The notes under the pieces are model-generated. The model had not been told where the DNA came from and ran no database searches. It saw only the letters and a program-made list of their open reading frames with translations. Below, piece by piece: positions 1 through 64,000 of a stretch of DNA of 64,000 nucleotides. The stretch is from Prevotella sp. (GTDB lineage Bacteria; Bacteroidota; Bacteroidia; Bacteroidales; Bacteroidaceae): NCBI GenBank assembly GCA_017554105.1, contig JAFZIY010000024.1:1-64000 (forward strand), read 5' to 3'. The position numbers were made by a program, and so were the translations under genes. Within the stretch, counting starts at the first letter, position 1. Each line of letters begins with the position of its first letter.

Positions 1-1332
1 ATAAAGAAAGACTCAGTGGCCACCCAGCCCGATGGATCAACACAGCAGTCACATCAGTTTGCGGTGGCCGGTCAGGATGGCACAATCTATTCTTCTTTCC
101 AGTTAAAGACCGTTACAAGGAAACCCGCGCAGATGCCTAAGGGCATAATATTGCGTAACGATAAGAATGCCACTTCTGAGGCTTCGAGGTCAATGAAAGA
201 GATAGTGAAAAACCGCTATGTCTATCAGAAAGCATTACTTGACGAGGTGGTCTATAGCATTCTTTATACCGCATCGGAAAAGCCTCTGCGTGAGAGAGTT
301 AACTTCAACATGCTCGACAAGGACATTAAAGTTGAGTTAATGAATAACGGTATCAATATTCCGTATCATTTCACCGTGTCTACACAGGACGGACAGGAAG
401 TTTATCGTTGTCCTGACTACACCGAGGAAGGTGAGGAATACAGCTACAACCAGGATCTCTATCAAAATGACCCACAACAGAAATCGGGTGTGGTGAAGAT
501 ACATTTCCCCACGATGAACAGTTACATCTTTTCATCCGTTCGCTTCATGATTCCTTCGGTGGTGTTCACCTTGGTGCTGCTTGTTACCTTTATCTTCACG
601 ATAGCCGTTATATTCCGCCAGAAACGACTGACAGAGATAAAGAACGACTTCATCAACAATATGACGCATGAGCTGAAGACTCCTATCTCAAGCATCTCGC
701 TTGCGGCACAGATGATGAACGACGAGGCAGTAACAAAGAGCCCGTCGATGATGAAACACCTCGGTGGAGTGGTGAACGATGAGTCGAAACGACTAAGGTT
801 CCTCGTTGAGAAGGTATTGCAGATGTCCATGTTCGATGACAATACGGCGATATTCAAGAAGAAGGAACTCGACCTTAACGAGATGGTAGAGAACATCGCA
901 AACTCGTTCTCTTTGCGAGTCGAGCATACAGGCGGTCGCATAAACACTCTCGTAGAGGCAGAGAACTCTAAGGTATATGTTGACGAGATACACTTCTCGA
1001 ACGTTATACACAACCTCATGGACAATGCTGTTAAGTATAAAAAGGAGGACGGTCCGCTGATACTTGACGTGCATACTTGGAACTCAGATGGTAAACTCAT
1101 GCTTTCGATACAGGACAACGGCATAGGTATAAAGAAAGAGAACCTGAAGAAGGTGTTCGAGAAATTCTACCGAGTGCATACAGGTAACGTGCATAACGTT
1201 AAAGGCTTCGGTCTCGGACTGGCATACGTGAAGAAAATCGTTGACCTTCACAAGGGTGAGATAAAGGTAGAGAGCGTTTATGGAAAAGGAACGAAATTCA
1301 CCATCTCTCTGCCCGAGATAGTCGAGAATTGA
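1..1332 (+). CDS. rprX: Sensor histidine kinase, RprX-like (5' truncated by window edge)
   Basis: The frame is open from the first base, so the N-terminus lies outside the window; the GTG at 16 is an internal Val codon. The visible part starts in a periplasmic sensor region. One membrane helix follows (about bases 544-618, FMIPSVVFTLVLLVTF), then a cytoplasmic kinase core: H-box NNMTHELKTP with the phosphoacceptor His at 667-669, N-box NLMDNAVKY, and the ATP-lid motifs DNGIGI and GFGLGLAYVKKIV. It should autophosphorylate and pass phosphate to the response regulator encoded 110 bases downstream. The pair resembles RprX/RprY of Bacteroides; that name is from memory of the family. The stimulus cannot be read from the sequence. 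Confidence 0.9.
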   Translation: MKKDSVATQPDGSTQQSHQFAVAGQDGTIYSSFQLKTVTRKPAQMPKGIILRNDKNATSEASRSMKEIVKNRYVYQKALLDEVVYSILYTASEKPLRERVNFNMLDKDIKVELMNNGINIPYHFTVSTQDGQEVYRCPDYTEEGEEYSYNQDLYQNDPQQKSGVVKIHFPTMNSYIFSSVRFMIPSVVFTLVLLVTFIFTIAVIFRQKRLTEIKNDFINNMTHELKTPISSISLAAQMMNDEAVTKSPSMMKHLGGVVNDESKRLRFLVEKVLQMSMFDDNTAIFKKKELDLNEMVENIANSFSLRVEHTGGRINTLVEAENSKVYVDEIHFSNVIHNLMDNAVKYKKEDGPLILDVHTWNSDGKLMLSIQDNGIGIKKENLKKVFEKFYRVHTGNVHNVKGFGLGLAYVKKIVDLHKGEIKVESVYGKGTKFTISLPEIVEN

Positions 1333-1442
1333 CAGATAATTAATGAATAATTAAGATAAAACAATAATATTAACCACGCCTCTTCAAGGCTTCGGACTTT
1401 ATAGGGATAGTTGGAGAGAGGCATAAAAAAAACAAAAAGATT

Positions 1443-2144
1443 ATGGAAGAACAATTGAAAATCTTGCTTTGCGAGGACGATGAGAACCTCGGAATGTTGC
1501 TTCGCGAGTATCTGCAGGCTAAAGGCTTTAATGCAGAGTTGTGCACTGACGGAGAGGCTGGTTATAAAGCCTTCCTTAAGAGCAAGTTCGACATCGCTGT
1601 GCTCGATGTAATGATGCCTAAGAAAGACGGCTTCGCACTGGCACAGGATATACGTCAGGCAAATGCTGAAATACCTATTATCTTCCTCACAGCCAAGACT
1701 CTGAAGGAGGACATCCTTGAAGGTTTCAAGATAGGTGCAGACGATTACATCACCAAGCCATTCTCTATGGAAGAGTTGGTAATGCGTATTGAGGCTATTC
1801 TTCGCCGTGTTCGTGGTAAGAAGACAAAGGAAAGCACTCAGTATCAGATTGGTCGCTTCACTTTCGACACACAGAAGCAACTGCTCACCATCGGTGACAA
1901 GCAGACAAAACTGACAACAAAGGAGAACGAACTGCTGGCACTTCTGTGCAGTCATGCTAACGAGATCTTGCAGCGCGACTTCGCCCTGAAGACCATCTGG
2001 ATTGATGATAACTACTTCAATGCCCGCTCAATGGATGTGTATATCACAAAACTGCGTAAGCATCTGAAAGATGACGACCAGATTGAGATTATCAATATCC
2101 ACGGTAAGGGATATAAACTGATTACGCCAGAGGCAGAGGCATAG
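1443..2144 (+). CDS. rprY: OmpR-family response regulator, RprY-like
   Basis: 233 residues in two domains. The receiver domain (about 1-120) has the acidic pair D12-D13, phosphoacceptor D55 in VLDVMMP, T83 and K105 in ITKPF. A winged-helix DNA-binding domain of the OmpR/PhoB type (about 135-230) ends in the usual GKGYKL wing motif. It is the partner of the upstream kinase, separated by 110 bases with no obvious terminator, so the two are probably co-transcribed. No frameshift or missing key residue is seen. A perfect palindrome just downstream ends the unit. Confidence 0.95.
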   Translation: MEEQLKILLCEDDENLGMLLREYLQAKGFNAELCTDGEAGYKAFLKSKFDIAVLDVMMPKKDGFALAQDIRQANAEIPIIFLTAKTLKEDILEGFKIGADDYITKPFSMEELVMRIEAILRRVRGKKTKESTQYQIGRFTFDTQKQLLTIGDKQTKLTTKENELLALLCSHANEILQRDFALKTIWIDDNYFNARSMDVYITKLRKHLKDDDQIEIINIHGKGYKLITPEAEA

Positions 2145-2180
2145 AATGCCACTTGCCACCTCTTGGCTGGCAAAAGATGA

Positions 2181-2210
2181 CAAACGGCTCAACAATTGTT
2201 GAGCCGTTTG
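2181..2210. terminator. Bidirectional terminator between rprY and the small membrane gene
   Basis: A perfect 30-base palindrome with 15-base arms (CAAACGGCTCAACAA and its complement). It sits 36 bases after the rprY stop and 37 bases before the stop of the convergent gene at 2248. It lacks a long T-tract but can fold on either strand. Confidence 0.75.
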
Positions 2211-2247
2211 ATACTTATTGAAAACCAATTGCTTACAGGAGGGGTTC

Positions 2248-2439
2248 TTAGTATTGGTGATTTTGCTTTAAAATCACCACATGAGCAATGACTCCGGCGA
2301 TAATCAGGAAGAGCGATAAGAACAGAACGAAGTTGCTGGAAGTCCATCCCAGAAGGAACGAAACGACCAGAAGAAGCGTGCCAAGATAAACTGACGCCAT
2401 GCCGATGTGCGGCAATATAATAGAGAGTAGCTTTCTCAT
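2248..2439 (-). CDS. Small two-helix inner-membrane protein, function unknown
   Basis: 63 residues, almost all in two hydrophobic helices (about residues 10-32, MASVYLGTLLLVVSFLLGW, and 36-57, FVLFLSLFLIIAGVIAHVVI), with a short positive N-terminus (MRK) and a KQNHQY tail. I recognise no domain. Support for a real gene: a membrane-protein composition, an ATG start, a shared terminator with rprY, and a Bacteroidetes -7 element (TACTTTTG, minus strand, 2518-2511) about 70 bases upstream. The function is unknown. Confidence 0.7.
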   Translation of the reverse strand: MRKLLSIILPHIGMASVYLGTLLLVVSFLLGWTSSNFVLFLSLFLIIAGVIAHVVILKQNHQY

Positions 2440-2637
2440 CGCTCTGATTAATAATACTTTTATGTACTAAATATAGAGACGTCATAGTGTGACATCTCAT
2501 CTGTTGGCTGCAAAAGTATGAAAAGAATTTGGATAAAAAGCACTCTGTGACAAAGAATTACAGTCGCAAAAGGTTAATAATGCTTAAATCTTAGGCAACT
2601 CCTTGCTCCTTACTCCTTACTTATAACGAAAAAATCG

Positions 2638-2645
2638 TACCTTTG
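2638..2645 (+). promoter_or_regulatory. -7 element of the rpsF-rpsR-rplI operon
   Basis: TACCTTTG fits the Bacteroidetes -7 consensus TAnnTTTG. It lies 61 bases before the rpsF ATG, leaving a leader of about 55 bases. No clear TTG is found at the normal spacing upstream. Confidence 0.6.
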
Positions 2646-2705
2646 CACCCGCTTTGGCAAATGCCACGGCATAATCATTAATTAATCAATTTATTTACAA
2701 ACAAA

Positions 2706-3050
2706 ATGAATCAATACGAAACCGTTTTCATTTTAACTCCCGTTTTGTCTGATGAGCAGGCAAAGGAAACGGTCGCTAAATTCAAGAACCTTCTCACCGA
2801 AAAGGGTGCTGAGATTTTGAACGAAGAGGCCTGGGGATTGAAGAAACTGGCTTACCAGATTGAAAAGAAAACCTCAGGATTCTATTTCCTGCTGGAGTTC
2901 AAGGCTGAGCCAAGTGTAATTAAAACTTTTGAGACAGGATTGCGTCGCGATGAGAAGGTAATCCGTTTTATGACAGTTAAGCTCGAGAAGTATGCTGCAC
3001 AGTATGCTGAGAAGAGAAGAAACAAGAACGCTAAAAAAGAGGAGGCATAA
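2706..3050 (+). CDS. rpsF: 30S ribosomal protein bS6
   Basis: 114 residues. The N-terminus [18 protein letters not shown] and the central block [20 protein letters not shown] are diagnostic of bS6, which binds 16S rRNA with bS18 in the platform of the small subunit. The C-terminal tail is rich in Lys, Arg and Glu. It is first in the standard rpsF-rpsR-rplI operon, with rpsR starting two bases after its stop. Confidence 0.98.
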
Positions 3051-3052
3051 TC

Positions 3053-3322
3053 ATGGCAGCACAAGACAGTGAAATCCGTTATTTGACAGCTCCTTCTATT
3101 GACACAAAGAAGAAGAAGTATTGCCGTTTCAAGAAGAGCGGTATCAAGTACATCGATTACAAGGATCCCGAGTTCCTTAAGAAATTCCTCAATGAGCAAG
3201 GAAAGATTCTTCCTCGCCGTATCACAGGAACATCTCTGAAGTATCAGCGCCGCGTGGCAACAGCCGTTAAGCGTGCACGCCAGATAGCTTTGCTCCCATA
3301 TGTTACAGACATGATGAAGTAA
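3053..3322 (+). CDS. rpsR: 30S ribosomal protein bS18
   Basis: 89 residues. The conserved block [19 protein letters not shown], followed by [22 protein letters not shown], is typical of bS18. It partners bS6 in the small subunit. The gene is tightly packed, two bases after rpsF and nine before rplI, so it should be translationally linked to both. Confidence 0.98.
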
Positions 3323-3331
3323 GAAAGAATT

Positions 3332-3892
3332 ATGGAAATTATACTTAAAGAAGACATCATAGGATTAGGTTACAAGAACGACATCGTAACCGTTAAGAAC
3401 GGCTATGGCCGTAACTATCTTATCCCAACAGGAAAAGGCGTTATCGCAAGCGAGAGTGCTAAGAAGATTCTTGCAGAGAATTTGAAGCAGCAGGCTCACA
3501 AGCTCGCAGCTCAGAAGGCTGCAGCAGAAGAGAAGGCTGCTAAGTTCGAAGGCGTTGCACTCGAGATTGCCGCAAAGGTTTCTGCTACTGGTCAGCTCTA
3601 CGGTTCTGTAAATGCAGCCAAGGTTGCTGAGGCTCTGGCAGAAAAGGGCATCGAGGTAGATCGTAAGATCATCACCATGCGCGACATCAAGCACGTTGGC
3701 GAATACGAGGCTGTTGTTCACTTCCACAAGGAGGTTGAGGTTAAGGTTCCTGTAACTGTAGTTGCAGAGAATGAGCCAGTTGCTGCTCCTGCTGAGGTTG
3801 TAGAAGAGGCTCCTGTTGCTGTAGAGGCACCTGCTGAAGAGGAGGACTTTGAAGTTCCTACTGAAGAAGAGGATGCTCCAGCAGAGGCATAA
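3332..3892 (+). CDS. rplI: 50S ribosomal protein bL9 with an acidic C-terminal tail
   Basis: 186 residues, against roughly 150 for most bL9 proteins. The N-terminal domain (MEIILKEDIIGLGYKNDIV, then GYGRNYLIP) and the long connecting helix rich in Ala, Lys and Glu are canonical. From about residue 143 the protein adds some 40 residues of Pro, Ala, Val and Glu ending EEEDAPAEA, a strongly acidic low-complexity extension. It is last in the rpsF operon and is followed by a strong terminator. The tail may be a lineage feature; no function for it can be read here. Confidence 0.97.
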   Translation: MEIILKEDIIGLGYKNDIVTVKNGYGRNYLIPTGKGVIASESAKKILAENLKQQAHKLAAQKAAAEEKAAKFEGVALEIAAKVSATGQLYGSVNAAKVAEALAEKGIEVDRKIITMRDIKHVGEYEAVVHFHKEVEVKVPVTVVAENEPVAAPAEVVEEAPVAVEAPAEEEDFEVPTEEEDAPAEA

Positions 3893-3935
3893 TCAGAAGA
3901 ATATTTTCGCGCTGTAAAGCAGTTTTTAATAAGTG

Positions 3936-3972
3936 TCCCGACTATCAGTATCGATGGTCGGGATTCTTTTTT
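3936..3972 (+). terminator. Rho-independent terminator of rpsF-rpsR-rplI
   Basis: An 11-base-pair stem (TCCCGACTATC with GATGGTCGGGA, one G-U pair) around a six-base loop, followed directly by TTCTTTTTTG. Confidence 0.9.
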
Positions 3973-4071
3973 GTTATTTGCTTTGTCCATTTGGTTAAAG
4001 TGAGATGTGCCGAGATGTATGCAAGTTGTTCTTTGTTTGTAACATAACATGAAAAAAGTAGGTTTTACGCA

Positions 4072-4101
4072 TTGCCAGTTTCGTCATAAATACTATCTTT
4101 G
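4072..4101 (+). promoter_or_regulatory. Promoter of the secreted TIM-barrel gene
   Basis: TTG at 4072-4074 and the -7 box TATCTTTG at 4094-4101, separated by 19 bases, a standard Bacteroidetes arrangement. The start codon follows at 4150. Confidence 0.7.
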
Positions 4102-4149
4102 CAAACAGTATGAAATCACCTAAGTACCATCTTACATTTTACTAACTTT

Positions 4150-6024
4150 ATGAGAAAAATATTGTCTTTGGCAGCGTTCTTGTTTGCTGTCTCCTTGTCG
4201 TTGCAGGCAAAGAACTATCAGAATTTCAAAGTGTCAACCTATATCCGTGCGCAGGACGTGGCACGTATGGCTGATGACAGTTTCCTGGAGTCAACATGGC
4301 GAATCATAAGCGAACAGGTTGACATTGACAAGATTTATCTTGAAACACACCGCGATGCGTTCATTGTGGACGAGAAGACACTTCTGAAAGTGAAGAACTT
4401 CTTCCTGAAGCAAGGCCTGGAAGTAGGTGGTGGAATCACCTATACAATTTCTGAGCCCACCGATTTCGAGACATATAGTTATGCCACGCCAACTGACCGC
4501 GAAAAGGTAAGGGAGATAGCGGAATATACTGCGAAGCATTTCGATGATTTCATCTTGGATGACTTCTTCTTCATCGACATCAAGAACGATGCGGAGATAG
4601 CGGCAAAGGGTGACAAGAGTTGGACCGATTATCGTCTGCGTCTTATGTCGGATGCCGGCAAAGAACTTGTCGTGGAGCCTGCCAAGCGGGTGAATCCTAA
4701 GGTGAAGGTGATAATAAAATACCCTAACTGGTATGACCATTTCCACGGACTGGGCTTCAACCTTGAGGAAGAGCCGCTTTATTTTGATGGCCTTTGGACA
4801 GGAACGGAGACGCGTGACCCAGGTAGTGCGCAGCATCTGCAGAACTATCTCAGTTATAACATCATGCGTTATTTTGAGAATATAGCACCAGGAAAGAATG
4901 GTGGAGGATGGGTTGATGCAGGTGGAATACAGATGGGTATCGACCGTTATGCAGAGCAATTGCATCTTACCATGCTTTCCAAGTCGCGCGAGATAATCCT
5001 CTGGAACTATATGCAGCTTGCAGAAGTGAAGATAAATCAGGATATGCGACGTGAATGGCAGAGCGCAGGCGGTAATAGTTTCAACTATGATGCCATGATG
5101 TCACCATTCAAGAAAGGCAAGAAGACCATCGAGCCATCTACGCTTGCACGTATCGCAAGTGTCACATTGAAGCAGGACGATGAGCTCCTTGGTAAACTTG
5201 GCAATCCTGTGGGCATCGTCTCTTATAAGCCTTACCACTCGTCAGGTGAGGATTTCCTGCAGAACTATCTTGGTATGATTGGACTGCCGATGGATATGCA
5301 TCCGCGTTTCGTTGAGGGTAAGCAACAAATACTTCTTACTCAGCAGGCAGCCAAGGACAAGGATATCGTGGAGAAGATGAAGGCACAGTTGCGTCAGGGT
5401 AATGATGTCATAATAACCACAGGCTTACTCAAGGAGATTAAGGAACAACTGGCAGACATCTGTGAACTCTATTGTGGTGACTTGAAGGCTATCGTCAATG
5501 ACTTCGGTTATTATGGCAAGTCAGACCGCGAGTTCATTATTCCACAGGTTAAGTATTTCACTAACGACTCGTGGGAAGTGGTTAGTGCTGGTCGTCCTCT
5601 TAATGGCGGCGTATCGGGCTATCCCGTTCTTCTTCGCAACAAGTATTCCAAGGGAACGCTCTATGTGCTTACTATCCCTGATGACTTTGGCAATCTCTAT
5701 GACTATCCTGCAGGAGCACTGAACCAGATACGTAAGTTCTTCAGTCGTGACATGGGCTATTACATCGAGTGTAAGTCAAAGGTATCGCTGTTCCCATATG
5801 ACAACAAGACTTTCGTTGTAGAGAATTTCAACGACGAACCAGTTGATGTGAATATAGTATTCAATAGTAGTGTTTCAGGTATAAGGAATCTTGAAAACAA
5901 TACTCGTCAGCAGCCAGCTGAAGGTATAGTATATGGTAATAACCGTTGGTCACAATACAGAGAAGGGCAGACCGTGTTCAAAACCACACTGCCTGCCCAT
6001 TCGTATAAGGCATTCGGATATTAA
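4150..6024 (+). CDS. Secreted protein with glycosidase-like TIM barrel, function unknown
   Basis: 624 residues with a clear signal peptide (MRKILSLAAFLFAVSLSLQA). The N-terminal half reads like a glycoside-hydrolase barrel: acidic strand ends such as DDFILDDFFFIDI near residue 140, VKVIIKYPNWYDHF near 190, FDGLWTGTETRD near 220 and GGWVDAGGIQMG near 255. Residues of about 380-520 look like a GATase-type alpha/beta domain, followed by a beta-rich C-terminus. Barrel, GATase-like domain and beta domain together recall the layout of GH42-type beta-galactosidases, but I do not recognise the family and catalytic residues are not assigned. The gene is convergent with a CE15-like esterase, which suggests a role in plant polysaccharide use. 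It is probably periplasmic or surface-located. Confidence 0.75.
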   Translation: MRKILSLAAFLFAVSLSLQAKNYQNFKVSTYIRAQDVARMADDSFLESTWRIISEQVDIDKIYLETHRDAFIVDEKTLLKVKNFFLKQGLEVGGGITYTISEPTDFETYSYATPTDREKVREIAEYTAKHFDDFILDDFFFIDIKNDAEIAAKGDKSWTDYRLRLMSDAGKELVVEPAKRVNPKVKVIIKYPNWYDHFHGLGFNLEEEPLYFDGLWTGTETRDPGSAQHLQNYLSYNIMRYFENIAPGKNGGGWVDAGGIQMGIDRYAEQLHLTMLSKSREIILWNYMQLAEVKINQDMRREWQSAGGNSFNYDAMMSPFKKGKKTIEPSTLARIASVTLKQDDELLGKLGNPVGIVSYKPYHSSGEDFLQNYLGMIGLPMDMHPRFVEGKQQILLTQQAAKDKDIVEKMKAQLRQGNDVIITTGLLKEIKEQLADICELYCGDLKAIVNDFGYYGKSDREFIIPQVKYFTNDSWEVVSAGRPLNGGVSGYPVLLRNKYSKGTLYVLTIPDDFGNLYDYPAGALNQIRKFFSRDMGYYIECKSKVSLFPYDNKTFVVENFNDEPVDVNIVFNSSVSGIRNLENNTRQQPAEGIVYGNNRWSQYREGQTVFKTTLPAHSYKAFGY

Positions 6025-6041
6025 CTCCTATAGCACTTACA

Positions 6042-7295
6042 TCACCACTTAATCCATTTCTCAACATCCACCTTGCCTTCGAACATCGGGGCAATGTGGA
6101 TGTTGCTTGTATTCACATCTTCCTTGCCAAGTAGGAAACGGTCGAGGAAAGCACACACTTCGGGGAACTGACTCTCGGGAAGTTGGCAATGGCCATGACC
6201 ATCGATAATAGAAAAACCAACACGGTCGCCGATGCCAAACTGTTCCCATACCTTTCTCGCTGCATTCATAGAGACATAAGCAGATTCGTCAGCAAGCCAT
6301 TTATAGTCAGGGTTGCCAAGCATGAGGAATGCACGGGGACAAATCATGGCACACAGTTCGTGACGGTCGTGAGGTAACAGATATACATTGTCTCCAGAGA
6401 ACTTCTCCTTCATGCTTTCAAGAAACCAGTGATAGTCGGTACGTTCCAGACTCTCAACATCCTCCATAGGATATGACACGCGCCATGCTGCAGCACCACC
6501 GCCACCTGGCTCTTGTGCAATAGTAAGTGCCACGCGCTCGTCAAAAGCACCACAGAAGAGAGCCATCTTGCCGGCATAAGAGCAACCAGTCACGCCGATA
6601 TGCTTCATGTCAATGCGTGTCACCTCCTCGCCCAGCAGTTGAAGTCCGTCGAGCAGTCGGCTGAATCCCCATGCCCATTCGCTATAGGCGCCGTTGTCCT
6701 TTAGTTCTGGATAGAGTCTGTCGAAGTTATGTTCACCACGGTCATGATGTGGTCGCCATTGTCCTTGTGAATAGTCATTCACCTGTGATTCGCGGAATGT
6801 CATCATCGCAATACCTCTCTCTTCAAGCAGTTGTCTTGGCAGGGATATCATGCTTGCGCCAACCATGAGAGGGTAGGGTGCCTTGCCTTCCTTCGGATAG
6901 GTGATAAGCGATTTCAGATGAAGTTTCTCGCTCCCTACCGTTACCTCGACGTTCAGCGTGTCAAGGTCCATCCATGCCTTGATGTTCTCTTTCGGCACAC
7001 TTGGCTTCTTGCCTATCTCAAACTGCTGAATACTGGCAGATATCTCGTTGCGGCGCTTTTCCCATTGCTTGAATTTCTTCACTCGTCCCTTGCCGCTAAA
7101 CCATGCCAATGGGTCGGGAAGGGTGGTGCATGGAGTCTTCAGTATGCTTATCGGCTCAGTTATCGCAACACCTGTGTTCTCCTTGTCATAAACCAGTGGG
7201 ATGTTCTTTTGGGCTAAGACATTACTTGGAAACAGCATCGAAGCAATCAATGCTGTGCCCATTAGTTTGCAGATTTCATGTAACATAGTAATCAT
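6042..7295 (-). CDS. CE15-like glucuronoyl esterase, secreted
   Basis: 417 residues with an N-terminal signal peptide (hydrophobic stretch 11-28, ending VLAQ); an alternative start at Met4 is equally plausible. It has an alpha/beta-hydrolase fold with the CE15 signature: nucleophile S239 in TGCSYAGK, acidic residue E262 in QEPGGGG and a His near 369 in DGHGHC. CE15 enzymes cut the ester between lignin alcohols and glucuronic acid of xylan. Oddity: the position after the nucleophile is normally Arg (GCSR) but is Tyr here, so the oxyanion hole may differ and activity may be altered. Only 17 bases separate it from the convergent gene at 4150. Confidence 0.82.
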   Translation of the reverse strand: MITMLHEICKLMGTALIASMLFPSNVLAQKNIPLVYDKENTGVAITEPISILKTPCTTLPDPLAWFSGKGRVKKFKQWEKRRNEISASIQQFEIGKKPSVPKENIKAWMDLDTLNVEVTVGSEKLHLKSLITYPKEGKAPYPLMVGASMISLPRQLLEERGIAMMTFRESQVNDYSQGQWRPHHDRGEHNFDRLYPELKDNGAYSEWAWGFSRLLDGLQLLGEEVTRIDMKHIGVTGCSYAGKMALFCGAFDERVALTIAQEPGGGGAAAWRVSYPMEDVESLERTDYHWFLESMKEKFSGDNVYLLPHDRHELCAMICPRAFLMLGNPDYKWLADESAYVSMNAARKVWEQFGIGDRVGFSIIDGHGHCQLPESQFPEVCAFLDRFLLGKEDVNTSNIHIAPMFEGKVDVEKWIKW

Positions 7296-7329
7296 ATTTT
7301 GAATTATAGTTAACTTGCATTTCTCCCTG

Positions 7330-7359
7330 CAAAGATAATGAATAATTGTGATAAGTCAA
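7330..7359 (-). promoter_or_regulatory. Promoter of the CE15-like esterase gene
   Basis: On the minus strand, TTG at 7359-7357 and TATCTTTG at 7337-7330 with a 19-base spacer. It diverges from the fabD promoter. Confidence 0.7.
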
Positions 7360-7419
7360 AGCATAACACCCTAAATATAAATAATGTGTAAAAGATTTCG
7401 CTAAGTCACGATAAATGAT

Positions 7420-7427
7420 TAACTTTG
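7420..7427 (+). promoter_or_regulatory. -7 element of the fabD-GH13 operon
   Basis: TAACTTTG matches TAnnTTTG and lies 37 bases before the fabD ATG. Confidence 0.65.
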
Positions 7428-7464
7428 CAGTCTAAATTTTAATCATTTAAGGTAAAAAAGAAAA

Positions 7465-8361
7465 ATGAAAGCATTTGTTTTTCCCGGACAGGGAGCACAG
7501 TTCGTAGGAATGGGCAAGGACCTCTACGACAACAATCCATTGGCAAAAGAACTTTTCGAGAAGGCTAACGACATTCTCGGCTATCGCATAACAGACATCA
7601 TGTTCGAGGGAACAGACGATGAATTGAAACAGACAAAGGTTACTCAGCCTGCAGTCTTCCTTCACAGCGTTATCAGCGCACTCTGCATGGGCGATGACTT
7701 CAATCCTGCAATGACCGCTGGTCACTCTCTCGGTGAGTTCTCTGCACTCGTTGCTGCTGGTGCGTTGAGTTTCGAGGACGGTCTGAAACTTGTTTATGCC
7801 CGTGCAATGGCAATGCAGAAGGCTTGCGAGGCAGCACCATCCACAATGGCTGCTATCATTGCTCTGCCCTTCGAGACAATAGAGAGTATCTGCGAGGAGA
7901 TAAGCAAGAAGGGTGAAAAGGGTGTTGTCGTTCCTGCTAACTACAACTGTCCTGGACAGTTGGTTATCTCTGGTAACATCGACGCCATCAACGAGGCTTG
8001 TGAGCAGTTGAAGGCTGCTGGTGCTAAGCGTGCTCTGCCTTTGAAGGTGGGCGGTGCTTTCCACTCTCCACTGATGCAGCCCGCAAAGGACGAACTGCAG
8101 GCAGCAATCGAGGCAACAGAGATCAGCACACCAAAGTGCCCCGTTTATCAGAATGTTGATGCCAAGCCACATACCGACCCAGCAGAAATCAAGGCTAACC
8201 TCATCGCACAGCTCACCAGCAGTGTTCGTTGGGCACAGAGCGTTGAAAACATGATTGCCGATGGTGCCGATGACTTCACTGAGTGCGGACCTGGCAAGGC
8301 TCTTCAGGGTATGATTGCCAAGATCAACCGTGAGGTAAGCGCACACGGAATAGAGGAATGA
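7465..8361 (+). CDS. fabD: Malonyl-CoA:ACP transacylase
   Basis: 298 residues, normal length for the family. The N-terminal FPGQGAQ motif, the nucleophile elbow GHSLGE with S88, and H200 in GGAFHSPLM make up the catalytic machinery that moves malonyl from CoA to the acyl carrier protein for fatty acid synthesis in the cytoplasm. The stop codon overlaps the start of the next gene (ATGA), so the two are translationally coupled, although the neighbour is an amylase with no direct link to lipid synthesis. Confidence 0.97.
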   Translation: MKAFVFPGQGAQFVGMGKDLYDNNPLAKELFEKANDILGYRITDIMFEGTDDELKQTKVTQPAVFLHSVISALCMGDDFNPAMTAGHSLGEFSALVAAGALSFEDGLKLVYARAMAMQKACEAAPSTMAAIIALPFETIESICEEISKKGEKGVVVPANYNCPGQLVISGNIDAINEACEQLKAAGAKRALPLKVGGAFHSPLMQPAKDELQAAIEATEISTPKCPVYQNVDAKPHTDPAEIKANLIAQLTSSVRWAQSVENMIADGADDFTECGPGKALQGMIAKINREVSAHGIEE

Positions 8362-10031
8362 AACCTGTCATCTATCAAGTTTTTACCCGTCTCTTCGGCA
8401 ACCGCAACACGACTAATAAGGAGTGGGGAAGCATTGAAGAGAACGGGTGTGGTAAACTTAATGACTTTGACGATGTAACGCTGAGGAGAATCAAACGACT
8501 CGGCGCAACTCATATTTGGTTTACGGGCGTGATTCGTCACGCCTCGCAAACCGATTATACCCGTTATGGTATTCCTTGTCAGCATCCCGATGTGGTGAAA
8601 GGTATCGCCGGCTCGCCATACGCCATTACCGACTATTATGACATAGACCCAGACATTGCCGTCGATGTGGATAACCGCATGGGCGAGTGGTTGGCTCTTA
8701 TAGAGCGTGCGCACAAGGCTGGACTGAAGGTAGTAATGGACTTCGTGCCAAACCATGTAGCACGTCAGTACCATAGCATCTGCAAACCTGAATGGGTGAA
8801 AGACCTTGGTGAGGACGATAACACAGACTGGCATTTCTCCACTAATAACAACTTCTATTATTGTTGGGGAAAAGAACTTGACCTAAGCCTCACCCCCAAC
8901 CCCTCCCCCGTAGGGAGGGGAGAAAAGAAAGCCTACACCGAATCCCCCGCCCGCGCCACCGGCAACGACGTTTTCTCAAACCATCCTTCGTGTAACGACT
9001 GGTATGAGACGGTGAAACTGAACTACGGCATCGACTATTGCGATGCCGGAGGACGCTCAGAACACTTCAAGCCAATCCCTGATACATGGAACAAGATGAC
9101 CGACATCCTGCTTTTCTGGGCACAGAAAGGCATCGACGGTTTCCGTTGCGACATGGCAGAGATGGTGCCTGCGGCATTCTGGGCATGGGCAACCGACAAG
9201 GTGAAGTTCCAATATCCAGAAGTAAAGTTCATCGGTGAGGTGTATAACCCTGCCGAATACCGCAATTACATCGGTGCTGGTTTCGACTGGCTGTACGACA
9301 AGGTGGGTATGTACGACTGCGTACGTGATGTAATCTGTGGTAACCGACGTGCCGCTGACATCACCTCACAATGGCAGCATACCGATGATATCCGTCAGCA
9401 CATGCTTTATTTCCTTGAGAACCATGACGAACAGCGCATAGCAAGCGACTTCTTTGCTGCCGATGCTCGAAAAGGCATACCAGGATTTATTGTTAGTGCG
9501 TTACTCAATACCAGTCCTTTCATGCTCTATGCCGGTCAGGAGTTTGGAGAGCGCGGAATGGACAAGGAAGGATTCAGCGGTTGCGACGGACGTACCACCA
9601 TCTTCGATTATTGGTGCGTGGATACATTGCGTCGTGGATATTTTGACCGTCGTAAGATGAAGAAGGACGAGAAAGCTCTCGAGGCGGTATATCAGCGCAT
9701 TCTGACTATTGCAAACAAGGAGCAAGCGGTGAGCGAGGGACTGTCATACGACCTTATGTATGTCAACCAGCACATTGCCGACCGTCAGTTTGCCTTCCTC
9801 CGCAAGCATGAAGGCGAGACACTGCTTATTGTTGCCAATTTCGATGACCATGATGCAGAGTGTGATGTTGTCATCCCACGCCATGCTTTCGAGTATTTGC
9901 AAATGGCAGAAGGTACGTACAATGCCATCGAACTGCTGACGGGCGAAGCCACAACGCTGACACTCGCTGCTGACAATGCAGCACATGTCAGTGTACCCGC
10001 ACTCAGTGGCGTTGTGATAAAGGTTTCCTGA
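8358..10031 (+). CDS. GH13 alpha-amylase family protein, cytoplasmic
   Basis: 557 residues with no signal peptide, so it probably acts in the cytoplasm on maltodextrin or glycogen. GH13 motifs are in order: DFVPNH (region I), GFRCDMAEM with nucleophile D265, GEVYNP with acid/base E294, and ENHDEQR with transition-state Asp D357; a C-terminal beta domain follows. It overlaps fabD by four bases. Residues of about 178-191 (LTPNPSPVGRGEKK) come from a GC-rich repeat inserted in frame in a loop of domain B, just before ATGNDVF. The reading frame survives, so the enzyme may still be active. Exact substrate unknown. Confidence 0.92.
   Translation: MKPVIYQVFTRLFGNRNTTNKEWGSIEENGCGKLNDFDDVTLRRIKRLGATHIWFTGVIRHASQTDYTRYGIPCQHPDVVKGIAGSPYAITDYYDIDPDIAVDVDNRMGEWLALIERAHKAGLKVVMDFVPNHVARQYHSICKPEWVKDLGEDDNTDWHFSTNNNFYYCWGKELDLSLTPNPSPVGRGEKKAYTESPARATGNDVFSNHPSCNDWYETVKLNYGIDYCDAGGRSEHFKPIPDTWNKMTDILLFWAQKGIDGFRCDMAEMVPAAFWAWATDKVKFQYPEVKFIGEVYNPAEYRNYIGAGFDWLYDKVGMYDCVRDVICGNRRAADITSQWQHTDDIRQHMLYFLENHDEQRIASDFFAADARKGIPGFIVSALLNTSPFMLYAGQEFGERGMDKEGFSGCDGRTTIFDYWCVDTLRRGYFDRRKMKKDEKALEAVYQRILTIANKEQAVSEGLSYDLMYVNQHIADRQFAFLRKHEGETLLIVANFDDHDAECDVVIPRHAFEYLQMAEGTYNAIELLTGEATTLTLAADNAAHVSVPALSGVVIKVS
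8888..8922 (+). repeat. GC-rich dispersed repeat inserted in frame in the GH13 gene
   Basis: A pyrimidine/purine-asymmetric element with an internal hairpin (CCCCTCCC at 8900-8907, GGGAGGGG at 8913-8920). It encodes the peptide TPNPSPVGRG. This peptide type recurs in unrelated Bacteroidetes proteins as the translation of an interspersed repeat (known from the literature in general terms). Its base composition is very unlike the flanking codons. Confidence 0.7.
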
Positions 10032-10044
10032 CAATCATGTTTCA

Positions 10045-10176
10045 TATATATAACAGACCAATCCTGCCAGGTTTACTCAGCAATCCTGGCAGGATTGCTG
10101 ACCAAAACAGGCAGGATTGCTAACCAATTTCGCCCAATTTGCTGACCAATTTCGGCGAATTTGCTGACTAAGACAT
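10045..10176. repeat. Intergenic array with an exact 22-base period
   Basis: Six consecutive 22-base units (10045, 10067, 10089, 10111, 10133, 10155) between the convergent GH13 and DUF2807 genes. Units 3 and 4 share GCAGGATTGCT followed by (G/A)ACCAA; units 5 and 6 share AATTTGCTGAC; units 1 and 2 are more diverged. A 21-base palindrome (AGCAATCCTG, G, CAGGATTGCT, 10079-10099) spans the junction of units 2 and 3. There are no spacers between units, so this is not a CRISPR array. Confidence 0.7.
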
Positions 10177-10217
10177 CGTGTTTTGCTTTGCTGTTGACAA
10201 AGTCAAGCGCAATGTTC

Positions 10218-10892
10218 TCACATCTCGCTGATACTTCCAATTCCTGTGCGCTTGTTGTTTTTATTCTTGGGATTTCCGCCAAAGCTAAGCGACCCAACGC
10301 CCGTAACTTGGCCTTCTATACTATCGCTGGCGTAGCACTCTATGCTGCCCACGCCCGATACCGTTGCTTTTACGTTCATCGCCTTTAGGTTGCCAGTGTA
10401 TATGCCGCCCACCCCGCTGCATGTCATTACGGCATCGTCGGCTACTCCGTTTATTGTTATGCTGCCCACGCCGCTGTTCAAAATCTCAATATGGTCGGTG
10501 TCCAGACTGTCCATCTCTATTGTACCCACACCGCTGTTCTGAACCTTTATAAGGTCGGTGGTATATACACGAATCTTAACATCCTTGATTTGTAAGTTTA
10601 TTTTATTCTTAGAAAAGCTGATGTTCAGATTCTTGCCGTCACTCTCAAACTTATATAGTTCTATGTAGTTTTCAGGCGCTGTCAGTTCTACAACGCCGTC
10701 TTTGGTCTCGCTCTGTACTATTTCCACAAAGCCTGCGCAGTTCATTTTCACCTCCTCAAATGGTTGCAGTTTGTACTCCTTGGTAACCACGTTGCCGCTG
10801 GGCTCAATCATGTTCGTATCAAATCCATTAAAATTCACATTACATGAAGCCAATGCTACCAAGCTCATCAACAGAAATAATCCCTTTTTCAT
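10218..10892 (-). CDS. DUF2807 (GIN-domain) lipoprotein
   Basis: 224 residues with a lipoprotein signal peptide ending LASC (lipidated Cys17), so it is anchored in an envelope membrane. From about residue 35 the protein is a right-handed beta-helix-like GIN domain: a repeated short motif, (S/N)SGVG(S/T)I, recurs at roughly 19-21 residue steps in the second half (NSGVGTI, NSGVGSI, CSGVGGI, VSGVGSI, VTGVGSL), ending RTGIGSISEM. The family is common in Bacteroidetes and often called putative auto-transporter adhesin; actual function unknown. It is convergent with the GH13 gene across the 22-base array. Confidence 0.88.
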   Translation of the reverse strand: MKKGLFLLMSLVALASCNVNFNGFDTNMIEPSGNVVTKEYKLQPFEEVKMNCAGFVEIVQSETKDGVVELTAPENYIELYKFESDGKNLNISFSKNKINLQIKDVKIRVYTTDLIKVQNSGVGTIEMDSLDTDHIEILNSGVGSITINGVADDAVMTCSGVGGIYTGNLKAMNVKATVSGVGSIECYASDSIEGQVTGVGSLSFGGNPKNKNNKRTGIGSISEM

Positions 10893-10964
10893 ACTATTAT
10901 TGTTTCATTATTAAATAATCTATACCTGTTAGACGGCACTATTGGCCGAAAAGTTGCATAAATC

Positions 10965-10995
10965 TTGTTTTATTTTAGTTTTATTTGTATTTTTG
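10965..10995 (+). promoter_or_regulatory. Promoter of the AlaX-like gene
   Basis: TTG at 10965-10967, a 20-base spacer and TATTTTTG at 10988-10995. This fixes the downstream ATG at 11016 as the start, because the longer open frame would begin inside the promoter. Confidence 0.65.
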
Positions 10996-11015
10996 CGTCC
11001 AAAACCATTCAGACT

Positions 11016-11519
11016 ATGCCAGAAGACTATATCCTGAACGAACACAACAAGGAGGAGTTCCCACCTGCCCACACTGCGGAGCATCTGCTGAATCAGTTGA
11101 TGCAGCGTATGTTTGGCTGCGAGCGTTCGCGCAATGCGCACATAGAGCGCAAGAAAAGCAAAATATCGTATATCGTTGACCGCAAGCCTGACCGTAAGGA
11201 TGAGCGTGACATAGAGCAGGCGATGAACGAACTGATAGAGCAGGACATGCCCGTTACCTTCGAGTATGTCACCCGTGCGGAACTTGAAGGTATTATAATG
11301 GATGCGGCTCCGGACTCTCCCGACTCTCGCCTGTCACTTGAGCGACTTCCTGACGATGCCTCGGAAACTATTCGTCTGGTGCGCATTGGTGACTATGATG
11401 TATGTCCCTGCATCGGCAAGCATGTCCGTTCCACCTCACAGATAGGCCGCTTCGAACTCCTCGGCACCAACTGGGACGAGATAAACAAGAGCTTCCGCAT
11501 CCGCTTTAAAGTGGTGTGA
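11016..11519 (+). CDS. AlaX-like tRNA editing-domain protein
   Basis: 167 residues from the ATG just after the promoter. It carries the metal-binding motifs of the threonyl/alanyl-tRNA synthetase second additional domain: HTAEHLL near residue 26 and CIGKH near 135. This fold hydrolyses mischarged aminoacyl-tRNA (for example Ser-tRNA-Ala) in trans. It lacks any synthetase or C-Ala domain, so it is a free-standing editing factor. The substrate is inferred from the family only. It appears monocistronic, with 116 bases before the next gene. Confidence 0.82.
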   Translation: MPEDYILNEHNKEEFPPAHTAEHLLNQLMQRMFGCERSRNAHIERKKSKISYIVDRKPDRKDERDIEQAMNELIEQDMPVTFEYVTRAELEGIIMDAAPDSPDSRLSLERLPDDASETIRLVRIGDYDVCPCIGKHVRSTSQIGRFELLGTNWDEINKSFRIRFKVV

Positions 11520-11635
11520 TTTCTAAATCATCATGAATTAATACTGTAAAGCGTTGTTTTGAAAAGCAGAACATGAGTTACAACTTGTATTTAAGTAATT
11601 AAATAATCAGGAAGTCTAACTAAATAAAAAAATAT

Positions 11636-13501
11636 ATGAACGAAATAAAGTGTCCAAATTGCGGAAAAGTGTTTTCTGTTGATGAAGCAAGTTATGCTTC
11701 AGTCGTTAATCAGGTAAGAACGCAAGAGTTCGAGAAAGATGTGGAACGACGTGTTGAAGAAATAGAGAAGCAGCAGATACTTCAACGTCAGTCTGAAAAA
11801 CTGAAGGCAGAACAGTTGTTCCAGCAGCAGTTGAACGCCAAAGAACAAGAGGTGGAAAAACGTAACGCAGAAATAGCTAGGCTTGAAGAACACTTAAAAG
11901 GAGTAGAGGCTTCAAAAAATGCAGTAGCTCATGAAGCTGTTCAATCAGCGCAAATAGAATTTAATAAGATTTTAGCTGAAAAAGACGCACAGATTCTTAA
12001 GAAAGAACATGAAATATTATCGCTTAATGAACAATCGCAAGGGAAAGAAAGAGCTAAACAGTTAGAATATGAAAGAGAACTGGCAGTAAAGGAATCGCAA
12101 ATAGCTCGTTTAGAGGAACAGATAAAAGGTGCTGTGATTGAAAAGCAAGCAGAATTTGAAAAACAACTGGCATCAAAGGATGCTGAGATATTACGACTAA
12201 AAGGTGAAGTGTCTCATAGTCAAGGTCAGATAGAGGTGGCTGTACTGAAAGAGCAAAACAAGGCAAACCAGATAATTCAAATAAAAGAAGGAGAGATATC
12301 ATCGTGGAAAGAAAAACTAGAAATTGAGAAGAGCGATTCTATGCGTCGTGAACAAGATCTTCGCCAAGGTTATGAACGTCAGCTTAAGCAACAGCAGGAG
12401 CTTGTAGATTATTATAAAGACATGAAAATCCGCATGTCTACAAAAATGGTGGGAGAGACACTTGAAGCTCATTGTAATACTCTTTTCAATTCAACTATTC
12501 GTCCCATAATGCCTCAGGCATATTTTGAGAAAGATAATGACATATCTGGAGGCTCGAAGGGTGATTTCATCTTTCGTGATTACTATGGTAAGTTTGAGTA
12601 TATTTCCATTATGTTTGAAATGAAGAACGAGATGGACGAGACTGCTACAAAGCACCGAAACGAGGATTTCTTAAAGAAACTTGATGAGGACCGTAGAAAG
12701 AAAAACTGTGAATTTGCCGTGTTGGTGTCTATGTTGGAACCTGATAATGACCTTTATAATACAGGTATTGTGGACATGTGTCACCGTTACCCCAAGATGT
12801 ATGTTATACGTCCCCAGTTCTTCATACCTATTATTACACTTTTGGTTCAGACCTCAAAAAAGAGTATCATTTTACAGAAGCAACTATTACTTGCCCAAAG
12901 CCAATCAGTAGATGTTACTAATTTTGAATCGAAGCTTAATGATTTTAAGGAACGCTTCGCAAACAATTATCGCCTTGCAAGTGAGAAGTTTCAAAAGGCT
13001 ATAGAGGAAATTGACAAAACAATAGACCATTTGCAGAAAATAAAGGCAAACCTTATTGGCTCAGAGAATAATCTGCGTATAGCGAATAACAAGGCAGAGG
13101 AACTTACGATTAAGAGATTGACTTATAAGAATCCAACTATGAAAGCGAAGTTTGATGAAGCAAGAAAGAAATCTTCTGAGCCTGAGAGTGCAGAAGAAAT
13201 AATCGATGAGTTTCAACCGTCAATAATTGAAGATGCGGAAAATACAATTAGCAAAGAGAATAGAAAGAAGGATGAAAGCAATATCAAGCAAAAAAAGCAT
13301 TATACAATGATTGCTCGTGCTGCTAAAATTGGAGATAGAGTTATTAGATTGTCCGACAACCAGATAGGAACTGTAATCAAAATAGAGAAACTAATGGGTG
13401 ATATCGAAAGATTAATACTTGAGCTTGAAGATGGAAGAAGCGCTACTGTGTTTAACGATCGGAGTATGTATAAGGTGATAATTGTAGATGAGGATGAATA
13501 G
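11636..13501 (+). CDS. DUF2130 coiled-coil protein with extra C-terminal domain
   Basis: 621 residues. The N-terminus has a CPNCGKVF zinc-ribbon half, then a long charged coiled coil (about 25-260) rich in Gln, Glu and Lys, then the DUF2130 domain (about 265-500; landmarks STKMVGETLEAH and KGDFIFRDYYG, and KNPTMKAKFDEA near the usual family end). About 110 further residues follow: a charged linker, then a compact segment from 563 (AKIGDRVIRLSDNQIGTVIKIE, LELEDGRSATVF) that looks like a small SH3/KOW-type beta-barrel. Codon use is AT-richer than that of its neighbours, suggesting a separate origin. The role of DUF2130 is unknown; nuclease-like functions have been suggested. The gene lies just before a dead restriction-modification locus. 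Confidence 0.85.
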   Translation: MNEIKCPNCGKVFSVDEASYASVVNQVRTQEFEKDVERRVEEIEKQQILQRQSEKLKAEQLFQQQLNAKEQEVEKRNAEIARLEEHLKGVEASKNAVAHEAVQSAQIEFNKILAEKDAQILKKEHEILSLNEQSQGKERAKQLEYERELAVKESQIARLEEQIKGAVIEKQAEFEKQLASKDAEILRLKGEVSHSQGQIEVAVLKEQNKANQIIQIKEGEISSWKEKLEIEKSDSMRREQDLRQGYERQLKQQQELVDYYKDMKIRMSTKMVGETLEAHCNTLFNSTIRPIMPQAYFEKDNDISGGSKGDFIFRDYYGKFEYISIMFEMKNEMDETATKHRNEDFLKKLDEDRRKKNCEFAVLVSMLEPDNDLYNTGIVDMCHRYPKMYVIRPQFFIPIITLLVQTSKKSIILQKQLLLAQSQSVDVTNFESKLNDFKERFANNYRLASEKFQKAIEEIDKTIDHLQKIKANLIGSENNLRIANNKAEELTIKRLTYKNPTMKAKFDEARKKSSEPESAEEIIDEFQPSIIEDAENTISKENRKKDESNIKQKKHYTMIARAAKIGDRVIRLSDNQIGTVIKIEKLMGDIERLILELEDGRSATVFNDRSMYKVIIVDEDE

Positions 13502-13611
13502 ATTGGCATTAACGTTGCTTTTGATATAGTATGACCAAAGAAACAGACAGGAGGTTTCGTCATTTGTTATAGAAGAGCATATGGAGGAGCAGTACCAACA
13601 GGTGGATGTGA

Positions 13612-13842
13612 CTAGGTCGATAGTCGGAAGACGGAACGGTTTACTAGGTATGTTGTTTCGCCTTCGTACACAGACTCTATTTTTGGTGAGGAAGTAAACG
13701 AAACTTCCATCACCGAGATAGCCAAACAGCATCCCTACTACTTCATCATGCATGACAGCGGCCTCGCCAACGACAACGTGGCAGATAACTTTGAGCAAAT
13801 ATTCGAGCACTATAGCAAGGATACCATTAGAAGAATTCTGTA
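13612..13842 (+). pseudogene. C-terminal remnant of a type III methyltransferase (Mod-like)
   Basis: No intact gene is present, but one frame reads about 70 residues to the TAA at 13840-13842. It includes FTRYVVSPSYTDSIFGEE, then ITEIAKQHPYYFIMHDSGL, ANDNVADNFEQIF, and ends DTIRRIL. This resembles the C-terminal end of type III DNA-adenine methyltransferases. Upstream, a segment in another frame (MEEQYQQVD, from 13580) may be a further decayed piece. It is assigned partly because a Res-like start follows in the expected mod-res order. Confidence 0.5.
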
Positions 13843-13924
13843 AGCTTTCCCCCGAAAAAGTGGCAGTAAGACATGATTATTCCCTCGTAAAATTGGCAAT
13901 ACCTAATGCTATCTAATTGAGAAT

Positions 13925-14049
13925 ATGAAATTTAGATTTAAGATACAACAATACAAACGGAGGCGGTGGAGCAGACGGTGAATGTGTTTGCAGATCAGCC
14001 TTCGAAGATCAATGCAAAATACCGTCGTGGCCGTTATGGAGAACGATGA
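13925..14049 (+). pseudogene. N-terminal remnant of a type III restriction enzyme (Res-like), frameshifted
   Basis: The ATG at 13925 reads MKFRFKIQQY; the frame then shifts at about 13954 and continues as QTEAVEQTVNVFADQPSKIN, ending at a TGA at 14047-14049. Joined across one missing base (TACAAACG where TACCAAACG is expected), it gives the typical start of a type III Res helicase-nuclease (KIQQYQTEAV, the Q-motif-like segment). Everything after about 41 codons is gone. It follows the Mod-like remnant, as res follows mod in intact loci. Confidence 0.55.
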
Positions 14050-14069
14050 TGATGAGGGGTGGGAATAAA

Positions 14070-14112
14070 AAGAATCTTAAGAGACGGATGTTGCATGTCT
14101 CTTAAGATTCTT
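14070..14112. terminator. Strong hairpin after the restriction-modification remnant
   Basis: Perfect 16-base arms (AAGAATCTTAAGAGAC and its complement) with an 11-base loop. Two smaller hairpins follow (AGCCT/AGGCT near 14151-14164 and CACCT/AGGTG near 14181-14196). It probably insulates the small membrane gene from the debris upstream. Confidence 0.65.
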
Positions 14113-14198
14113 GTATATAGTGAGTTTGTTTTTGTCTTTTTAATCCTCTTAGCCTGTGTAGGCTGGATGAGGAAAAGAGTCACCTGCGGTGAGGTGAT

Positions 14199-14294
14199 TT
14201 ACATTACTTCCAGATGATCGTGCTTTGCCAACCAAATACTGAATACTATGCCTACGAGAAGCATGCCTGCTAATGTCATGAATGTTGTTCCCAT
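14199..14294 (-). CDS. 31-residue single-helix membrane protein
   Basis: MGTTFMTLAGMLLVGIVFSI followed by WLAKHDHLEVM: one transmembrane helix with a short polar tail. The start at 14294 is chosen because a standard promoter lies just upstream on the same strand (TTG 14370-14368, 20-base spacer, TACCTTTG 14347-14340); the longer open frame to 14402 would begin upstream of that promoter. Function unknown. It is too short for domain assignment, but promoter, start and composition agree. Confidence 0.55.
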   Translation of the reverse strand: MGTTFMTLAGMLLVGIVFSIWLAKHDHLEVM

Positions 14295-14339
14295 CTTACA
14301 AATCTTTTTTTTAATTATTACTTTTTTCTTTTCACGGTG

Positions 14340-14370
14340 CAAAGGTATGGCGATTTTATGTGTCGCGCAA
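14340..14370 (-). promoter_or_regulatory. Promoter of the 31-residue membrane protein gene
   Basis: Minus strand TTG at 14370-14368 and TACCTTTG at 14347-14340, 20-base spacer. Confidence 0.65.
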
Positions 14371-14468
14371 CAATTGATTATGAATTGTAAAGCAAGTGGC
14401 ACCGCAATGAAATCGAATTGCTGTTATCGATAATTTCGATAGCAGCATGTATTTATTATCGATTTTAC

Positions 14469-14499
14469 TTGTTCCGTTTAAATAAAATGTGTATCTTTG
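14469..14499 (+). promoter_or_regulatory. Promoter of the LysR-type regulator
   Basis: TTG at 14469-14471, a 20-base spacer and TATCTTTG at 14492-14499. The ATG at 14508 follows within eight bases, so the mRNA is nearly leaderless. Confidence 0.65.
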
Positions 14500-14507
14500 T
14501 GGCAGAT

Positions 14508-15413
14508 ATGGAACTTAGACAACTTAAGTATTTTGTGCAACTGTCGAAGACTTTGAATTTCTCTACGGCAGCAAAGGACTTGTTCATCACGCAGAGCACG
14601 TTATCTCATCAGATATTGCAGTTGGAGAATGAACTGGGACAACCGTTGTTCCACCGCAACAGTCACGAGGTGATGCTTACAGAGGCGGGGCAGACTCTGC
14701 TTCCACTGGCGAAGCAGACTATCATTGACGCAGACAACTGTCTGCTGAAACTGGATGAACTGAAGAACCTGATGGGGGGCGAACTGAATATCGGTGTCAC
14801 CTTCTCTTTCGCATGTATCATGGCTGAGACGCTGACATCGTTCCTCAGACAATATCCTCATGTGAAGGTTAACGTGAGTCAATCGAATATGGCTGACCTG
14901 ATTAAGAGGCTTGAGAACCATGAGTTTGACTTTGTTTTGGCGTTCAAACCATTGGAAAACAATCCGCGTCTGGAGAGCAGGGTGCTGTTCAGCCATAAGT
15001 TGACGGCAGTGGTAAATGAACATCATGCCTTGGCTTCCAGGTCTTCTCTCACGTTGGAAGAACTGCAGCGGTATGACCTTGCATTGCCTCTGCGGGGCAC
15101 ACGGGCGCGCAATGTCTTTGAGCGCATAATTGCCGGTACAGGTTATGAGTATAAGGTGAAGGTTGAGATGAATTATGTATATCTGCTTTTCCGTCTGCTG
15201 CGCGAATCTAACTATGTCACCATACTGAGTGAGAGCACAGTGATGGGTGAGCAGGGATTGCGTGCCATACCTATCGTTGAGATGGATACGGAGGAAAACC
15301 GCATGTATGGCTGCATCCATTTGCTGCGCAACGTATACATGAAGAAGTCTGCACAGGAGTTCATAAGGATGCTCGACGAGAGCACATCGGTACTTCGCCG
15401 AGCAATACTTTAA
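14508..15413 (+). CDS. LysR-family transcriptional regulator
   Basis: 301 residues from the ATG directly behind the promoter. The N-terminal winged helix-turn-helix (MELRQLKYFVQLSKTLNFST, with TQSTLSHQILQLENELGQPLF as the recognition region) is followed by a periplasmic-binding-protein-like effector domain (about 90-290). Family members bind a small molecule and activate neighbouring genes. The nearest genes are the divergent 31-residue membrane protein and the convergent pdxT; neither identifies the ligand. The start encoded further upstream at 14418 would precede the promoter and is rejected. Confidence 0.92.
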   Translation: MELRQLKYFVQLSKTLNFSTAAKDLFITQSTLSHQILQLENELGQPLFHRNSHEVMLTEAGQTLLPLAKQTIIDADNCLLKLDELKNLMGGELNIGVTFSFACIMAETLTSFLRQYPHVKVNVSQSNMADLIKRLENHEFDFVLAFKPLENNPRLESRVLFSHKLTAVVNEHHALASRSSLTLEELQRYDLALPLRGTRARNVFERIIAGTGYEYKVKVEMNYVYLLFRLLRESNYVTILSESTVMGEQGLRAIPIVEMDTEENRMYGCIHLLRNVYMKKSAQEFIRMLDESTSVLRRAIL

Positions 15414-15419
15414 TTGGAA

Positions 15420-15983
15420 TCAGATAGAAGTTGTAGCCTTAATACGATTCAAGAAAAACTCGTGAATTCTTGTGTCATCGTCTAACTCTGGATGAAAAGC
15501 GGTGACAAGTTGGTTGTCTTGACGTGCGGCAACGATGCGTCCATCCACTCTGGCAAGAACTTTGCAACGTTCAGACAACACCTCTTTTATATATGGGGCA
15601 CGTATAAAGGTCATGGGGATGTCTTCTCCTATGCCTTCTACAGGTGCTTTGGCGTGGAAACTTCCTAACTGACGACCGTAGGCATTGCGTTCAGCCACAA
15701 TGTCCATAGTACCGAGATGCATTGAAGACAAAAGGATTAGTCCTGCACATGTGCCGAAGACAGGGAGTCCGTTGACAATGGCTTGACGTATGGGTTCAAA
15801 CAACCCGAGGTCGTGCAGCAGTTTACTTTGTGTCGTCGATTCCCCACCAGGGATTATCAGACCATCCTTTGGCTGCTGCCAGTCGCGCAGTTGTCGCACT
15901 TCAAAGGTCTCCGCACCTAAACGATGGAGCATTTGCTCGTGTTCGGCAAATGCTCCCTGTAATGCTAGTATTGCTATTCTCAT
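15420..15983 (-). CDS. pdxT: Pyridoxal 5'-phosphate synthase, glutaminase subunit
   Basis: 187 residues, class-I glutamine amidotransferase. Catalytic triad: C79 in GTCAG, H164 and E166 in FHPEL; the oxyanion loop GGEST is near 47-51. It hydrolyses glutamine and channels ammonia to PdxS in the DXP-independent vitamin B6 route. It overlaps pdxS by four bases and is the last gene of the fusion-pdxS-pdxT operon, ending six bases from the convergent LysR gene. Confidence 0.97.
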
Positions 15984-16858
15984 TTCCCTCGTTCAGCCAT
16001 TAGCAATTCTATTTCCTGTTCGTTGATGCCAACCATTGCCTCGCCCAAGTCCTCTGACAGTTCTGCCAGCATCTTCGCATCTTGATAGTTAGTTACTGCC
16101 TTTACAATGGCAGCAGCGCGTTTTGCCGGATTGCCACTCTTGAAGATGCCGCTACCAACAAATACCCCCTCTGCACCTAATTGCATCATAAGTGCCGCAT
16201 CAGCAGGAGTAGCCACACCACCGGCAGCGAAGTTCACTACAGGCAGTTTGCCATTCTCATGCACGTATTTCACAAGGTCATAGGGTGCTTGCAATTGCTT
16301 TGCTGCCTCATAGAGTTCGTCTTCACTCATCGACACAAGTCTGCGTATCTCGCTCTGCATCAGTCGCATGTGACTCACTGCCTGAACGACATCACCCGTG
16401 CCAGGCTCTCCTTTGGTGCGAATCATCGTTGCACCCTCCGCAATACGGCGCAAGGCCTCGCCTAAGTTCTTAGCACCGCAAACAAAAGGAACGTCGAACT
16501 TAGTCTTGTCGATATGATAGATATTGTCTGCTGGCGACAATACTTCGCTCTCATCAATATAGTCAATCTCGATAGCCTGCAGAATCTGTGCCTCTGCAAT
16601 ATGTCCGATGCGCACTTTCGCCATTACAGGTATGCTTACGGCTTCCTGAATGCCGCGAATCATCTTCGGGTCGCTCATCCTGCTCACTCCGCCTGCTGCG
16701 CGAATGTCGGCAGGAATACGCTCCAATGCCATCACGGCGCACGCACCTGCTGCCTCGGCTATCTTCGCCTGCTCAGGCGTTGTTACGTCCATAATCACTC
16801 CGCCCTTAAGCATTTGGGCGAGATTTCTGTTCAGTTCTTGTCTGTTCTGTGTACTCAT
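15980..16858 (-). CDS. pdxS: Pyridoxal 5'-phosphate synthase, lyase subunit
   Basis: 292 residues, (beta/alpha)8 barrel. Key residues: D24 in [12 protein letters not shown]81 in MAKVRIGH forming the Schiff base with ribose 5-phosphate, and the phosphate loops GEPGTGD and [11 protein letters not shown]. With ammonia from PdxT it makes PLP from ribose 5-phosphate and glyceraldehyde 3-phosphate. It overlaps both neighbours by four bases, so the three genes should be translated together. Confidence 0.98.
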
Positions 16859-17730
16859 TGTTTCCTAAATGTTGTGGGACTGCATCCCCGTTGTTTTTTA
16901 AAGAATTTCGTGAAATGTGCCTGAGATGAGAATCCCAGTGCATATGCTATCTCCTGAATTGTATTGTCTGTAAACTTGAGTTGCCGTTCTATCTCCTGCA
17001 TCAGGAAATCGTCGATGATGGTCTTTGGTGCCTTATCCGAAATCCGACGTGTCACTTGCGCCAGATAGCGGCTACTCACGTTCAGTTTGTCTGCATAGAA
17101 ATGCACATCCCTATTTGAGCGGTGGTATTCGCTAACGGCATTAAGGAACTCGTTATACAACTCGCTGCTACGTCCTTGCAGGTCGCTTGTCTTCGCCACT
17201 TGATTGTTGATATAACTGCGCGCAAGCGCTTGTGCCTGCTCAGGTGTTTGTCCCTGACTGAGATAAACAGCCACCGCACTGGCATAACGGTTGGCAAGTC
17301 CATGCATGGATTTCTCGTCCATCTCTATTACAAGAGTGCAGAGAGGCAACAGTTCGTTGGCAATGGCATCCACCAGTTTACGTTCCACCAAGGTCTCACC
17401 TTGTGACGACGACACCACAGCATCCAATATGACGTGACGTGGACGGTATTTCTGAATGGCAGTCACTACGGCATTCAACGTCTCGTTAGTGCGTATCAGT
17501 CCAATCTTCACCACGTCTGGCTGGAAATCGTTCATGATGGCCTCTATCTGTCCTTTCACTATCGAGGCAGGCAGGTCATAGAACTGCTGTATTCCCAGCG
17601 TCGTCTGCACGGTGATTGAGGTGATTGCAGACATGGCATAGCCTCCCAGTTCGGAGATTGTCTTTATGTCTGCCTGTACACCGGAACCACTTGTAGAGTC
17701 ACTACCTGTAATTGTGAGAATAGGTTTCAT
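16855..17730 (-). CDS. ThiD/PdxK-like kinase domain fused to AraC DNA-binding domain
   Basis: 291 residues from [10 protein letters not shown]; the frame is open further upstream, but that would include the promoter. Residues 1-180 match the HMP/pyridoxine kinase fold of ThiD ([19 protein letters not shown], then [20 protein letters not shown] and [10 protein letters not shown]). The ATP-side end normally found in ThiD, including the GTGC catalytic loop, is absent; the sequence runs from ALARSYINN straight into a linker. Residues 195-290 form an AraC/XylS helix-turn-helix pair ([35 protein letters not shown]). It heads an operon with pdxS and pdxT, overlapping pdxS by four bases. Inference: a non-catalytic sensor of a B6 vitamer or pyrimidine that regulates its own operon. 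An active kinase is not excluded. Confidence 0.88.
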
Positions 17731-17734
17731 GCTG

Positions 17735-17764
17735 CAAAGGAACATCTTTTTTCTGAAATGACAA
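17735..17764 (-). promoter_or_regulatory. Promoter of the B6 operon
   Basis: Minus strand TTG at 17764-17762, a 19-base spacer and TTCCTTTG at 17742-17735 (one mismatch to TAnnTTTG). The ATG lies five bases beyond, so the transcript is nearly leaderless. Confidence 0.55.
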
Positions 17765-17815
17765 AATAGGTGTTCCCATTTTGACAAAGAAAACCTCATT
17801 TTGTATAACATTTTG
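17759..17815. promoter_or_regulatory. Candidate AraC-type operator array upstream of the B6 operon
   Basis: TGACAAA occurs at 17759-17765 and 17782-17788 (23-base step), and CATTTTG at 17777-17783, 17797-17803 and 17809-17815 (20- and 12-base steps). Direct repeats about two helical turns apart, overlapping and upstream of the -33 region, are how AraC-family dimers usually bind. The binding protein is inferred to be the fusion regulator. Confidence 0.4.
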
Positions 17816-17877
17816 ATAACTTATTGTCGGTATTGATGGTATTATTTGTTACGTATGTACAATGATATAATAAAATA

Positions 17878-17900
17878 GTGTCCCGTGAAAGACGGGACAC
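17878..17900 (-). terminator. Terminator of the VWA gene
   Basis: GTGTCCCGT and ACGGGACAC form a perfect nine-base-pair stem with a five-base loop. On the minus strand it is followed by the AT-rich run TATTTTATTATA. It lies 30 bases after the VWA stop. Confidence 0.75.
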
Positions 17901-17929
17901 AAATGTACAAATAACGGCTTTACTTAATG

Positions 17930-18556
17930 TTATTCTTCATCGAAGAATTTGCCGACGGGAATGCATGCATCTTCTGATACATATGCATTGTAACGGGCAC
18001 GTGAGCGACGTTCGCGTGCAAACATGCGCTTGGTTTCTTTTGCATCCTGATGAAACTCCATGTGTTCATCTATTGACATTTGTGCTGCCATGCCCTCAAC
18101 GTCGAGGTTGTCGGTTCCGATGAGCGTGAATGTCCAGTGCTGTTGCTTCAGTTTCTCAATGAGTTGCTTTATCATGGTCAGTGTCCACTCGCGCGATGAG
18201 TTCTCCCATCCGTCAGTAATCACGGTTACAAGCACGTTGTCATCGCTGCCTACTTGCGCATTAACCTTTGATATTGCATTACCCATCGCATCGTAGAGTG
18301 GTGTTGCTGCGCAAGGAGAATAGTCTTTCCAATTGAGGTCTTGTGTCTTGTCGGCTGGAGTATTGTCATAGTGCCATTTCATGTGTTCGCTGTCGAATGT
18401 AACGAGAGTCACTCGTTGGTCGGTGTCGGTGAACTTCTTCTGCATCTGTCTCACGGTGCTCAGTGTCTCATTCATTCCTGAAAATGCTTGTTTGCGTATG
18501 CAACTCATGCTTCCGCTTTCGTCAACGATAATAAGATTGAATACTTTCTTTTTCAT
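17930..18556 (-). CDS. TerY-like von Willebrand factor A domain protein
   Basis: 208 residues, a single cytoplasmic VWA domain. The MIDAS metal site is visible: D12, S14 and S16 in DESGSMS, a Thr in the AATPLYDAMG loop near residue 85, and ITDGWENSS near 115. There is no signal peptide or membrane anchor. The closest relatives I know are TerY-type VWA proteins, which act as metal-dependent scaffolds in stress or tellurite-linked systems. It is divergent from the sigma-like/macro-like fusion at 18686, which suggests a functional pair. No TerD-type or kinase partner is present here. Confidence 0.82.
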   Translation of the reverse strand: MKKKVFNLIIVDESGSMSCIRKQAFSGMNETLSTVRQMQKKFTDTDQRVTLVTFDSEHMKWHYDNTPADKTQDLNWKDYSPCAATPLYDAMGNAISKVNAQVGSDDNVLVTVITDGWENSSREWTLTMIKQLIEKLKQQHWTFTLIGTDNLDVEGMAAQMSIDEHMEFHQDAKETKRMFARERRSRARYNAYVSEDACIPVGKFFDEE

Positions 18557-18685
18557 GTCTTCTCTGTTTTTAAATGGTTAATAAAATCTTGTTGCGTGTG
18601 CTTTTTATATCTTAAAAGAATAAAAACAGGAAAAAATTAAGCAGTATTGGAATTTTTTCTTATCTTCGCTGAAAATTATCATGAC

Positions 18686-19777
18686 ATGAGGCGTGGAAAT
18701 CTTACGGACAACCAGATTATAAATGGTTTCAAGATGGGTAACTCCTACATTATTCAAAACTATTTCTATGAATATTGCAAGGCAGGGTATTATGTTTTCG
18801 ATAAGCATTACGACCTGAGTCATAAGGAGAATCTTGACTGCATATCGCTTACTCATCAGTATGCCATTTATCTGCTTGAGCATAATTGGCAACCTTTAGA
18901 GAATCGCTCGGAGGGTGTCAGCCTGCGCACGTGGGTCATCGGTGGCTTCCGCTATATCGTGCTTGATGCCCTGAAATGGTATCGAAAGGAATATGGCAGC
19001 ATATCATTCGAGGATTATCTTCAGTCGTTTGACATCACGAGTGACCTGCGCCTGCGGTTCCGACAGACCGTGATGGACATGTGCGACACGTGCCAAATGG
19101 ACCGAACCGACCGTGTTATAGCACTGATGATGTTTGAACGTGGCTTTAAATCCAAGGATATTGCAGTTCAACTTGGGATGTCTCCATCGGCAGTAAGTCA
19201 GCGCTATAAGTTGCTAAAGGAAAAGACTATCATACCTTATTTCAGACAACATTTCGATATGGAACTGGACATGCCTGAGGTAATTGACAAGGAAATGGTT
19301 GTTGATAAAATGTCATCTATGGCAAAGGAAAGCATCTCTCGGCAAATATCGGAGTCTTTCGAAGATTCTATGCCTATTACATATGAAAACAGATATAAAG
19401 AAATGAAAAAGAAAAGAGTTACTCCTGAGTTTATCACAAGTCTTGCTCCCAACGAGATATTCGTATTTGGCAGCAACCTTAGAGGAATGCATGGTGGCGG
19501 TGCTGCTTATGTTGCGGTCCGCAAGTTCGGTGCTGTTATGGGGCAGGGCGTCGGCTTGCAGGGACAGAGTTATGCCATACCAACCATGCAGGGTGGTGTG
19601 GAGACCATACGTCCTTATGTTGACGACTTTATTGACTTTGCACGTAAAAACATCAATCTTACGTTCCTTGTGACTCGCATTGGCTGTGGTATTGCAGGTT
19701 TCCGTGACGAGGAGATTGCGCCATTGTTCGCTGCTGCCCATGATTTAGACAATGTTGTGCTTCCGGAAGGTTGGTGA
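18686..19777 (+). CDS. Sigma-70-like domain fused to A1S_2505/macro-like domain
   Basis: 363 residues from the ATG at 18686; the frame is open slightly further upstream. Residues 1-190 look like a diverged sigma-70 family protein: an alpha-helical region-2-like block with SLRTWVIGGFRYIVLDALKW near 80-98, then a region-4-like helix-turn-helix, FKSKDIAVQLGMSPSAVSQR near 154-173. After a linker, residues 247-363 match the small phage-type A1S_2505 domain related to macro domains: EIFVFGSNLRGMHGGGAAYV, then GQGVGLQGQSYAIPT, VTRIGCGIAG and NVVLPEGW. The second domain is expected to bind ADP-ribose or a related nucleotide. The combination suggests a regulator controlled by, or acting on, such a ligand. 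It is divergent from the VWA gene. Confidence 0.8.
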   Translation: MRRGNLTDNQIINGFKMGNSYIIQNYFYEYCKAGYYVFDKHYDLSHKENLDCISLTHQYAIYLLEHNWQPLENRSEGVSLRTWVIGGFRYIVLDALKWYRKEYGSISFEDYLQSFDITSDLRLRFRQTVMDMCDTCQMDRTDRVIALMMFERGFKSKDIAVQLGMSPSAVSQRYKLLKEKTIIPYFRQHFDMELDMPEVIDKEMVVDKMSSMAKESISRQISESFEDSMPITYENRYKEMKKKRVTPEFITSLAPNEIFVFGSNLRGMHGGGAAYVAVRKFGAVMGQGVGLQGQSYAIPTMQGGVETIRPYVDDFIDFARKNINLTFLVTRIGCGIAGFRDEEIAPLFAAAHDLDNVVLPEGW

Positions 19778-19785
19778 TGCATTTA

Positions 19786-19895
19786 TGAAAGATGCTCAAT
19801 GGAGTCCTAAAAGGATACCTTTGGCATTATAAAAGGCCATCTTTTGCACTCTCAAAGGTATGCTTTTGGAGCATAATAAGATACATGATGTGTGT
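19786..19895. repeat. Second intergenic array with a 22-base period
   Basis: Units at 19808-19829, 19830-19851 and 19852-19873 are exactly 22 bases each. They share the near-palindromic core (T/C)AAAAGG-xAT-xCTTT(T)G (AAAAGGATACCTTT, AAAAGGCCATCTTTT, CAAAGGTATGCTTTTG). Weaker copies sit at 19786-19807 and 19874-19895. The array lies between convergent genes. Confidence 0.65.
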
Positions 19896-19920
19896 TGAGA
19901 AGAATAAAGAGGTAATAATG

Positions 19921-19955
19921 AAAAATCCATCAAAGGAGATCTTTGATGGATTTTT
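19921..19955. terminator. Bidirectional terminator overlapping the end of the glutathione peroxidase gene
   Basis: Perfect 15-base arms (AAAAATCCATCAAAG and its complement) around the loop GAGAT, with T/A runs at both ends. The peroxidase stop codon (19932-19930) lies within one arm. Confidence 0.85.
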
Positions 19956-20553
19956 CTACTTCTTCCATGCTGTCGGTCGGCTCAAAGCGGCGTATTACGT
20001 TGCCCTTTCGGTCAACAAGAAACTTGGTGAAGTTCCATTTTATGTCGCTTTTCTTATCATAGTCGGCATCACGCTTGCGCATCATACCGTCCATGAACTT
20101 GCCGCGCTCATCGCTTGTGTCAAACCCTCCGAAGCCTTGTTGGCTCTTCAAATAGGTGAAGAGTGGTGATGCATTGTCTCCGTTGACATCAATCTTGGCA
20201 AACTGCTCGAACTGCGTGTTATAGTTGGATGTGCAGAAGCTACGTATTTCTGCAATGGTTCCAGGAGCCTGTTCGCCGAACTGGTTACACGGGAAGTCGA
20301 GAATCTCGAGCCCCTGTGCATGATAGTTCTCGTACATTGCCTCAAGTTCCTTGTACTGAGGCGTAAATCCGCATCGTGTTGCAGTGTTTACGATGAGTAG
20401 CACTTTGCCTTTGTACTGCTTCATCTTCACATTCTTTCCGTCAGCATTCTGCACAATTATTCTGTAAAGCTTGGACTTGGAGAAGGCTGAGGAGGCAGAG
20501 GGTTGTGAGGCAATGGCGAGAGTGACTATCAATAATAATAGTGTCCTGCGCAT
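19930..20553 (-). CDS. Glutathione-peroxidase family thiol peroxidase, exported
   Basis: 207 residues with an N-terminal signal peptide (LLLLIVTLAIASQPSASSA), so probably periplasmic. GPx landmarks: the peroxidatic Cys in VNTATRCGFTPQY, FPCNQFGEQAPG with a second Cys, and WNFTKFLVDRKGNVI. Non-selenium bacterial members usually draw reducing power from thioredoxin and reduce peroxides. It is the last gene of a tight minus-strand trio, 12 bases after the flavin-oxidase-like gene, which links it to oxidative stress and redox balance. Confidence 0.93.
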   Translation of the reverse strand: MRRTLLLLIVTLAIASQPSASSAFSKSKLYRIIVQNADGKNVKMKQYKGKVLLIVNTATRCGFTPQYKELEAMYENYHAQGLEILDFPCNQFGEQAPGTIAEIRSFCTSNYNTQFEQFAKIDVNGDNASPLFTYLKSQQGFGGFDTSDERGKFMDGMMRKRDADYDKKSDIKWNFTKFLVDRKGNVIRRFEPTDSMEEVEKSIKDLL

Positions 20554-20565
20554 GATACCTCTGTC

Positions 20566-21048
20566 TTAGAAGTTGATAGTCTCTTCCGGTGCAGCAAACG
20601 AACTGAGTGTGGCTGTGCCTTCGATGATGTAGAGGGCAGCCATGTTGTTGTCTGTTGCCGAGTACATACCTTTCAGACCAGGATTCTTGTCAAGCAGATA
20701 CTCTTTTGTGGCTACTTCGTCGTCGCAAACCAGTTTTCCGCTGATGCGTATCCATTCTGTTCCTGATGGCTTGAGGGCAACAATCTCAAACTTTGGATTG
20801 GCTGTCATCTGCTTGAACACCTTCTTAGATTTGCCCGTCATAATGTACAGACGACCATTGTAGATCTCTGCCACACCGAAAGGTCTCACACGTGGCTGGT
20901 CGCCATCGGCAGTTGCAACATAGAACACCCGACACTCGGTCAGATAGTCCTTTACTTTCTGAAGATTCTCCATTTTGTTCTCTTGTGCTTTGGCTGGAAT
21001 GGCAATCAGCATAGCCATAGCCAGTAATACAATACTTAAATGTTTCAT
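20566..21048 (-). CDS. Exported pyridoxamine-phosphate-oxidase-like flavin-binding protein
   Basis: 160 residues. A signal peptide (LSIVLLAMAMLIAIPAKA) is followed by a split-barrel domain of the PNPOx-like family: YVATADGDQPRVRPFGV, LYIMTGKSKKVFKQMTANP and the C-terminal ALYIIEGTATL. Such proteins bind FMN or F420, or sometimes heme. Export is unusual, since most relatives are cytoplasmic. It sits between ttcA-like and peroxidase genes, 16 and 12 bases apart, suggesting one mRNA. Despite the fold name, there is no sign that it makes vitamin B6. Confidence 0.82.
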   Translation of the reverse strand: MKHLSIVLLAMAMLIAIPAKAQENKMENLQKVKDYLTECRVFYVATADGDQPRVRPFGVAEIYNGRLYIMTGKSKKVFKQMTANPKFEIVALKPSGTEWIRISGKLVCDDEVATKEYLLDKNPGLKGMYSATDNNMAALYIIEGTATLSSFAAPEETINF

Positions 21049-21064
21049 AGATTAAAATTGTTTA

Positions 21065-21790
21065 TTATGGTTCTTTTTCTTCTTTCATTATTGCATGGAA
21101 GCATGAGTAACTGAACTCAGGGTTCATTTCTTCGAGTCTCTCTATTATGCCTTTCATGTCGTGACGGCGAGAAGCGTCCTCGAAAGGACAGTTCTTCATT
21201 TGCTTGTGGAACGCCTGCACTTCGGCATATTCTTTCAACTCGCTCTCGCGGATGAGACATAGCGGACGAATGATGGTCATGTCGAACTTGTCCATCTTCA
21301 TCATTGGTCGCATAGAGGCAAACTGTCCTTCGAACGTAAGGTTCATAAGTGCCGTCTGGATGATGTCATCCTTGTTGTGTCCAAGCGCTATCTTGTTGCA
21401 TCCCAGTTCTTTAGCGGCACTGAATAAACGCTTTCTTCGGTTCCATGAACACAAGAAACAATGTGTGTGACGATGGTCGGTACTTTCATCAAACGAAGTC
21501 TCAAGCACGTGAAGATTAATCCCGAGCGACTCTGCAAAGTCGTGAAGATAGTTCTCATCGCACTGATATGGTATGTTCTTTATCTTCACAAATGCCGCCT
21601 CTACGTTGAAGCGGGGCTTGAAGATATGTGACCTCTGCGCCATCAGTTGCAGCAATGCCATCGAGTCTTTGCCTCCCGAGAGTCCTATCAGGATACGATC
21701 ACCATCATTGATCAGTGCATATCGCTTCAGGGCTTCATTGAAGAGACGGTCTATTCGTGTGCAAAGCCGCTTGTCGTTTTTTCCCTCCAT
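21065..21790 (-). CDS. TtcA-like tRNA 2-thiolation PP-loop ATPase
   Basis: 241 residues. The PP-loop GLSGGKDSMALL (near 33-44) binds ATP. The paired Cys motif CFLCSW near 115 and NCPFEDASRRHD near 205 are as in TtcA, which uses an iron-sulfur cluster to make 2-thiocytidine at tRNA position 32. A minus-strand TACCTTTG (21805-21798) lies eight bases before the ATG, so the message would be almost leaderless. It is first in the operon with the PNPOx-like and peroxidase genes. Other PP-loop thiolases are possible; the Cys pattern favours TtcA. Confidence 0.85.
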   Translation of the reverse strand: MEGKNDKRLCTRIDRLFNEALKRYALINDGDRILIGLSGGKDSMALLQLMAQRSHIFKPRFNVEAAFVKIKNIPYQCDENYLHDFAESLGINLHVLETSFDESTDHRHTHCFLCSWNRRKRLFSAAKELGCNKIALGHNKDDIIQTALMNLTFEGQFASMRPMMKMDKFDMTIIRPLCLIRESELKEYAEVQAFHKQMKNCPFEDASRRHDMKGIIERLEEMNPEFSYSCFHAIMKEEKEP

Positions 21791-21879
21791 TTGCTTACAA
21801 AGGTATGAAAAAATTATTTAATAGTTATGATTTACGAGAAAAAATGCCTTTATTTCTTTTAATTCTCATTTCTTTACAC

Positions 21880-21887
21880 TATCTTTG
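21880..21887 (+). promoter_or_regulatory. -7 element of the nitroreductase gene
   Basis: TATCTTTG, 78 bases before the ATG at 21965. It diverges from the ttcA-like promoter at 21805-21798. Confidence 0.55.
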
Positions 21888-21964
21888 CATGTTGAGTGAT
21901 AGATGTAAGATGTAGGGAGAAGTCCTTTGTTGATGAGTGTTTAACTAATCTATATTACTAAATT

Positions 21965-22588
21965 ATGAAGAAAAACTTAATTTTGTGCATAGTTATGACG
22001 ATGCTAACAGGATGTGTTACGGCACAGGACATACAGTTGCCTGAGCCTGACAAAAGTGCGAAAATGACATTGATGGAGACTCTGCAACAGCGTGCTTCAA
22101 GTCGTGAGTTTAGTGACAAGGAAGTTTCTGATGCTGTTTTGTCGCAGGTGTTATGGGCTGCTTGTGGAATAAACCGCCCTGCTGAGAAGAAGATAACGGC
22201 TCCTTCTGCAATCAATGCGCAGGATATACTGGTATATGTGGCACGCAAGGATGGCGCATATCTCTATCAGCCAGAGTCAAATAGTTTGAAGAAGGTGTGC
22301 GATGAGGACGTTCGCAAGATGGTTGCAGGACAGCAAGACTTTGCCGCCAAGGCTCCCATTTCGCTCATATTGGTAAGCGACAAGACGAAATTCGGTGGAA
22401 AGAATCCTGCTGCTGAGTTGATGGGAAATATCGACTCTGGTTATGTTTCAGAGAATATATGCCTTGTTTGCACTGCCCTTGGACTGAAGACGGTGCCCAG
22501 AATGTCGATGGATAAAGATGGACTTGCAAAGGCTCTGAAACTAAGTGCCGACCAGGTGCTGTTGCTGAATAACCCGATAGGGTGGTAG
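21965..22588 (+). CDS. Nitroreductase-family lipoprotein
   Basis: 207 residues. The N-terminus MKKNLILCIVMTMLTGC has a lipobox (L-T-G-C, lipidated Cys17). The rest is the FMN-dependent nitroreductase fold: LQQRASSREFSDKEV near 40, LSQVLWAACGINRP near 60, and SGYVSENICLVCTALGLKTV near 160. Family enzymes reduce nitro groups, quinones or other acceptors with NAD(P)H, or act as SagB/ThcOx-like oxidases. Envelope location makes the usual NAD(P)H donor unlikely, so an unknown envelope redox substrate is possible. Confidence 0.88.
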   Translation: MKKNLILCIVMTMLTGCVTAQDIQLPEPDKSAKMTLMETLQQRASSREFSDKEVSDAVLSQVLWAACGINRPAEKKITAPSAINAQDILVYVARKDGAYLYQPESNSLKKVCDEDVRKMVAGQQDFAAKAPISLILVSDKTKFGGKNPAAELMGNIDSGYVSENICLVCTALGLKTVPRMSMDKDGLAKALKLSADQVLLLNNPIGW

Positions 22589-22611
22589 TTGTTCAGTGTA
22601 AAGTGTAGAAT

Positions 22612-22701
22612 GGAGAGTGTAGAGTTATGATTACCTTCGAGAACCATGCAACAAGAGCAAGTTTCTAAGGTGTAATCATAACTCTACACTCTACACTCTC
22701 C
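22612..22701. repeat. Long inverted repeat between convergent genes
   Basis: Arms of about 20 bases: GGAGAGTGTAGAGTTATGAT (22612-22631) and its complement running through 22673-22701, where the 3' arm has an extra CTACACT duplication. The loop is about 39 bases. It can serve both convergent genes as a terminator; the ACTCTACACT wording suggests a dispersed repeat and not an ordinary terminator. Confidence 0.6.
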
Positions 22702-22712
22702 GTTCCAAATTC

Positions 22713-22952
22713 TTAAAGGCTGTCTCTTTCTCCAGACTTAAAGGTTATGCCGTCTTCAAGGACATATACCTGCAAGTCGCCAAAGAAACCTGTGTCTTGC
22801 ATCAGTTTTAAATCAACTTTAGCCGCAAGACGTTCGCCATATTGTTTAGCACCAGCAAGATTATCTTTGAATTTTAGTAGTTTCTTGTTGTTATCAAACT
22901 CTGACACCCACTCATTTTTCTCCCTGTCTCCAATTACAAATGTCTTAGCCAT
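22713..22952 (-). CDS. 79-residue hypothetical protein
   Basis: MAKTFVIGDREKNEWVSEFD and onward: a soluble, charged small protein with no signal peptide, no Cys and no membrane helix. Pattern hints are an N-terminal beta strand, a central helix (LKFKDNLAGAKQYGERLAAK) and C-terminal strands ending SGERDSL. I recognise no family. Support comes from an ATG start, balanced composition and a minus-strand TAATTTTG (23009-23002) about 50 bases upstream. It stands alone between the inverted repeat and the HAD gene. Confidence 0.65.
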   Translation of the reverse strand: MAKTFVIGDREKNEWVSEFDNNKKLLKFKDNLAGAKQYGERLAAKVDLKLMQDTGFFGDLQVYVLEDGITFKSGERDSL

Positions 22953-23050
22953 AATTATCGTTGTTTTAAGTAGTTTGTTCTCTAAGCATTATTTGTAATT
23001 GCAAAATTACATATTATTCGTTTATGTTGTCATCCATATCGATGCTTTTT

Positions 23051-23722
23051 TTACGATAACGTTTGCGGTAAGTCAAGGAGTTCACGGAAGTCGTCAATGA
23101 TATATTCGGCATTTGATGCGACAAGTTCCTCCGGCTTTCCGTTGCCGTATGTGACACCAACGGCTTTCACTCTTGCATTGTGTGCCATGATAATGTCGAA
23201 ACGGGTATCACCAACCACGATGCATTCGTCAGCCCGCAAGCCATTGTCTTCCATTGTCTTAAGTACGGGTTCTGCATGTGGTTTAGCATGAGTGACGTTG
23301 TCGGCGGCTAATACATAACTTATATAGTCTTCAAGTTTTAGTCTCTTGACGTAACCGTTGAGCGTTGCACTTGCACGACTGCTTGCAATCGTGAGCATTG
23401 CACCACGGCGATGCAGTTCTTTCAGGGTGTCATAGACGCCAGGAAACAGAGGTACTGCCTCAGGTGTGTTGTTTATGTCGAAAATGCGACGGTAAACATC
23501 AGCGCACTTGTTGCCAAGGTCGTCGTCAACGATGCAGTGGTCGAAGTCGGGGTAGAGGTCTGTGAATGTCTGTTTCAATGGCAGTCCAATCATTGCCGAG
23601 CATTGCCCATGAGTGCGCTTGGGCAGGTTCAGTTCTTCTATTGTCTGCATCATCGTTTTCACAATTATGTTTGTCGTGTCGCCCAGTGTTCCGTCAAAAT
23701 CAAGGATGTATGTTTTTATCAT
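23051..23722 (-). CDS. HAD-superfamily hydrolase (phosphoglycolate-phosphatase-like)
   Basis: 223 residues starting MIKTYILDFDGTLGD; the frame extends upstream but motif I should be near the N-terminus. HAD motifs: DFDGTLGD (nucleophile D9 and acid D11), TIASSRAS (motif II), a Lys in THAKPHAEP (motif III) and VVGDTRFDIIMA (motif IV). An alpha-helical cap occupies about 15-80. Likely substrates are small phosphomonoesters such as phosphoglycolate or sugar phosphates. It follows the MFS gene by 43 bases on the same strand and may be co-transcribed. Confidence 0.88.
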   Translation of the reverse strand: MIKTYILDFDGTLGDTTNIIVKTMMQTIEELNLPKRTHGQCSAMIGLPLKQTFTDLYPDFDHCIVDDDLGNKCADVYRRIFDINNTPEAVPLFPGVYDTLKELHRRGAMLTIASSRASATLNGYVKRLKLEDYISYVLAADNVTHAKPHAEPVLKTMEDNGLRADECIVVGDTRFDIIMAHNARVKAVGVTYGNGKPEELVASNAEYIIDDFRELLDLPQTLS

Positions 23723-23765
23723 ATCTTTAGTTTGTAAGTTCATTAGTTTATTAATGTGTAACTTG

Positions 23766-24965
23766 TCAATTCTCCAACTTTCTTTTGTTGAAGAACTCTT
23801 TTGTCGCAATAATGAAGAGTAGTGTACCGCATGCTTGTGCTACGGCAATGGTCCAGAATGCGGCAGCATATCCGAAGTGTTCTGAAACGAAACCTCCGAC
23901 GAGGACTCCGAGTCCCATGCCCACATCCCATGATACGAGCAGCGTACTGTTTGCCGTTCCTCGTTGGTTGTGGCGAGCAATGCTTATAACCATGTTTTGG
24001 AATGCCGGCCAGATGTGTCCGTTGCCCAGTCCGATGAAAAGAGCAGAGCCATAGTAACCCCATTCATTGGGACATGCCACGAATAATAAATACCCAATAG
24101 TAGAGAGAATAGTGCCTTCGGCAGCATTATGTGTCAGTCTGCCTTGGCGCAATGCCTTGGTGCCTTGAAGCCGCGAGACAATCAGTCCCACGGAGAGCAG
24201 CATGAAGTAGGTGCCCGTTCCTCCAGTGATACCCATCACTTCTTTGCCGTAGATGGCGAGATAGTTGCTCAGCACACCGAAACATAAACCGAAGAATGTC
24301 ATGTTCACTGCTATCAGCCAACCGCGTGTGAGGAAGAAACGGTCGAGAAGGTCGTGTTTAGAGTCCGCTTTTGTTTCCTTTTTGAGGGATGTTTTTTGTG
24401 GGGTGTTATATTTTATCGTGCTGTCTGTAATCAGTCCTGCAAGTGCTATTACTAATGCGAGCCAGAAAATCAGTTCAAAACTGTCGGTGTATTTATAAAT
24501 GAAGATTCCTGCCGATGGTGCCACTGCCATTGCGAGATTGTTGCTCATTCCGTAATAGCCGATGCCTTCATTGCGGCGCGACGAGGGAAGCACATCTATC
24601 GCGGCAGTACTGTTTGCGACGGTGACACTGCCGAATGGGGCACCATGCAGTGTTCTTACTATGGTGAATAGCAGGAGTGTAGAAGCCGCAAGATAACCAG
24701 CAAAGAAGATAAAGAAAAAGAAGAAGCACCATAATAGCACTTTCTTTCTCGGAAAGGTATCTACCAGATAGCCGCTGATAGGGCGACTGATGAGTGCCGT
24801 AAGGGTGTAACCCGAGAGCACCATTCCGATAACATCTTTTGTTACTCCAAAGTTCTCGCTGAGATAAAGCGGCAGAAGTGGAGTGAGCAGATAGAATGCG
24901 AAAAACAGCGTAAAGTTGGCTGCCATCACCTTGCAGTAATTGCTGTTCCACAATCTTTCCTTCAT
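23766..24965 (-). CDS. MFS transporter, drug or metabolite efflux type
   Basis: 399 residues with about 12 hydrophobic segments. The MFS cytoplasmic loop 2-3 motif appears as SRPISGYLVDTFPRKKVLL near residues 60-78, and GMSNNLAMAVAPSAG near 140 is typical of the DHA1-like group. It has a short loop 6-7 (about 190-210) rich in Lys and Thr. The substrate cannot be told from the sequence. It lies upstream of a HAD phosphatase and 30 bases downstream of an alanine symporter on the same strand. Confidence 0.88.
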   Translation of the reverse strand: MKERLWNSNYCKVMAANFTLFFAFYLLTPLLPLYLSENFGVTKDVIGMVLSGYTLTALISRPISGYLVDTFPRKKVLLWCFFFFFIFFAGYLAASTLLLFTIVRTLHGAPFGSVTVANSTAAIDVLPSSRRNEGIGYYGMSNNLAMAVAPSAGIFIYKYTDSFELIFWLALVIALAGLITDSTIKYNTPQKTSLKKETKADSKHDLLDRFFLTRGWLIAVNMTFFGLCFGVLSNYLAIYGKEVMGITGGTGTYFMLLSVGLIVSRLQGTKALRQGRLTHNAAEGTILSTIGYLLFVACPNEWGYYGSALFIGLGNGHIWPAFQNMVISIARHNQRGTANSTLLVSWDVGMGLGVLVGGFVSEHFGYAAAFWTIAVAQACGTLLFIIATKEFFNKRKLEN

Positions 24966-24995
24966 AACCCTAATCTTTAAGCTTTAAACCATAAC

Positions 24996-26393
24996 CTATT
25001 CCCAACAATCGATGTCCTTTTCAATGTCGGGCATTGATGAACGGTGGAACTCAGGACTCTTGATGCCATTGCGCTTCTGTTGACGGTAGTCTTCAAGAAG
25101 ACGGAAGGCATATTTCCCGAGAGTTACAATGGCAATGAGGTTGCATGCTGTTAGCAATGCCATACAAATGTCAACGATGTTCCATACTGTTTCGAGAGAT
25201 GCCAATGCACCAAACATGACCATAACACCGCCGGAGAGTATTCTAAACACTGTCAGTACCCATCGCTTGTCACTAAGATAACGTACATTAGCCTCACCAT
25301 AATAGTAGTTGCCAATGATACTGCTATAGGCAAAGAGGAAGATGGCAATGGCGATGAACACAGGTCCTGATGAACCAATCTCGCTTTCAAGCGCATTCTG
25401 TGTCAGAGCGATACCGTTGAGACCTTCGACCTCATAGAGACCACTGATAAGAATAATGAATGCCGTACAAGAACATACAAGCAGGGTGTCGGTGAATACT
25501 CCCAATGCTTGAATCAGTCCTTGCTTTACGGGATGAGTGACTGCTGCGGTGGCTGCAGCGTTAGGGGCAGAACCCTCACCTGCCTCATTGCTGAAGAGTC
25601 CGCGCTTCACACCATAGATAATGGTCATGCCTAAACCGCCTCCTAATGCAGGTCCGAAACCGAAAGCGTTCTCAACAATTACACGGAACACATGAGGTAT
25701 AAGCCCAATGTTCATGATGACCACGATGATGGCGATGATGAGATAGCCGATGGCCATTATGGGAACAACAAAACTGCTCACTCTCGCCACACGCTGTATT
25801 CCACCAAACACTACAAAAAGTGTTATCACAGAGAGTACAATACCTATAATGGTGGGATTGAATCCGAATGCTGTCTCCATAGCACCGCAGATGGTGTTAC
25901 TTTGCACGGAGTTGTTTGAAAGGGCAAAGGTGATAGTGATGAGTACGGCAAATAGTGCCGCCATCCATCGACTATGCATACCTTTATATATATAGTAAGC
26001 TGGTCCTCCGATGTAGGAGTCTGTGTGAGGTTGTTTATACAACTGTGCCAACGTGGATTCCACGAACGCTGTGGCGGCGCCTACGAGAGCGATAACCCAC
26101 ATCCAAAACACTGCTCCAGGTCCGCCCAGTGCTATCGCTGTCGCTACTCCCGCAAGGTTTCCTGTTCCTACGCGCGACGCAAGACTTACAGTGAATGCCT
26201 GAAATGATGATATATGGCGTTTGCTGTGGTCGAACTTCTTTGCAGAATCGCCAAGCAAACGTATCATCTCGCCAAACATACGGAACTGAACAAAGCGCAT
26301 GCGCCATGTGAACCATATACCGCAACCCAGCAAGGCTGCAAGCAATATGTAGGTCCATAGGAAATCGTTTATCGAGGTTATCAATTGTTCCAT
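24996..26393 (-). CDS. Sodium:alanine symporter, AGCS family
   Basis: 465 residues with 10-12 membrane helices. Family signatures: FQAFTVSLASRVGTGNLAGV near 66-85, GGPGAVFWMWVIAL near 90, SYIGGPAYYIYKG near 125 and KRGLFSNEAGEGSAPNAAA near 260-280. It takes up alanine or glycine with Na+ at the inner membrane. A minus-strand promoter lies upstream (TACCTTTG at 26462-26455). The short C-terminal tail ends DIEKDIDCWE. Confidence 0.95.
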   Translation of the reverse strand: MEQLITSINDFLWTYILLAALLGCGIWFTWRMRFVQFRMFGEMIRLLGDSAKKFDHSKRHISSFQAFTVSLASRVGTGNLAGVATAIALGGPGAVFWMWVIALVGAATAFVESTLAQLYKQPHTDSYIGGPAYYIYKGMHSRWMAALFAVLITITFALSNNSVQSNTICGAMETAFGFNPTIIGIVLSVITLFVVFGGIQRVARVSSFVVPIMAIGYLIIAIIVVIMNIGLIPHVFRVIVENAFGFGPALGGGLGMTIIYGVKRGLFSNEAGEGSAPNAAATAAVTHPVKQGLIQALGVFTDTLLVCSCTAFIILISGLYEVEGLNGIALTQNALESEIGSSGPVFIAIAIFLFAYSSIIGNYYYGEANVRYLSDKRWVLTVFRILSGGVMVMFGALASLETVWNIVDICMALLTACNLIAIVTLGKYAFRLLEDYRQQKRNGIKSPEFHRSSMPDIEKDIDCWE

Positions 26394-26534
26394 CTGCCTA
26401 TTTTGTATGGATTCTATCTATAGTAGTGCAATTTCAGCATTTCTATATGATGTGCAAAGGTAATAATAAAATAGGTAAAAACACAAAGCCTCAAAAAAAT
26501 AATATAAAAGTTTCGTATTGTTGGGATTATTGCT

Positions 26535-26542
26535 TATATTTG
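26535..26542 (+). promoter_or_regulatory. -7 element of the rubredoxin gene
   Basis: TATATTTG matches TAnnTTTG and lies 54 bases before the ATG at 26597. Confidence 0.55.
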
Positions 26543-26596
26543 CAAAGAAAATTGATTTATTTGAAAAACATTATTAACCATTAAAAACGAAAAAAG

Positions 26597-26755
26597 ATGA
26601 AAAAGTATGTTTGCGACGTTTGTGGATACGAATATGATCCTGAAGTAGGTGATCCAGAGAACGGAATAGAGCCAGGTACAGCATTTGAGGACCTTCCAGA
26701 AGATTGGGTATGTCCACTTTGTGGCGTTGGCAAGGACGAGTTCTCCGCCGTTTAA
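26597..26755 (+). CDS. Rubredoxin
   Basis: 52 residues: [20 protein letters not shown] near the start and [16 protein letters not shown] at the end. The two CxxC knuckles (C6/C9 and C39/C42) bind one iron atom for single-electron transfer in the cytoplasm. The usual aromatic core positions are present (Y4, Y11, Y13, W37). The gene is monocistronic, in keeping with an anaerobe using it for oxygen or peroxide detoxification. The TAA stop sits inside an 18-base palindrome. Confidence 0.97.
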
Positions 26756-26762
26756 ACGGCGG
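26745..26762. terminator. Palindrome spanning the rubredoxin stop codon
   Basis: A perfect 18-base palindrome, CCGCCGTTT with its complement, whose centre is the Val-stop junction of rubredoxin. With no unpaired loop, some central bases must open. A second hairpin follows downstream. Confidence 0.5.
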
Positions 26763-26796
26763 CACAGAGCGCACAGAGAAAACAGAGGACACAGAG
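26763..26796 (+). repeat. CACAGAG-rich repeat, copy 1
   Basis: CACAGAGCGCACAGAGAA followed by AACAGAGGACACAGAG: four CA(C)AGAG units in 34 bases. A related copy occurs at 35347-35368. Confidence 0.6.
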
Positions 26797-26853
26797 TTTA
26801 ACGCTTAATGTTTATTCATGTTGTTAAATACTCTGTGTTCTCTGCTTTTTTTT
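26784..26853 (+). terminator. Rho-independent terminator after rubredoxin
   Basis: AGAGGACACAGAGT (26784-26797) pairs with ACTCTGTGTTCTCT (26830-26843, one G-U pair), followed by GC and a run of T from 26846. The 5' arm is built from the CACAGAG repeat. Confidence 0.75.
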
Positions 26854-26870
26854 GTGTCTTTTTTTGCAAA

Positions 26871-28826
26871 TTATGAAATAAGGTTCCCGGTGTAGAGTCT
26901 GTAGTAGATTCCTTCAAGGTCAAGAAGTGCATCGTGTGTACCGCGCTCTGCAATTCTTCCGTGTTGCATCACTACGATGCTGTCGCTGTTGCGGATGGTG
27001 CTCAGTCTGTGGGCAATGACGAAAGTGGAGCGTCCCCGCATGAGTGAGTCCATGCCGCGTTGTACAAGTTGTTCCGTATGCGTGTCTATGCTACTTGTTG
27101 CTTCATCTAGAATCAGTGCTGGCGGATTAGCCACTGCCGTTCGTGCGATTGCTAGTAATTGGCGTTCTCCTTGGCTTAGGTTTCCACCATCACCACGAAG
27201 CATCGTTTGGTAGCCATCGGCAAGGCGGCTAATGAAGTCGTGTGCACCAGTCATCTTTGCTGCCTTGATACATTCTTCATCAGTTGCCGTAAGCCTTCCA
27301 TAGCGTATATTCTCCATCACTGTTCCAGTGAAGAGATGGGTTTCCTGTAGCACCATTCCAAGTGAGCGGCGCAGGTCTTTGCGGCATATCCTTTTTATTG
27401 GGATATTGTCGTAAAGTATCGTGCCATTGTCTATGTCATAGAATCGTGTGATGAGATTCATCAATGTTGTCTTTCCTGCTCCTGTTCCTCCCACGACTGC
27501 AATCTTCTGTCCTGCATCGGTGTCGAGATTGATGTCAAAGAGTACTTGTTTCGCTTTTTGGCTGTCAGGTGAGGCAGGATAAGCAAAATCGACGTGTGAG
27601 AAATCTACTTCTCCACGTTGTCGTGTAAGTATATCCTTCCCATTCTCAACGCGTTTCCAAGCCCAGACACCAGTGGTCTTGTCTGTTTCCATCAGGATGC
27701 CGTCGGCATTCTCGGTGGCATTGACAAGTGTCACGTCTGCATCTTCATCATTTTCCGGTTGCTCGTCCATCAGTTTGAAGACTCGCGATGCTCCTGCCAC
27801 AGCCATCACCACACTGTTTATCTGGTTGCTCACTTGTGAAACTGGTTGTGTGAAGTTGCGGATAAGTGTAAGGAATGATACCAGAGTACCGATGGTAATG
27901 GTAAAATGCAGGGTAGAGATAGATAGTTGATTCAATGCTATAAGTGCACCGATTACGGCGCATAGTACATAGATGAGGTTTGAGAGATTGCCGTTTATTG
28001 GCATTATGATGTTGGCAATGCGGTTGGCATCGTTGGTGTTGCTGCGCAAACTCTCGTTCAGTTGCTGGAATTGTTCTATTGCCTCATCCTCATGGCAGAA
28101 TGTTTTCACAACCTTTTGCCCTGTAAGCATCTCTTCAATGAAACCGTTCATTTTTCCGAGACTTTGCTGTTGTGCTATAAAATGGTTGGCAGAACGCGCA
28201 CTAAGTGATTTTGTGGTGAAAACCATTGTCAGCGTCAAGACCAACACAAGCAATGCGAGCGGCCAACTGAGCATTATCATGCTGCCGAAGGTGATACAGA
28301 TGGTTATTATTGAGGAGAAAACGTTGGGAAGACTTTGGCTTATCATCTGGCGCAAGGTGTCAACGTCGTTGGTATATATAGACATTATGTCGCCGTGCGC
28401 ATTGCTGTCAAAGTATTTTATCGGCAGTTTCTCCATGTGGGAGAAAAGGTCATTGCGCAGACGTTTCATCGTTCCTTGACTGACGTTAATCATCAAACGG
28501 CTGTGCATATATGAGCAGATGGCGCCCACGAGGAGCACAGCACCAAGTGTCATCAACGCTTGTGCGAGAGGAGAGAAGTCGGGTTGTGCTTGCTTTGTAA
28601 GCGGGAGGATATAGTCATCGATGAGTGAACGGGTGAAGAGTGTTGACGCCAATGTGGTGAATGATGTCACAACAATGCACACCATCACTCCCGCAAGTGA
28701 GAAGCGATAGTTCTTCAGGACATATTTCACCAGTCGCCCTATGGTCTTCATACCGCCTTCGGGCATTTTCACTTTTCCGTGGTTTCGTGGTCCACGCGGA
28801 CCACGCATATTCATTGTCGGTGGCAT
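26871..28826 (-). CDS. ABC exporter half-transporter with intact ATPase site
   Basis: 651 residues. It begins with a basic Gly/Pro/Arg-rich leader, then a six-helix type-1 exporter membrane domain (about 35-330), a long linker insertion (about 355-400), and a nucleotide-binding domain: Walker A GGTGAGKTT, signature NLSQGERQ, Walker B LILDEATSS with the catalytic Glu, and H-loop VIAHRLST. The signature LSQGE departs from LSGGQ. It probably forms a heterodimer with the gene three bases upstream (28830-30575), whose NBD is degenerate, as in TM287/288-type exporters. The substrate (lipid, peptide or drug) is unknown. Confidence 0.92.
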   Translation of the reverse strand: MPPTMNMRGPRGPRNHGKVKMPEGGMKTIGRLVKYVLKNYRFSLAGVMVCIVVTSFTTLASTLFTRSLIDDYILPLTKQAQPDFSPLAQALMTLGAVLLVGAICSYMHSRLMINVSQGTMKRLRNDLFSHMEKLPIKYFDSNAHGDIMSIYTNDVDTLRQMISQSLPNVFSSIITICITFGSMIMLSWPLALLVLVLTLTMVFTTKSLSARSANHFIAQQQSLGKMNGFIEEMLTGQKVVKTFCHEDEAIEQFQQLNESLRSNTNDANRIANIIMPINGNLSNLIYVLCAVIGALIALNQLSISTLHFTITIGTLVSFLTLIRNFTQPVSQVSNQINSVVMAVAGASRVFKLMDEQPENDEDADVTLVNATENADGILMETDKTTGVWAWKRVENGKDILTRQRGEVDFSHVDFAYPASPDSQKAKQVLFDINLDTDAGQKIAVVGGTGAGKTTLMNLITRFYDIDNGTILYDNIPIKRICRKDLRRSLGMVLQETHLFTGTVMENIRYGRLTATDEECIKAAKMTGAHDFISRLADGYQTMLRGDGGNLSQGERQLLAIARTAVANPPALILDEATSSIDTHTEQLVQRGMDSLMRGRSTFVIAHRLSTIRNSDSIVVMQHGRIAERGTHDALLDLEGIYYRLYTGNLIS

Positions 28827-28829
28827 AGG

Positions 28830-30575
28830 CTATTGTGGGTTGTCAAAATCTCCGTTAGGTTGTGTCTGTACTTCGTAAATCTCTCTATAGATATCACACG
28901 TTTTAAGTAACTCCTCATGTGTGCCGAACGCCTTGATGCATCCGCTTTGCATTACTATGATGCGGTCGGCATCCTGCACGCTGAGTATGCGTTGTGCGAT
29001 GATGAGTTTCGTGGTGTCGGGCATCTCATTCTTGAAAGCCTCTCTTATGCGTGCGTCAGTTGTCGTGTCGCAAGCACTTGTAGAATCATCGAGAATGAGA
29101 ATCTTAGGCTGCTTCAGCAATGCCCGCGCTATGCATAGGCGTTGTTTCTGACCTCCAGAGACATTGTTTCCGTTTTGCTCAATACGTGTGTTATAGCCTT
29201 CAGGCATCTCCATTATGAAGTCATCGGCCTGTGCGAGCCGGCAAGCCTCCCGGCATTCTTCAAGAGTAGCGTCTTCTTTTCCCCATCTTAGATTGTCGAG
29301 AACAGTACCAGAAAACAGCACATTCTTCTGTAACACCATGCTGACACTATTGCGAAGGGTGGTAAGGTCGTAGTCTCTCACATCTACACCTCCTACCATC
29401 ACCTTACCTTTAGATACGTCATAGAGGCGGCTGACAAGTGCAGCTAGTGAGGACTTTCCACAACCTGTGCCGCCAATTATACCGATAGTTTCACCCGAAT
29501 CGATATGAAGCGTGATGCCGCGGATGGCATAGTCGCCCGTTCCTTCGGTATAAGCGAAACTGACATCATTGAAGTCTATGTCACCATTCTTTACCTCTGT
29601 GACAGCATTTTCCTCAGGTGAGGTTATCTCGGTCTGCTCGTCTATCACCTCAAGGATACGCTTTCCGCTGGCTGCACTCATGGTTATCATCACGAAAATC
29701 ATGGAGAACATCATCAGCGAGGACAGGATGCTCATGACGTATGCGAAAAGCGAAGTCAACTGACCTGTTGTCAACTCGCCTCCAACAATGAACTGAGCAC
29801 CGAACCATGACAATGCAATGATGCAGCCATAGACGACAGTCATCATTATTGGACTGTTGAGAGCCTGAAGGCTTTCTGCCCGTACATACAGTTTATATAA
29901 TGCCTCTGATGCTTTGCGGAACTTCTCATTCTCGAAATCCTCGCGCACAAATGCCTTTACGACACGTATTGCAGAGATATTCTCCTGTACCGAGGTGTTC
30001 AAATCGTCGTATTTTGTAAACACCTGGGCAAACAGTTTTACCGTACGGCTTATTATGTTGTAGAGGGCAAATCCGAGGATAAGCAGGGCGGTAAGGAATA
30101 TCATGCTTGTCTTCAGGTTGATGAAAAGACACATGAACATGCTGAAAATCAGTGTCAGTGGGGCTCGCACCGAGACGCGCAGAATCATCTGAAAAGCATT
30201 CTGCAGGTTGTTTACATCCGTGGTCATGCGAGTGATCAGGCCTGACGTAGAGAACTTATCTATGCTTGAGAAGGAGAACGTCTGTATGTTTTTATACATC
30301 GAGTCGCGCAGGTTATAGGCAAAACCCGAGCCTGCTTTAGCAGAACAACGACCTGAGAGGATACCGAACGTAAGGCTCAAGGCAGCCATCACCACCATTA
30401 TGCCGCCATAAAGGTAAACGTTGTTAATGTCGCCAGCCATGATGCCGCGGTCGATAATCCACGATGTGACGTATGGGATAAGTACACCCATTACAACCTC
30501 GCAGGCAGTGAAAACAGGTGTGAGAATGGCGGCAGTACGGAAACTGCCGACCTGTCGTAGTAACTTCTTTATCAA
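28830..30575 (-). CDS. ABC exporter half-transporter with degenerate ATPase site
   Basis: Predicted 581 residues from a TTG at 30575 (IKKLLRQVGSFRTAAI follows). No ATG is available, and a TTG further up at 30641 would lie upstream of the -7 box at 30613-30606. A six-helix exporter domain is followed by an NBD with Walker A GGTGCGKSS, signature NVSGGQKQR, Walker B LILDDSTSACD with Asp in place of the catalytic Glu, and an H-loop AQRILS with Gln in place of His. Two losses mark this as the non-hydrolysing partner of the following gene, three bases away. The start codon remains uncertain. Confidence 0.9.
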   Translation of the reverse strand: MIKKLLRQVGSFRTAAILTPVFTACEVVMGVLIPYVTSWIIDRGIMAGDINNVYLYGGIMVVMAALSLTFGILSGRCSAKAGSGFAYNLRDSMYKNIQTFSFSSIDKFSTSGLITRMTTDVNNLQNAFQMILRVSVRAPLTLIFSMFMCLFINLKTSMIFLTALLILGFALYNIISRTVKLFAQVFTKYDDLNTSVQENISAIRVVKAFVREDFENEKFRKASEALYKLYVRAESLQALNSPIMMTVVYGCIIALSWFGAQFIVGGELTTGQLTSLFAYVMSILSSLMMFSMIFVMITMSAASGKRILEVIDEQTEITSPEENAVTEVKNGDIDFNDVSFAYTEGTGDYAIRGITLHIDSGETIGIIGGTGCGKSSLAALVSRLYDVSKGKVMVGGVDVRDYDLTTLRNSVSMVLQKNVLFSGTVLDNLRWGKEDATLEECREACRLAQADDFIMEMPEGYNTRIEQNGNNVSGGQKQRLCIARALLKQPKILILDDSTSACDTTTDARIREAFKNEMPDTTKLIIAQRILSVQDADRIIVMQSGCIKAFGTHEELLKTCDIYREIYEVQTQPNGDFDNPQ

Positions 30576-30605
30576 TTCAGTAAGTTTTTTCTTGTTATAT
30601 GGCTG

Positions 30606-30613
30606 CAAAGATA
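30606..30613 (-). promoter_or_regulatory. -7 element of the ABC exporter operon
   Basis: Minus-strand TATCTTTG at 30613-30606, about 30 bases before the proposed TTG start. It argues against the longer N-terminus. Confidence 0.55.
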
Positions 30614-30724
30614 TGAAAAAAAGGATACTTTTTAATGTCAAAACACTTTTTTGTGTACTTTTTCGATGCTAAACACAATGATTATTACTATTTTTTATTA
30701 TCTTTACACCCAAATTATAAGGCT

Positions 30725-31198
30725 ATGGAAAATAAAGACGAGAAATTTATGCGCATGGCAATAGACCTTGCCGTTGAGAATGTGGCTAACGGTGGCGGTC
30801 CTTTCGGGGCTGTTATAGTGAAAGACGGGAAAGTTGTGGCGACAGGAGTGAACCGCGTTACGGCAAACAACGACCCCACAGCACATGCCGAGGTAAGTGC
30901 AATTCGTGCCGCTTGTTCAAAATTGCATACGTTCGACCTTGAGGGAACGACGATCTACTCCTCGTGCGAACCATGTCCTATGTGTCTTGGTGCCATCTAC
31001 TGGGCACATATCTCTCATGTCTTCTGTGGTTGTAACAAGAACGATGCCGAAGACATTAACTTTGGCGACGCGTTCATCTACCGTGAGTTGGAGAAACCCA
31101 ACGATGACAGACAACTGCGCCAGCAGTTCATCATGCACGATGAGGCATTGCGTGCTTTCCGAGCATGGTCGGCAAAAGAAGACAAGATAGAGTATTGA
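30725..31198 (+). CDS. guaD: Guanine deaminase, cytidine-deaminase fold
   Basis: 157 residues starting MENKDEKFMRMAIDLA. The zinc site is H54 and E56 in TAHAEVSAIR with C84 and C87 in CEPCPMC. The flanking text (AACSKLHTFDLEGTTIYSSC and GAIYWAHISHVFCG) follows the Bacillus GuaD type more than tRNA adenosine deaminase TadA. It converts guanine to xanthine for purine salvage or nitrogen release. A TATCTTTA element at 30699-30706 precedes the start. The longer upstream frame has no support. Confidence 0.88.
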   Translation: MENKDEKFMRMAIDLAVENVANGGGPFGAVIVKDGKVVATGVNRVTANNDPTAHAEVSAIRAACSKLHTFDLEGTTIYSSCEPCPMCLGAIYWAHISHVFCGCNKNDAEDINFGDAFIYRELEKPNDDRQLRQQFIMHDEALRAFRAWSAKEDKIEY

Positions 31199-31233
31199 TT
31201 ATCCTTTTATACTAACAACAGAAAAACAAAATC

Positions 31234-31737
31234 ATGAAAAAGAACTTATTTCAAGTAGCAATCGCAGCCGCTGCTATGTGTGTAATGGTTGCATGTACAG
31301 GTAATACAGAGAAACCAGTGGCAGGTGAGGATGCCGACTCTACAGAGGTTAAGGCAGGCGAGGCAGAAACCGCTGAACCGACGATTGAGTCACGTGGAAT
31401 GTACACCGTTGCTGTTCCTGCAGGATGGACTGTAAATCAGTATGCGTCTAACATGCTCCTCACAAAGGGTGACGTTGTACTCGATGTTAAGGAGTGGAAT
31501 GGCACGGAAGTGTCTGCAAAGTCCCTTGAGAACCTTGGTTGTAAGCCAGAAAACAAACTTGAGGACATCGTTGCAGGCAAGAACACATGGGTTGGCTACA
31601 AGGATGCAAAGGACTTCAAGAAGGTTTATTTGACCGCTCTCAGTAGTGGAGATGTTGTTCGCATTGGCTCTAACGATGCAGATGTTGACATGAAACCAAT
31701 CCTTGAAGGCGTTGTATCAAATAAGGATAAAGAGTAA
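31234..31737 (+). CDS. Hypothetical lipoprotein
   Basis: 167 residues. A signal peptide with the lipobox VAC (lipidated Cys21) is followed by an acidic linker rich in Glu, Ala and Thr (about 25-50) and a compact C-terminal domain with alternating strands (MYTVAVPAGWTVNQYASNML, then LTKGDVVLDVKEW). I recognise no family. It lies 35 bases after guaD on the same strand and shares its terminator, so it may be co-transcribed, but no functional link is evident. Confidence 0.75.
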   Translation: MKKNLFQVAIAAAAMCVMVACTGNTEKPVAGEDADSTEVKAGEAETAEPTIESRGMYTVAVPAGWTVNQYASNMLLTKGDVVLDVKEWNGTEVSAKSLENLGCKPENKLEDIVAGKNTWVGYKDAKDFKKVYLTALSSGDVVRIGSNDADVDMKPILEGVVSNKDKE

Positions 31738-31761
31738 TAACTTCTTATTGTTGAAATAAAA

Positions 31762-31798
31762 AAGAGCCTGATGCAATTCTTTTATGCATCAGGCTCTT
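31762..31798. terminator. Bidirectional terminator between the lipoprotein and RNase G genes
   Basis: Perfect 14-base arms (AAGAGCCTGATGCA and its complement) with a nine-base loop, flanked by an A-run on one side and TCTTATTTTG on the other. It serves two convergent genes. Confidence 0.88.
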
Positions 31799-31799
31799 C

Positions 31800-33374
31800 T
31801 TATTTTGTCTCTTGTTCCTCTCGCATGTCGATTATTTGTTTCTTGCTGTCAAAGAATTCATATTGCAAGAAACCCATCTTTTGCGAAGGAATGATGTGCA
31901 GTCCCAGTCCGTATTTCATTTGCCACCGTCGCTTCAAACTTATGAAGCCTTGATTGATGTATGCGGCAACATACGGGTGGACATGCAGGTAGAATTTCTT
32001 AACGCCAATCTTATTGACAAGGCGGTCAATCTTTCGCTCCAATTGGTCGGTGAAAAGGAAACTCGACTTTATAGTTCCCTTGCCGAAACAGGTGGGGCAG
32101 GTCTCTTCTACGTTTACATCCATAGCAGGTCTAACGCGTTGTCGGGTAATCTGCATCAGTCCGAACTTCGACAATGGCAGTATATTGTGGCGTGCCCTGT
32201 CTTTCTGCATGTTCTTGCACATGCGCTCATAGAGCATCTGCCTGTCTTCTGCCAGATTCATGTCAATGAAGTCAACGATGATGATTCCTCCCATGTCGCG
32301 CAGTCTGAGTTGTCGTGCCAGCTCGTCAGCGGCTCCGAGGTTCACCTCCAGCGCGTTTCCCTCCTGTCCTTTTTCCGCCCTGGTTCGGTTGCCGCTGTTC
32401 ACGTCTACCACGTGCATTGCCTCGGTATGTTCGATGATAAGGTAGGCGCCATGCCTGTAGTTCACCGTCTTTCCGAAGCTCGACTTAATCTGCTTTGTGA
32501 TGTTAAAGTTGTCAAAGATAGGCACATTACCATTGTACAGCTTCACAATGCCTGCCTTTTCAGGGGCAATCAGCGTTACGTATTCCTTCACCTCGTTGAA
32601 CACTTGCTCGTCGTTGACGTAGATGTTCTCGTACGATGGGTTGAACAGGTCGCGCAACAGTGCTACCACTCTGCTCGTTTCCTCGTAGATGAGTTGAGGT
32701 CTTGTTTGTGTTTTCTGTACCTTAGTAATGGCATCCTCCCATCGCTTGAGGAGGATTTTCAGTTCGGTGTCAAGCTCAGCCACCCTTTTTCCCTCAGCCA
32801 CAGTCCTTACAATGACGCCCACGTTCTTGGGCTTGATGCTCTGGATGAGTTGTTTTAGCCTGGCTCGCTCTTCGCCGCTTTTAATTTTAGAAGAAACGGA
32901 AACCTTATCGTTGAATGGTATCAGAACCAGATATCTGCCTGCAAAACTCAGTTCGGCGGTCAGTCTCGGACCTTTTGTTGATATCGGTTCTTTTACTATT
33001 TGCACCAGCACTTCCTTGTCTTTTTGCAGCACATCGGTAATAGTGCCGTCTTTCTTCATTTCAGGAAGTCTGGTTGCCTTTGAGAACGGATAAAGTTTTT
33101 TCCTGTCGCTCTGTACCTGTTTCAGATACTTCTCATAGGAGTTGAATTGTCCACCCAAGTCAAGATAATGCAGAAAAGCGTCGCGTTCATATCCCACATC
33201 CACGAAACTGGCATTCAGTCCGGCCATCAGTTTCTTAACCTTAGCCACATAGATGTTTCCAACAGAGAACGAAGCCGAGCGGGGCTCTGTCTGGTATTCC
33301 ACCAGGTTCTTGTCCTCCAGCAAGGCAATTGATATCTCGTTCTGTTGGACGTCAATTACAACTTCGCTGGTCAT
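31800..33374 (-). CDS. rng: Ribonuclease G/E family endoribonuclease
   Basis: 524 residues. An S1-like RNA-binding N-terminus (VGNIYVAKVKKLMAGLNASF, then VDVGYERDAFLH) leads to the RNase H-like catalytic core with VVDVNSGN (near 345) and IIIVDFIDM supplying metal-binding acidic residues, and the zinc-link CPTCFGKG near 440. Length fits RNase G and lacks the long degradosome scaffold of RNase E. It processes rRNA precursors and starts mRNA decay. It follows the small basic protein and HU genes on the same strand. Confidence 0.95.
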   Translation of the reverse strand: MTSEVVIDVQQNEISIALLEDKNLVEYQTEPRSASFSVGNIYVAKVKKLMAGLNASFVDVGYERDAFLHYLDLGGQFNSYEKYLKQVQSDRKKLYPFSKATRLPEMKKDGTITDVLQKDKEVLVQIVKEPISTKGPRLTAELSFAGRYLVLIPFNDKVSVSSKIKSGEERARLKQLIQSIKPKNVGVIVRTVAEGKRVAELDTELKILLKRWEDAITKVQKTQTRPQLIYEETSRVVALLRDLFNPSYENIYVNDEQVFNEVKEYVTLIAPEKAGIVKLYNGNVPIFDNFNITKQIKSSFGKTVNYRHGAYLIIEHTEAMHVVDVNSGNRTRAEKGQEGNALEVNLGAADELARQLRLRDMGGIIIVDFIDMNLAEDRQMLYERMCKNMQKDRARHNILPLSKFGLMQITRQRVRPAMDVNVEETCPTCFGKGTIKSSFLFTDQLERKIDRLVNKIGVKKFYLHVHPYVAAYINQGFISLKRRWQMKYGLGLHIIPSQKMGFLQYEFFDSKKQIIDMREEQETK

Positions 33375-33418
33375 TGTCTTGTCTTTTTCCCTAACTTTTT
33401 GTCGGTAGGGTGGTTAAG

Positions 33419-33449
33419 CATAAGAGCAAGTGTTTTACTTGCTCTTATG
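33419..33449. other. Hairpin covering the 3' end of the 29-residue basic-protein gene
   Basis: Perfect 12-base arms (CATAAGAGCAAG and its complement) with a seven-base loop. The last codons of the small gene form one arm and the stop codon lies in the loop. No T-tract follows on the minus strand, so this may be an mRNA-stability or processing element and not a terminator. Confidence 0.55.
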
Positions 33450-33524
33450 ACGATTCTTTCTTAATCTCTTCTTACGCTTGTGGGTAGCCATCTTGTGGCC
33501 CTTTTTCTTCTTTCCGTTTGGCAT
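33435..33524 (-). CDS. 29-residue, highly basic ribosomal-type protein
   Basis: The peptide MPNGKKKKGHKMATHKRKKR continues LRKNRHKSK: 17 of 29 residues are Lys, Arg or His. The composition is that of a very small rRNA-binding protein (compare Thx-type proteins, or the extra bL38-type protein reported from Bacteroidetes ribosomes); I cannot assign it firmly. It lies between HU (28 bases upstream) and RNase G on the same strand. The reading frame uses Lys and Arg codons in a protein-like way and ends inside a hairpin. Such tiny genes are often missed by annotation. Confidence 0.72.
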   Translation of the reverse strand: MPNGKKKKGHKMATHKRKKRLRKNRHKSK

Positions 33525-33552
33525 AATGGTTTATATTTAAAGTTAGAATATA

Positions 33553-33852
33553 TTAGTCATCAAACTCTACTTCCTCGCCCCTCATCTTTGCTACGAAGCT
33601 CTTTGCAGGCTTGAAATCAGGGAAGTCGTGTGCAGGAATCACTATAGTAGTGTTTTTGGAGATGTTTCTTGCAGTCTTCTCAGCGCGGTGCTTAACGATG
33701 AAACTTCCAAATCCGCGGAGATAGACATTTTCTTTCTTTTCCAACAAACTGCTCTTAATTACGTCCATGAAGGCTTCAACCGTAGCAGAAACGTCTTTTC
33801 GGGCAACGCCAGTCTGGTTAACAATCTCCTCTATAATATTTGCCTTTGTCAT
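33553..33852 (-). CDS. hup: HU/IHF-family nucleoid DNA-binding protein
   Basis: 99 residues. The dimer core (MTKANIIEEIVNQTGVARKD) is followed by the signature GFGSFIVKHRAEKTARNISKN and the DNA-inserting arm containing IPAHDFPDFKPAKSF. It bends and compacts DNA. The slightly long acidic C-terminus (GEEVEFDD) is common in Bacteroidetes. A TATCTTTG lies upstream on the minus strand (33959-33952). It is first in a row with the small basic protein and RNase G genes. Confidence 0.95.
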   Translation of the reverse strand: MTKANIIEEIVNQTGVARKDVSATVEAFMDVIKSSLLEKKENVYLRGFGSFIVKHRAEKTARNISKNTTIVIPAHDFPDFKPAKSFVAKMRGEEVEFDD

Positions 33853-34200
33853 TTTTTTTGTTTTGTTAAATGATAATCAATAATTATATTTCTCTCTCTT
33901 AATAACTTAATAATCAGCTTATTTTATTGAGCGCTGATTTTAAAGCGGTTGCAAAGATACGAGTTTTCCACGTGATAAAAAAATCTTTTTCGTTTTTTTT
34001 TGTAAAAAGAGCATAATTAATGAGGAATAGCAGATAATTAGCAGTATAATGGTTTAGGAGTCATGGAGTTTAGACAACATTTTACCTATTCTGCCACATG
34101 TCAGAATTCTTGTCTGAACTCTTGTGACTCCAGTACTCCTAAACCTTATACATTATTTTAAATAGCCATCACTTTAATGTGATGGAGATGGTCATCACCT
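33853..34200. other. 348-base intergenic region: HU promoter and inverted repeats
   Basis: It holds the HU -7 box (33959-33952, minus strand), an A/T-rich stretch, the 34051-34145 inverted repeat and a small hairpin CCATCAC/GTGATGG (34166-34185) that probably terminates the HU-HIG gene. No convincing open frame is seen. Confidence 0.6.
34051..34145. repeat. Long imperfect inverted repeat
   Basis: Outer arms GGTTTAGGAGT (34051-34061) and ACTCCTAAACC (34135-34145) are perfect. Pairing continues with gaps (GGAGT...TTAGACAA against TTGTCTGAACTC...ACTCC). The layout resembles 52244-52329 and 22612-22701: an arm built on GGAGT-like words with a variable centre. Confidence 0.55.
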
Positions 34201-34635
34201 TTAATCTTTCCCCGGCCACAATTTCACTTTAGCACCGTCGCAGAAGTTGCGCTTGATTCTGCCGTTCTGCTTATTGCCAGTCTCTTCAGCATCTCGTCTG
34301 CCTGCAGGGAGATATTTGCACACAATGCGCTTGATGCTGGTCTGTATGTTGAAGTCCTCTTTCTTTTCCACGCCCTCGCTCTCTACCATGAGTCGGAAGC
34401 GTCCCAGACCGTCTATCACTACAATATTTGAATCTTGTAACTGACGTTTCATCTCTGCTACGATCTCGTCTATCAAACCCTTTACCTCGCCTGGACGGAA
34501 TGTGGTGTTCTCACTTACTGCCTTTGCGATGTCACGTGTGTGTACCTCGCCTGTGTAAACTGTCTCAGCATACAGTTTGCCGTAACTGCTCTTGGTCTTG
34601 TTTTTGTACTTTTTCAGCCTTACAAATAAACTCAT
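34201..34635 (-). CDS. HU-HIG family DNA-binding protein
   Basis: 144 residues. The first 110 match the HU-related family of Bacteroidetes (SLFVRLKKYKNKTKSSYGKL, then VVIDGLGRFRLMVESEGVEK), normally a diverged HU fold that binds DNA. The C-terminal 30 residues are basic (KQNGRIKRNFCDGAKVKLWP). These proteins often sit in variable regions; the role is probably architectural or regulatory. It has its own upstream region with duplicated -7 elements. Confidence 0.85.
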   Translation of the reverse strand: MSLFVRLKKYKNKTKSSYGKLYAETVYTGEVHTRDIAKAVSENTTFRPGEVKGLIDEIVAEMKRQLQDSNIVVIDGLGRFRLMVESEGVEKKEDFNIQTSIKRIVCKYLPAGRRDAEETGNKQNGRIKRNFCDGAKVKLWPGKD

Positions 34636-34683
34636 AGTTGCCTTCTTTTATTAGTTTTGTTATCAATTGATTACAAGTGGCTT

Positions 34684-34727
34684 AACAAAGTTAATAACAT
34701 TGTTGAACAAAGTTAATAAGATTGTTC
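34684..34727 (-). promoter_or_regulatory. Tandem duplicated -7/dyad unit upstream of the HU-HIG gene
   Basis: Two 22-base units (34684-34705 and 34706-34727) identical at 20 of 22 positions, each starting AACAAAGTTAATAA. Each contains on the minus strand a perfect -7 box TAACTTTG (34693-34686 and 34715-34708) and a dyad AACAA...TTGTT. This could be a duplicated promoter or an operator overlapping it. Confidence 0.5.
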
Positions 34728-34831
34728 ATCCATTAATACTAACTTAGAATCCTAATTGATATTGTGTGTGTGATAAAGAATATTTTCCTATGTCCTCATG
34801 TGTGGTTTTTAAGTGTAGTAGGGTAGCAAAA

Positions 34832-34863
34832 AAGAGGCGGACTCAATAACGAATCCGCCTCTT
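34832..34863 (-). terminator. Terminator of the arabinose/pentose gene block
   Basis: AAGAGGCGGA pairs with TCCGCCTCTT over a 12-base loop. On the minus strand it is followed by TTTTTTG. It lies 26 bases after the rpiB stop. Confidence 0.88.
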
Positions 34864-34888
34864 GAAAAATAGTTAGCTATACTTGATT

Positions 34889-35332
34889 TTAGTCCTGTAC
34901 GGGAATCTTCTCGACACGGCGAGCATGGCGTCCGCCCTCGAATGGAACGGTGAAGAACTTGTCCATGATGGCACGTGCTGTGTTGTTGTCGATAAAACGA
35001 CCTGGCATAACGAGCACGTTAGCATCGTTGTGCTGGCGGATAAGCTGTGCTATCTCGGGATCCCAGCATACTCCGGCGCGCACCTGCTGGTGCTTGTTCA
35101 GGGTCATTGATATGCCCTGACCACTGCCGCAGATAGCAATACCGGGATAAACCTCGCCGCTCTCTATGCCATTTGCAAGTGCATGGCCGTAGTCGGGATA
35201 GTCAACCGAAGCATCGCTCCATGTTCCATAGTCCTTTACAGGATAGCCTTTTTCTTCCAGATATTGCAGTACGAACTGCTTGAGTGGATAACCTGCGTGG
35301 TCGCAGGCAACTCCTACTGTTTTTACTTCCAT
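34889..35332 (-). CDS. rpiB: Ribose 5-phosphate isomerase B
   Basis: 147 residues, RpiB/LacAB family. Landmarks: GVACDHAGYPLKQF with the substrate-binding Asp and His, DYPDYGHALA, and the active-site block GIAICGSGQGISMTLNKH containing Cys. It interconverts ribose 5-phosphate and ribulose 5-phosphate. It is downstream of transketolase, 60 bases away, and completes the path from arabinose-derived xylulose 5-phosphate into the pentose phosphate pool. Confidence 0.96.
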   Translation of the reverse strand: MEVKTVGVACDHAGYPLKQFVLQYLEEKGYPVKDYGTWSDASVDYPDYGHALANGIESGEVYPGIAICGSGQGISMTLNKHQQVRAGVCWDPEIAQLIRQHNDANVLVMPGRFIDNNTARAIMDKFFTVPFEGGRHARRVEKIPVQD

Positions 35333-35346
35333 AATTTTTTATTAAA

Positions 35347-35368
35347 AAATACACAGAGTGCACAGAGA
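35347..35368 (+). repeat. CACAGAG-rich repeat, copy 2
   Basis: In the tkt-rpiB gap: CACAGAGTGCACAGAGAAGA, matching the repeat at 26763 (CACAGAGCGCACAGAGAAAA) at 18 of 20 positions. A nearby CTCTGTG (35378-35384) can pair with it as a hairpin. Confidence 0.55.
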
Positions 35369-35392
35369 AGACTGAGACTCTGTGGCATTGCT

Positions 35393-37405
35393 CTATGCGA
35401 GCAATGCCTTTACTTGCTTGTAAACATTCTCACCAGTGTAGCCGAGTTTCTCATCGAGAACCTTGTAAGGAGCAGAGAAACCGAAACTCTCAAGACCCCA
35501 TATTGTGCCGTCGGCACCTACAAGACCTTCGAGTGTAACGGGCAATCCGGCTGTCATACCGAACTTCTTCTTGCCTGCAGGCAGAACGCTCTGCTGATAT
35601 TCCTTAGACTGGCTGCGGAAGAGTCCCTCAGAAGGAACGCTTACAACGCGAACATTTATGCCGTCTGCCTTAAGCAACTTGGCACCAGCCTCGAGTGTAG
35701 AAACCTCAGAACCTGAAGCGAGCAGAATGACATCGTAGTTCTCATCACTACCTGCTACCACGTATGCACCCTTCTCTGCCTGGTTGTAATCGTTGCCCTC
35801 TGGGAGCATGTCGATGTTCTGACGAGAGAGGATGAGAGCCGATGGGGTAGTGGTGTTCTCCATTGCGAGACGCCAGCAAACAGTAGTTTCCTCTGCATCT
35901 GCAGGACGCAGTACGAGCATTGAGTTCTTTCCGCTGTGGTTTTTCAGTTTCTCCATGAGACGGATCTGTGCCTCCTGCTCAACTGGCTCATGTGTTGGAC
36001 CATCCTCGCCAACGCGGAATGCATCGTGAGTCCAAATGAACTTCACTGGCAACTCCATGAGGGCAGCCATACGTACGGCTGGTTTCATATAGTCTGAGAA
36101 TACGAAGAAAGTACCACATGCAGGGATGACACCTCCGTGGAGAGCCATACCGATGCAGCAGCAAGCCATAGTGAGCTCAGCCACACCTGCCTGGAAGAAG
36201 GCACCAGTGAAGTCGCCCTTCTGGAAAGCGTGGGTCTTCTTGAGGAAGCCATCGGTCTTGTCGCTGTTAGAAAGGTCAGCAGAAGCACATATCATGTTAG
36301 GCACTTGCTCTGCAAGAACGCTAAGTACGGTAGCGGAAGCACCACGGGTGGCAGCACCAGCCTTCTGTTCTACCTTGCTCCAGTCAACCTTTGGAGCCTC
36401 GCCCATGAACCACTGCTCCAGCTGTTCTGCCTGAACAGGATGACCCTTTGCCCACTCTGCCTTCTCGGCATAACGCTGAGCGCAAATCTCCTTCAGTTCA
36501 GCAGCACGCTTAGCATACATCTCCTGTACCTCAGGGAAGATCTGGAAAGGACTCTCGGGATTAGCACCGAGGTTCTTCATTGTCTGAACGAAATTGTCAC
36601 CTCCAAGTGGAGCACCGTGGGTAGCGCAGTTAGCCTCGTAGCTGCTTCCGTCAGCCTTGCGGGCACCCTTGCCCATGATGCAGTGGCCGATGATGAGCGA
36701 TGGACGTTCCTTCTCTGCCTGTGCGTTCTTGAGTGCAGTACGAATCTCCTCAACGTTGTTACCGTTGATTTCCTGAACATACCATCCCCAAGCCTCATAT
36801 TTCTTTGCGGTATCCTCTGCCATAACGACCTTTACCTCAGTAGAAAGCTGGATGTCGTTGGCATCGTAGAACATGATGAGGTTGTCGAGACCAAGTGTTC
36901 CGGCAATACGGCCTGAACCCTGAGAAATCTCTTCCTCAACACCACCGTCAGAGATGTATGCATAGATGGTCTGGTTCATTACATTTCCCAGACGCTCCTT
37001 AAGGAATTTGGCAGCGATGGCAGCACCTACTGCATATGCATGACCCTGTCCGAGTGGACCGCTGGTATTCTCTATACCGCGGAGAAGATTGTGCTCGGGA
37101 TGTCCGTGAGTAGGAGAACCCCACTGGCGCAACTGCTGCAGTTCGTCAAGAGAATATTTTCCGATGAGGGCCAACTGTGCATAGAGCATTGGAGCCATAT
37201 GTCCTGGGTCGAGGAAGAAACGGTCGCGACCTTCCCAGTTGGGATTCTCGGGGTCATAAACGAGGAACTCACTGTAGAGTGTGTTGATGAAATCGGCACC
37301 GCCCATTGCACCACCTGGGTGTCCAGACTTAGCCTTTTCTACCATTGCGGCAGCAAGGATACGGATATTATCCGCTGCCATGTTCATAATCTTGTTGTCG
37401 TTCAT
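35393..37405 (-). CDS. tkt: Transketolase
   Basis: 670 residues with the full three-domain layout. N-terminal TPP domain: KSGHPGGAMGGADF near 25, GPLGQGHAYAVGAA, and the TPP/metal motif SDGGVEEEISQGSG followed by FYDANDIQLS. Middle pyrimidine-binding domain: FFQAGVAELTMACCCIGMAL near 400-420 with the catalytic Glu, and WTHDAFRVGEDGPTHEPVEQ. C-terminal domain: LLASGSEVSTLEAG. It moves two-carbon units between sugar phosphates. It has its own -7 box (TAAATTTG, 37462-37455, minus strand) after a terminator. Confidence 0.97.
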   Translation of the reverse strand: MNDNKIMNMAADNIRILAAAMVEKAKSGHPGGAMGGADFINTLYSEFLVYDPENPNWEGRDRFFLDPGHMAPMLYAQLALIGKYSLDELQQLRQWGSPTHGHPEHNLLRGIENTSGPLGQGHAYAVGAAIAAKFLKERLGNVMNQTIYAYISDGGVEEEISQGSGRIAGTLGLDNLIMFYDANDIQLSTEVKVVMAEDTAKKYEAWGWYVQEINGNNVEEIRTALKNAQAEKERPSLIIGHCIMGKGARKADGSSYEANCATHGAPLGGDNFVQTMKNLGANPESPFQIFPEVQEMYAKRAAELKEICAQRYAEKAEWAKGHPVQAEQLEQWFMGEAPKVDWSKVEQKAGAATRGASATVLSVLAEQVPNMICASADLSNSDKTDGFLKKTHAFQKGDFTGAFFQAGVAELTMACCCIGMALHGGVIPACGTFFVFSDYMKPAVRMAALMELPVKFIWTHDAFRVGEDGPTHEPVEQEAQIRLMEKLKNHSGKNSMLVLRPADAEETTVCWRLAMENTTTPSALILSRQNIDMLPEGNDYNQAEKGAYVVAGSDENYDVILLASGSEVSTLEAGAKLLKADGINVRVVSVPSEGLFRSQSKEYQQSVLPAGKKKFGMTAGLPVTLEGLVGADGTIWGLESFGFSAPYKVLDEKLGYTGENVYKQVKALLA

Positions 37406-37454
37406 AATAAAAAATTATAATTAAATAGTTATATTTCTTTTGTCTTTGAATTTG

Positions 37455-37462
37455 CAAATTTA
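37455..37462 (-). promoter_or_regulatory. -7 element of tkt-rpiB
   Basis: Minus-strand TAAATTTG, 50 bases before the tkt ATG. Together with the terminator at 37575-37619, it makes tkt-rpiB a separate transcription unit. Confidence 0.5.
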
Positions 37463-37574
37463 CTTATTTATCTTCATATTCCTGCCTTTTTTTTGAATAT
37501 TTAGCATAATTATTTTTTCCAAAGCGAACATTGATGAATTGTGTAAACAAAATATCACAACAGGACATAAAAAA

Positions 37575-37619
37575 GTTCGGGATAAAAAACTACTTCTCAA
37601 ATAGTTTCTTATCCCGAAC
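37575..37619 (-). terminator. Terminator after the GH51 gene
   Basis: GTTCGGGATAA pairs with TTATCCCGAAC, with an inner AACTA/TAGTT stem. On the minus strand it is followed by TTTTTTATG. Confidence 0.88.
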
Positions 37620-37641
37620 AGGTGTAAGTTTCTGGTCTCTT

Positions 37642-39231
37642 TTATTTCAGAGTCAGCACGATAAGGCTCTTTGCAGGAATCTTCACTGTGAGCACTCCGT
37701 TATTCAGTTTCGCATCCTTGAACTCGCGTGGTGCTACAACGTCAGGATGAACGAAGTCGTTATAGTCGTCGGCATTCTTTGATGTCAGGATACGGCCGCT
37801 AACAGTCTTCGCCTTGAAGCCGTCGATGTTGAACTTCACGGTCTGACCCTTGTCGAGCGACACGTTGGTAAGTGCCAGCACGATGCTGCCATCCTTTGTC
37901 TTTGCGGCAGAACCGGAGAGTTGTGGGCATGGACGATAGCCAGCGTCACGAGCATTCTCCTTCTCTTTGAAGTATGCCTTGCTAACCTGCGTTACTTCAC
38001 TCTCAAGGTCGAGTGGCAGATAAGTAGCCTCCTGGAACGGAGTGTACATCTCAAAGACATGATAGGTTGGAGTCAGTACCATGTGACCTGTTCCCACCTG
38101 GTCGGTAAGAATCATTGATTGTAGCACGTTAACCACCTGTGCGATGTTGGCCATTTTTACACGGTCGGTGTATTTGTGGAACACGTTAAGGCTGAGAGAT
38201 GCCACGAAAGCATCGCGCAGAGCATTCTGCTGGTAGAGATGACCAGGAACAGTACCTGGCTCTTCGTCCCACCATGTTCCCCATTCATCAACTAACAGTC
38301 CCACTTTTCCTTCTGGGTCTTTCTCGTCCATGATGGCCTTGTGACGCTTGATAACTTCTTCAATCTCCAGACACTTGCCCAATGCCCAGTAGTACTGGTC
38401 GTTGCTGAAGTTGGTGGCAGAGCCTTTTGGTCCTTCCCATCCGCTGCATGTGTAATAGTGCAATGAAACACCCTGCATGCGGTTGCCAATCTTGTCCATG
38501 AGCACTTCTGTCCAGTTGTAGTCGTAGTCTGTGGCTCCCGATGCTATACGGTAAAGATGGTTCTCGCCCTGGTCGCGCAGATAGGTATTGAACTTGCGGA
38601 ATTCATCAGAATAATATTCTGGAGTCATATTGCCTCCGCATCCCCAAGCCTCGTTGCCAATGCCAAAATACTTAACGTTCCATGCTTTCTCACGGCCGTT
38701 CTGACGGCGAAGACGTGCCATCGGGGTATCACCATCGCTGGTCATATATTCCACCCATTGCGCCATTTCCTTTACTGTTCCACTTCCTACATTACCACTG
38801 ATATATGGTTCGCAGCCCAACATTTCGCAGAGGTTAAGGAATTCGTGGGTACCGAAGGAGTTGTCTTCGATTGTTCCGCCCCAGTTGTTGTTACGCAGAG
38901 ATGGGCGTTGGTCCTTCGGACCTATACCATCCATCCAGTGATAATCGTCTGCGAAGCAGCCACCAGGCCAGCGCATTACTGGAATCTGCAACTTCTTCAG
39001 TGCTTCGAAAACGTCTTTGCGGTAGCCTTGAATATTAGGAATAGGGGAGTTCTCACCTACCCAAAGTCCACCATAGATACATGTTCCAAGGTGTTCAGAG
39101 AACTGTCCGTAAATCTCTCTGTTAATCTTTGCTCCTGGTTTGTCAGCATGGATAGTTGCTGTTATGTCTTGGGCAGTTGCTATAGTGACAAAGCCAGCAA
39201 TGAGCATGAAGGTCATTAAAACTTTTTTCAT
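37642..39231 (-). CDS. Alpha-L-arabinofuranosidase, GH51, exported
   Basis: 529 residues with a signal peptide ([18 protein letters not shown]). GH51 catalytic residues: acid/base E194 in [11 protein letters not shown] and nucleophile E316 in [33 protein letters not shown] near 88-105 is the family's substrate-loop signature. It releases arabinose from arabinan or arabinoxylan, probably in the periplasm, feeding the AraABD enzymes encoded directly upstream. It is the last gene of the araM-to-GH51 unit. Confidence 0.96.
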
Positions 39232-39248
39232 GTTATAGGATTTGAGGG

Positions 39249-39274
39249 AACGACTGGCCTCATAGCCAGTCGTT
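39249..39274 (-). other. Intercistronic hairpin between araB and the GH51 gene
   Basis: AACGACTGGC and GCCAGTCGTT form a perfect ten-base-pair stem with loop CTCATA. No T-tract follows, so mRNA processing, stability or partial attenuation is more likely than full termination. Confidence 0.6.
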
Positions 39275-39288
39275 CGTGAAATTAGGAA

Positions 39289-40881
39289 TTATTTTTTGTT
39301 CTCAACAGCAGCCTTCTCTATTGCCAAACATGCCTTGTAGTTTTCGATATAGGCATTGAATCCAGCAACATCTTCAGCTGTAGGTGCTATTTCTACACCA
39401 GCCTCACCAGCAAACACTTTCTTGTCGAGGAAGTCGGCAAGCGTTTGCTCATTCTCTTTGTTGACAAGGTAGGAGGCGAGCAATGCAATACCCCATGCTC
39501 CTCCTTCGCCAGCAGTCTCCATAACAGAGATAGGTGAGTTGAGTGCAGCGGCAAGCATGCGCTGACCTACGCCCTTGGTCTTGAAGTAACCGCCATGACC
39601 TGTGATTCTGTCAACTTTGACATTCTCTTCTTTCAAAAGTATGTCGTTGCCTATCTTCAACACACCGATTGCTCCGAAGAGATGAGCGCGCATGAAGTTG
39701 GCAAGGGTGAACTTGTCGTTTGCAGAACGCACGAAAAGCGGACGGCCATCTGCCAGTCCTGTTACAGGCTCGCCAGAAACATAGTTGTACGCAATCAGTC
39801 CGCCACAGTCAGCATTGCCTTCGAGTGCCTTGTTGAAGAGTTTGCCATAGAGTTCGTTCATGTCAACAGGTACACCAAGCATTTCCTGATATTCCTTGAA
39901 AAGACCTACCCATGCGTTAATGTCTGATGTACAGTTGTTACAGTGAACCATTGCCACGAGACTTCCATCAGGAGTAGTTACGATATCTATTGGCTCGTAA
40001 GGTTTTGACAGGTCTTTCTCCAAGACTATCATAGAGAAAGAAGATGTTCCTGCGGAAACATTGCCAGTACGTTGCTTTACGGCATTGGTAGCCGCCATGC
40101 CTGTTCCTGCGTCACCTTCAGGTGGACAAAGAGGAATACCAGCCTTCAAATGACCGGAGATGTCGAGTTTCTTGGCTCCCTCTTGTGTTAGGAAACCTGC
40201 ATTCTCACCTGCAACAAGCACTTTGGGGAAGATGTCGAGAATTGTCCAATCATATCCCTTTGGCTCAATAAGCTTATTGAACTTTTCCACCATTGTGGCA
40301 TTATAGGTCTTGGTGTCTGGATCAACGGGAATCATACCCGAAGCATCTCCGATGCCGAGTACCCTCTGACCAGTCAGTTGCCAATGGATATAGCCAGCGA
40401 GAGTAGTCTGGAATTTGATATCCTTAACATGTTCCTCGTTGTCGAGAATAGCCTCATAGAGATGAGAGATGCTCCAACGAAGAGGAATGTTATACACGAA
40501 CAATTCTGACAGAGCCTTTGCAGCCTTGCCAGTGTTTGTATTGCGCCATGTGCGGAACGGAACCAGGATTTCATCCTTGTCGTTGAAAGCCATGTATCCG
40601 TGCATCATGGCACTGATGCCAATGGCACCGAGAATCTCAATCTCTGTGTCATAGTCCTTCAACACATTGCGGCGCAAGTCGGCATAGCAGTCTTGCAGTC
40701 CGTACCAGATTGCTTCGGTGCTATAAGTCCACAGACCGTCAACAAGTTGGTTTTCCCATGTGTGGCTACCCTGTGCGATAGGGTTGTTTTCCTCATCTAT
40801 CAGGACTGCCTTAATACGGGTAGAGCCAAACTCTATTCCGAGGATGGCTTTTCCCGCTTCTATAGTCTGTTTTGCATTCAT
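39289..40881 (-). CDS. araB: FGGY-family carbohydrate kinase, L-ribulokinase (AraB)
   Basis: 530 residues. The N-terminal FGGY domain begins LGIEFGSTRIKAVLIDEENN; ISAMMHGYMAFNDKDEIL and PFRTWRNTNTGKAA follow. The C-terminal half has GNVSAGTSSFSMIV, ITGHGGYFKTKGVGQRMLAAAL and METAGEGGAWGIALLAS for ATP binding. It phosphorylates L-ribulose, the product of AraA, whose gene lies 24 bases upstream. The protein is of the Bacteroidetes type and not the E. coli AraB type; context rather than motif decides the substrate. Confidence 0.93.
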   Translation of the reverse strand: MNAKQTIEAGKAILGIEFGSTRIKAVLIDEENNPIAQGSHTWENQLVDGLWTYSTEAIWYGLQDCYADLRRNVLKDYDTEIEILGAIGISAMMHGYMAFNDKDEILVPFRTWRNTNTGKAAKALSELFVYNIPLRWSISHLYEAILDNEEHVKDIKFQTTLAGYIHWQLTGQRVLGIGDASGMIPVDPDTKTYNATMVEKFNKLIEPKGYDWTILDIFPKVLVAGENAGFLTQEGAKKLDISGHLKAGIPLCPPEGDAGTGMAATNAVKQRTGNVSAGTSSFSMIVLEKDLSKPYEPIDIVTTPDGSLVAMVHCNNCTSDINAWVGLFKEYQEMLGVPVDMNELYGKLFNKALEGNADCGGLIAYNYVSGEPVTGLADGRPLFVRSANDKFTLANFMRAHLFGAIGVLKIGNDILLKEENVKVDRITGHGGYFKTKGVGQRMLAAALNSPISVMETAGEGGAWGIALLASYLVNKENEQTLADFLDKKVFAGEAGVEIAPTAEDVAGFNAYIENYKACLAIEKAAVENKK

Positions 40882-40905
40882 AATATTTCTTGATAAGGGC
40901 TATTA

Positions 40906-42462
40906 CTATTGCAAAGCCTTGTTCAACATGTAGTAAATCTCACTGTTGCGGAGTTCTTGCTTGAAGTTGGAAATGGTTGTATCCTTGTTAATCTTGACAT
41001 ATTCTATGCCGAGAATTTCTGCGAAGTCCTCCCAGTATTCTTCTGTAATGTCGTAAGAGAATGCACTGTGGTGAGTACCACCAGCGAGAATCCATGCTCC
41101 GGCACCAATCTCGAACGTTGGCTGTGGAACCCAGAGTGCCGATGCCACGGGGAGGTTTGGCATTGGTTTTGGCTCAATACACTCAACTTCCTGTGAGATG
41201 AGACGGAAACGATTGCCAAGGTCAACAACTGTAGCCTTGATGCCTCGACCAACTTTTGATGTAAAGACAAGACGTGCGGTCTGCTGCTTGCGGATACCAA
41301 TGCCGAGGAAATGAACCTCGAGTTTGGGCTTGTCAACAGCAATGAGCGGACAAACCTCAAGCATGTGGCTCTGCAGGCAAGAACTACGGTCGCCAGCGAA
41401 GTTAAGGGTGTAGTCCTCAAGGAATGAGCAACCGGTGGGCAGTCCCTGCTGGATAATCCAGAGTGTACGATAGAGACATGCAGTCTTCCAGTCGCCTTCA
41501 GCACCGAAGCCGATTCCTTCTGCCATCAGTCGCTGTGATGCGAGACCAGGAATCTGGTCGAAACCAACGAAGTTCGGATCGTCAATATCAGCATCACCAA
41601 GGTCGTCGAAGTTTGTCGTGAATGCAGTAGCGCCCTCATCCTTCAATACACGGCGAAGTGCAATCTCTGCCTTTGCTGCATTCTTAACCTTCTCCCAGTA
41701 AACTTCCTCTCCGCTCTCGTCAATCTTGATGGTGTATTCTTTCTTATACTCCTCAACAAGAGCTTCAGCCTCAGCATTGGTAACCTTCTTGAAGTATTCC
41801 ATCAAAGAAGAAACAGGATAATAGTCAACATGATAGCCCATGCGCTGCTCAAACTCAACACGGTCGCCATCGGTAACGGCAACATTGTTCATGTTCATAC
41901 CGAACATAAGACAACGAACATTCTTCGCATCAGCAACACCTGCTGCTACACGTGCCCACACTGCAATCTTCTTCTGAGCCTCTTCATTCTTCCAGTATCC
42001 GCATACCACTTTGCGTGGAACACGCATACGTGTGCAGATGTGACCAAACTCGATGTCACCATGAGCACTTTGGTTAAGGTTCATGAAGTCCATGTCCATG
42101 GTATCCCAAGGAATCTCTGCGTTATACTGGGTGTGGAAGTGGAGCATAGGCTTCTGTAGTGCCTGCAAACCTTTTATCCACATCTTTGCAGGAGAGAAAG
42201 TGTGCATCCATGTGATGATACCGATACACTTATCTTCGTTGTTTGCAGCCTTCATCACATCTTCAACCTCCTTGGAACTGTTAGCAGTTCCCTTATATAC
42301 TACCTTAACAGGAATATTTCCACTATTGTTAAGTCCTTCAACCATTTCCTTAGAGTGTGCGTCAACCTGTACGACGGCGTCACCTCCGTAAAGTAACTGT
42401 GCACCAGTTACCCACCAAATTTCATAATTATCAAACATATCTATCAGCTCCTCTCTTATCAT
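40906..42462 (-). CDS. araA: L-arabinose isomerase
   Basis: 518 residues, near the usual 500. Landmarks: EIWWVTGAQLLYGG at the N-terminus, GIITWMHTFSPAKMWIKGL near 85-103, AHGDIEFGHICTRMRVPRK near 135-152, and the metal-binding DYTLNFAGDRSSCLQSHMLE and GTHHSAFSYDI regions. It converts L-arabinose to L-ribulose with Mn2+. A repeated leader element lies 10 bases upstream of the ATG. Confidence 0.97.
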   Translation of the reverse strand: MIREELIDMFDNYEIWWVTGAQLLYGGDAVVQVDAHSKEMVEGLNNSGNIPVKVVYKGTANSSKEVEDVMKAANNEDKCIGIITWMHTFSPAKMWIKGLQALQKPMLHFHTQYNAEIPWDTMDMDFMNLNQSAHGDIEFGHICTRMRVPRKVVCGYWKNEEAQKKIAVWARVAAGVADAKNVRCLMFGMNMNNVAVTDGDRVEFEQRMGYHVDYYPVSSLMEYFKKVTNAEAEALVEEYKKEYTIKIDESGEEVYWEKVKNAAKAEIALRRVLKDEGATAFTTNFDDLGDADIDDPNFVGFDQIPGLASQRLMAEGIGFGAEGDWKTACLYRTLWIIQQGLPTGCSFLEDYTLNFAGDRSSCLQSHMLEVCPLIAVDKPKLEVHFLGIGIRKQQTARLVFTSKVGRGIKATVVDLGNRFRLISQEVECIEPKPMPNLPVASALWVPQPTFEIGAGAWILAGGTHHSAFSYDITEEYWEDFAEILGIEYVKINKDTTISNFKQELRNSEIYYMLNKALQ

Positions 42463-42472
42463 CCATACAGAT

Positions 42473-42499
42473 GAAGACCAAACAGGAGCATTGGGTCTT
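42473..42499 (-). promoter_or_regulatory. Leader element upstream of araA (copy 1)
   Basis: Read on the minus strand: GACC, CAATGCTCCTG, TTT, GGTCTTC, ending 10 bases before the araA ATG. GACC/GGTC are inverted half-sites 14 bases apart. It is shared with the araD leader (43286-43310): GACCCAATGC and GGTCTTC are identical and so is the half-site spacing. Confidence 0.5.
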
Positions 42500-42553
42500 T
42501 AGTTAAATTAATATTTGTCGTTATATTCAATGCTTAGGAAGTAATAGAAGATT

Positions 42554-43255
42554 CTATTTCTTCTTTTGTCCGTAATATGCGTTAGGACCATGCTTGCGTG
42601 AGAAGTGCTTCTCGATGAGCAATGGGTTCATTGTGATATTGGGATTGACAGAGAATGACACGAACGCCATCTTTGCCACCTGTTCCATCACCACTGCGTT
42701 ATATACGGCATTGTCGGCATCCTTTCCCCATGAGAAAGGACCATGGTTCTTTACCAATACACCAGGTGTGTGTGCAGGATTAATGTTTCCTTTGCGTATT
42801 CTCTTAACTATGACATTACCTGTTTCCAGTTCATAGTCGCCTTTAACCTCTGCCTCCGTCATGTCCTCAGTGCATGGTATCTCGTCATGGAAATAGTCGG
42901 CATGAGTGGTTCCGATATTAGGGATATCCTTGCCTGCCTGTGCCCATGCAGTGGCATATGTGGAGTGAGTGTGTACAACACCGCCAATCTCTGGGAACTC
43001 CCTATATAATATAAGGTGTGTCGGAGTGTCAGACGAAGGGTTAAGGTCGCCTTCCACCACTTTTCCAGTCTGCAGGTCAACAACCACCATGTCTTCTGCC
43101 TTCATAGTGTCGTAGCTGACACCTGATGGTTTTATCACTACGAGACCTTTCTCTCGGTCTATTGCCGAGACATTGCCCCATGTGAATATTACCAGGTTGT
43201 GCTTCACTAAATCGAGATTGGCACGGAATACTTTTTCTTTAAGTTCTTCTAACAT
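42554..43255 (-). CDS. araD: L-ribulose-5-phosphate 4-epimerase
   Basis: 233 residues, class II aldolase/epimerase family. Landmarks: the substrate-binding Asn and Gly in [45 protein letters not shown], and [15 protein letters not shown] with the zinc-binding His pair; a third zinc His is near [10 protein letters not shown]. It converts L-ribulose 5-phosphate to D-xylulose 5-phosphate, completing arabinose catabolism to the transketolase substrate. It sits between araR and araA. Confidence 0.97.
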
Positions 43256-43285
43256 AATGTATGCCCCCTTTTATTCCCATTATGA

Positions 43286-43310
43286 GAAGACCGTTTCAGG
43301 GCATTGGGTC
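43286..43310 (-). promoter_or_regulatory. Leader element upstream of araD (copy 2)
   Basis: Minus strand: GACC, CAATGCCCTG, AAAC, GGTCTTC, ending 30 bases before the araD ATG. Same half-sites and spacing as the araA copy. The part between CCTG and GGTC differs (TTT against AAAC). Confidence 0.5.
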
Positions 43311-43346
43311 ATTATTGTGCTTTTCCTTCCCAGATAGGGATTGGAT

Positions 43347-44024
43347 TTAAAGCTTAGAAACAGATTCTTCCCGATACATCGTCTTATTGAATCGGTATAG
43401 AGCAGCACCTCGTTTGGATGTTTCCTTGTCGATGAGATCAGTCTTTTCGATGAAATCTATTGTCTTGATCTTCTTTCTGAAGTTGCGCTTGTCGATTTCC
43501 TCACCAAGAATCGCTTCGTTGACGTGTTGTAGTTGTGTCAACGTGAAGAGTTCTGGAAGAAGGTTGAAACTCAAGGGCTCGGTATTAATCCTGCGGCGCA
43601 ACATTGTAATGGCTTTATTAACCATCTTGTTGTGGTCGCTATATAGTTTAGGAAGTTTCTCCAAGTCCACCCATTGTACTTCATGCTCTTCAAGCAGACT
43701 TTGGTCGTAGTCTTTTACGTTGATAAGGGCACAATATGCAACAGAAATAACACGTTCGCCTGGGTCGCGGTCAACAGCGCCGAAGGTGTGCACCTGCTTC
43801 ATATATATGTTTTTTATTCCTGTCAATTCGTACAATACTCGGCTGGCTGCTTCATCAACGCTTTCGTTATGGTTAACGAAACCTCCATATAGTGACCATT
43901 CGCCCCGGCCGGGGTCCATCTGGCGCTTACCTATGAGTATGCGCAGATGGCCCTCGTCGAAGCCAAAGATGATACAATCGACGGAAACATAAGCCTTCGA
44001 GTGTTCACTATAGAATGTTGTCAT
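43347..44024 (-). CDS. araR: Nudix-type transcriptional regulator of arabinose genes
   Basis: 225 residues. An N-terminal Nudix fold (about 10-140) is followed by a winged helix-turn-helix (about 150-225; LPELFTLTQLQHVNEAILGE and KRNFRKKIKTIDFIEK), the NrtR layout. The Nudix box reads GGFVNHNESVDEAASRVLYEL: the catalytic REXXEE core is replaced by RVLYEL, so hydrolysis is probably lost. In Bacteroides thetaiotaomicron a protein of this kind in the same gene order is the L-arabinose-responsive repressor AraR (established for that species). Its gene lies 12 bases after the symporter gene. Confidence 0.92.
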   Translation of the reverse strand: MTTFYSEHSKAYVSVDCIIFGFDEGHLRILIGKRQMDPGRGEWSLYGGFVNHNESVDEAASRVLYELTGIKNIYMKQVHTFGAVDRDPGERVISVAYCALINVKDYDQSLLEEHEVQWVDLEKLPKLYSDHNKMVNKAITMLRRRINTEPLSFNLLPELFTLTQLQHVNEAILGEEIDKRNFRKKIKTIDFIEKTDLIDKETSKRGAALYRFNKTMYREESVSKL

Positions 44025-44036
44025 TTGATCAGATTT

Positions 44037-45716
44037 TTACCAGAAATACCAGTAGAATGCAATCGTGATGCAGATGATAATAGCAGTATGGAATATATCC
44101 CATCCATTCCAACTGGCACGTGTGGCAGCCTTCTGCTCTGGAGTAGCCGTACCGAATACCAGACCCTGAATCTTGTTCTGTGAAGGAGCTTCCGTGCATA
44201 GACTGACGATGATAACAATCAGACAGCAAACGATGAGCATCACACCGCAGAAGTAGAGCCAGTTGAAATCGTAGAATACGGACTTGAACCACGATGGGGA
44301 AGCGTCGGTTACATTACTGTAATAAACCTTAGCACCCAGACGGGTCAGACCGATGATGATACCTGAGAGCAAGCCCCACATACCACCCTTGGCAGAAGCA
44401 CGTTTCCAGCAGATACCCAAGAGGAAGGCAGCGGCGATACCAGGAGCCAGCACACTCTGCACATCCTGCAGGTAGTTGTAGAGCACATTACCTACAGAAC
44501 GCATGATAGGAATCCAGAGAATACCGAGAACTACGATAACCACAGTAGCAATCTGACCGATGCGTACCAGACTCTTCTCAGAGGTCTGTGGCTTCAGGCG
44601 CTTCCAGAAGTCGATGGTGAACAACATGGCAGATGAATTGAACAGAGATGCCAGTGATGACATCAGGGCTGCGAGGATACCGCAGACTACCAGACCCTTC
44701 ACACCGGCAGGCAGCAGCTTGGCTACGAGGGTGGGGAAGGCAGCGTCAGGTGTTGACAGTGAGAATACCTCGCCGTTAGGCATAGCGATACCCTTGGTGC
44801 TCAGTGCGTAGGCAATCATACCAGGGATGAGGAAGAGGAACACGGGCAACAACTTCAGGTAAGCACCGAAGATGGTACCACGACGACTCTCCTTCTCACT
44901 CTTTCCTGAGAGTACACGCTGAACGATATATTGGTCAGTACACCAGTACCAGAAACCGATAACGGCAGAACCAACGAGGGCACCCAGCCAAGGATAGTCA
45001 GGATCACGCAGGTCGCGAATAAGGTCGGTCATGTGGTCACCATACTCATTCACAGTCTGGATAGAGCAGGTTGCCATCATCTGATCCCATCCGCCCAAGG
45101 CCTTCAAACCCAATACAAGGATGATGAGTGAGCCGAGCAAAAGAATAGGAGTCTGCAATACAGAGGTGTAGAGTACTGATTTCATACCACCGAAGATGGT
45201 GTAGAGAGCAGTAATAACCACCAGTCCAATGGCAGCAATCCAGAAGAAGTCGATTCCCCACAGTTCCTTGATTCCGAACACCTGCTGGAATACCAGTCCA
45301 CCAGCATACACCGTAACGGCCACCTTAGTCAGCACATAGCTAATCAGTGAGATAACCGAAAGAATGGTGCGGCTTTCCTTGTTATAACGGCGCTCGAGGA
45401 ATTCAGGCATGGTATAAACCATGGAACGGGTATAGAATGGTACGAATACCCAACCGAGAATCAAGATAATCCAGCCTTGAATCTCCCAATGAGCCATAGC
45501 CATACCTGATGAAGCACCAGCACCAGCCAGTCCAATGAGATGTTCAGAACCGATGTTTGAGGCAAAGATACTTGCACCAATGGCTATCCATGTAGCATCT
45601 TTTCCTCCCAAAAAATAATCTGCAGAGTTGTCATTCTTTTTGCTTACAACCCAAAGAACAATACCAATCAGTGCCATACTGAAGACACCAATGACGATCC
45701 AATCTAATGTAGCCAT
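44037..45716 (-). CDS. Sodium:solute symporter, probable L-arabinose transporter
   Basis: 559 residues with about 14 hydrophobic segments; SSS family. Landmarks: LGGKDATWIAIGASIFASNIGSEHLIGLAG near 36-65, WVFVPFYTRSMVYTMPEFLERR near 92, and LFNSSAMLFTIDFWKRL near 365. Like SGLT-type sugar transporters, it should import a monosaccharide with Na+. Position between the mutarotase gene and araR makes L-arabinose the likely substrate. The C-terminal helix ends AFYWYFW. Confidence 0.92.
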   Translation of the reverse strand: MATLDWIVIGVFSMALIGIVLWVVSKKNDNSADYFLGGKDATWIAIGASIFASNIGSEHLIGLAGAGASSGMAMAHWEIQGWIILILGWVFVPFYTRSMVYTMPEFLERRYNKESRTILSVISLISYVLTKVAVTVYAGGLVFQQVFGIKELWGIDFFWIAAIGLVVITALYTIFGGMKSVLYTSVLQTPILLLGSLIILVLGLKALGGWDQMMATCSIQTVNEYGDHMTDLIRDLRDPDYPWLGALVGSAVIGFWYWCTDQYIVQRVLSGKSEKESRRGTIFGAYLKLLPVFLFLIPGMIAYALSTKGIAMPNGEVFSLSTPDAAFPTLVAKLLPAGVKGLVVCGILAALMSSLASLFNSSAMLFTIDFWKRLKPQTSEKSLVRIGQIATVVIVVLGILWIPIMRSVGNVLYNYLQDVQSVLAPGIAAAFLLGICWKRASAKGGMWGLLSGIIIGLTRLGAKVYYSNVTDASPSWFKSVFYDFNWLYFCGVMLIVCCLIVIIVSLCTEAPSQNKIQGLVFGTATPEQKAATRASWNGWDIFHTAIIICITIAFYWYFW

Positions 45717-45748
45717 AATTTTGTTTTACAATTTATGATATTTACTAA

Positions 45749-46924
45749 TTATTTTACAGAGAACTTATAGGCTGCGTGGCTGAAGTATTTCTCACCCGGC
45801 TTCAATGTCGGTTGCACCCAGTCTTTCTTGTTGGGTGAGTCGGGATACTTTTGGCTCTCGAGACATACACTGACATGCTGTGGATATGGGCCGTGCTTAT
45901 GCTGTATGCTAAGCTCGTTACCAACACCTTGGAAGTTGCCGCTATATACCTGTACGCCCGGCTCGTTAGTAAACATTTCCATGAAAATGCCTGTCTTGGG
46001 ACTGTAGAGACTTGCGCATACCTGCGTGTCGTCGCCCTTTCCATCCTTATAGGTGTTCAGACACCAGTTATGGTCGTATCCGCCAGCATTCTGTATCTGA
46101 TCGAATTGTGATTTAATGCTGTCGCCTATTGCGTGCGGTGTGCGGAAGTCCATGGGAGTGCCTTCCACTGTCTTGATTTCACCTGTGGGGATATATAGCT
46201 TGTCGCTAGGTGTGAAGTTGTCAGCATTCACATAAAGCACCATGTCGTAACCTGGCTTGGTGAAGTCGCCCGAAAGATTATAGTAGTTGTGGTTGGTCTG
46301 GTTGATAATGGTTTCCTTGTCGGTCTCAGCCTCCCAGGTAATGTCAAGCGTGTTGTCATCGGTCACCTTATATGTAGTAATGGCGGTCACCTTGCCAGGG
46401 AATCCGTTCTCACCGTCCTCGGCAGTAATGGTCAATTTCAATGTCTGGTCGTCAATCTGTTCGGCATCATAGACCTGGTTCATCCACCCCGTTGTGCCGC
46501 CACCATGTAGGCAGTTGGGACCATCGTTTTGCTTCAGTTGATACTCTGTGTCGCCAAGTTTGAACTTGCCGTCCTTGATGCGGTTGGCATAACGTCCCAC
46601 ACTTGAACCATAGTCGGTGGGAGAGTTCAGTGTGTCTACATATTGTGCGATGTTGTCAAAACCAAGAACGACGTCTGTGGGCTTTCCGTCCTTGTCTGGC
46701 ACTACGAGAGAAACAACACGACCGCCATAGTTGGTGATGCACACCTCCATGCCGTTGTTGTTTTTCAGTGTGTAGAGCTTCACCACTTTATCGTTGATAG
46801 TGGTGTCGAAAGCTGCTGGATTCAAACCTGATGCAGTCAGTTGACTAGCATCGTTAACATTGGTGCATGCGCAAATCATAGCGAATGCGATTCCTGCTCC
46901 CAAAATTAGTTTAAAGTTTTTCAT
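45749..46924 (-). CDS. Aldose 1-epimerase lipoprotein, arabinose cluster
   Basis: 391 residues starting MKNFKLILGAGIAFAMICAC, a lipoprotein signal with lipidated Cys20. The frame is open 23 codons further, but that start is a TTG coinciding with the promoter's -33 element. Mutarotase landmarks: ITNYGGRVVSLVVPDKDG, SVGRYANRIKDGKF, NQTNHNYYNL with the acid/base His, YDHNWCLN, and a C-terminal catalytic Glu in CLESQKYPDSPNK. It equilibrates sugar anomers in the envelope before uptake. It heads the arabinose cluster and corresponds to the araM-type gene in Bacteroides. Confidence 0.93.
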   Translation of the reverse strand: MKNFKLILGAGIAFAMICACTNVNDASQLTASGLNPAAFDTTINDKVVKLYTLKNNNGMEVCITNYGGRVVSLVVPDKDGKPTDVVLGFDNIAQYVDTLNSPTDYGSSVGRYANRIKDGKFKLGDTEYQLKQNDGPNCLHGGGTTGWMNQVYDAEQIDDQTLKLTITAEDGENGFPGKVTAITTYKVTDDNTLDITWEAETDKETIINQTNHNYYNLSGDFTKPGYDMVLYVNADNFTPSDKLYIPTGEIKTVEGTPMDFRTPHAIGDSIKSQFDQIQNAGGYDHNWCLNTYKDGKGDDTQVCASLYSPKTGIFMEMFTNEPGVQVYSGNFQGVGNELSIQHKHGPYPQHVSVCLESQKYPDSPNKKDWVQPTLKPGEKYFSHAAYKFSVK

Positions 46925-46961
46925 TGTATAAAAAATTATGAGTAATAACTTAGATTTTGGG

Positions 46962-46993
46962 TGTAAAGTTACAACTTTTTTCAAATACGGCAA
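46962..46993 (-). promoter_or_regulatory. Promoter and candidate AraR operator of the arabinose cluster
   Basis: Minus strand TTG at 46993-46991, a 19-base spacer and TAACTTTA at 46971-46964. The -7 lies inside the dyad TGTAACTTTACA (10 of 12 positions self-complementary). A related word, GTGTTATTTTTACAC, lies upstream at 47022-47036. A repressor on the -7 dyad would block transcription; assignment to AraR is inference. Confidence 0.45.
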
Positions 46994-47113
46994 TAGTTTC
47001 TAAGTCCTTTTTTTGCTATGTGGTGTAAAAATAACACTTTTTAATAATAAGGACACTTTTTCAATGCATAATAATGAGTATCAATAAGAAACGAAAATGG
47101 CATAGAAAGATAA

Positions 47114-47148
47114 AATCCCCCTGCTGACGATAGTCGAGCAGAGGGATT
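47114..47148 (-). terminator. Terminator after galK
   Basis: AATCCCCCTGCT against AGCAGAGGGATT with one mismatch and an 11-base loop, followed on the minus strand by TTATC. It lies between galK and the arabinose promoter. Confidence 0.65.
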
Positions 47149-47190
47149 CTTGGTTATGATTAGAATCTCTGGTGTCTTTTCTATATGCAA

Positions 47191-48354
47191 TTAGTCAGAG
47201 ACCTTGCGTGAACCATCACCGATAACAACATCGATAACTTTAGGTTCCTTACCGTATTTTTCAGAGTATTTGGCCTTGGCGTCAGCAATGAACTGGTCGT
47301 AAAGCTCGTCTTTCACGAGGTTGATTGTGCAACCACCGAAGCCGCCGCCCATAATACGGCTGCCAGTAACGCCGTTCTCACGTGCTATGTCGTTGAGGAA
47401 GTCCAGTTCTTCGCATGAAACCTCATATTCCTTCGACAGTCCTTCGTGAGTCTCATACATCTTCTTGCCAACGGTATCATAGTCGCCTGCCACAAGAGCA
47501 TCGCACACTGCGAGTACTCGGTCTTTCTCGCCGAGCACGAAGTGGGCACGCTTGTAATCTTCCTCGCCTACCTCTGCACGAACTTCTTCAAGTTGCTCCC
47601 ATGTGCAGTCGCGAAGAGTCTCAAACTTGCCTTCCGGATGCTTTGCTGCGATATGCTTAACAACATTCTCGCATGAATTGCGGCGGTCGTTGTATGGAGA
47701 GCCTGCAAGTTCATGTTTTACACATGAGTTAAGCAAAACGAGTTTGTATCCTTTCGGATCGAATGGGAAATACTCGAATTCGCGTGAGCGGCAGTCGAGA
47801 CGCATAAGCTTGCCAGCTTGTCCGAAAATACTTGCGAACTGGTCCATTATACCGCAGTTGACACCGCAGTAGTTGTGTTCTGTTGCTTGTCCGGCAAGCG
47901 CCATATCCCACTTGGAAACCTTATTATCGCCGAAGAGGTCGTTGATGGCAAAAGCGAAACAACTTTCAAGTGCTGCGGAAGATGACATTCCTGCTCCGAG
48001 AGGAACGTCTCCTGAGAATGCGGTATTGAAACCCTTTACGTCAACACCACGTTTCTTCATCTCTTGAATAATGCCGTATATGTAGCGAGCCCAGCTGGTC
48101 TTAGGACCCTTAGGGTCGTCAACTTTGAACTCTACACGGTCCTTTAGGTCGATGGCATAGCACATCACCGTGTCGGTTCCGTTTGGACGAACTTCTGCCA
48201 TGATACCGCAATCCACCGCACCTGGGAATACGAAACCACCATTATAGTCAGTATGCTCACCAATAAGATTAATACGACCTGGAGAAGCATATATTTTACC
48301 TGTCTTGCCGTCAAAATGCTTTATAAAACGACTTCTTACGTGATTAATATCCAT
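47191..48354 (-). CDS. galK: Galactokinase
   Basis: 387 residues, GHMP kinase family. Landmarks: the galactose-binding motif GRINLIGEHTDYNGGFVFPGA near 24-44, the ATP loop PLGAGMSSSAALE near 116-128, and the C-terminal GGGFGGCTINLV. It phosphorylates galactose at C1 in the Leloir pathway. It follows a sugar MFS transporter and a mutarotase on the same strand; galT and galE are not in this window. Confidence 0.97.
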   Translation of the reverse strand: MDINHVRSRFIKHFDGKTGKIYASPGRINLIGEHTDYNGGFVFPGAVDCGIMAEVRPNGTDTVMCYAIDLKDRVEFKVDDPKGPKTSWARYIYGIIQEMKKRGVDVKGFNTAFSGDVPLGAGMSSSAALESCFAFAINDLFGDNKVSKWDMALAGQATEHNYCGVNCGIMDQFASIFGQAGKLMRLDCRSREFEYFPFDPKGYKLVLLNSCVKHELAGSPYNDRRNSCENVVKHIAAKHPEGKFETLRDCTWEQLEEVRAEVGEEDYKRAHFVLGEKDRVLAVCDALVAGDYDTVGKKMYETHEGLSKEYEVSCEELDFLNDIARENGVTGSRIMGGGFGGCTINLVKDELYDQFIADAKAKYSEKYGKEPKVIDVVIGDGSRKVSD

Positions 48355-48392
48355 ATCAATTGCTTAAAAGGTTAGTTATTCATATTAGAAGC

Positions 48393-48421
48393 CCCCGCCA
48401 TTTCTCTATATTTTGGCGGGG
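48393..48421 (-). other. Intercistronic hairpin between the galactose transporter and galK genes
   Basis: CCCCGCCA pairs with TGGCGGGG across a 13-base loop. It may be a partial terminator lowering galK relative to the transporter, since only CTTCTAAT follows on the minus strand. Confidence 0.55.
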
Positions 48422-48430
48422 ACTGTTATC

Positions 48431-49744
48431 TTATTCCACAGGAATGTCTTTGTTAACGTTCTTGCAACCTATGAGGGCATAGTAGAACATGTAAGCCACA
48501 GCGAGGAAATATACGAAGTAGCTTGGCATGTAGCCCATGAAGTTGGAGAACCAACCCTGAATTAATGGCAGAACGCCACCACCTACTACCATCATCATGA
48601 AGATTCCTGATGCTTGAGCGGTATATTTGCCGAGTCCTTCTGTTGCCAAGTTGAAAATACTTGCCCACATGATAGATGTGCAGAGACCGCAAAGAACCAA
48701 AAGAAGTGCACTGAGCGGAACCTCTGCCGACCAGAACTTGAAGTTCATAATGTCGAAAAGTGGCATGTTAACGGTGTTTGTCTTGGGGATAATCATGGCT
48801 GCAGCAATGAGAATCATGGCAACAGTTGTCGTTCCCAGCATCAGTTGACGTGATGATATCTTACCTGCAATAAAGCCTGACACGAGTCGACCGCAGAGCA
48901 TAAGTAGCCAATACATAGCAGCCACAGCACCACCAATCTTGGCAGCATTCTCAATTAGTCCTGCTCCCTTATCGGTGCCGTCAGATAAATAGAAGTTAAG
49001 TGCTCCAGGAATACCCACCTCAACACCAACGTAGAAGAATATGGCGATAACACCCAACGTACAGTGACGGAAAGACCAAGGAGAGTGTTCGAACTTTGTT
49101 TCGGCTGTCACCTTGCCCAGTTCGGGGTCTTGGATAGGAATGAACACCAGTGCGATGAATGCCAAAGCGAATACGGCCATTGCAATAAACATTACAAGGT
49201 TCACGTCAGCCATCTGTGTTGTCTTGGTTACTTCACCAATAAGAGCACCCACGAGCATTGGGGTCAGGGTTCCGGTAAGTGAGTTCAGCGTACCACCAAT
49301 GAGGTTCAACTGGTTTCCACGGTTGCCACCGCCCCCAAGGAGGTTAAGCATTGGATTTACAACGGTGTTCAGAATGCATACAGAGAATCCTGAGATGAAC
49401 GCTCCGAGCAGGTAGATACAGAATCCAGGTATGCCCTCTGGGAAACTGGAAAGGTACTGTATCAACACACCGACAAAACCAACGGCGATACCGATGAGAG
49501 CTGATTTCTTGTAACCTATCTTGGTAAGCATCTTACCAGCGGGAATTCCCATGAACAGATAGGCAAAGAAGTTCATGAAGTTACCCATCATGCCGAGCAT
49601 GTTATTGCCGTCAATGCCAGGCTGATTCTTCCAGATGACACCGATAGGAGCTCCGAGGTTAGTCACGAACGCTATCATGGCGTACAGGAAGAACATGGTG
49701 ATAATGGCAATAACACTGCCATTCATTTTTTGTTGATTACTCAT
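48431..49744 (-). CDS. Glucose/galactose MFS transporter, FucP/GluP type
   Basis: 437 residues with 12 hydrophobic segments. Landmarks of the FucP/GluP branch: FFLYAMIAFVTNLGAPIGVI near the N-terminus, YLFMGIPAGKMLTKIGYKKS near 62-80, and GCLNTVVNP-like SVCILNTVVNPMLNLLGGGG near 138, with LNLIGGTLNSLTGTLTPML after it. Proton-coupled import of galactose or glucose is the likely role given galK and mutarotase genes on either side. The Gly/Asn-rich loop GGGGNRGNQ is notable. Confidence 0.9.
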   Translation of the reverse strand: MSNQQKMNGSVIAIITMFFLYAMIAFVTNLGAPIGVIWKNQPGIDGNNMLGMMGNFMNFFAYLFMGIPAGKMLTKIGYKKSALIGIAVGFVGVLIQYLSSFPEGIPGFCIYLLGAFISGFSVCILNTVVNPMLNLLGGGGNRGNQLNLIGGTLNSLTGTLTPMLVGALIGEVTKTTQMADVNLVMFIAMAVFALAFIALVFIPIQDPELGKVTAETKFEHSPWSFRHCTLGVIAIFFYVGVEVGIPGALNFYLSDGTDKGAGLIENAAKIGGAVAAMYWLLMLCGRLVSGFIAGKISSRQLMLGTTTVAMILIAAAMIIPKTNTVNMPLFDIMNFKFWSAEVPLSALLLVLCGLCTSIMWASIFNLATEGLGKYTAQASGIFMMMVVGGGVLPLIQGWFSNFMGYMPSYFVYFLAVAYMFYYALIGCKNVNKDIPVE

Positions 49745-49785
49745 AATTGTATTTGCAGTTTTTTATTGTTTGAGGATTCTTGTGG

Positions 49786-50877
49786 TTATTTCTCTACGCC
49801 GAACTTATAAATGGTCTTCTGCTTGTACTGCTGACCAGGACGGAGTACTACTGACGGGAAGTAAGGACGGTTTGGAGAGTCAGGGAAGTGCTGTGCCTCG
49901 AAGCATATTGCAGAGCGACGTGGGAATGTTGCGCCATGCTGTCCCTTGTAACCATCTGCCCAATTGTCGGTATATACCTGAACACCTGGTTCTGTGGTAT
50001 AGACCTCCATTGTGCGTCCGTTGTTCGGGTCTTTGATACGTGCGGCGAAACTCAGTTCTCCCTCCTCATGCTTGTTCAGCACGAAGCAGTGGTCGTAACC
50101 GTTACCGTTGCGTATCTGCTCATCGTCCGCATTGATGTCACGTCCTACTGGCTTAGAAGTGCGGAAATCAAAAGGAGTTCCCTCAACCTTAAGTATTTCG
50201 CCTGTAGGAATGCATGTTGCGTCGATAGGCAAGAAGAAGTCTGCATTGATCTCACATTCAAGATCGTCAATGGTAGGAGTAGGGTTGGCTATTCCTGCTA
50301 ATGAGAAGAATGCGTGGTTGGTAAGATTAATTATGGTTTTCTTGTTTGTGGTTGCCATGTATCCGATAATCAACTCGTTATCGTCACTGAAATTATAAAC
50401 AACCGTTGTTTTCACCTCGCCGGTGAATCCTTCCTCAAGATAAGGAGATGTGTAGTTAAGTACCAGCGTATTGTCGCTCATCTGCATTGCATCCCATACT
50501 TGGGCGTGGAATCCAGTTGGTCCACCGTGTAATGCATTAGGTCCGTTATTTATAGCAAGTTGGTACTGCTTACCGTTGAGTTGGAACTTGCCTTCCTTGA
50601 TTCTGTTTCCGAAACGGCCGATGAGTGTTGAAAGATATGGTTCCGGACTATTTATGACATCTTGGATGTTGTCGTGTCCCTGAACCACGTTTGCGATGTT
50701 GCCATCCTTGTCGGGCACCATTATTGCCACCAATGCACCGCCATAATTGGTTATCGCTACTTCGTTTCCAACGCTATTTTTAAGAATATACAAATCGGTA
50801 TTCTTACCGTTTACCGTGGTCTGAAAGTCTGAGCGTTTCAGACCACACAAAGATTGTGTCTCGTTTGTGTTCATCAT
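49786..50877 (-). CDS. galM: Aldose 1-epimerase, galactose cluster
   Basis: 363 residues with no signal peptide, so cytoplasmic, unlike the lipoprotein paralogue at 45749. Mutarotase landmarks: ITNYGGALVAIMVPDKDG, LIGRFGNRIKEGKF, INLTNHAFFSL (catalytic His), GYDHCFVLNKHEEG and CFEAQHFPDSPNRP (catalytic Glu). It interconverts alpha- and beta-galactose for GalK. It is first of three genes with the transporter and galK. Confidence 0.94.
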   Translation of the reverse strand: MMNTNETQSLCGLKRSDFQTTVNGKNTDLYILKNSVGNEVAITNYGGALVAIMVPDKDGNIANVVQGHDNIQDVINSPEPYLSTLIGRFGNRIKEGKFQLNGKQYQLAINNGPNALHGGPTGFHAQVWDAMQMSDNTLVLNYTSPYLEEGFTGEVKTTVVYNFSDDNELIIGYMATTNKKTIINLTNHAFFSLAGIANPTPTIDDLECEINADFFLPIDATCIPTGEILKVEGTPFDFRTSKPVGRDINADDEQIRNGNGYDHCFVLNKHEEGELSFAARIKDPNNGRTMEVYTTEPGVQVYTDNWADGYKGQHGATFPRRSAICFEAQHFPDSPNRPYFPSVVLRPGQQYKQKTIYKFGVEK

Positions 50878-50970
50878 TAAAAAGTTTGATAGTTAGTAAA
50901 CTTAGTTGCAAAGTAAACAAAAAATATTGAGAACAGCAAACGAAATGAAAAAAAAATACGTTAAAAACGA

Positions 50971-52194
50971 CTAAATGCTTTCAGAAAGCAAGTCGGCAAC
51001 GACATAACTACTGCCGCCCACAAAGACGAAATCTTTCTTCTCAGAGTCGGAAATCGCGGCACGATATGCATCGATGACGGTGGGGTAGGAGTTTCCTGTC
51101 AGTCCGTGTTCAATACCTTTCTCCTTTACCCTCTCATGACTAATGGCGCGTTTTGTCTTTGCCTGTGTCCAGTAATATGTCGCATCGGAGGGCAACATGG
51201 TCATCACGGTGTCGATGTCTTTGTCGTCAACCATACCGAAAACAATGCGTCGTTTACTGCATTCTACTTCTTTTATCTGTTGTGAAAGGTATTGCCACCC
51301 TCCCACGTTATGACCTGTATCGCATATTACAAGAGGTTTCTTGCGTAACGTTTGCCACCTGCCGAGCAGACCGGTTGCCTCGCATACCGTTGACATGCCT
51401 TTTATAATAGAATCGCGTGCGATACCTAAATGTTTTGTTGCGCATAAGATAGTCGCTCTGTTCTTCTGCTGGTAGCTTCCTTTCAGTTCAAACTCTATGT
51501 CGTCATATTCCTCATAACTCTCGTCCTCGGCAAAGAATATGGGAGCATTGTTTTCTTTGGCTATCCTTTCAAAGACAGGTCTTGTCTCAGCGTTTGCTTC
51601 TCCGATAACAACAGGGGTATTAGGTTTTATGATGCCTGCTTTCTCTGCTGCAATCTTGGCCAGAGTATTGCCCAGAAATGCTGTGTGGTCGAAAGAAATG
51701 TTTGTTATGATGCTCAGTTCGGGGGTTATTATATTTGTACAGTCGAGCCGTCCACCGAGTCCTACTTCTATAACAGCCCAGTCGACACCTTTCTCAGCGA
51801 AATATTTAAATGCAAGAGCAGTGGTTAGTTCGAAGAAAGAAGGATGCAGGGGCTCAAAAAACTGGCGTTCCTTCTTAACGAAATTGATAACATACTGCTT
51901 GCTGATGCACTTTCCGTTTATGCGGATGCGCTCCCTAAAATCAACAAGATGCGGCGACGTGTAAAGACCTACCTTGTATCCCTCACTTTGCAGTATTGCT
52001 GCAATGGTGTGTGAGCAAGACCCCTTGCCGTTAGTCCCTGCAACATGTATTGTACGGAACGTGCGATGGGGATGTCCAAAATGCTGGTCGAGAGTCAGTG
52101 TGTTCTCCAATCCCTCCTTATAGCCTGCACCGCCAACGTTCTGAAACATTGGTACGGAGTTATAAAGATATTGTATGGTTTCGTCGTAAGTCAT
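50971..52194 (-). CDS. folC: Folylpolyglutamate/dihydrofolate synthase
   Basis: 407 residues, Mur-ligase fold. The P-loop HVAGTNGKGSCSHTIAAIL is near 50-68; SPHLVDFRERIRING, EVGLGGRLDCTNII and SFDHTAFLGNTLAKIAAEKAGI supply the folate and metal sites; CDTGHNVGG marks the C-terminal domain. It adds glutamate to dihydropteroate or folates. It stands alone on the minus strand between galM and an inverted repeat. Confidence 0.96.
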   Translation of the reverse strand: MTYDETIQYLYNSVPMFQNVGGAGYKEGLENTLTLDQHFGHPHRTFRTIHVAGTNGKGSCSHTIAAILQSEGYKVGLYTSPHLVDFRERIRINGKCISKQYVINFVKKERQFFEPLHPSFFELTTALAFKYFAEKGVDWAVIEVGLGGRLDCTNIITPELSIITNISFDHTAFLGNTLAKIAAEKAGIIKPNTPVVIGEANAETRPVFERIAKENNAPIFFAEDESYEEYDDIEFELKGSYQQKNRATILCATKHLGIARDSIIKGMSTVCEATGLLGRWQTLRKKPLVICDTGHNVGGWQYLSQQIKEVECSKRRIVFGMVDDKDIDTVMTMLPSDATYYWTQAKTKRAISHERVKEKGIEHGLTGNSYPTVIDAYRAAISDSEKKDFVFVGGSSYVVADLLSESI

Positions 52195-52243
52195 TATGTA
52201 TAGATGTTAAGGATTTAGGTAGATAAAGGGATTTAAATATAAA

Positions 52244-52329
52244 GGAATTATGGAGTTAAAACAAGTGCTCAGTACACAACACATGCAGATATGTGCTTCC
52301 TGCAGCCATTATCCTAACTCCATAATTCC
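52244..52329. repeat. Inverted repeat between dnaJ and folC
   Basis: Perfect 15-base arms (GGAATTATGGAGTTA and its complement) around a 56-base centre. Same general form as 34051-34145. Both flanking genes run on the minus strand, so it may terminate dnaJ. Confidence 0.6.
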
Positions 52330-52336
52330 CAATGAT

Positions 52337-53506
52337 TTATGAGAAATAGTTCTTGAACTTCTCAAATATACTCTTCTTTGTGGAGATGTCGCCTTTGAAG
52401 TTGTCACTTTCCTTTAATGTCTCAAGTGCTTCCTTCTCTTCACGGCTCAGAGTCTTAGGTACGTAAACGCTGATGTTCACAACTACATCACCCGTACCTT
52501 TTCCGTATCCCTGAACCTGAGGCAGACCCTTTCCGCGCAGTCGTAAGGTCTTGCCAGGCTGTGTGCCTGCGTCAATCTTTATCTTTACCTTTGAACCGTC
52601 TATTGTCGGAATCTCCACATTGCCACCAAGTGCGGCAGTAGGGAAGTCAAGTAGCAGGTTATATATAAGGTCGTTGCCGTCCCTTACGAATGTGTCGTTC
52701 TGCTCCTCGCTGATGAACACCTGTATGTTTCCAGGTATTCCGTTGTGACGTCCTGCGTTACCTTTCTTTGGAACGTTGACAACCATTCCCTCGGCTACGC
52801 CTGCGGGGATAGTGATTTCAACCACTTCCTCACCTTTAACGACACCTGTTCCGCCACATTCATGGCACTTGTTCTTTATCACGGTGCCTTCTCCACCACA
52901 CGTATGGCAAACAGTCTGTGTCTGCATCATGCCGAAAATGCTCTGCTGGGTGCGTATCTCAACACCAGAACCATGACATGTGGGACATGTCTCGCTACTG
53001 CTGCCGTTCTCGGCTCCTGTTCCGTGACAATGAGGACAGGTGATGTCTTTCTTTACCTTGAATTTCTTTGTGACACCAGTTGATACTTCCTGAAGAGACA
53101 ATTTCACCTTCAAGCGAAGGTCACTGCCGCGATGTTGTGCTGGCTGACGATAGCCACTGCCGCCAAAACCGCTGAAACCGCCAAAGCCTCCACGTCCGCC
53201 GAAGATGTCGCCGAACATAGAGAAGATGTCGTCCATTGTGAACTCGCTTCCTCCACTGAAACCGCCAAAGCCTCCGGAGCCAGCAGGACCATTGAATCCG
53301 AACTGGTCATACATCTGGCGTTTCTGTGCATCGTGCAGCACATCGTAGGCTTCTGCCGCCTCCTTGAATTTCTCCTCGGCTTCCTTATCGCCTGGGTTGC
53401 GGTCAGGGTGATACTTGATGGCAATCTTTCTGTATGCCTTCTTAATCTCGTCTTCTGAGGCATTCTTGTCAACACCAAGCACCTCGTAGTAGTCTCTTTT
53501 TGCCAT
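52337..53506 (-). CDS. dnaJ: Chaperone DnaJ (Hsp40)
   Basis: 389 residues with full type-I architecture: J-domain with HPDRNPGD (about 5-70), Gly/Phe-rich linker (about 75-125), four CxxCxGxG zinc repeats ([32 protein letters not shown], about 155-225), and the C-terminal substrate-binding domain. It stimulates DnaK ATPase and delivers unfolded clients. The gene lies eight bases after grpE, forming a heat-shock pair; dnaK is not in the window. Confidence 0.98.
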
Positions 53507-53514
53507 TTCTTCGT

Positions 53515-54129
53515 TTAGCGTTGTCCTACTGCCACTTTGGCATGTCTGATAACCTTATCGTTAAGTGTGTAACCTGTCTGAACACAATCGAGAACCTTGC
53601 CACTCTTCTCGTCGCCCATACCTGGAACCATTGCAATAGCCTCATGGTAGTCAACATCGAAGTCGGCATCTTCGGTGTCTATCTTCTTAACCCCTAGACT
53701 TTCGAGCGACTTCATGAACTTCTGATAGATGAGTTCCATTCCCTCTTTCAATACCTCAGGGTCATCGGTTTTCTCGCTATTGGCAAGCGCACGTTCCATG
53801 TCATCGGCAACGGGGAGCACTGCCTGCACAGCCTTCTCCGAACCATTAAGTATCAGTTCTGCCTTCTCCTTCATGGTGCGGCGGCGGAAGTTGTCGAATT
53901 CTGCAGCCTTATATAGCAGTTGCTCCTTCAGTTCCTTTATCTCAGCAAGTGCCTTGTCCAGAGGATCAACCTCCTCTTCGTTTTCCGGAGTTTCGGTTGT
54001 TTCTTCTTCCTCTGTCACGTTTTCTTCTTTTACTGAATCCTCTTTTTCTTGGGATTCATCTTTATTGTTGAGTCCGTCGTCGTTCATGTCGCCGTCCTCT
54101 ATGTTTATTTTTCTTTCTTCCTTGTCCAT
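53515..54129 (-). CDS. grpE: Nucleotide exchange factor GrpE
   Basis: 204 residues. A disordered, strongly acidic N-terminus rich in Glu, Asp and Thr (about 1-55) leads to a coiled coil ([21 protein letters not shown]) and the C-terminal beta domain ([40 protein letters not shown]). It releases ADP from DnaK. First gene of the grpE-dnaJ operon. I see no CIRCE element in the upstream gap, so control is probably by other means. Confidence 0.97.
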
Positions 54130-54217
54130 GACTTATAATATTTATGTAAAGGTTTTGGCGCAATATCTTGCATAATTGGGAAATGCAAAAAGTGTGCCAC
54201 GTTAAGGAAGTCCCATA

Positions 54218-55909
<1,692 letters not shown>

Positions 55910-55925
55910 TTATAATCTCAAGCCA

Positions 55926-56035
55926 ACAGTTCATATACTTCTTGTAATCTCATTGATGGTCTTTTGTACTCTCATTGATGCCCAATTAGGATGCAAAAGG
56001 TATCCTTTGACACTATCAAACATATACAATGGAGA
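55926..56035. repeat. Third intergenic array with a 22-base period
   Basis: Units at 55948-55969 and 55970-55991 both begin TCTCATTGATG; 55992-56013 contains GCAAAAGGTATCCTTTGACA, the same core as the 19808-19873 array; 55926-55947 and 56014-56035 are weaker copies. It lies between htpG and the ABC-F gene. Confidence 0.6.
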
Positions 56036-56063
56036 CAGAAACCGTGTCGGATTCTGCCTCCAT
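56029..56063 (-). terminator. Hairpin after htpG
   Basis: ATGGAG-A-CAGAA-A-CCG pairs with CGG-A-TTCTG-C-CTCCAT (14 of 16 positions) with a three-base loop. There is no strong T-tract. It probably ends htpG. Confidence 0.5.
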
Positions 56064-56113
56064 CTTTAGTATTATGCTATATCTTATATCCCTTTATAGG
56101 GTGATATGACTTC

Positions 56114-58168
56114 TTATTTAATGAGGTCAACACTACGTTTAAGGAACTTGTCGAGTGCTGCACCCTTCAACATGCCGTTCTGTAGCAGGGCGAGGTCGAT
56201 GAGTTGGTGAAGCACATCGTTTCCTTTGGCGTATTCGGCAATCACCTGCTGCTTCTTCGAGCGCTGCTCGTCTATGGCCTTCTGGGTGTTGCTGATATCA
56301 TCCTTTTCCTCTTGTGTTATTTCCTCAGGTTTCTTCTTGTCCTGGCTTTGGCGCAGGGCAGCAAGGCGAGCCTCCTGTCCCTTAATCTCGCTCAGTATTG
56401 GTTTCAGCGACTCTTCGGTCTTTTCCTTCTCGTCGTCGAGAACCTTCTTTATAAGCGGATGGTCGCTATTGAGCACCAGACTGTATGTGTCGGGCATCTC
56501 GGCATAGAACGACATGCCTTGCTGATAGCGTGAAATGTCCTTCATACGGCGCATATACTCGCTCTGAGTGATGAGCACAGGCTGTGCATTCTCACCGAGA
56601 GCCTGTACCTCAACATAGAATTCTGTCTTCTCAAGACTTGGCATCTGTGAGCGGAATGCCTGTGACAAATTGTCAGCAGTGTCAGCGTCGAGAGTCTGCT
56701 TCGGTGCATCCTCCTTTACGATGAGACGCTCTATGATGTCGGCATCTACACGTGTGAAGCGGCTCTTCTCGAACTTCTGTTCAAACATTGATACGGCAGG
56801 AGTGTCAAGTTGTCCATCCATCAGCAGAACACTATAGCCCTTCTGACGTGCGGCCTCAATGTATGTGTATTGCTCCTCTTTGTTGTTGGCATAGAGATAG
56901 ATGAGATTCCCGTCCTTGTCTGTCTGTGTGTCCTTGATAAGCGTGCGGTATTCCTCGAACGTAAAGTACTTGCCATCAACGTCTTTCAATAACGCGAAGT
57001 CCTTCGCGCGGTCATAGAATTCGTCCTGAGAGAGCATTCCGTAGTTGATGAAAATCTTCAGGTCGTCCCACTTCTCCTCGTAGTCTTTGCGGTCGTTCTT
57101 GAAGATTGACGCGAGTCGATCAGCCACTTTCTTTGTGATATAGGTGGAAATCTTCTTCACGTCGCGGTCACTCTGCAGATAACTGCGGCTTACGTTCAGA
57201 GGGATGTCTGGTGAGTCGATCACTCCGTGCAGCAGTGTAAGGAACTCAGGTACAATGCCTTCCACCTGGTCTGTTACGAACACCTGGTTGCAGTAGAGTT
57301 GAATCTTGTTACGCTGAATCTCGATGTTGCTCTTGATTCTTGGGAAGTAGAGTATTCCAGTAAGGTGGAACGGATAGTCAACGTTCAGGTGAATCCAGAA
57401 CAAAGGCTCATCCTGCATAGGGTAGAGGGTGCGATAGAAACTCTTGTAATCCTCGTCCTTCAGTGTGCTTGGTGTCTTTGTCCATAGCGGCTCAGCATTA
57501 TTTATAATGTGGTCCTTGTCGGTGTCCACCTGCTTTCCATCCTTCCATTCGGTCTCTTTGCCGAAAGCGATGGTTACAGGCATGAACTTGCAGTACTTCT
57601 GAAGCAACTGCTCAATCTGTGCCTTCTCAAGATACTCCTTGCAGTCGTCATCGATGTAAAGCACGATGTCAGAGCCGCGTTCAGTCTTCTCTGCGTCTTC
57701 GATGGTGAATTCTGGTGAGCCGTCGCACGACCATTTCACGGCTTTTGCATCCTCTTTGTAACTCTTCGTGATGATTTCCACTTTCTTTGAAACCATGAAA
57801 GCAGAGTAGAATCCAAGTCCGAAGTGACCGATTATGGCGTTAGCTGAATCCTTGTATTTGTCGAGGAAGTCAGTAACTCCGGAGAAAGCAATCTGGTTGA
57901 TGTACTTGTCTATTTCCTCCTCGGTCATTCCGATGCCTCGGTCGCTGATGGTAAGTGTGCCATTTTCCTTATCGAGACTTATCCTAACGGTGATGTCTCC
58001 CAGTTCACCCTTGAAGTCACCTTTGTCTGCAAGGGTTTTCATTTTTTGTGTAGCGTCAACGGCATTGCTGACCATCTCACGCAGGAATATCTCATGATCA
58101 GAATACAAGAACTTTTTAATAACGGGGAAAATGTTCTCTGTTGTAACCCCAATGTTTCCTTTTTGCAT
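56114..58168 (-). CDS. htpG: Molecular chaperone HtpG (Hsp90)
   Basis: 684 residues. The N-terminal GHKL ATPase domain has FLREMVSNAVDATQK (ATP-binding Asn and Asp), ISDRGIGMTEEEI, GHFGLGFYSAFMV and a GSDIVLYI segment. The middle domain includes LNVSRSYLQSDRDVKKI with the catalytic-loop Arg, and a C-terminal dimerisation domain follows. The charged segment near 560-620 (KEKTEESLKP, KKPEEITQEEK) is a lineage-typical insertion. Cytoplasmic heat-shock chaperone; transcribed alone. Confidence 0.97.
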   Translation of the reverse strand: MQKGNIGVTTENIFPVIKKFLYSDHEIFLREMVSNAVDATQKMKTLADKGDFKGELGDITVRISLDKENGTLTISDRGIGMTEEEIDKYINQIAFSGVTDFLDKYKDSANAIIGHFGLGFYSAFMVSKKVEIITKSYKEDAKAVKWSCDGSPEFTIEDAEKTERGSDIVLYIDDDCKEYLEKAQIEQLLQKYCKFMPVTIAFGKETEWKDGKQVDTDKDHIINNAEPLWTKTPSTLKDEDYKSFYRTLYPMQDEPLFWIHLNVDYPFHLTGILYFPRIKSNIEIQRNKIQLYCNQVFVTDQVEGIVPEFLTLLHGVIDSPDIPLNVSRSYLQSDRDVKKISTYITKKVADRLASIFKNDRKDYEEKWDDLKIFINYGMLSQDEFYDRAKDFALLKDVDGKYFTFEEYRTLIKDTQTDKDGNLIYLYANNKEEQYTYIEAARQKGYSVLLMDGQLDTPAVSMFEQKFEKSRFTRVDADIIERLIVKEDAPKQTLDADTADNLSQAFRSQMPSLEKTEFYVEVQALGENAQPVLITQSEYMRRMKDISRYQQGMSFYAEMPDTYSLVLNSDHPLIKKVLDDEKEKTEESLKPILSEIKGQEARLAALRQSQDKKKPEEITQEEKDDISNTQKAIDEQRSKKQQVIAEYAKGNDVLHQLIDLALLQNGMLKGAALDKFLKRSVDLIK

Positions 58169-58347
58169 GATATTTCGTATTTAAATTATATTTCTAACCT
58201 TTCCTTTTACAAAAGTCGTGCCAAACTTTGCAATCTACAAATTACAACATATATCGTGCAAAGTCGAAATGTAGCAAAATCAGCATGGTTTTGTAACATT
58301 TTAAAGATATTTATATCTATTTTGGTGATACATATTTGTTTTTTTCT

Positions 58348-58355
58348 TATCTTTG
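58348..58355 (+). promoter_or_regulatory. -7 element of the ECF sigma factor gene
   Basis: TATCTTTG, 11 bases before the ATG at 58367. It fixes the short form of the protein, because upstream open codons would lie before the promoter. Confidence 0.6.
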
Positions 58356-58366
58356 CAACAGAAATC

Positions 58367-58882
58367 ATGGAAAAACCAGATAATACTTATCGTTATATTG
58401 CCGAATACTATAGCATGCATCGTGATGAACTGTGTGCTTTTGCGGCAAAGCGGCTGAAGTATGCCTATGAGGCAGAAGACATTGTGCATAATGTCTTCTT
58501 GAAACTTCTGACTATCGACAAGATGATAACGCCTGTCACGCTTCCATGTCTTGTATATACTATGACGAGGAACCTTATTTATGACAACTGGCGCCGTCAT
58601 AAGTCGGTGGATGAGTATGAGCATGTTTTGACAACGGCAGACAGGACCGACCATCTTGACGCATCAAGCGTTTATTCTGCTTCGGAACTCAACCAGTTGC
58701 TTGAGCGAGGCATTGCCCGTCTGAGTGAACGCCAGCGTGAGGTCTATCGCATGAATGTCATTGATGGAATGAAGGTTTCCGAGATTTCCATGACCCTGAA
58801 TATTGGTTATAAAAGCACGGAGCATCGTTTAGGAGAAGCGCGTAAGGAAGTACGCGGATTCCTAGCACGTATGCTTGCATAG
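58367..58882 (+). CDS. ECF-type RNA polymerase sigma factor
   Basis: 171 residues. Region 2 (about 10-80; DELCAFAAKRLKYAYEAEDIVHNVFLKLL and YTMTRNLIYDNWRRHKS) binds core polymerase and the -10 DNA. Region 4 (about 110-165; LSERQREVYRMNVIDGMKVS, then EISMTLNIGYKSTEHRLGEA) recognises the -35. This is the kind often paired with FecR-type anti-sigma factors and SusC/D genes in Bacteroidetes, but no such partner follows here; it stands alone and ends before a hairpin at 59035. The target regulon is unknown. Confidence 0.9.
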   Translation: MEKPDNTYRYIAEYYSMHRDELCAFAAKRLKYAYEAEDIVHNVFLKLLTIDKMITPVTLPCLVYTMTRNLIYDNWRRHKSVDEYEHVLTTADRTDHLDASSVYSASELNQLLERGIARLSERQREVYRMNVIDGMKVSEISMTLNIGYKSTEHRLGEARKEVRGFLARMLA

Positions 58883-59034
58883 ATATCTTTCCTTTGTTAT
58901 TTACACATACTTTCCAGTACATTATATTATATAATAGAACGGAAGTATTAAGGGAACATGTAAGAAATAATGGGCGAATAAACGCTCATTAAGCGAAAGC
59001 AAAAATCTTTCAATAGGTAGTTTTTTATAGGTTT

Positions 59035-59072
59035 AGCCCCAGTTTACGTAGTGATTACCATAAACTGGGGCT
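59035..59072. terminator. Hairpin between the ECF sigma and pepD genes
   Basis: Perfect 12-base arms (AGCCCCAGTTTA and its complement) with a 14-base loop. It lies between two convergent genes, so it is probably shared. Confidence 0.7.
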
Positions 59073-59121
59073 TTCTATGTTTAGTCGACGAGTTATAAAA
59101 ATGATATGTCAACTAATAAAC

Positions 59122-60570
59122 TCAAATACTCTTAAGTATCGCAAGCAAGTGGTCCCATACCATCTTTACTGTTGGGATGTGCAGACACTCGTCTGGTGAA
59201 TGAACTCCACGAAGGGTAGGACCGAATGAAACCATATCGAGATTCGGGTATTTCTCTGAGAACAATCCGCACTCCAGTCCTGCATGAATGCCCAATACTT
59301 TTGGTTCCTTGCCGAAGAGTTCCTTGTATTTCTCCACTGCTATTGCAGTAAGTTTGCTATCGGGATTCATGTTCCATGCTGGATAGCCGTCACCTTGTAC
59401 CACTTCAGCACCAGCGAGTTGGAACACGGCTTTTATCGTAGCAGACTGATTGTCGAGAGCACTCATCACATTGCTTCGCTGAGATGCCACAATCTTCACT
59501 TCTGTGTCGGAGGTTTCGATGCTTGCAACGTTGTTTGAAGTCTCAACCAACCATGATATTGCCTCGTCCTGACACATAGCAAACACGCCATTGTCAACAG
59601 CCTGAAGCGCTTGAACCAGTTTCGTGGAAACCTCAAGAGGAATCACTTTCTCACTCTCGCAACTCTCCAGGGCAAACTGCATAGACTTCTCTGTAACGTG
59701 ATACTCTTCTTCGACCTGACTTGTAAATACATTCCAGTCAGCCTTCACATTCTCCTTAACTCCCTTGTCAACAGCAAAGATTGCGACACCATCGCGCGGA
59801 ATGGCATTGTGCAACTTTCCTGCATTGTAGCTTGCGAGGCGTAAACCGTATCTCTCTTGTACGATATATAGGAAGCGGGCAAGGGTCTTTAGCGCGTTGG
59901 CACGTTTCTTATTGATGTCGTCACCAGAGTGACCGCCGATGAAACCTTTTAAGGAAGCCTTCATAAAGAAGAGATTATCAGGAGCATCCTCTTTCTCAAA
60001 ATGGAATGTGGCTGTAGTGTTTCTGCCTCCTGCGCACGATACGAAAATCTGTCCTTCGTCTTCAGAGTCAAGATTTATGAGCATATCGCCAGTCATAAAA
60101 CCAGCCTTCATTCCCTCGGCACCTGTCAAGCCTGTCTCTTCGTCACGCGTGAAGACACACTCGATAGGACCATGCTCGATGTCGTCACTTTCAAGTATTG
60201 CCAGTTCTATTGCACAGCCGATACCGTCGTCGGCACCAAGCGTTGTTCCTTTAGCCCTTAGCCATTCACCATCGATGTATGTCTGGATTGCGTCCTTGTC
60301 GAAATCGAAATCAATGTCGACAAGCTTCTCGCATACCATGTCCATGTGACTTTGAAGGATTATGGTCTTCTTGCCCTCATATCCAGGAGTAGCACCTTTG
60401 CGAATGATAACATTGCCTGTCTCATCCACTTTAGTTTCAAGACCATGTTCTTCACCAAACTTCTTTAAATACTCAATCATTCTTTCCTCGCGCTTGGAAG
60501 GGCGTGGAATTTGGTTGATTTTTGCGAATTGTTCGAATACGCAAGCGGGGATTAACTCACTTTTGTTCAT
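59122..60570 (-). CDS. pepD: Cytosol non-specific dipeptidase, M20C
   Basis: 482 residues starting MNKSELIPACVFEQFAKINQ; a longer frame exists but family alignment favours this ATG. M20 metal ligands: QSHMDMVCEK (His and Asp), AKGTTLGADDGIGCA (bridging Asp), FTRDEETGLTGAEGM (catalytic and binding Glu), LINLDSEDEG, and a C-terminal His in HSPDECLHIPT. The lid domain contains GGHSGDDINKKRANA. It cleaves dipeptides such as Cys-Gly in the cytoplasm. Confidence 0.95.
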   Translation of the reverse strand: MNKSELIPACVFEQFAKINQIPRPSKREERMIEYLKKFGEEHGLETKVDETGNVIIRKGATPGYEGKKTIILQSHMDMVCEKLVDIDFDFDKDAIQTYIDGEWLRAKGTTLGADDGIGCAIELAILESDDIEHGPIECVFTRDEETGLTGAEGMKAGFMTGDMLINLDSEDEGQIFVSCAGGRNTTATFHFEKEDAPDNLFFMKASLKGFIGGHSGDDINKKRANALKTLARFLYIVQERYGLRLASYNAGKLHNAIPRDGVAIFAVDKGVKENVKADWNVFTSQVEEEYHVTEKSMQFALESCESEKVIPLEVSTKLVQALQAVDNGVFAMCQDEAISWLVETSNNVASIETSDTEVKIVASQRSNVMSALDNQSATIKAVFQLAGAEVVQGDGYPAWNMNPDSKLTAIAVEKYKELFGKEPKVLGIHAGLECGLFSEKYPNLDMVSFGPTLRGVHSPDECLHIPTVKMVWDHLLAILKSI

Positions 60571-60608
60571 TATTAATTGTATTTTGTGTGTTTTACAAAA
60601 AAAATCAT

Positions 60609-60616
60609 TATCTTTG
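60609..60616 (+). promoter_or_regulatory. -7 element for the small membrane protein and OmpH-like genes
   Basis: TATCTTTG, 47 bases before the ATG at 60663. Confidence 0.55.
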
Positions 60617-60662
60617 CAAGCGCAAACAGAAATGCGTAATATCAAGCGCAAAATTAATAAAA

Positions 60663-60884
60663 ATGGTTGAAACTCTCGTATTAACAATGTTAATAATTGC
60701 TATTTGTATAGCATTATTATGTGTTAAGGTGCTTTTCAAGAAGAAGGGGAAGTTCACCTCTCAGCACATTCATGACAGTGCTGCGATGCGCAAGTTGGGC
60801 ATTCATTGTGTGATTGACCAAGACAGAGAGACACGCCAGAGCGCAGATAAGGCAGAAGAAATAAGAAACAAAATAAAAAACTGA
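60663..60884 (+). CDS. Small single-helix membrane protein, Bacteroidetes-conserved type
   Basis: 73 residues. One N-terminal membrane helix (VLTMLIIAICIALLCVKVLF, about 6-25), a basic stop (KKKGKF) and a short soluble tail with SAAMRKLGIHCVIDQDRETR. I recall similar short proteins across Bacteroidetes, function unknown. It ends six bases before the OmpH-like gene and is probably co-transcribed with it, which would place it in envelope biogenesis by association only. Confidence 0.75.
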   Translation: MVETLVLTMLIIAICIALLCVKVLFKKKGKFTSQHIHDSAAMRKLGIHCVIDQDRETRQSADKAEEIRNKIKN

Positions 60885-60890
60885 AAAACG

Positions 60891-61496
60891 ATGAAGAAAA
60901 CATTTTTCCTTGCCATGGCAGCGGCGCTCGCCATGACTTCATGCAACAACGGTGGCAATAATGCCAACCAGAATTCTAATGCTCCTCAGAGTTCAGGACT
61001 TAAGATTGCCTATGTAGATATCGAGGAACTCGATTCTACTTACAAGTTCTGTACAGATTTCAAGGCAGAGTTTGAGAAGAAGACAAAGAATGCAGACAAT
61101 ACGCTGAACCAGAAGGGACAGGCACTGCAGAATCAGGCAGCACAGTTCCAGCAGAACTTGCAGAATAACAAATATACTCAGCAGCAGGCACAGTCGGTGA
61201 ATGCAAGCCTTCAGAAGCAGCAGGCTGACCTTCAGCAGCTTCAGCAGCGTCTCGCAGCTGAACTTCAGGCAGAGTCTGAGAAGTATACTAAGGCTCTTCG
61301 CGATAGCGTACAGCATTTCCTTGTTCAGTATAATAAGGATAAGAAATACTCCATGATTCTCAGTAAGGCTGGTGACAACGTTCTTTACAGCGACAAGTCT
61401 CTTGACATTACGAAGGAAGTTGTTGCTGGTTTGAACAAGGCTTACAAGCCTGCAGCGAAGGCTGCTGAACCAGCAAAGGCTGAAGAGAAGAAATAA
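60891..61496 (+). CDS. OmpH/Skp-family periplasmic chaperone, lipoprotein
   Basis: 201 residues. A signal peptide ends MTSC (lipidated Cys18), followed by a low-complexity Asn/Gln/Ser linker. A Skp-type core comes next: strand LKIAYVDIEEL, a long coiled-coil arm rich in Gln, Lys and Ala (about 65-140), then the return strand YSMILSKAGDNVLYSDKSLDIT. Such chaperones hold unfolded outer-membrane proteins. The Ala/Lys-rich tail (PAAKAAEPAKAEEKK) is unusual. Lipid anchoring differs from soluble E. coli Skp. Confidence 0.9.
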   Translation: MKKTFFLAMAAALAMTSCNNGGNNANQNSNAPQSSGLKIAYVDIEELDSTYKFCTDFKAEFEKKTKNADNTLNQKGQALQNQAAQFQQNLQNNKYTQQQAQSVNASLQKQQADLQQLQQRLAAELQAESEKYTKALRDSVQHFLVQYNKDKKYSMILSKAGDNVLYSDKSLDITKEVVAGLNKAYKPAAKAAEPAKAEEKK

Positions 61497-61508
61497 TATA
61501 TAGTTGAC

Positions 61509-61548
61509 AAGATGACGAGTTCTTTGCATGCAAGGAACTCGTCATCTT
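61509..61548 (+). terminator. Terminator of the OmpH-like operon
   Basis: A 40-base near-perfect palindrome (arms AAGATGACGAGTTCTTTGCA and its complement with one G-U pair) running directly into TTTTTAAT. Confidence 0.9.
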
Positions 61549-61589
61549 TTTAATACAAGCAACTCTTAAATCTATCGTCTTTATAGTTT

Positions 61590-62228
61590 ATGACCCGAGC
61601 AGAGCGCTATAAACGTCTTCTTGACTACTATTCTGAGAAGATGCCACATGTTTCTACTGAACTTGAGTTCGGAAGCGTGTTCCAGTTGCTTGTTGCCACG
61701 GTACTCAGTGCCCAATGTACTGATAAGCGTATCAATCTGGTGACTCCTGATCTTTTCAAGCGTTATCCTGATGCCGAGTCTATGGCCAAGGCAGAACCAG
61801 AGGATGTGCTTGAACTGATAAAGAGTGTCAGTTATCCAAACTCAAAGGCGCAGCATCTTGTAGACTTGTCAAGAATGCTGGTAAGTGACTTCGACGGTGC
61901 CGTGCCTTCAGAAATGTCGCAACTTGTGAAACTACCAGGTGTAGGACGCAAGACAGCCAATGTGGTACAGGCAGTGGGCTTTGGACGTTCTGCAATTGCT
62001 GTTGATACTCACGTTTTTCGTGTCAGCCATCGTTTGGGACTTGTTCCCCTAACAGCCAATACTCCGCTGAAAGTGGAGTTAACTCTAAAGAAAAACATTC
62101 CTGCAGAAAGGCAAGCGGATGCTCACCACTGGATACTTCTTCATGGCAGGTATATATGCCAAAGCAGAAAACCTAAGTGCGGCAATTGTCCTTTTGTGTC
62201 GTTTTGCCCCTCCAGAGTGAAGGTTTGA
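61590..62228 (+). CDS. nth: Endonuclease III
   Basis: 212 residues. The helix-hairpin-helix LPGVGRKTANVV carries the catalytic Lys121, D139 lies in AVDTHVFRV, and the [4Fe-4S] loop is C190-X6-C197-X2-C200-X5-C206. It removes oxidised pyrimidines from DNA and nicks the abasic site. It is followed 42 bases later by the DUF2461 gene, perhaps in one transcript. Confidence 0.97.
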   Translation: MTRAERYKRLLDYYSEKMPHVSTELEFGSVFQLLVATVLSAQCTDKRINLVTPDLFKRYPDAESMAKAEPEDVLELIKSVSYPNSKAQHLVDLSRMLVSDFDGAVPSEMSQLVKLPGVGRKTANVVQAVGFGRSAIAVDTHVFRVSHRLGLVPLTANTPLKVELTLKKNIPAERQADAHHWILLHGRYICQSRKPKCGNCPFVSFCPSRVKV

Positions 62229-62270
62229 ATCTGCTTTTCTTCACATTTAAAATCTATAATACTATAAAAC

Positions 62271-62981
62271 ATGCACTCAAAAAGAATTATACAATTTCTT
62301 AAAGATGTTGCGGCTAACAATAACCGTCCATGGTTCCAAGAGCACCGCTCAGAGTATGATGCTGTCAGACAGGATTTCGAGGATGGTATCACAATGGCTA
62401 TTGCCCGCATTGCAGAGTTTGATTCATCAATAGCCCATGTGACCGTGAAGGATACAGTATATCGGTTCTATCGTGATACTCGTTTCTCTCCTGATAAGTC
62501 ACCGTACAAGCGTCATTTAGGTGCTTATATCAATGCTCATGGCAAGAAAGCACTTCGTGGCGGTTATTACATACATATCGAGCCAGACAATTGTCTTCTT
62601 GCATGTGGAAACTACTGGCTTCCTACAAATGTTCTCACTGCATGCCGAAATGAGATAATGTCTAATATTGACAGGTGGCTTGCCATCGTTGAGGGCAGTG
62701 AGTTCGTTAATTTATTCGGAAAACCTGGTGGGGGAGAATGGGATTTAGAAAGTGCTGCGCCTAAAGGATTCGGTTTGTCTTTGCTGGCAACTGCTCCAAA
62801 AGGCTTTCCGCGTGACTACGATCACTTGGATTACTTGAGATTGAAAGACTATTGTTGTTGGAAGAAAGTACCTGACACGTTTTTCGAAGGTGAACGATGG
62901 CTTGACGAGATGGCTTCGGTCTTTAAGGTAGCAAAGCCAATGATGGACTATGTCAATGCGGTAATCGATGACTATGAATAA
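62271..62981 (+). CDS. DUF2461 family protein
   Basis: 236 residues. Family landmarks: IIQFLKDVAANNNRPWFQEH near the N-terminus, YRFYRDTRFSPDKSPYKRHL near 65-85, GGYYIHIEPDNCLLACGNYW near 100, and KGFPRDYDHLDYLRLKDYCC near 180. It is a widespread cytoplasmic family of unknown activity (also called TIGR02453). There is no signal peptide. It shares strand and close spacing with nth (42 bases) and the DUF3298 gene (20 bases). Confidence 0.9.
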   Translation: MHSKRIIQFLKDVAANNNRPWFQEHRSEYDAVRQDFEDGITMAIARIAEFDSSIAHVTVKDTVYRFYRDTRFSPDKSPYKRHLGAYINAHGKKALRGGYYIHIEPDNCLLACGNYWLPTNVLTACRNEIMSNIDRWLAIVEGSEFVNLFGKPGGGEWDLESAAPKGFGLSLLATAPKGFPRDYDHLDYLRLKDYCCWKKVPDTFFEGERWLDEMASVFKVAKPMMDYVNAVIDDYE

Positions 62982-63001
62982 ACTTAATCCATATAAACAT
63001 C

Positions 63002-63889
63002 ATGAAAAATCTAAAAACTTTTTTATTATTCGGTTTGCTATGCGTCGGCATTATGTTGCCTATGACCTCATGTCAAAGAATAGCGCATAAACTTGGTGAA
63101 TTAACTGCGAAGGCAGGCAATGTGGATTCCGCACAGAGTAAGAACGACGATCCTGTTACCATTGGCGATGGTCCTGCGACAGTAAAGACTCGCACTTATA
63201 CAGGCAAGAGTTTCTTCAAGGCAAAGATTTCAAGGGAACTTTATGCTGACCAAACATGGAGCATACAATGGCCAGAAAGTGCAGAAAATTGTGACTTGAA
63301 AAAGTTTCAGAAAGAACTTCTCACTTTCTTCATTGGAGACGAATACAATAGTATTGATGCATTTATCAGTAAACTGAACAATGAGTTTTGTGGCGATGAT
63401 GAATGGGAGAAGGTGTCAAAGATGGGTGAGACGGAGACAAACTTTGATGGTGAGGATGGTTACAATCCTTACCCCCAGTCTATACACTATGAACTTAGTG
63501 AGGTAAGTCTTGAGGGTAATGACATTATCACGTATTCGAAATCTGTTATGTATGATATGGGCTCCGGAACTGGTGCAGGTGTGTATATAGGTCGGGAATA
63601 TATGATGTATGACCTAAATGCGGGCAAACGTATCGTTTATGATGATGTGTTTACCTCTGGCTCAGAGGAAACGATAGGTAGATTGCTGAAGACAAGGGCT
63701 ACCAACCTTGATGATTACAGCACGTTAATGGAGACTAGTTTCCCACCTGTCCATAAGGATAATTTCTATCTAAATTACGAGAAGAATGAGGCGCATTTCC
63801 TTTACGGCAAGTATGAGGTGGCTTCAGGTGCCGATGGAGTGGTTGACCTTTCTATTCCTTTTGATGCGATTAGTAAGTATATGAAATAA
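63002..63889 (+). CDS. DUF3298 (RsiV-like) lipoprotein
   Basis: 295 residues. The signal peptide ends MTSC (lipidated Cys24). After a linker, the body (about 70-295) carries DUF3298-type features: paired alpha/beta repeats, the strand EYMMYDLNAGKRIVYDDVFT and a final FLYGKYEVASGADGVVDLSI segment leading to FDAISKYMK. The domain is known from the anti-sigma factor RsiV, where it binds lysozyme, and from many Bacteroidetes lipoproteins of unknown role. No sigma factor is adjacent here. Confidence 0.85.
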   Translation: MKNLKTFLLFGLLCVGIMLPMTSCQRIAHKLGELTAKAGNVDSAQSKNDDPVTIGDGPATVKTRTYTGKSFFKAKISRELYADQTWSIQWPESAENCDLKKFQKELLTFFIGDEYNSIDAFISKLNNEFCGDDEWEKVSKMGETETNFDGEDGYNPYPQSIHYELSEVSLEGNDIITYSKSVMYDMGSGTGAGVYIGREYMMYDLNAGKRIVYDDVFTSGSEETIGRLLKTRATNLDDYSTLMETSFPPVHKDNFYLNYEKNEAHFLYGKYEVASGADGVVDLSIPFDAISKYMK

Positions 63890-63901
63890 TAGAGAAATAA
63901 T

Positions 63902-63937
63902 AAAACGGGCAGAATCATTTGTATTCATGCCCGTTTT
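63902..63937 (+). terminator. Terminator of the DUF3298 gene
   Basis: AAAACGGGCA pairs with TGCCCGTTTT, with an inner GAAT/ATTC pairing, followed by T residues. The last 63 bases of the window hold nothing I can name. Confidence 0.85.
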
Positions 63938-64000
63938 TATATAGTGTATACCAAATTGCGTTAAACTATTCTATGTATCTTGAATAGATATACTCTAAAG

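Follow-up and report, generated by a model that had tools for sequence, protein, structure and literature searches.

Our findings suggest that a protein of Prevotella sp., in which a decayed ThiD-type kinase domain is joined to an AraC-type DNA-binding domain, is probably a dedicated regulator of PLP synthesis, most likely an activator, that senses a B6 vitamer. The gene lies in a stretch of 64,000 nucleotides (assembly GCA_017554105.1, contig JAFZIY010000024.1, positions 1 to 64,000, forward strand), referred to here as the window. Three lines of evidence were obtained: the catalytic residues of the kinase are lost in all fusions compared, the gene accompanies the genes of PLP synthesis, and a predicted operator stands at a nearly constant distance from the promoters of these genes.

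The fusion gene, its operon and its promoter

The features of the locus are the following:

16855..17730, minus strand: ThiD-AraC fusion gene, 291 amino acids plus stop, conserved in relatives
15980..16858, minus strand: pdxS, PLP synthase subunit, above its NCBIfam cut-off, with an ATGA overlap with the fusion stop
15420..15983, minus strand: pdxT, PLP synthase glutaminase subunit, above its NCBIfam cut-off, with an ATGA overlap with pdxS
17326..17730, minus strand: N-terminal substrate-binding half of the ThiD kinase domain, residues 1-135, Gln42 kept
17179..17325, minus strand: remnant of the ThiD C-terminal lobe with the mutated loop HGLAN, residues 136-184
16858..17097, minus strand: AraC-type DNA-binding domain, residues 212-291 (PF12833, PF00165)
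17772..17808, minus strand: predicted operator TTATACAAAATGAGGTTTTCTTTGTCAAAATGGGAAC, 37 bp, two half-sites with a 21-bp period
17762..17765, minus strand: possible -33 element TTTG of the Bacteroidota type
17735..17742, minus strand: -7 element TTCCTTTG, 29 nt after the operator end and 4 nt before the ATG

The preliminary description had placed the fusion at the head of a vitamin B6 operon with overlapping genes, and this is the arrangement that we found, since PdxS and PdxT are encoded next and both the fusion/pdxS and the pdxS/pdxT junctions are 4-nt ATGA overlaps. A mechanical ORF caller put the start of the fusion 27 codons earlier, at 17811; the conserved start, 17730, is preferred because the intervening stretch holds the promoter and the operator. 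The TTTG of this stretch may correspond to the Bacteroidota-type -33 consensus. Because the -7 box comes so shortly before the ATG, the operon may be transcribed without a leader or with almost none, and a -7 box just before the ATG was also seen in a few close relatives of the window. Upstream of the fusion, a conserved block, TTgtaCAAAntGAnGTTTtctTTGTCAaaAtggGAAC, is shared by the window and 16 close relatives. The 32-bp core pattern of the operator has a single match in the window genome at up to 3 mismatches, and its reversed control has none there at the same tolerance; a single-copy operator fits the one-gene feedback switch proposed in the preliminary description.

Other genes of the window may be mentioned here. 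A LysR gene (14508-15413) converges on pdxT, and its protein was matched in 4 of 109 loci, whose flanks are often short. The gene at 18686-19777 (plus strand) encodes a protein whose middle weakly resembles sigma-70 region 4, below the cut-off, and whose C-terminal part has no Pfam match (FGSNLRGMHGGGAAYVAVRKFG). The gene at 11636-13501 (plus strand) encodes a DUF2130 protein (E=2.4e-85, residues 242-497) whose long N-terminal part is coiled-coil-like by eye and whose C-terminus is extended by about 120 residues.

The reading of the protein as a fusion of a ThiD-type kinase with an AraC domain was borne out by profile searches. Phos_pyr_kin (PF08543) covers residues 11-134 (E=2.4e-43 for the protein; 148.7 bits against a cut-off of 27), HTH_18 (PF12833) covers residues 212-291 (E=6.5e-21; 74.9 bits against 33.6), PF00165 reaches 37 bits against 26.6, and both domains are carried by 36 of the 36 members of an alignment of the window protein with 35 homologues (A1). 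An assembly error or a chance ORF was rejected as an explanation, given these 36 members and the presence of the fusion in 33 of 201 genomes of the family. The N-terminal domain had been assigned to the ThiD/PdxK fold; its membership of the ThiD family (PF08543/TIGR00097) holds, and the PdxK/PdxY branch has to be dropped. Its closest enzymes are HMP kinases, although the model of ThiD as HMP-P kinase, TIGR00097, is not reached (137.1 bits against a cut-off of 204.95).

The kinase had further been described as stopping before the GTGC loop, and on this point the description needs correction. When the protein was aligned to solved ThiD structures, residues 3-134 (about 135) matched PDB entry 4jjp up to its residue 141, and residues 136-184 matched residues 205-253 of the same entry in a weak second stretch, which was also seen with Pfam. 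Therefore, about 65-70 residues are missing inside the kinase domain, where the middle segment measures only 7 amino acids, and the catalytic loop is kept in the mutated form HGLAN in place of HGTGC. Gln42 is, we assume, the equivalent of Gln44 of Salmonella ThiD, a substrate-side residue. The AlphaFold model of the protein has a mean pLDDT of 89.7 and a pTM of 0.65, and the latter value makes the modelled arrangement and packing of the domains uncertain.

Decay of the kinase domain

In ThiD enzymes, the Cys of the GTGC loop has a catalytic role and the middle segment, with its NxxE motif, binds ATP and Mg. These positions were counted in an alignment of 95 distinct fusions (98 rows minus the repeats L110, L111 and L118) and 31 stand-alone ThiD proteins; the stand-alone loci L135 and L137, from which no protein was obtained, are not among the 31. 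The catalytic Cys of HGTGC occurs in 0 of the 95 fusions, as against 31 of 31 stand-alone proteins. The middle segment, of 65-74 amino acids in stand-alone ThiD, is 67-74 amino acids long in 24 fusions and is shortened to 6-46 in the other 71 (6-13 in 39 fusions, 24-46 in 32). Even among the 24 fusions that retain the segment, not one has the NxxE[AV] motif, which all 31 stand-alone proteins possess. A looser N..E pattern occurs in 4 of these 24 full-length fusions and is, by eye, out of register in at least three. It is thus well supported by the alignment that the kinase would be catalytically dead in every fusion examined, and an active kinase as N-terminal domain was rejected on the Cys and NxxE[AV] counts. 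A protein that remained an active HMP or pyridoxal kinase while also binding DNA, that is, a trigger enzyme, would agree with the PF08543 match far over the cut-off; with the Cys and the motif missing throughout and the segment shortened in the remaining 71 fusions, we consider it very improbable.

The substrate side of the domain has been kept. Gln42 is present in 94 of the 95 distinct fusions, including that of the window, and G9, S10, D11, G17, D21, Q42, K75 and G77 are each identical in at least 94. The retention of the substrate half together with the loss of the ATP half suggests that a vitamer may be bound and not phosphorylated. It could be argued that the kinase remnant binds no small molecule at all and that regulation comes from dimerisation or from contact with PdxS, PdxT, a B6 kinase or another partner, a possibility with which the shortened ATP-lobe segment of 71 of the 95 fusions would be compatible, as would the dimeric state of ThiD-fold enzymes. 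However, the near-identity of eight substrate-side positions is beyond what a mere dimer interface needs, and this explanation is unlikely.

A quick maximum-likelihood tree was built from 79 fusions and 29 stand-alone proteins (108 of 129 rows, near-copies having been dropped). All fusions fall on one side of a single branch with an SH-aLRT support of 99, and 44 of the 105 inner branches of this tree have support under 80. The fewest changes between full and shortened middle segments on the tree number four, a count to be read with the many weak inner branches in mind.

Association with pdxS and pdxJ and distribution of the operator

The distribution of the fusion was examined in samples of 201 genomes of the family, 393 of the order and 395 of the phylum, and homologues were scanned in genome contigs for the best 80 of 194 loci. 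Within the family the fusion was seen in 33 of the 201 genomes, that of the window included; one family search at a strict E-value missed the fusions of G113 and G038, both of which appear in the other. Nine genomes of the order besides that of the window have it (E<=1e-40, 393 genomes), and outside the order none was found among the 395 phylum genomes at E<=1e-65, a threshold that also hides split matches.

The preliminary description had asked how far the order of the fusion and pdxST is conserved. No family genome of the sample was seen to have the fusion but not PdxS, and the genes may be co-directional, divergent or converging. PdxS is encoded in 40 of the 201 genomes, among which are all 33 with the fusion, and no fusion was found in the 161 PdxS-less genomes among the matches listed; seven genomes have PdxS and no fusion (G013, G025, G051, G140, G154, G168 and G196). 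The 33 genomes hold 34 fusion genes, every one at about 6 kb or less from pdxS; most are upstream of it on the same strand, two are divergent from it (G060, G152) and two converge on it from 2.6 kb (G169, G183). Divergent order also occurs outside the family, in L113, L114 and L115, and converging pairs among the named loci are L068 and L075. In one genome, G197, there are two pdxS copies, on contigs C27 and C50, each with its own fusion gene. Another, G218, has one fusion beside pdxS and a second, stand-alone shortened one of 304 amino acids (L188, G218:C23:109500-117500, at 3773-4687, minus strand), with an 11.6-bit operator site 82 nt upstream of its start.

Seven of the nine order genomes have PdxS beside the fusion, and in the remaining two, G499 and G561, PdxS is absent and PdxJ is present. 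G591 and G593 duplicate G499 and G561, with identical coordinates, so that these PdxS-less cases amount to two species; in both, a gene resembling that of L-aspartate oxidase (nadB by eye) is located upstream of the fusion (L026/L110, L030/L111). PdxJ was found in 0 of 33 tested genomes with PdxS and in 8 of 8 tested genomes that have neither PdxS nor the fusion.

The operator was searched for with a weight matrix built from 16 of the conserved sites of the window and its close relatives and applied to the remaining loci, distinct regions being counted once because L113/L145 and L050/L109 repeat the same sites. Predicted operators of at least 13 bits were found in 55 distinct held-out regions, all upstream of the fusion or of pdxS, and beyond 450 bp upstream of these genes only 1 of 172 loci reached this score (L054 with 18.1 bits, not counted among the 55). 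Where it stands before the fusion, the site lies 86-142 nt upstream of the start (229 in L058), and its upstream half-site is degenerate in most loci. In 13 loci the operator stands before pdxS and not before the fusion, for which reason an operator tied only to the fusion gene was rejected. In L028, L038, L039, L044, L046, L097, L098 and L101, pdxS follows the fusion on the same strand and has its own site; in L170 the site is upstream of pdxS and the fusion is 4.5 kb away; and in L146, L147, L149 and L150 the site is at pdxS, with the fusion on another contig and none within 1.5 kb upstream of pdxS. At the corresponding fusion loci, L019-L021 and L029, no operator was found.

In the two PdxS-less species the operator is kept upstream of the fusion, and pdxJ has a site as well, 88-90 nt before its ATG, matching 21 of 26 half-site positions in one species and 26 of 26 in the other. 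The better of the two (L185, 26/26) has the half-site TTGTCAnnnTGGGAAC with a 21-bp period. The weight matrix gives these sites only 6.0 and -0.9, and what stands out is a tandem of the promoter-proximal half-site. Control pdxJ upstream regions of fusion-less genomes reach at most 15 half-site positions in 8 of 8 cases, and 3000 random pieces reach at most 20, an upper tail that is inflated because the pieces include some with real operators. In fusion-less genomes the operator was absent at pdxS in 7 of 7 loci and, for pdxS or pdxJ, in 15 of the 15 genomes examined. Taken across relatives, it is well supported by these comparisons that the predicted operator tracks a PLP-synthesis gene, be it in the fusion-pdxST operon, at a separate pdxS or at pdxJ.

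The spacing between operator and promoter is also conserved. The -7 box (T[AT]NNTTTG) follows the end of the operator at a distance of 28 or 29 nt in 50 of the 55 distinct regions, with a background rate of the box of about 0.001 per position. Such near-constant spacing, with an operator that lies ahead of the -33 region, is suggestive of activation. The protein might instead repress pdxST when bound to B6, rather than activate it when free; repressors are common in autoregulated operons and AraC members can act either way, but the operator is not over the start site and a promoter-overlapping repressor would need no such strict spacing, which makes repression a possible though not a likely mode.

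Some lineages are poor in recognizable operators. In G183 and G169, pdxS is preceded at 103-116 nt by weaker tandem sites, and L140, L168 and L169 have weak sites only. The operator was weak or not found in a deep branch with full-length middle segments (L060, L072, L075, L077, L114-L117), in G166 (L171) and G180 (L172), and in a Prevotella clade comprising disiens, falsenii, corporis, aurantiaca and brunnea. In this clade, fusion and pdxS are separated by about 12 kb in disiens and about 145 kb in falsenii, on what is one contig to judge by its length; they are on different contigs in corporis and aurantiaca, and in brunnea the fusion converges with pdxST. In these lineages the operator sequence may have drifted, or control may differ.

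Possible mechanism and relation to known regulators

We hypothesize that the AraC domain binds the tandem-repeat operator abutting the promoter of its own operon, or of a separate pdxS or pdxJ, and that the bound regulator most likely activates transcription through contact with RNA polymerase. The N-terminal domain, having lost the ATP/Mg lobe and the catalytic Cys and kept half of the substrate pocket, would most likely bind a B6 vitamer (pyridoxal, pyridoxine or PLP), and sufficiency of B6 would be reported as lowered activation. The identity of the targets, pdxST or pdxJ, is what suggests a B6 vitamer as the ligand. The pocket chemistry alone favours no B6 ligand, because PL-specific ThiD2 kinases have a Met at the substrate-side position where the fusion has the HMP-type Gln42. 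A B6 salvage kinase is encoded in the window genome above its cut-off (NF005491, 250.6 against 231).

The same regulator, with the same targets, could respond to the thiamine precursor HMP or to HMP-phosphate and so couple B1 and B6 synthesis. The ThiD-typical Gln in 94 of 95 fusions and the HMP kinases as nearest enzymes would be in line with this, and salvage of external HMP is possible. Nevertheless, neither ThiC nor an authentic ThiD above the cut-off was found in the window genome, and ThiC is absent in 17 of 32 other fusion genomes. These absences argue against HMP as a general ligand and led us to reject it as the obvious one; moreover, only PLP-synthesis genes were found as targets, and we therefore regard this coupling as quite unlikely.

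The idea that an enzyme domain has become a sensor over its own PLP operon finds support in its outline, as catalytic residues are lost, the substrate side is kept and the predicted operator follows pdxS or pdxJ. A more detailed history may or may not prove right, and we give it about equal weight on either side: ThiD would have been fused once to AraC, catalysis would have been lost in all sampled lineages and the nucleotide lobe then trimmed, probably repeatedly, down to a minimal half-kinase that reads PLP or pyridoxal. If that reading is true, a regulator that serves either PLP pathway senses the product and not the route.

Enzyme-derived sensors of this kind have precedents. Archaeal ThiR is a helix-turn-helix fused to ThiN, so that an enzyme domain of a vitamin pathway is reused as the sensor of a regulator, although with another enzyme, another DNA-binding domain and thiamine rather than B6. 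The usual sensor of AraC/XylS activators is a cupin-like domain; the fusion has a decayed kinase in its place and shares with them the C-terminal AraC helix-turn-helix and the direct half-sites, with their 21-bp period, just upstream of the -33/-35 region. With the ThiD and ThiD2/PdxK kinases (COG0351) it shares the family membership of its N-terminal half and the substrate-side residues, but it lacks the catalytic Cys and NxxE, has the ATP lobe partly deleted in most cases, and carries an added DNA-binding domain. Comparable in role is the MocR-type PdxR, also a controller of PLP synthesis with an enzyme-derived sensor domain, although its parts are unrelated, GntR plus an aminotransferase fold as against an N-terminal dead ThiD plus a C-terminal AraC; in the window protein, neither a GntR nor an aminotransferase domain came up with Pfam or among the 25 of 29 NCBIfam families listed. 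PLP is described as an anti-activator of the PdxR of Bacillus clausii in its action on pdxST (PMC11619246; PMC5320631), and MocR regulators are reported for three Bacteroidetes lineages (PMC5320631). A genomic survey of the PLP pathway states that regulators are outside its scope, and a term search of its main text showed neither 'AraC' nor 'fusion' (PMC9997740). Among the matches listed in open full-text literature, which leaves out most subscription papers, no description of a ThiD-AraC regulator was found, nor did the literature searched yield a published B6-responsive regulator of Prevotella and relatives. We class the fusion as a regulator of the AraC family whose sensor is of a new kind, and neither as a ThiD kinase nor as a MocR protein. 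The best NCBIfam matches are kinase models below their cut-offs, and so a loose annotation may wrongly assign ThiD activity to these proteins.

These results provide a concrete candidate regulator, together with its predicted operator and target, for the synthesis of PLP in bacteria of the gut, mouth and rumen. The succession of full-length, partly deleted and half-kinase forms among the fusions would constitute a graded natural series for the change from enzyme to sensor.
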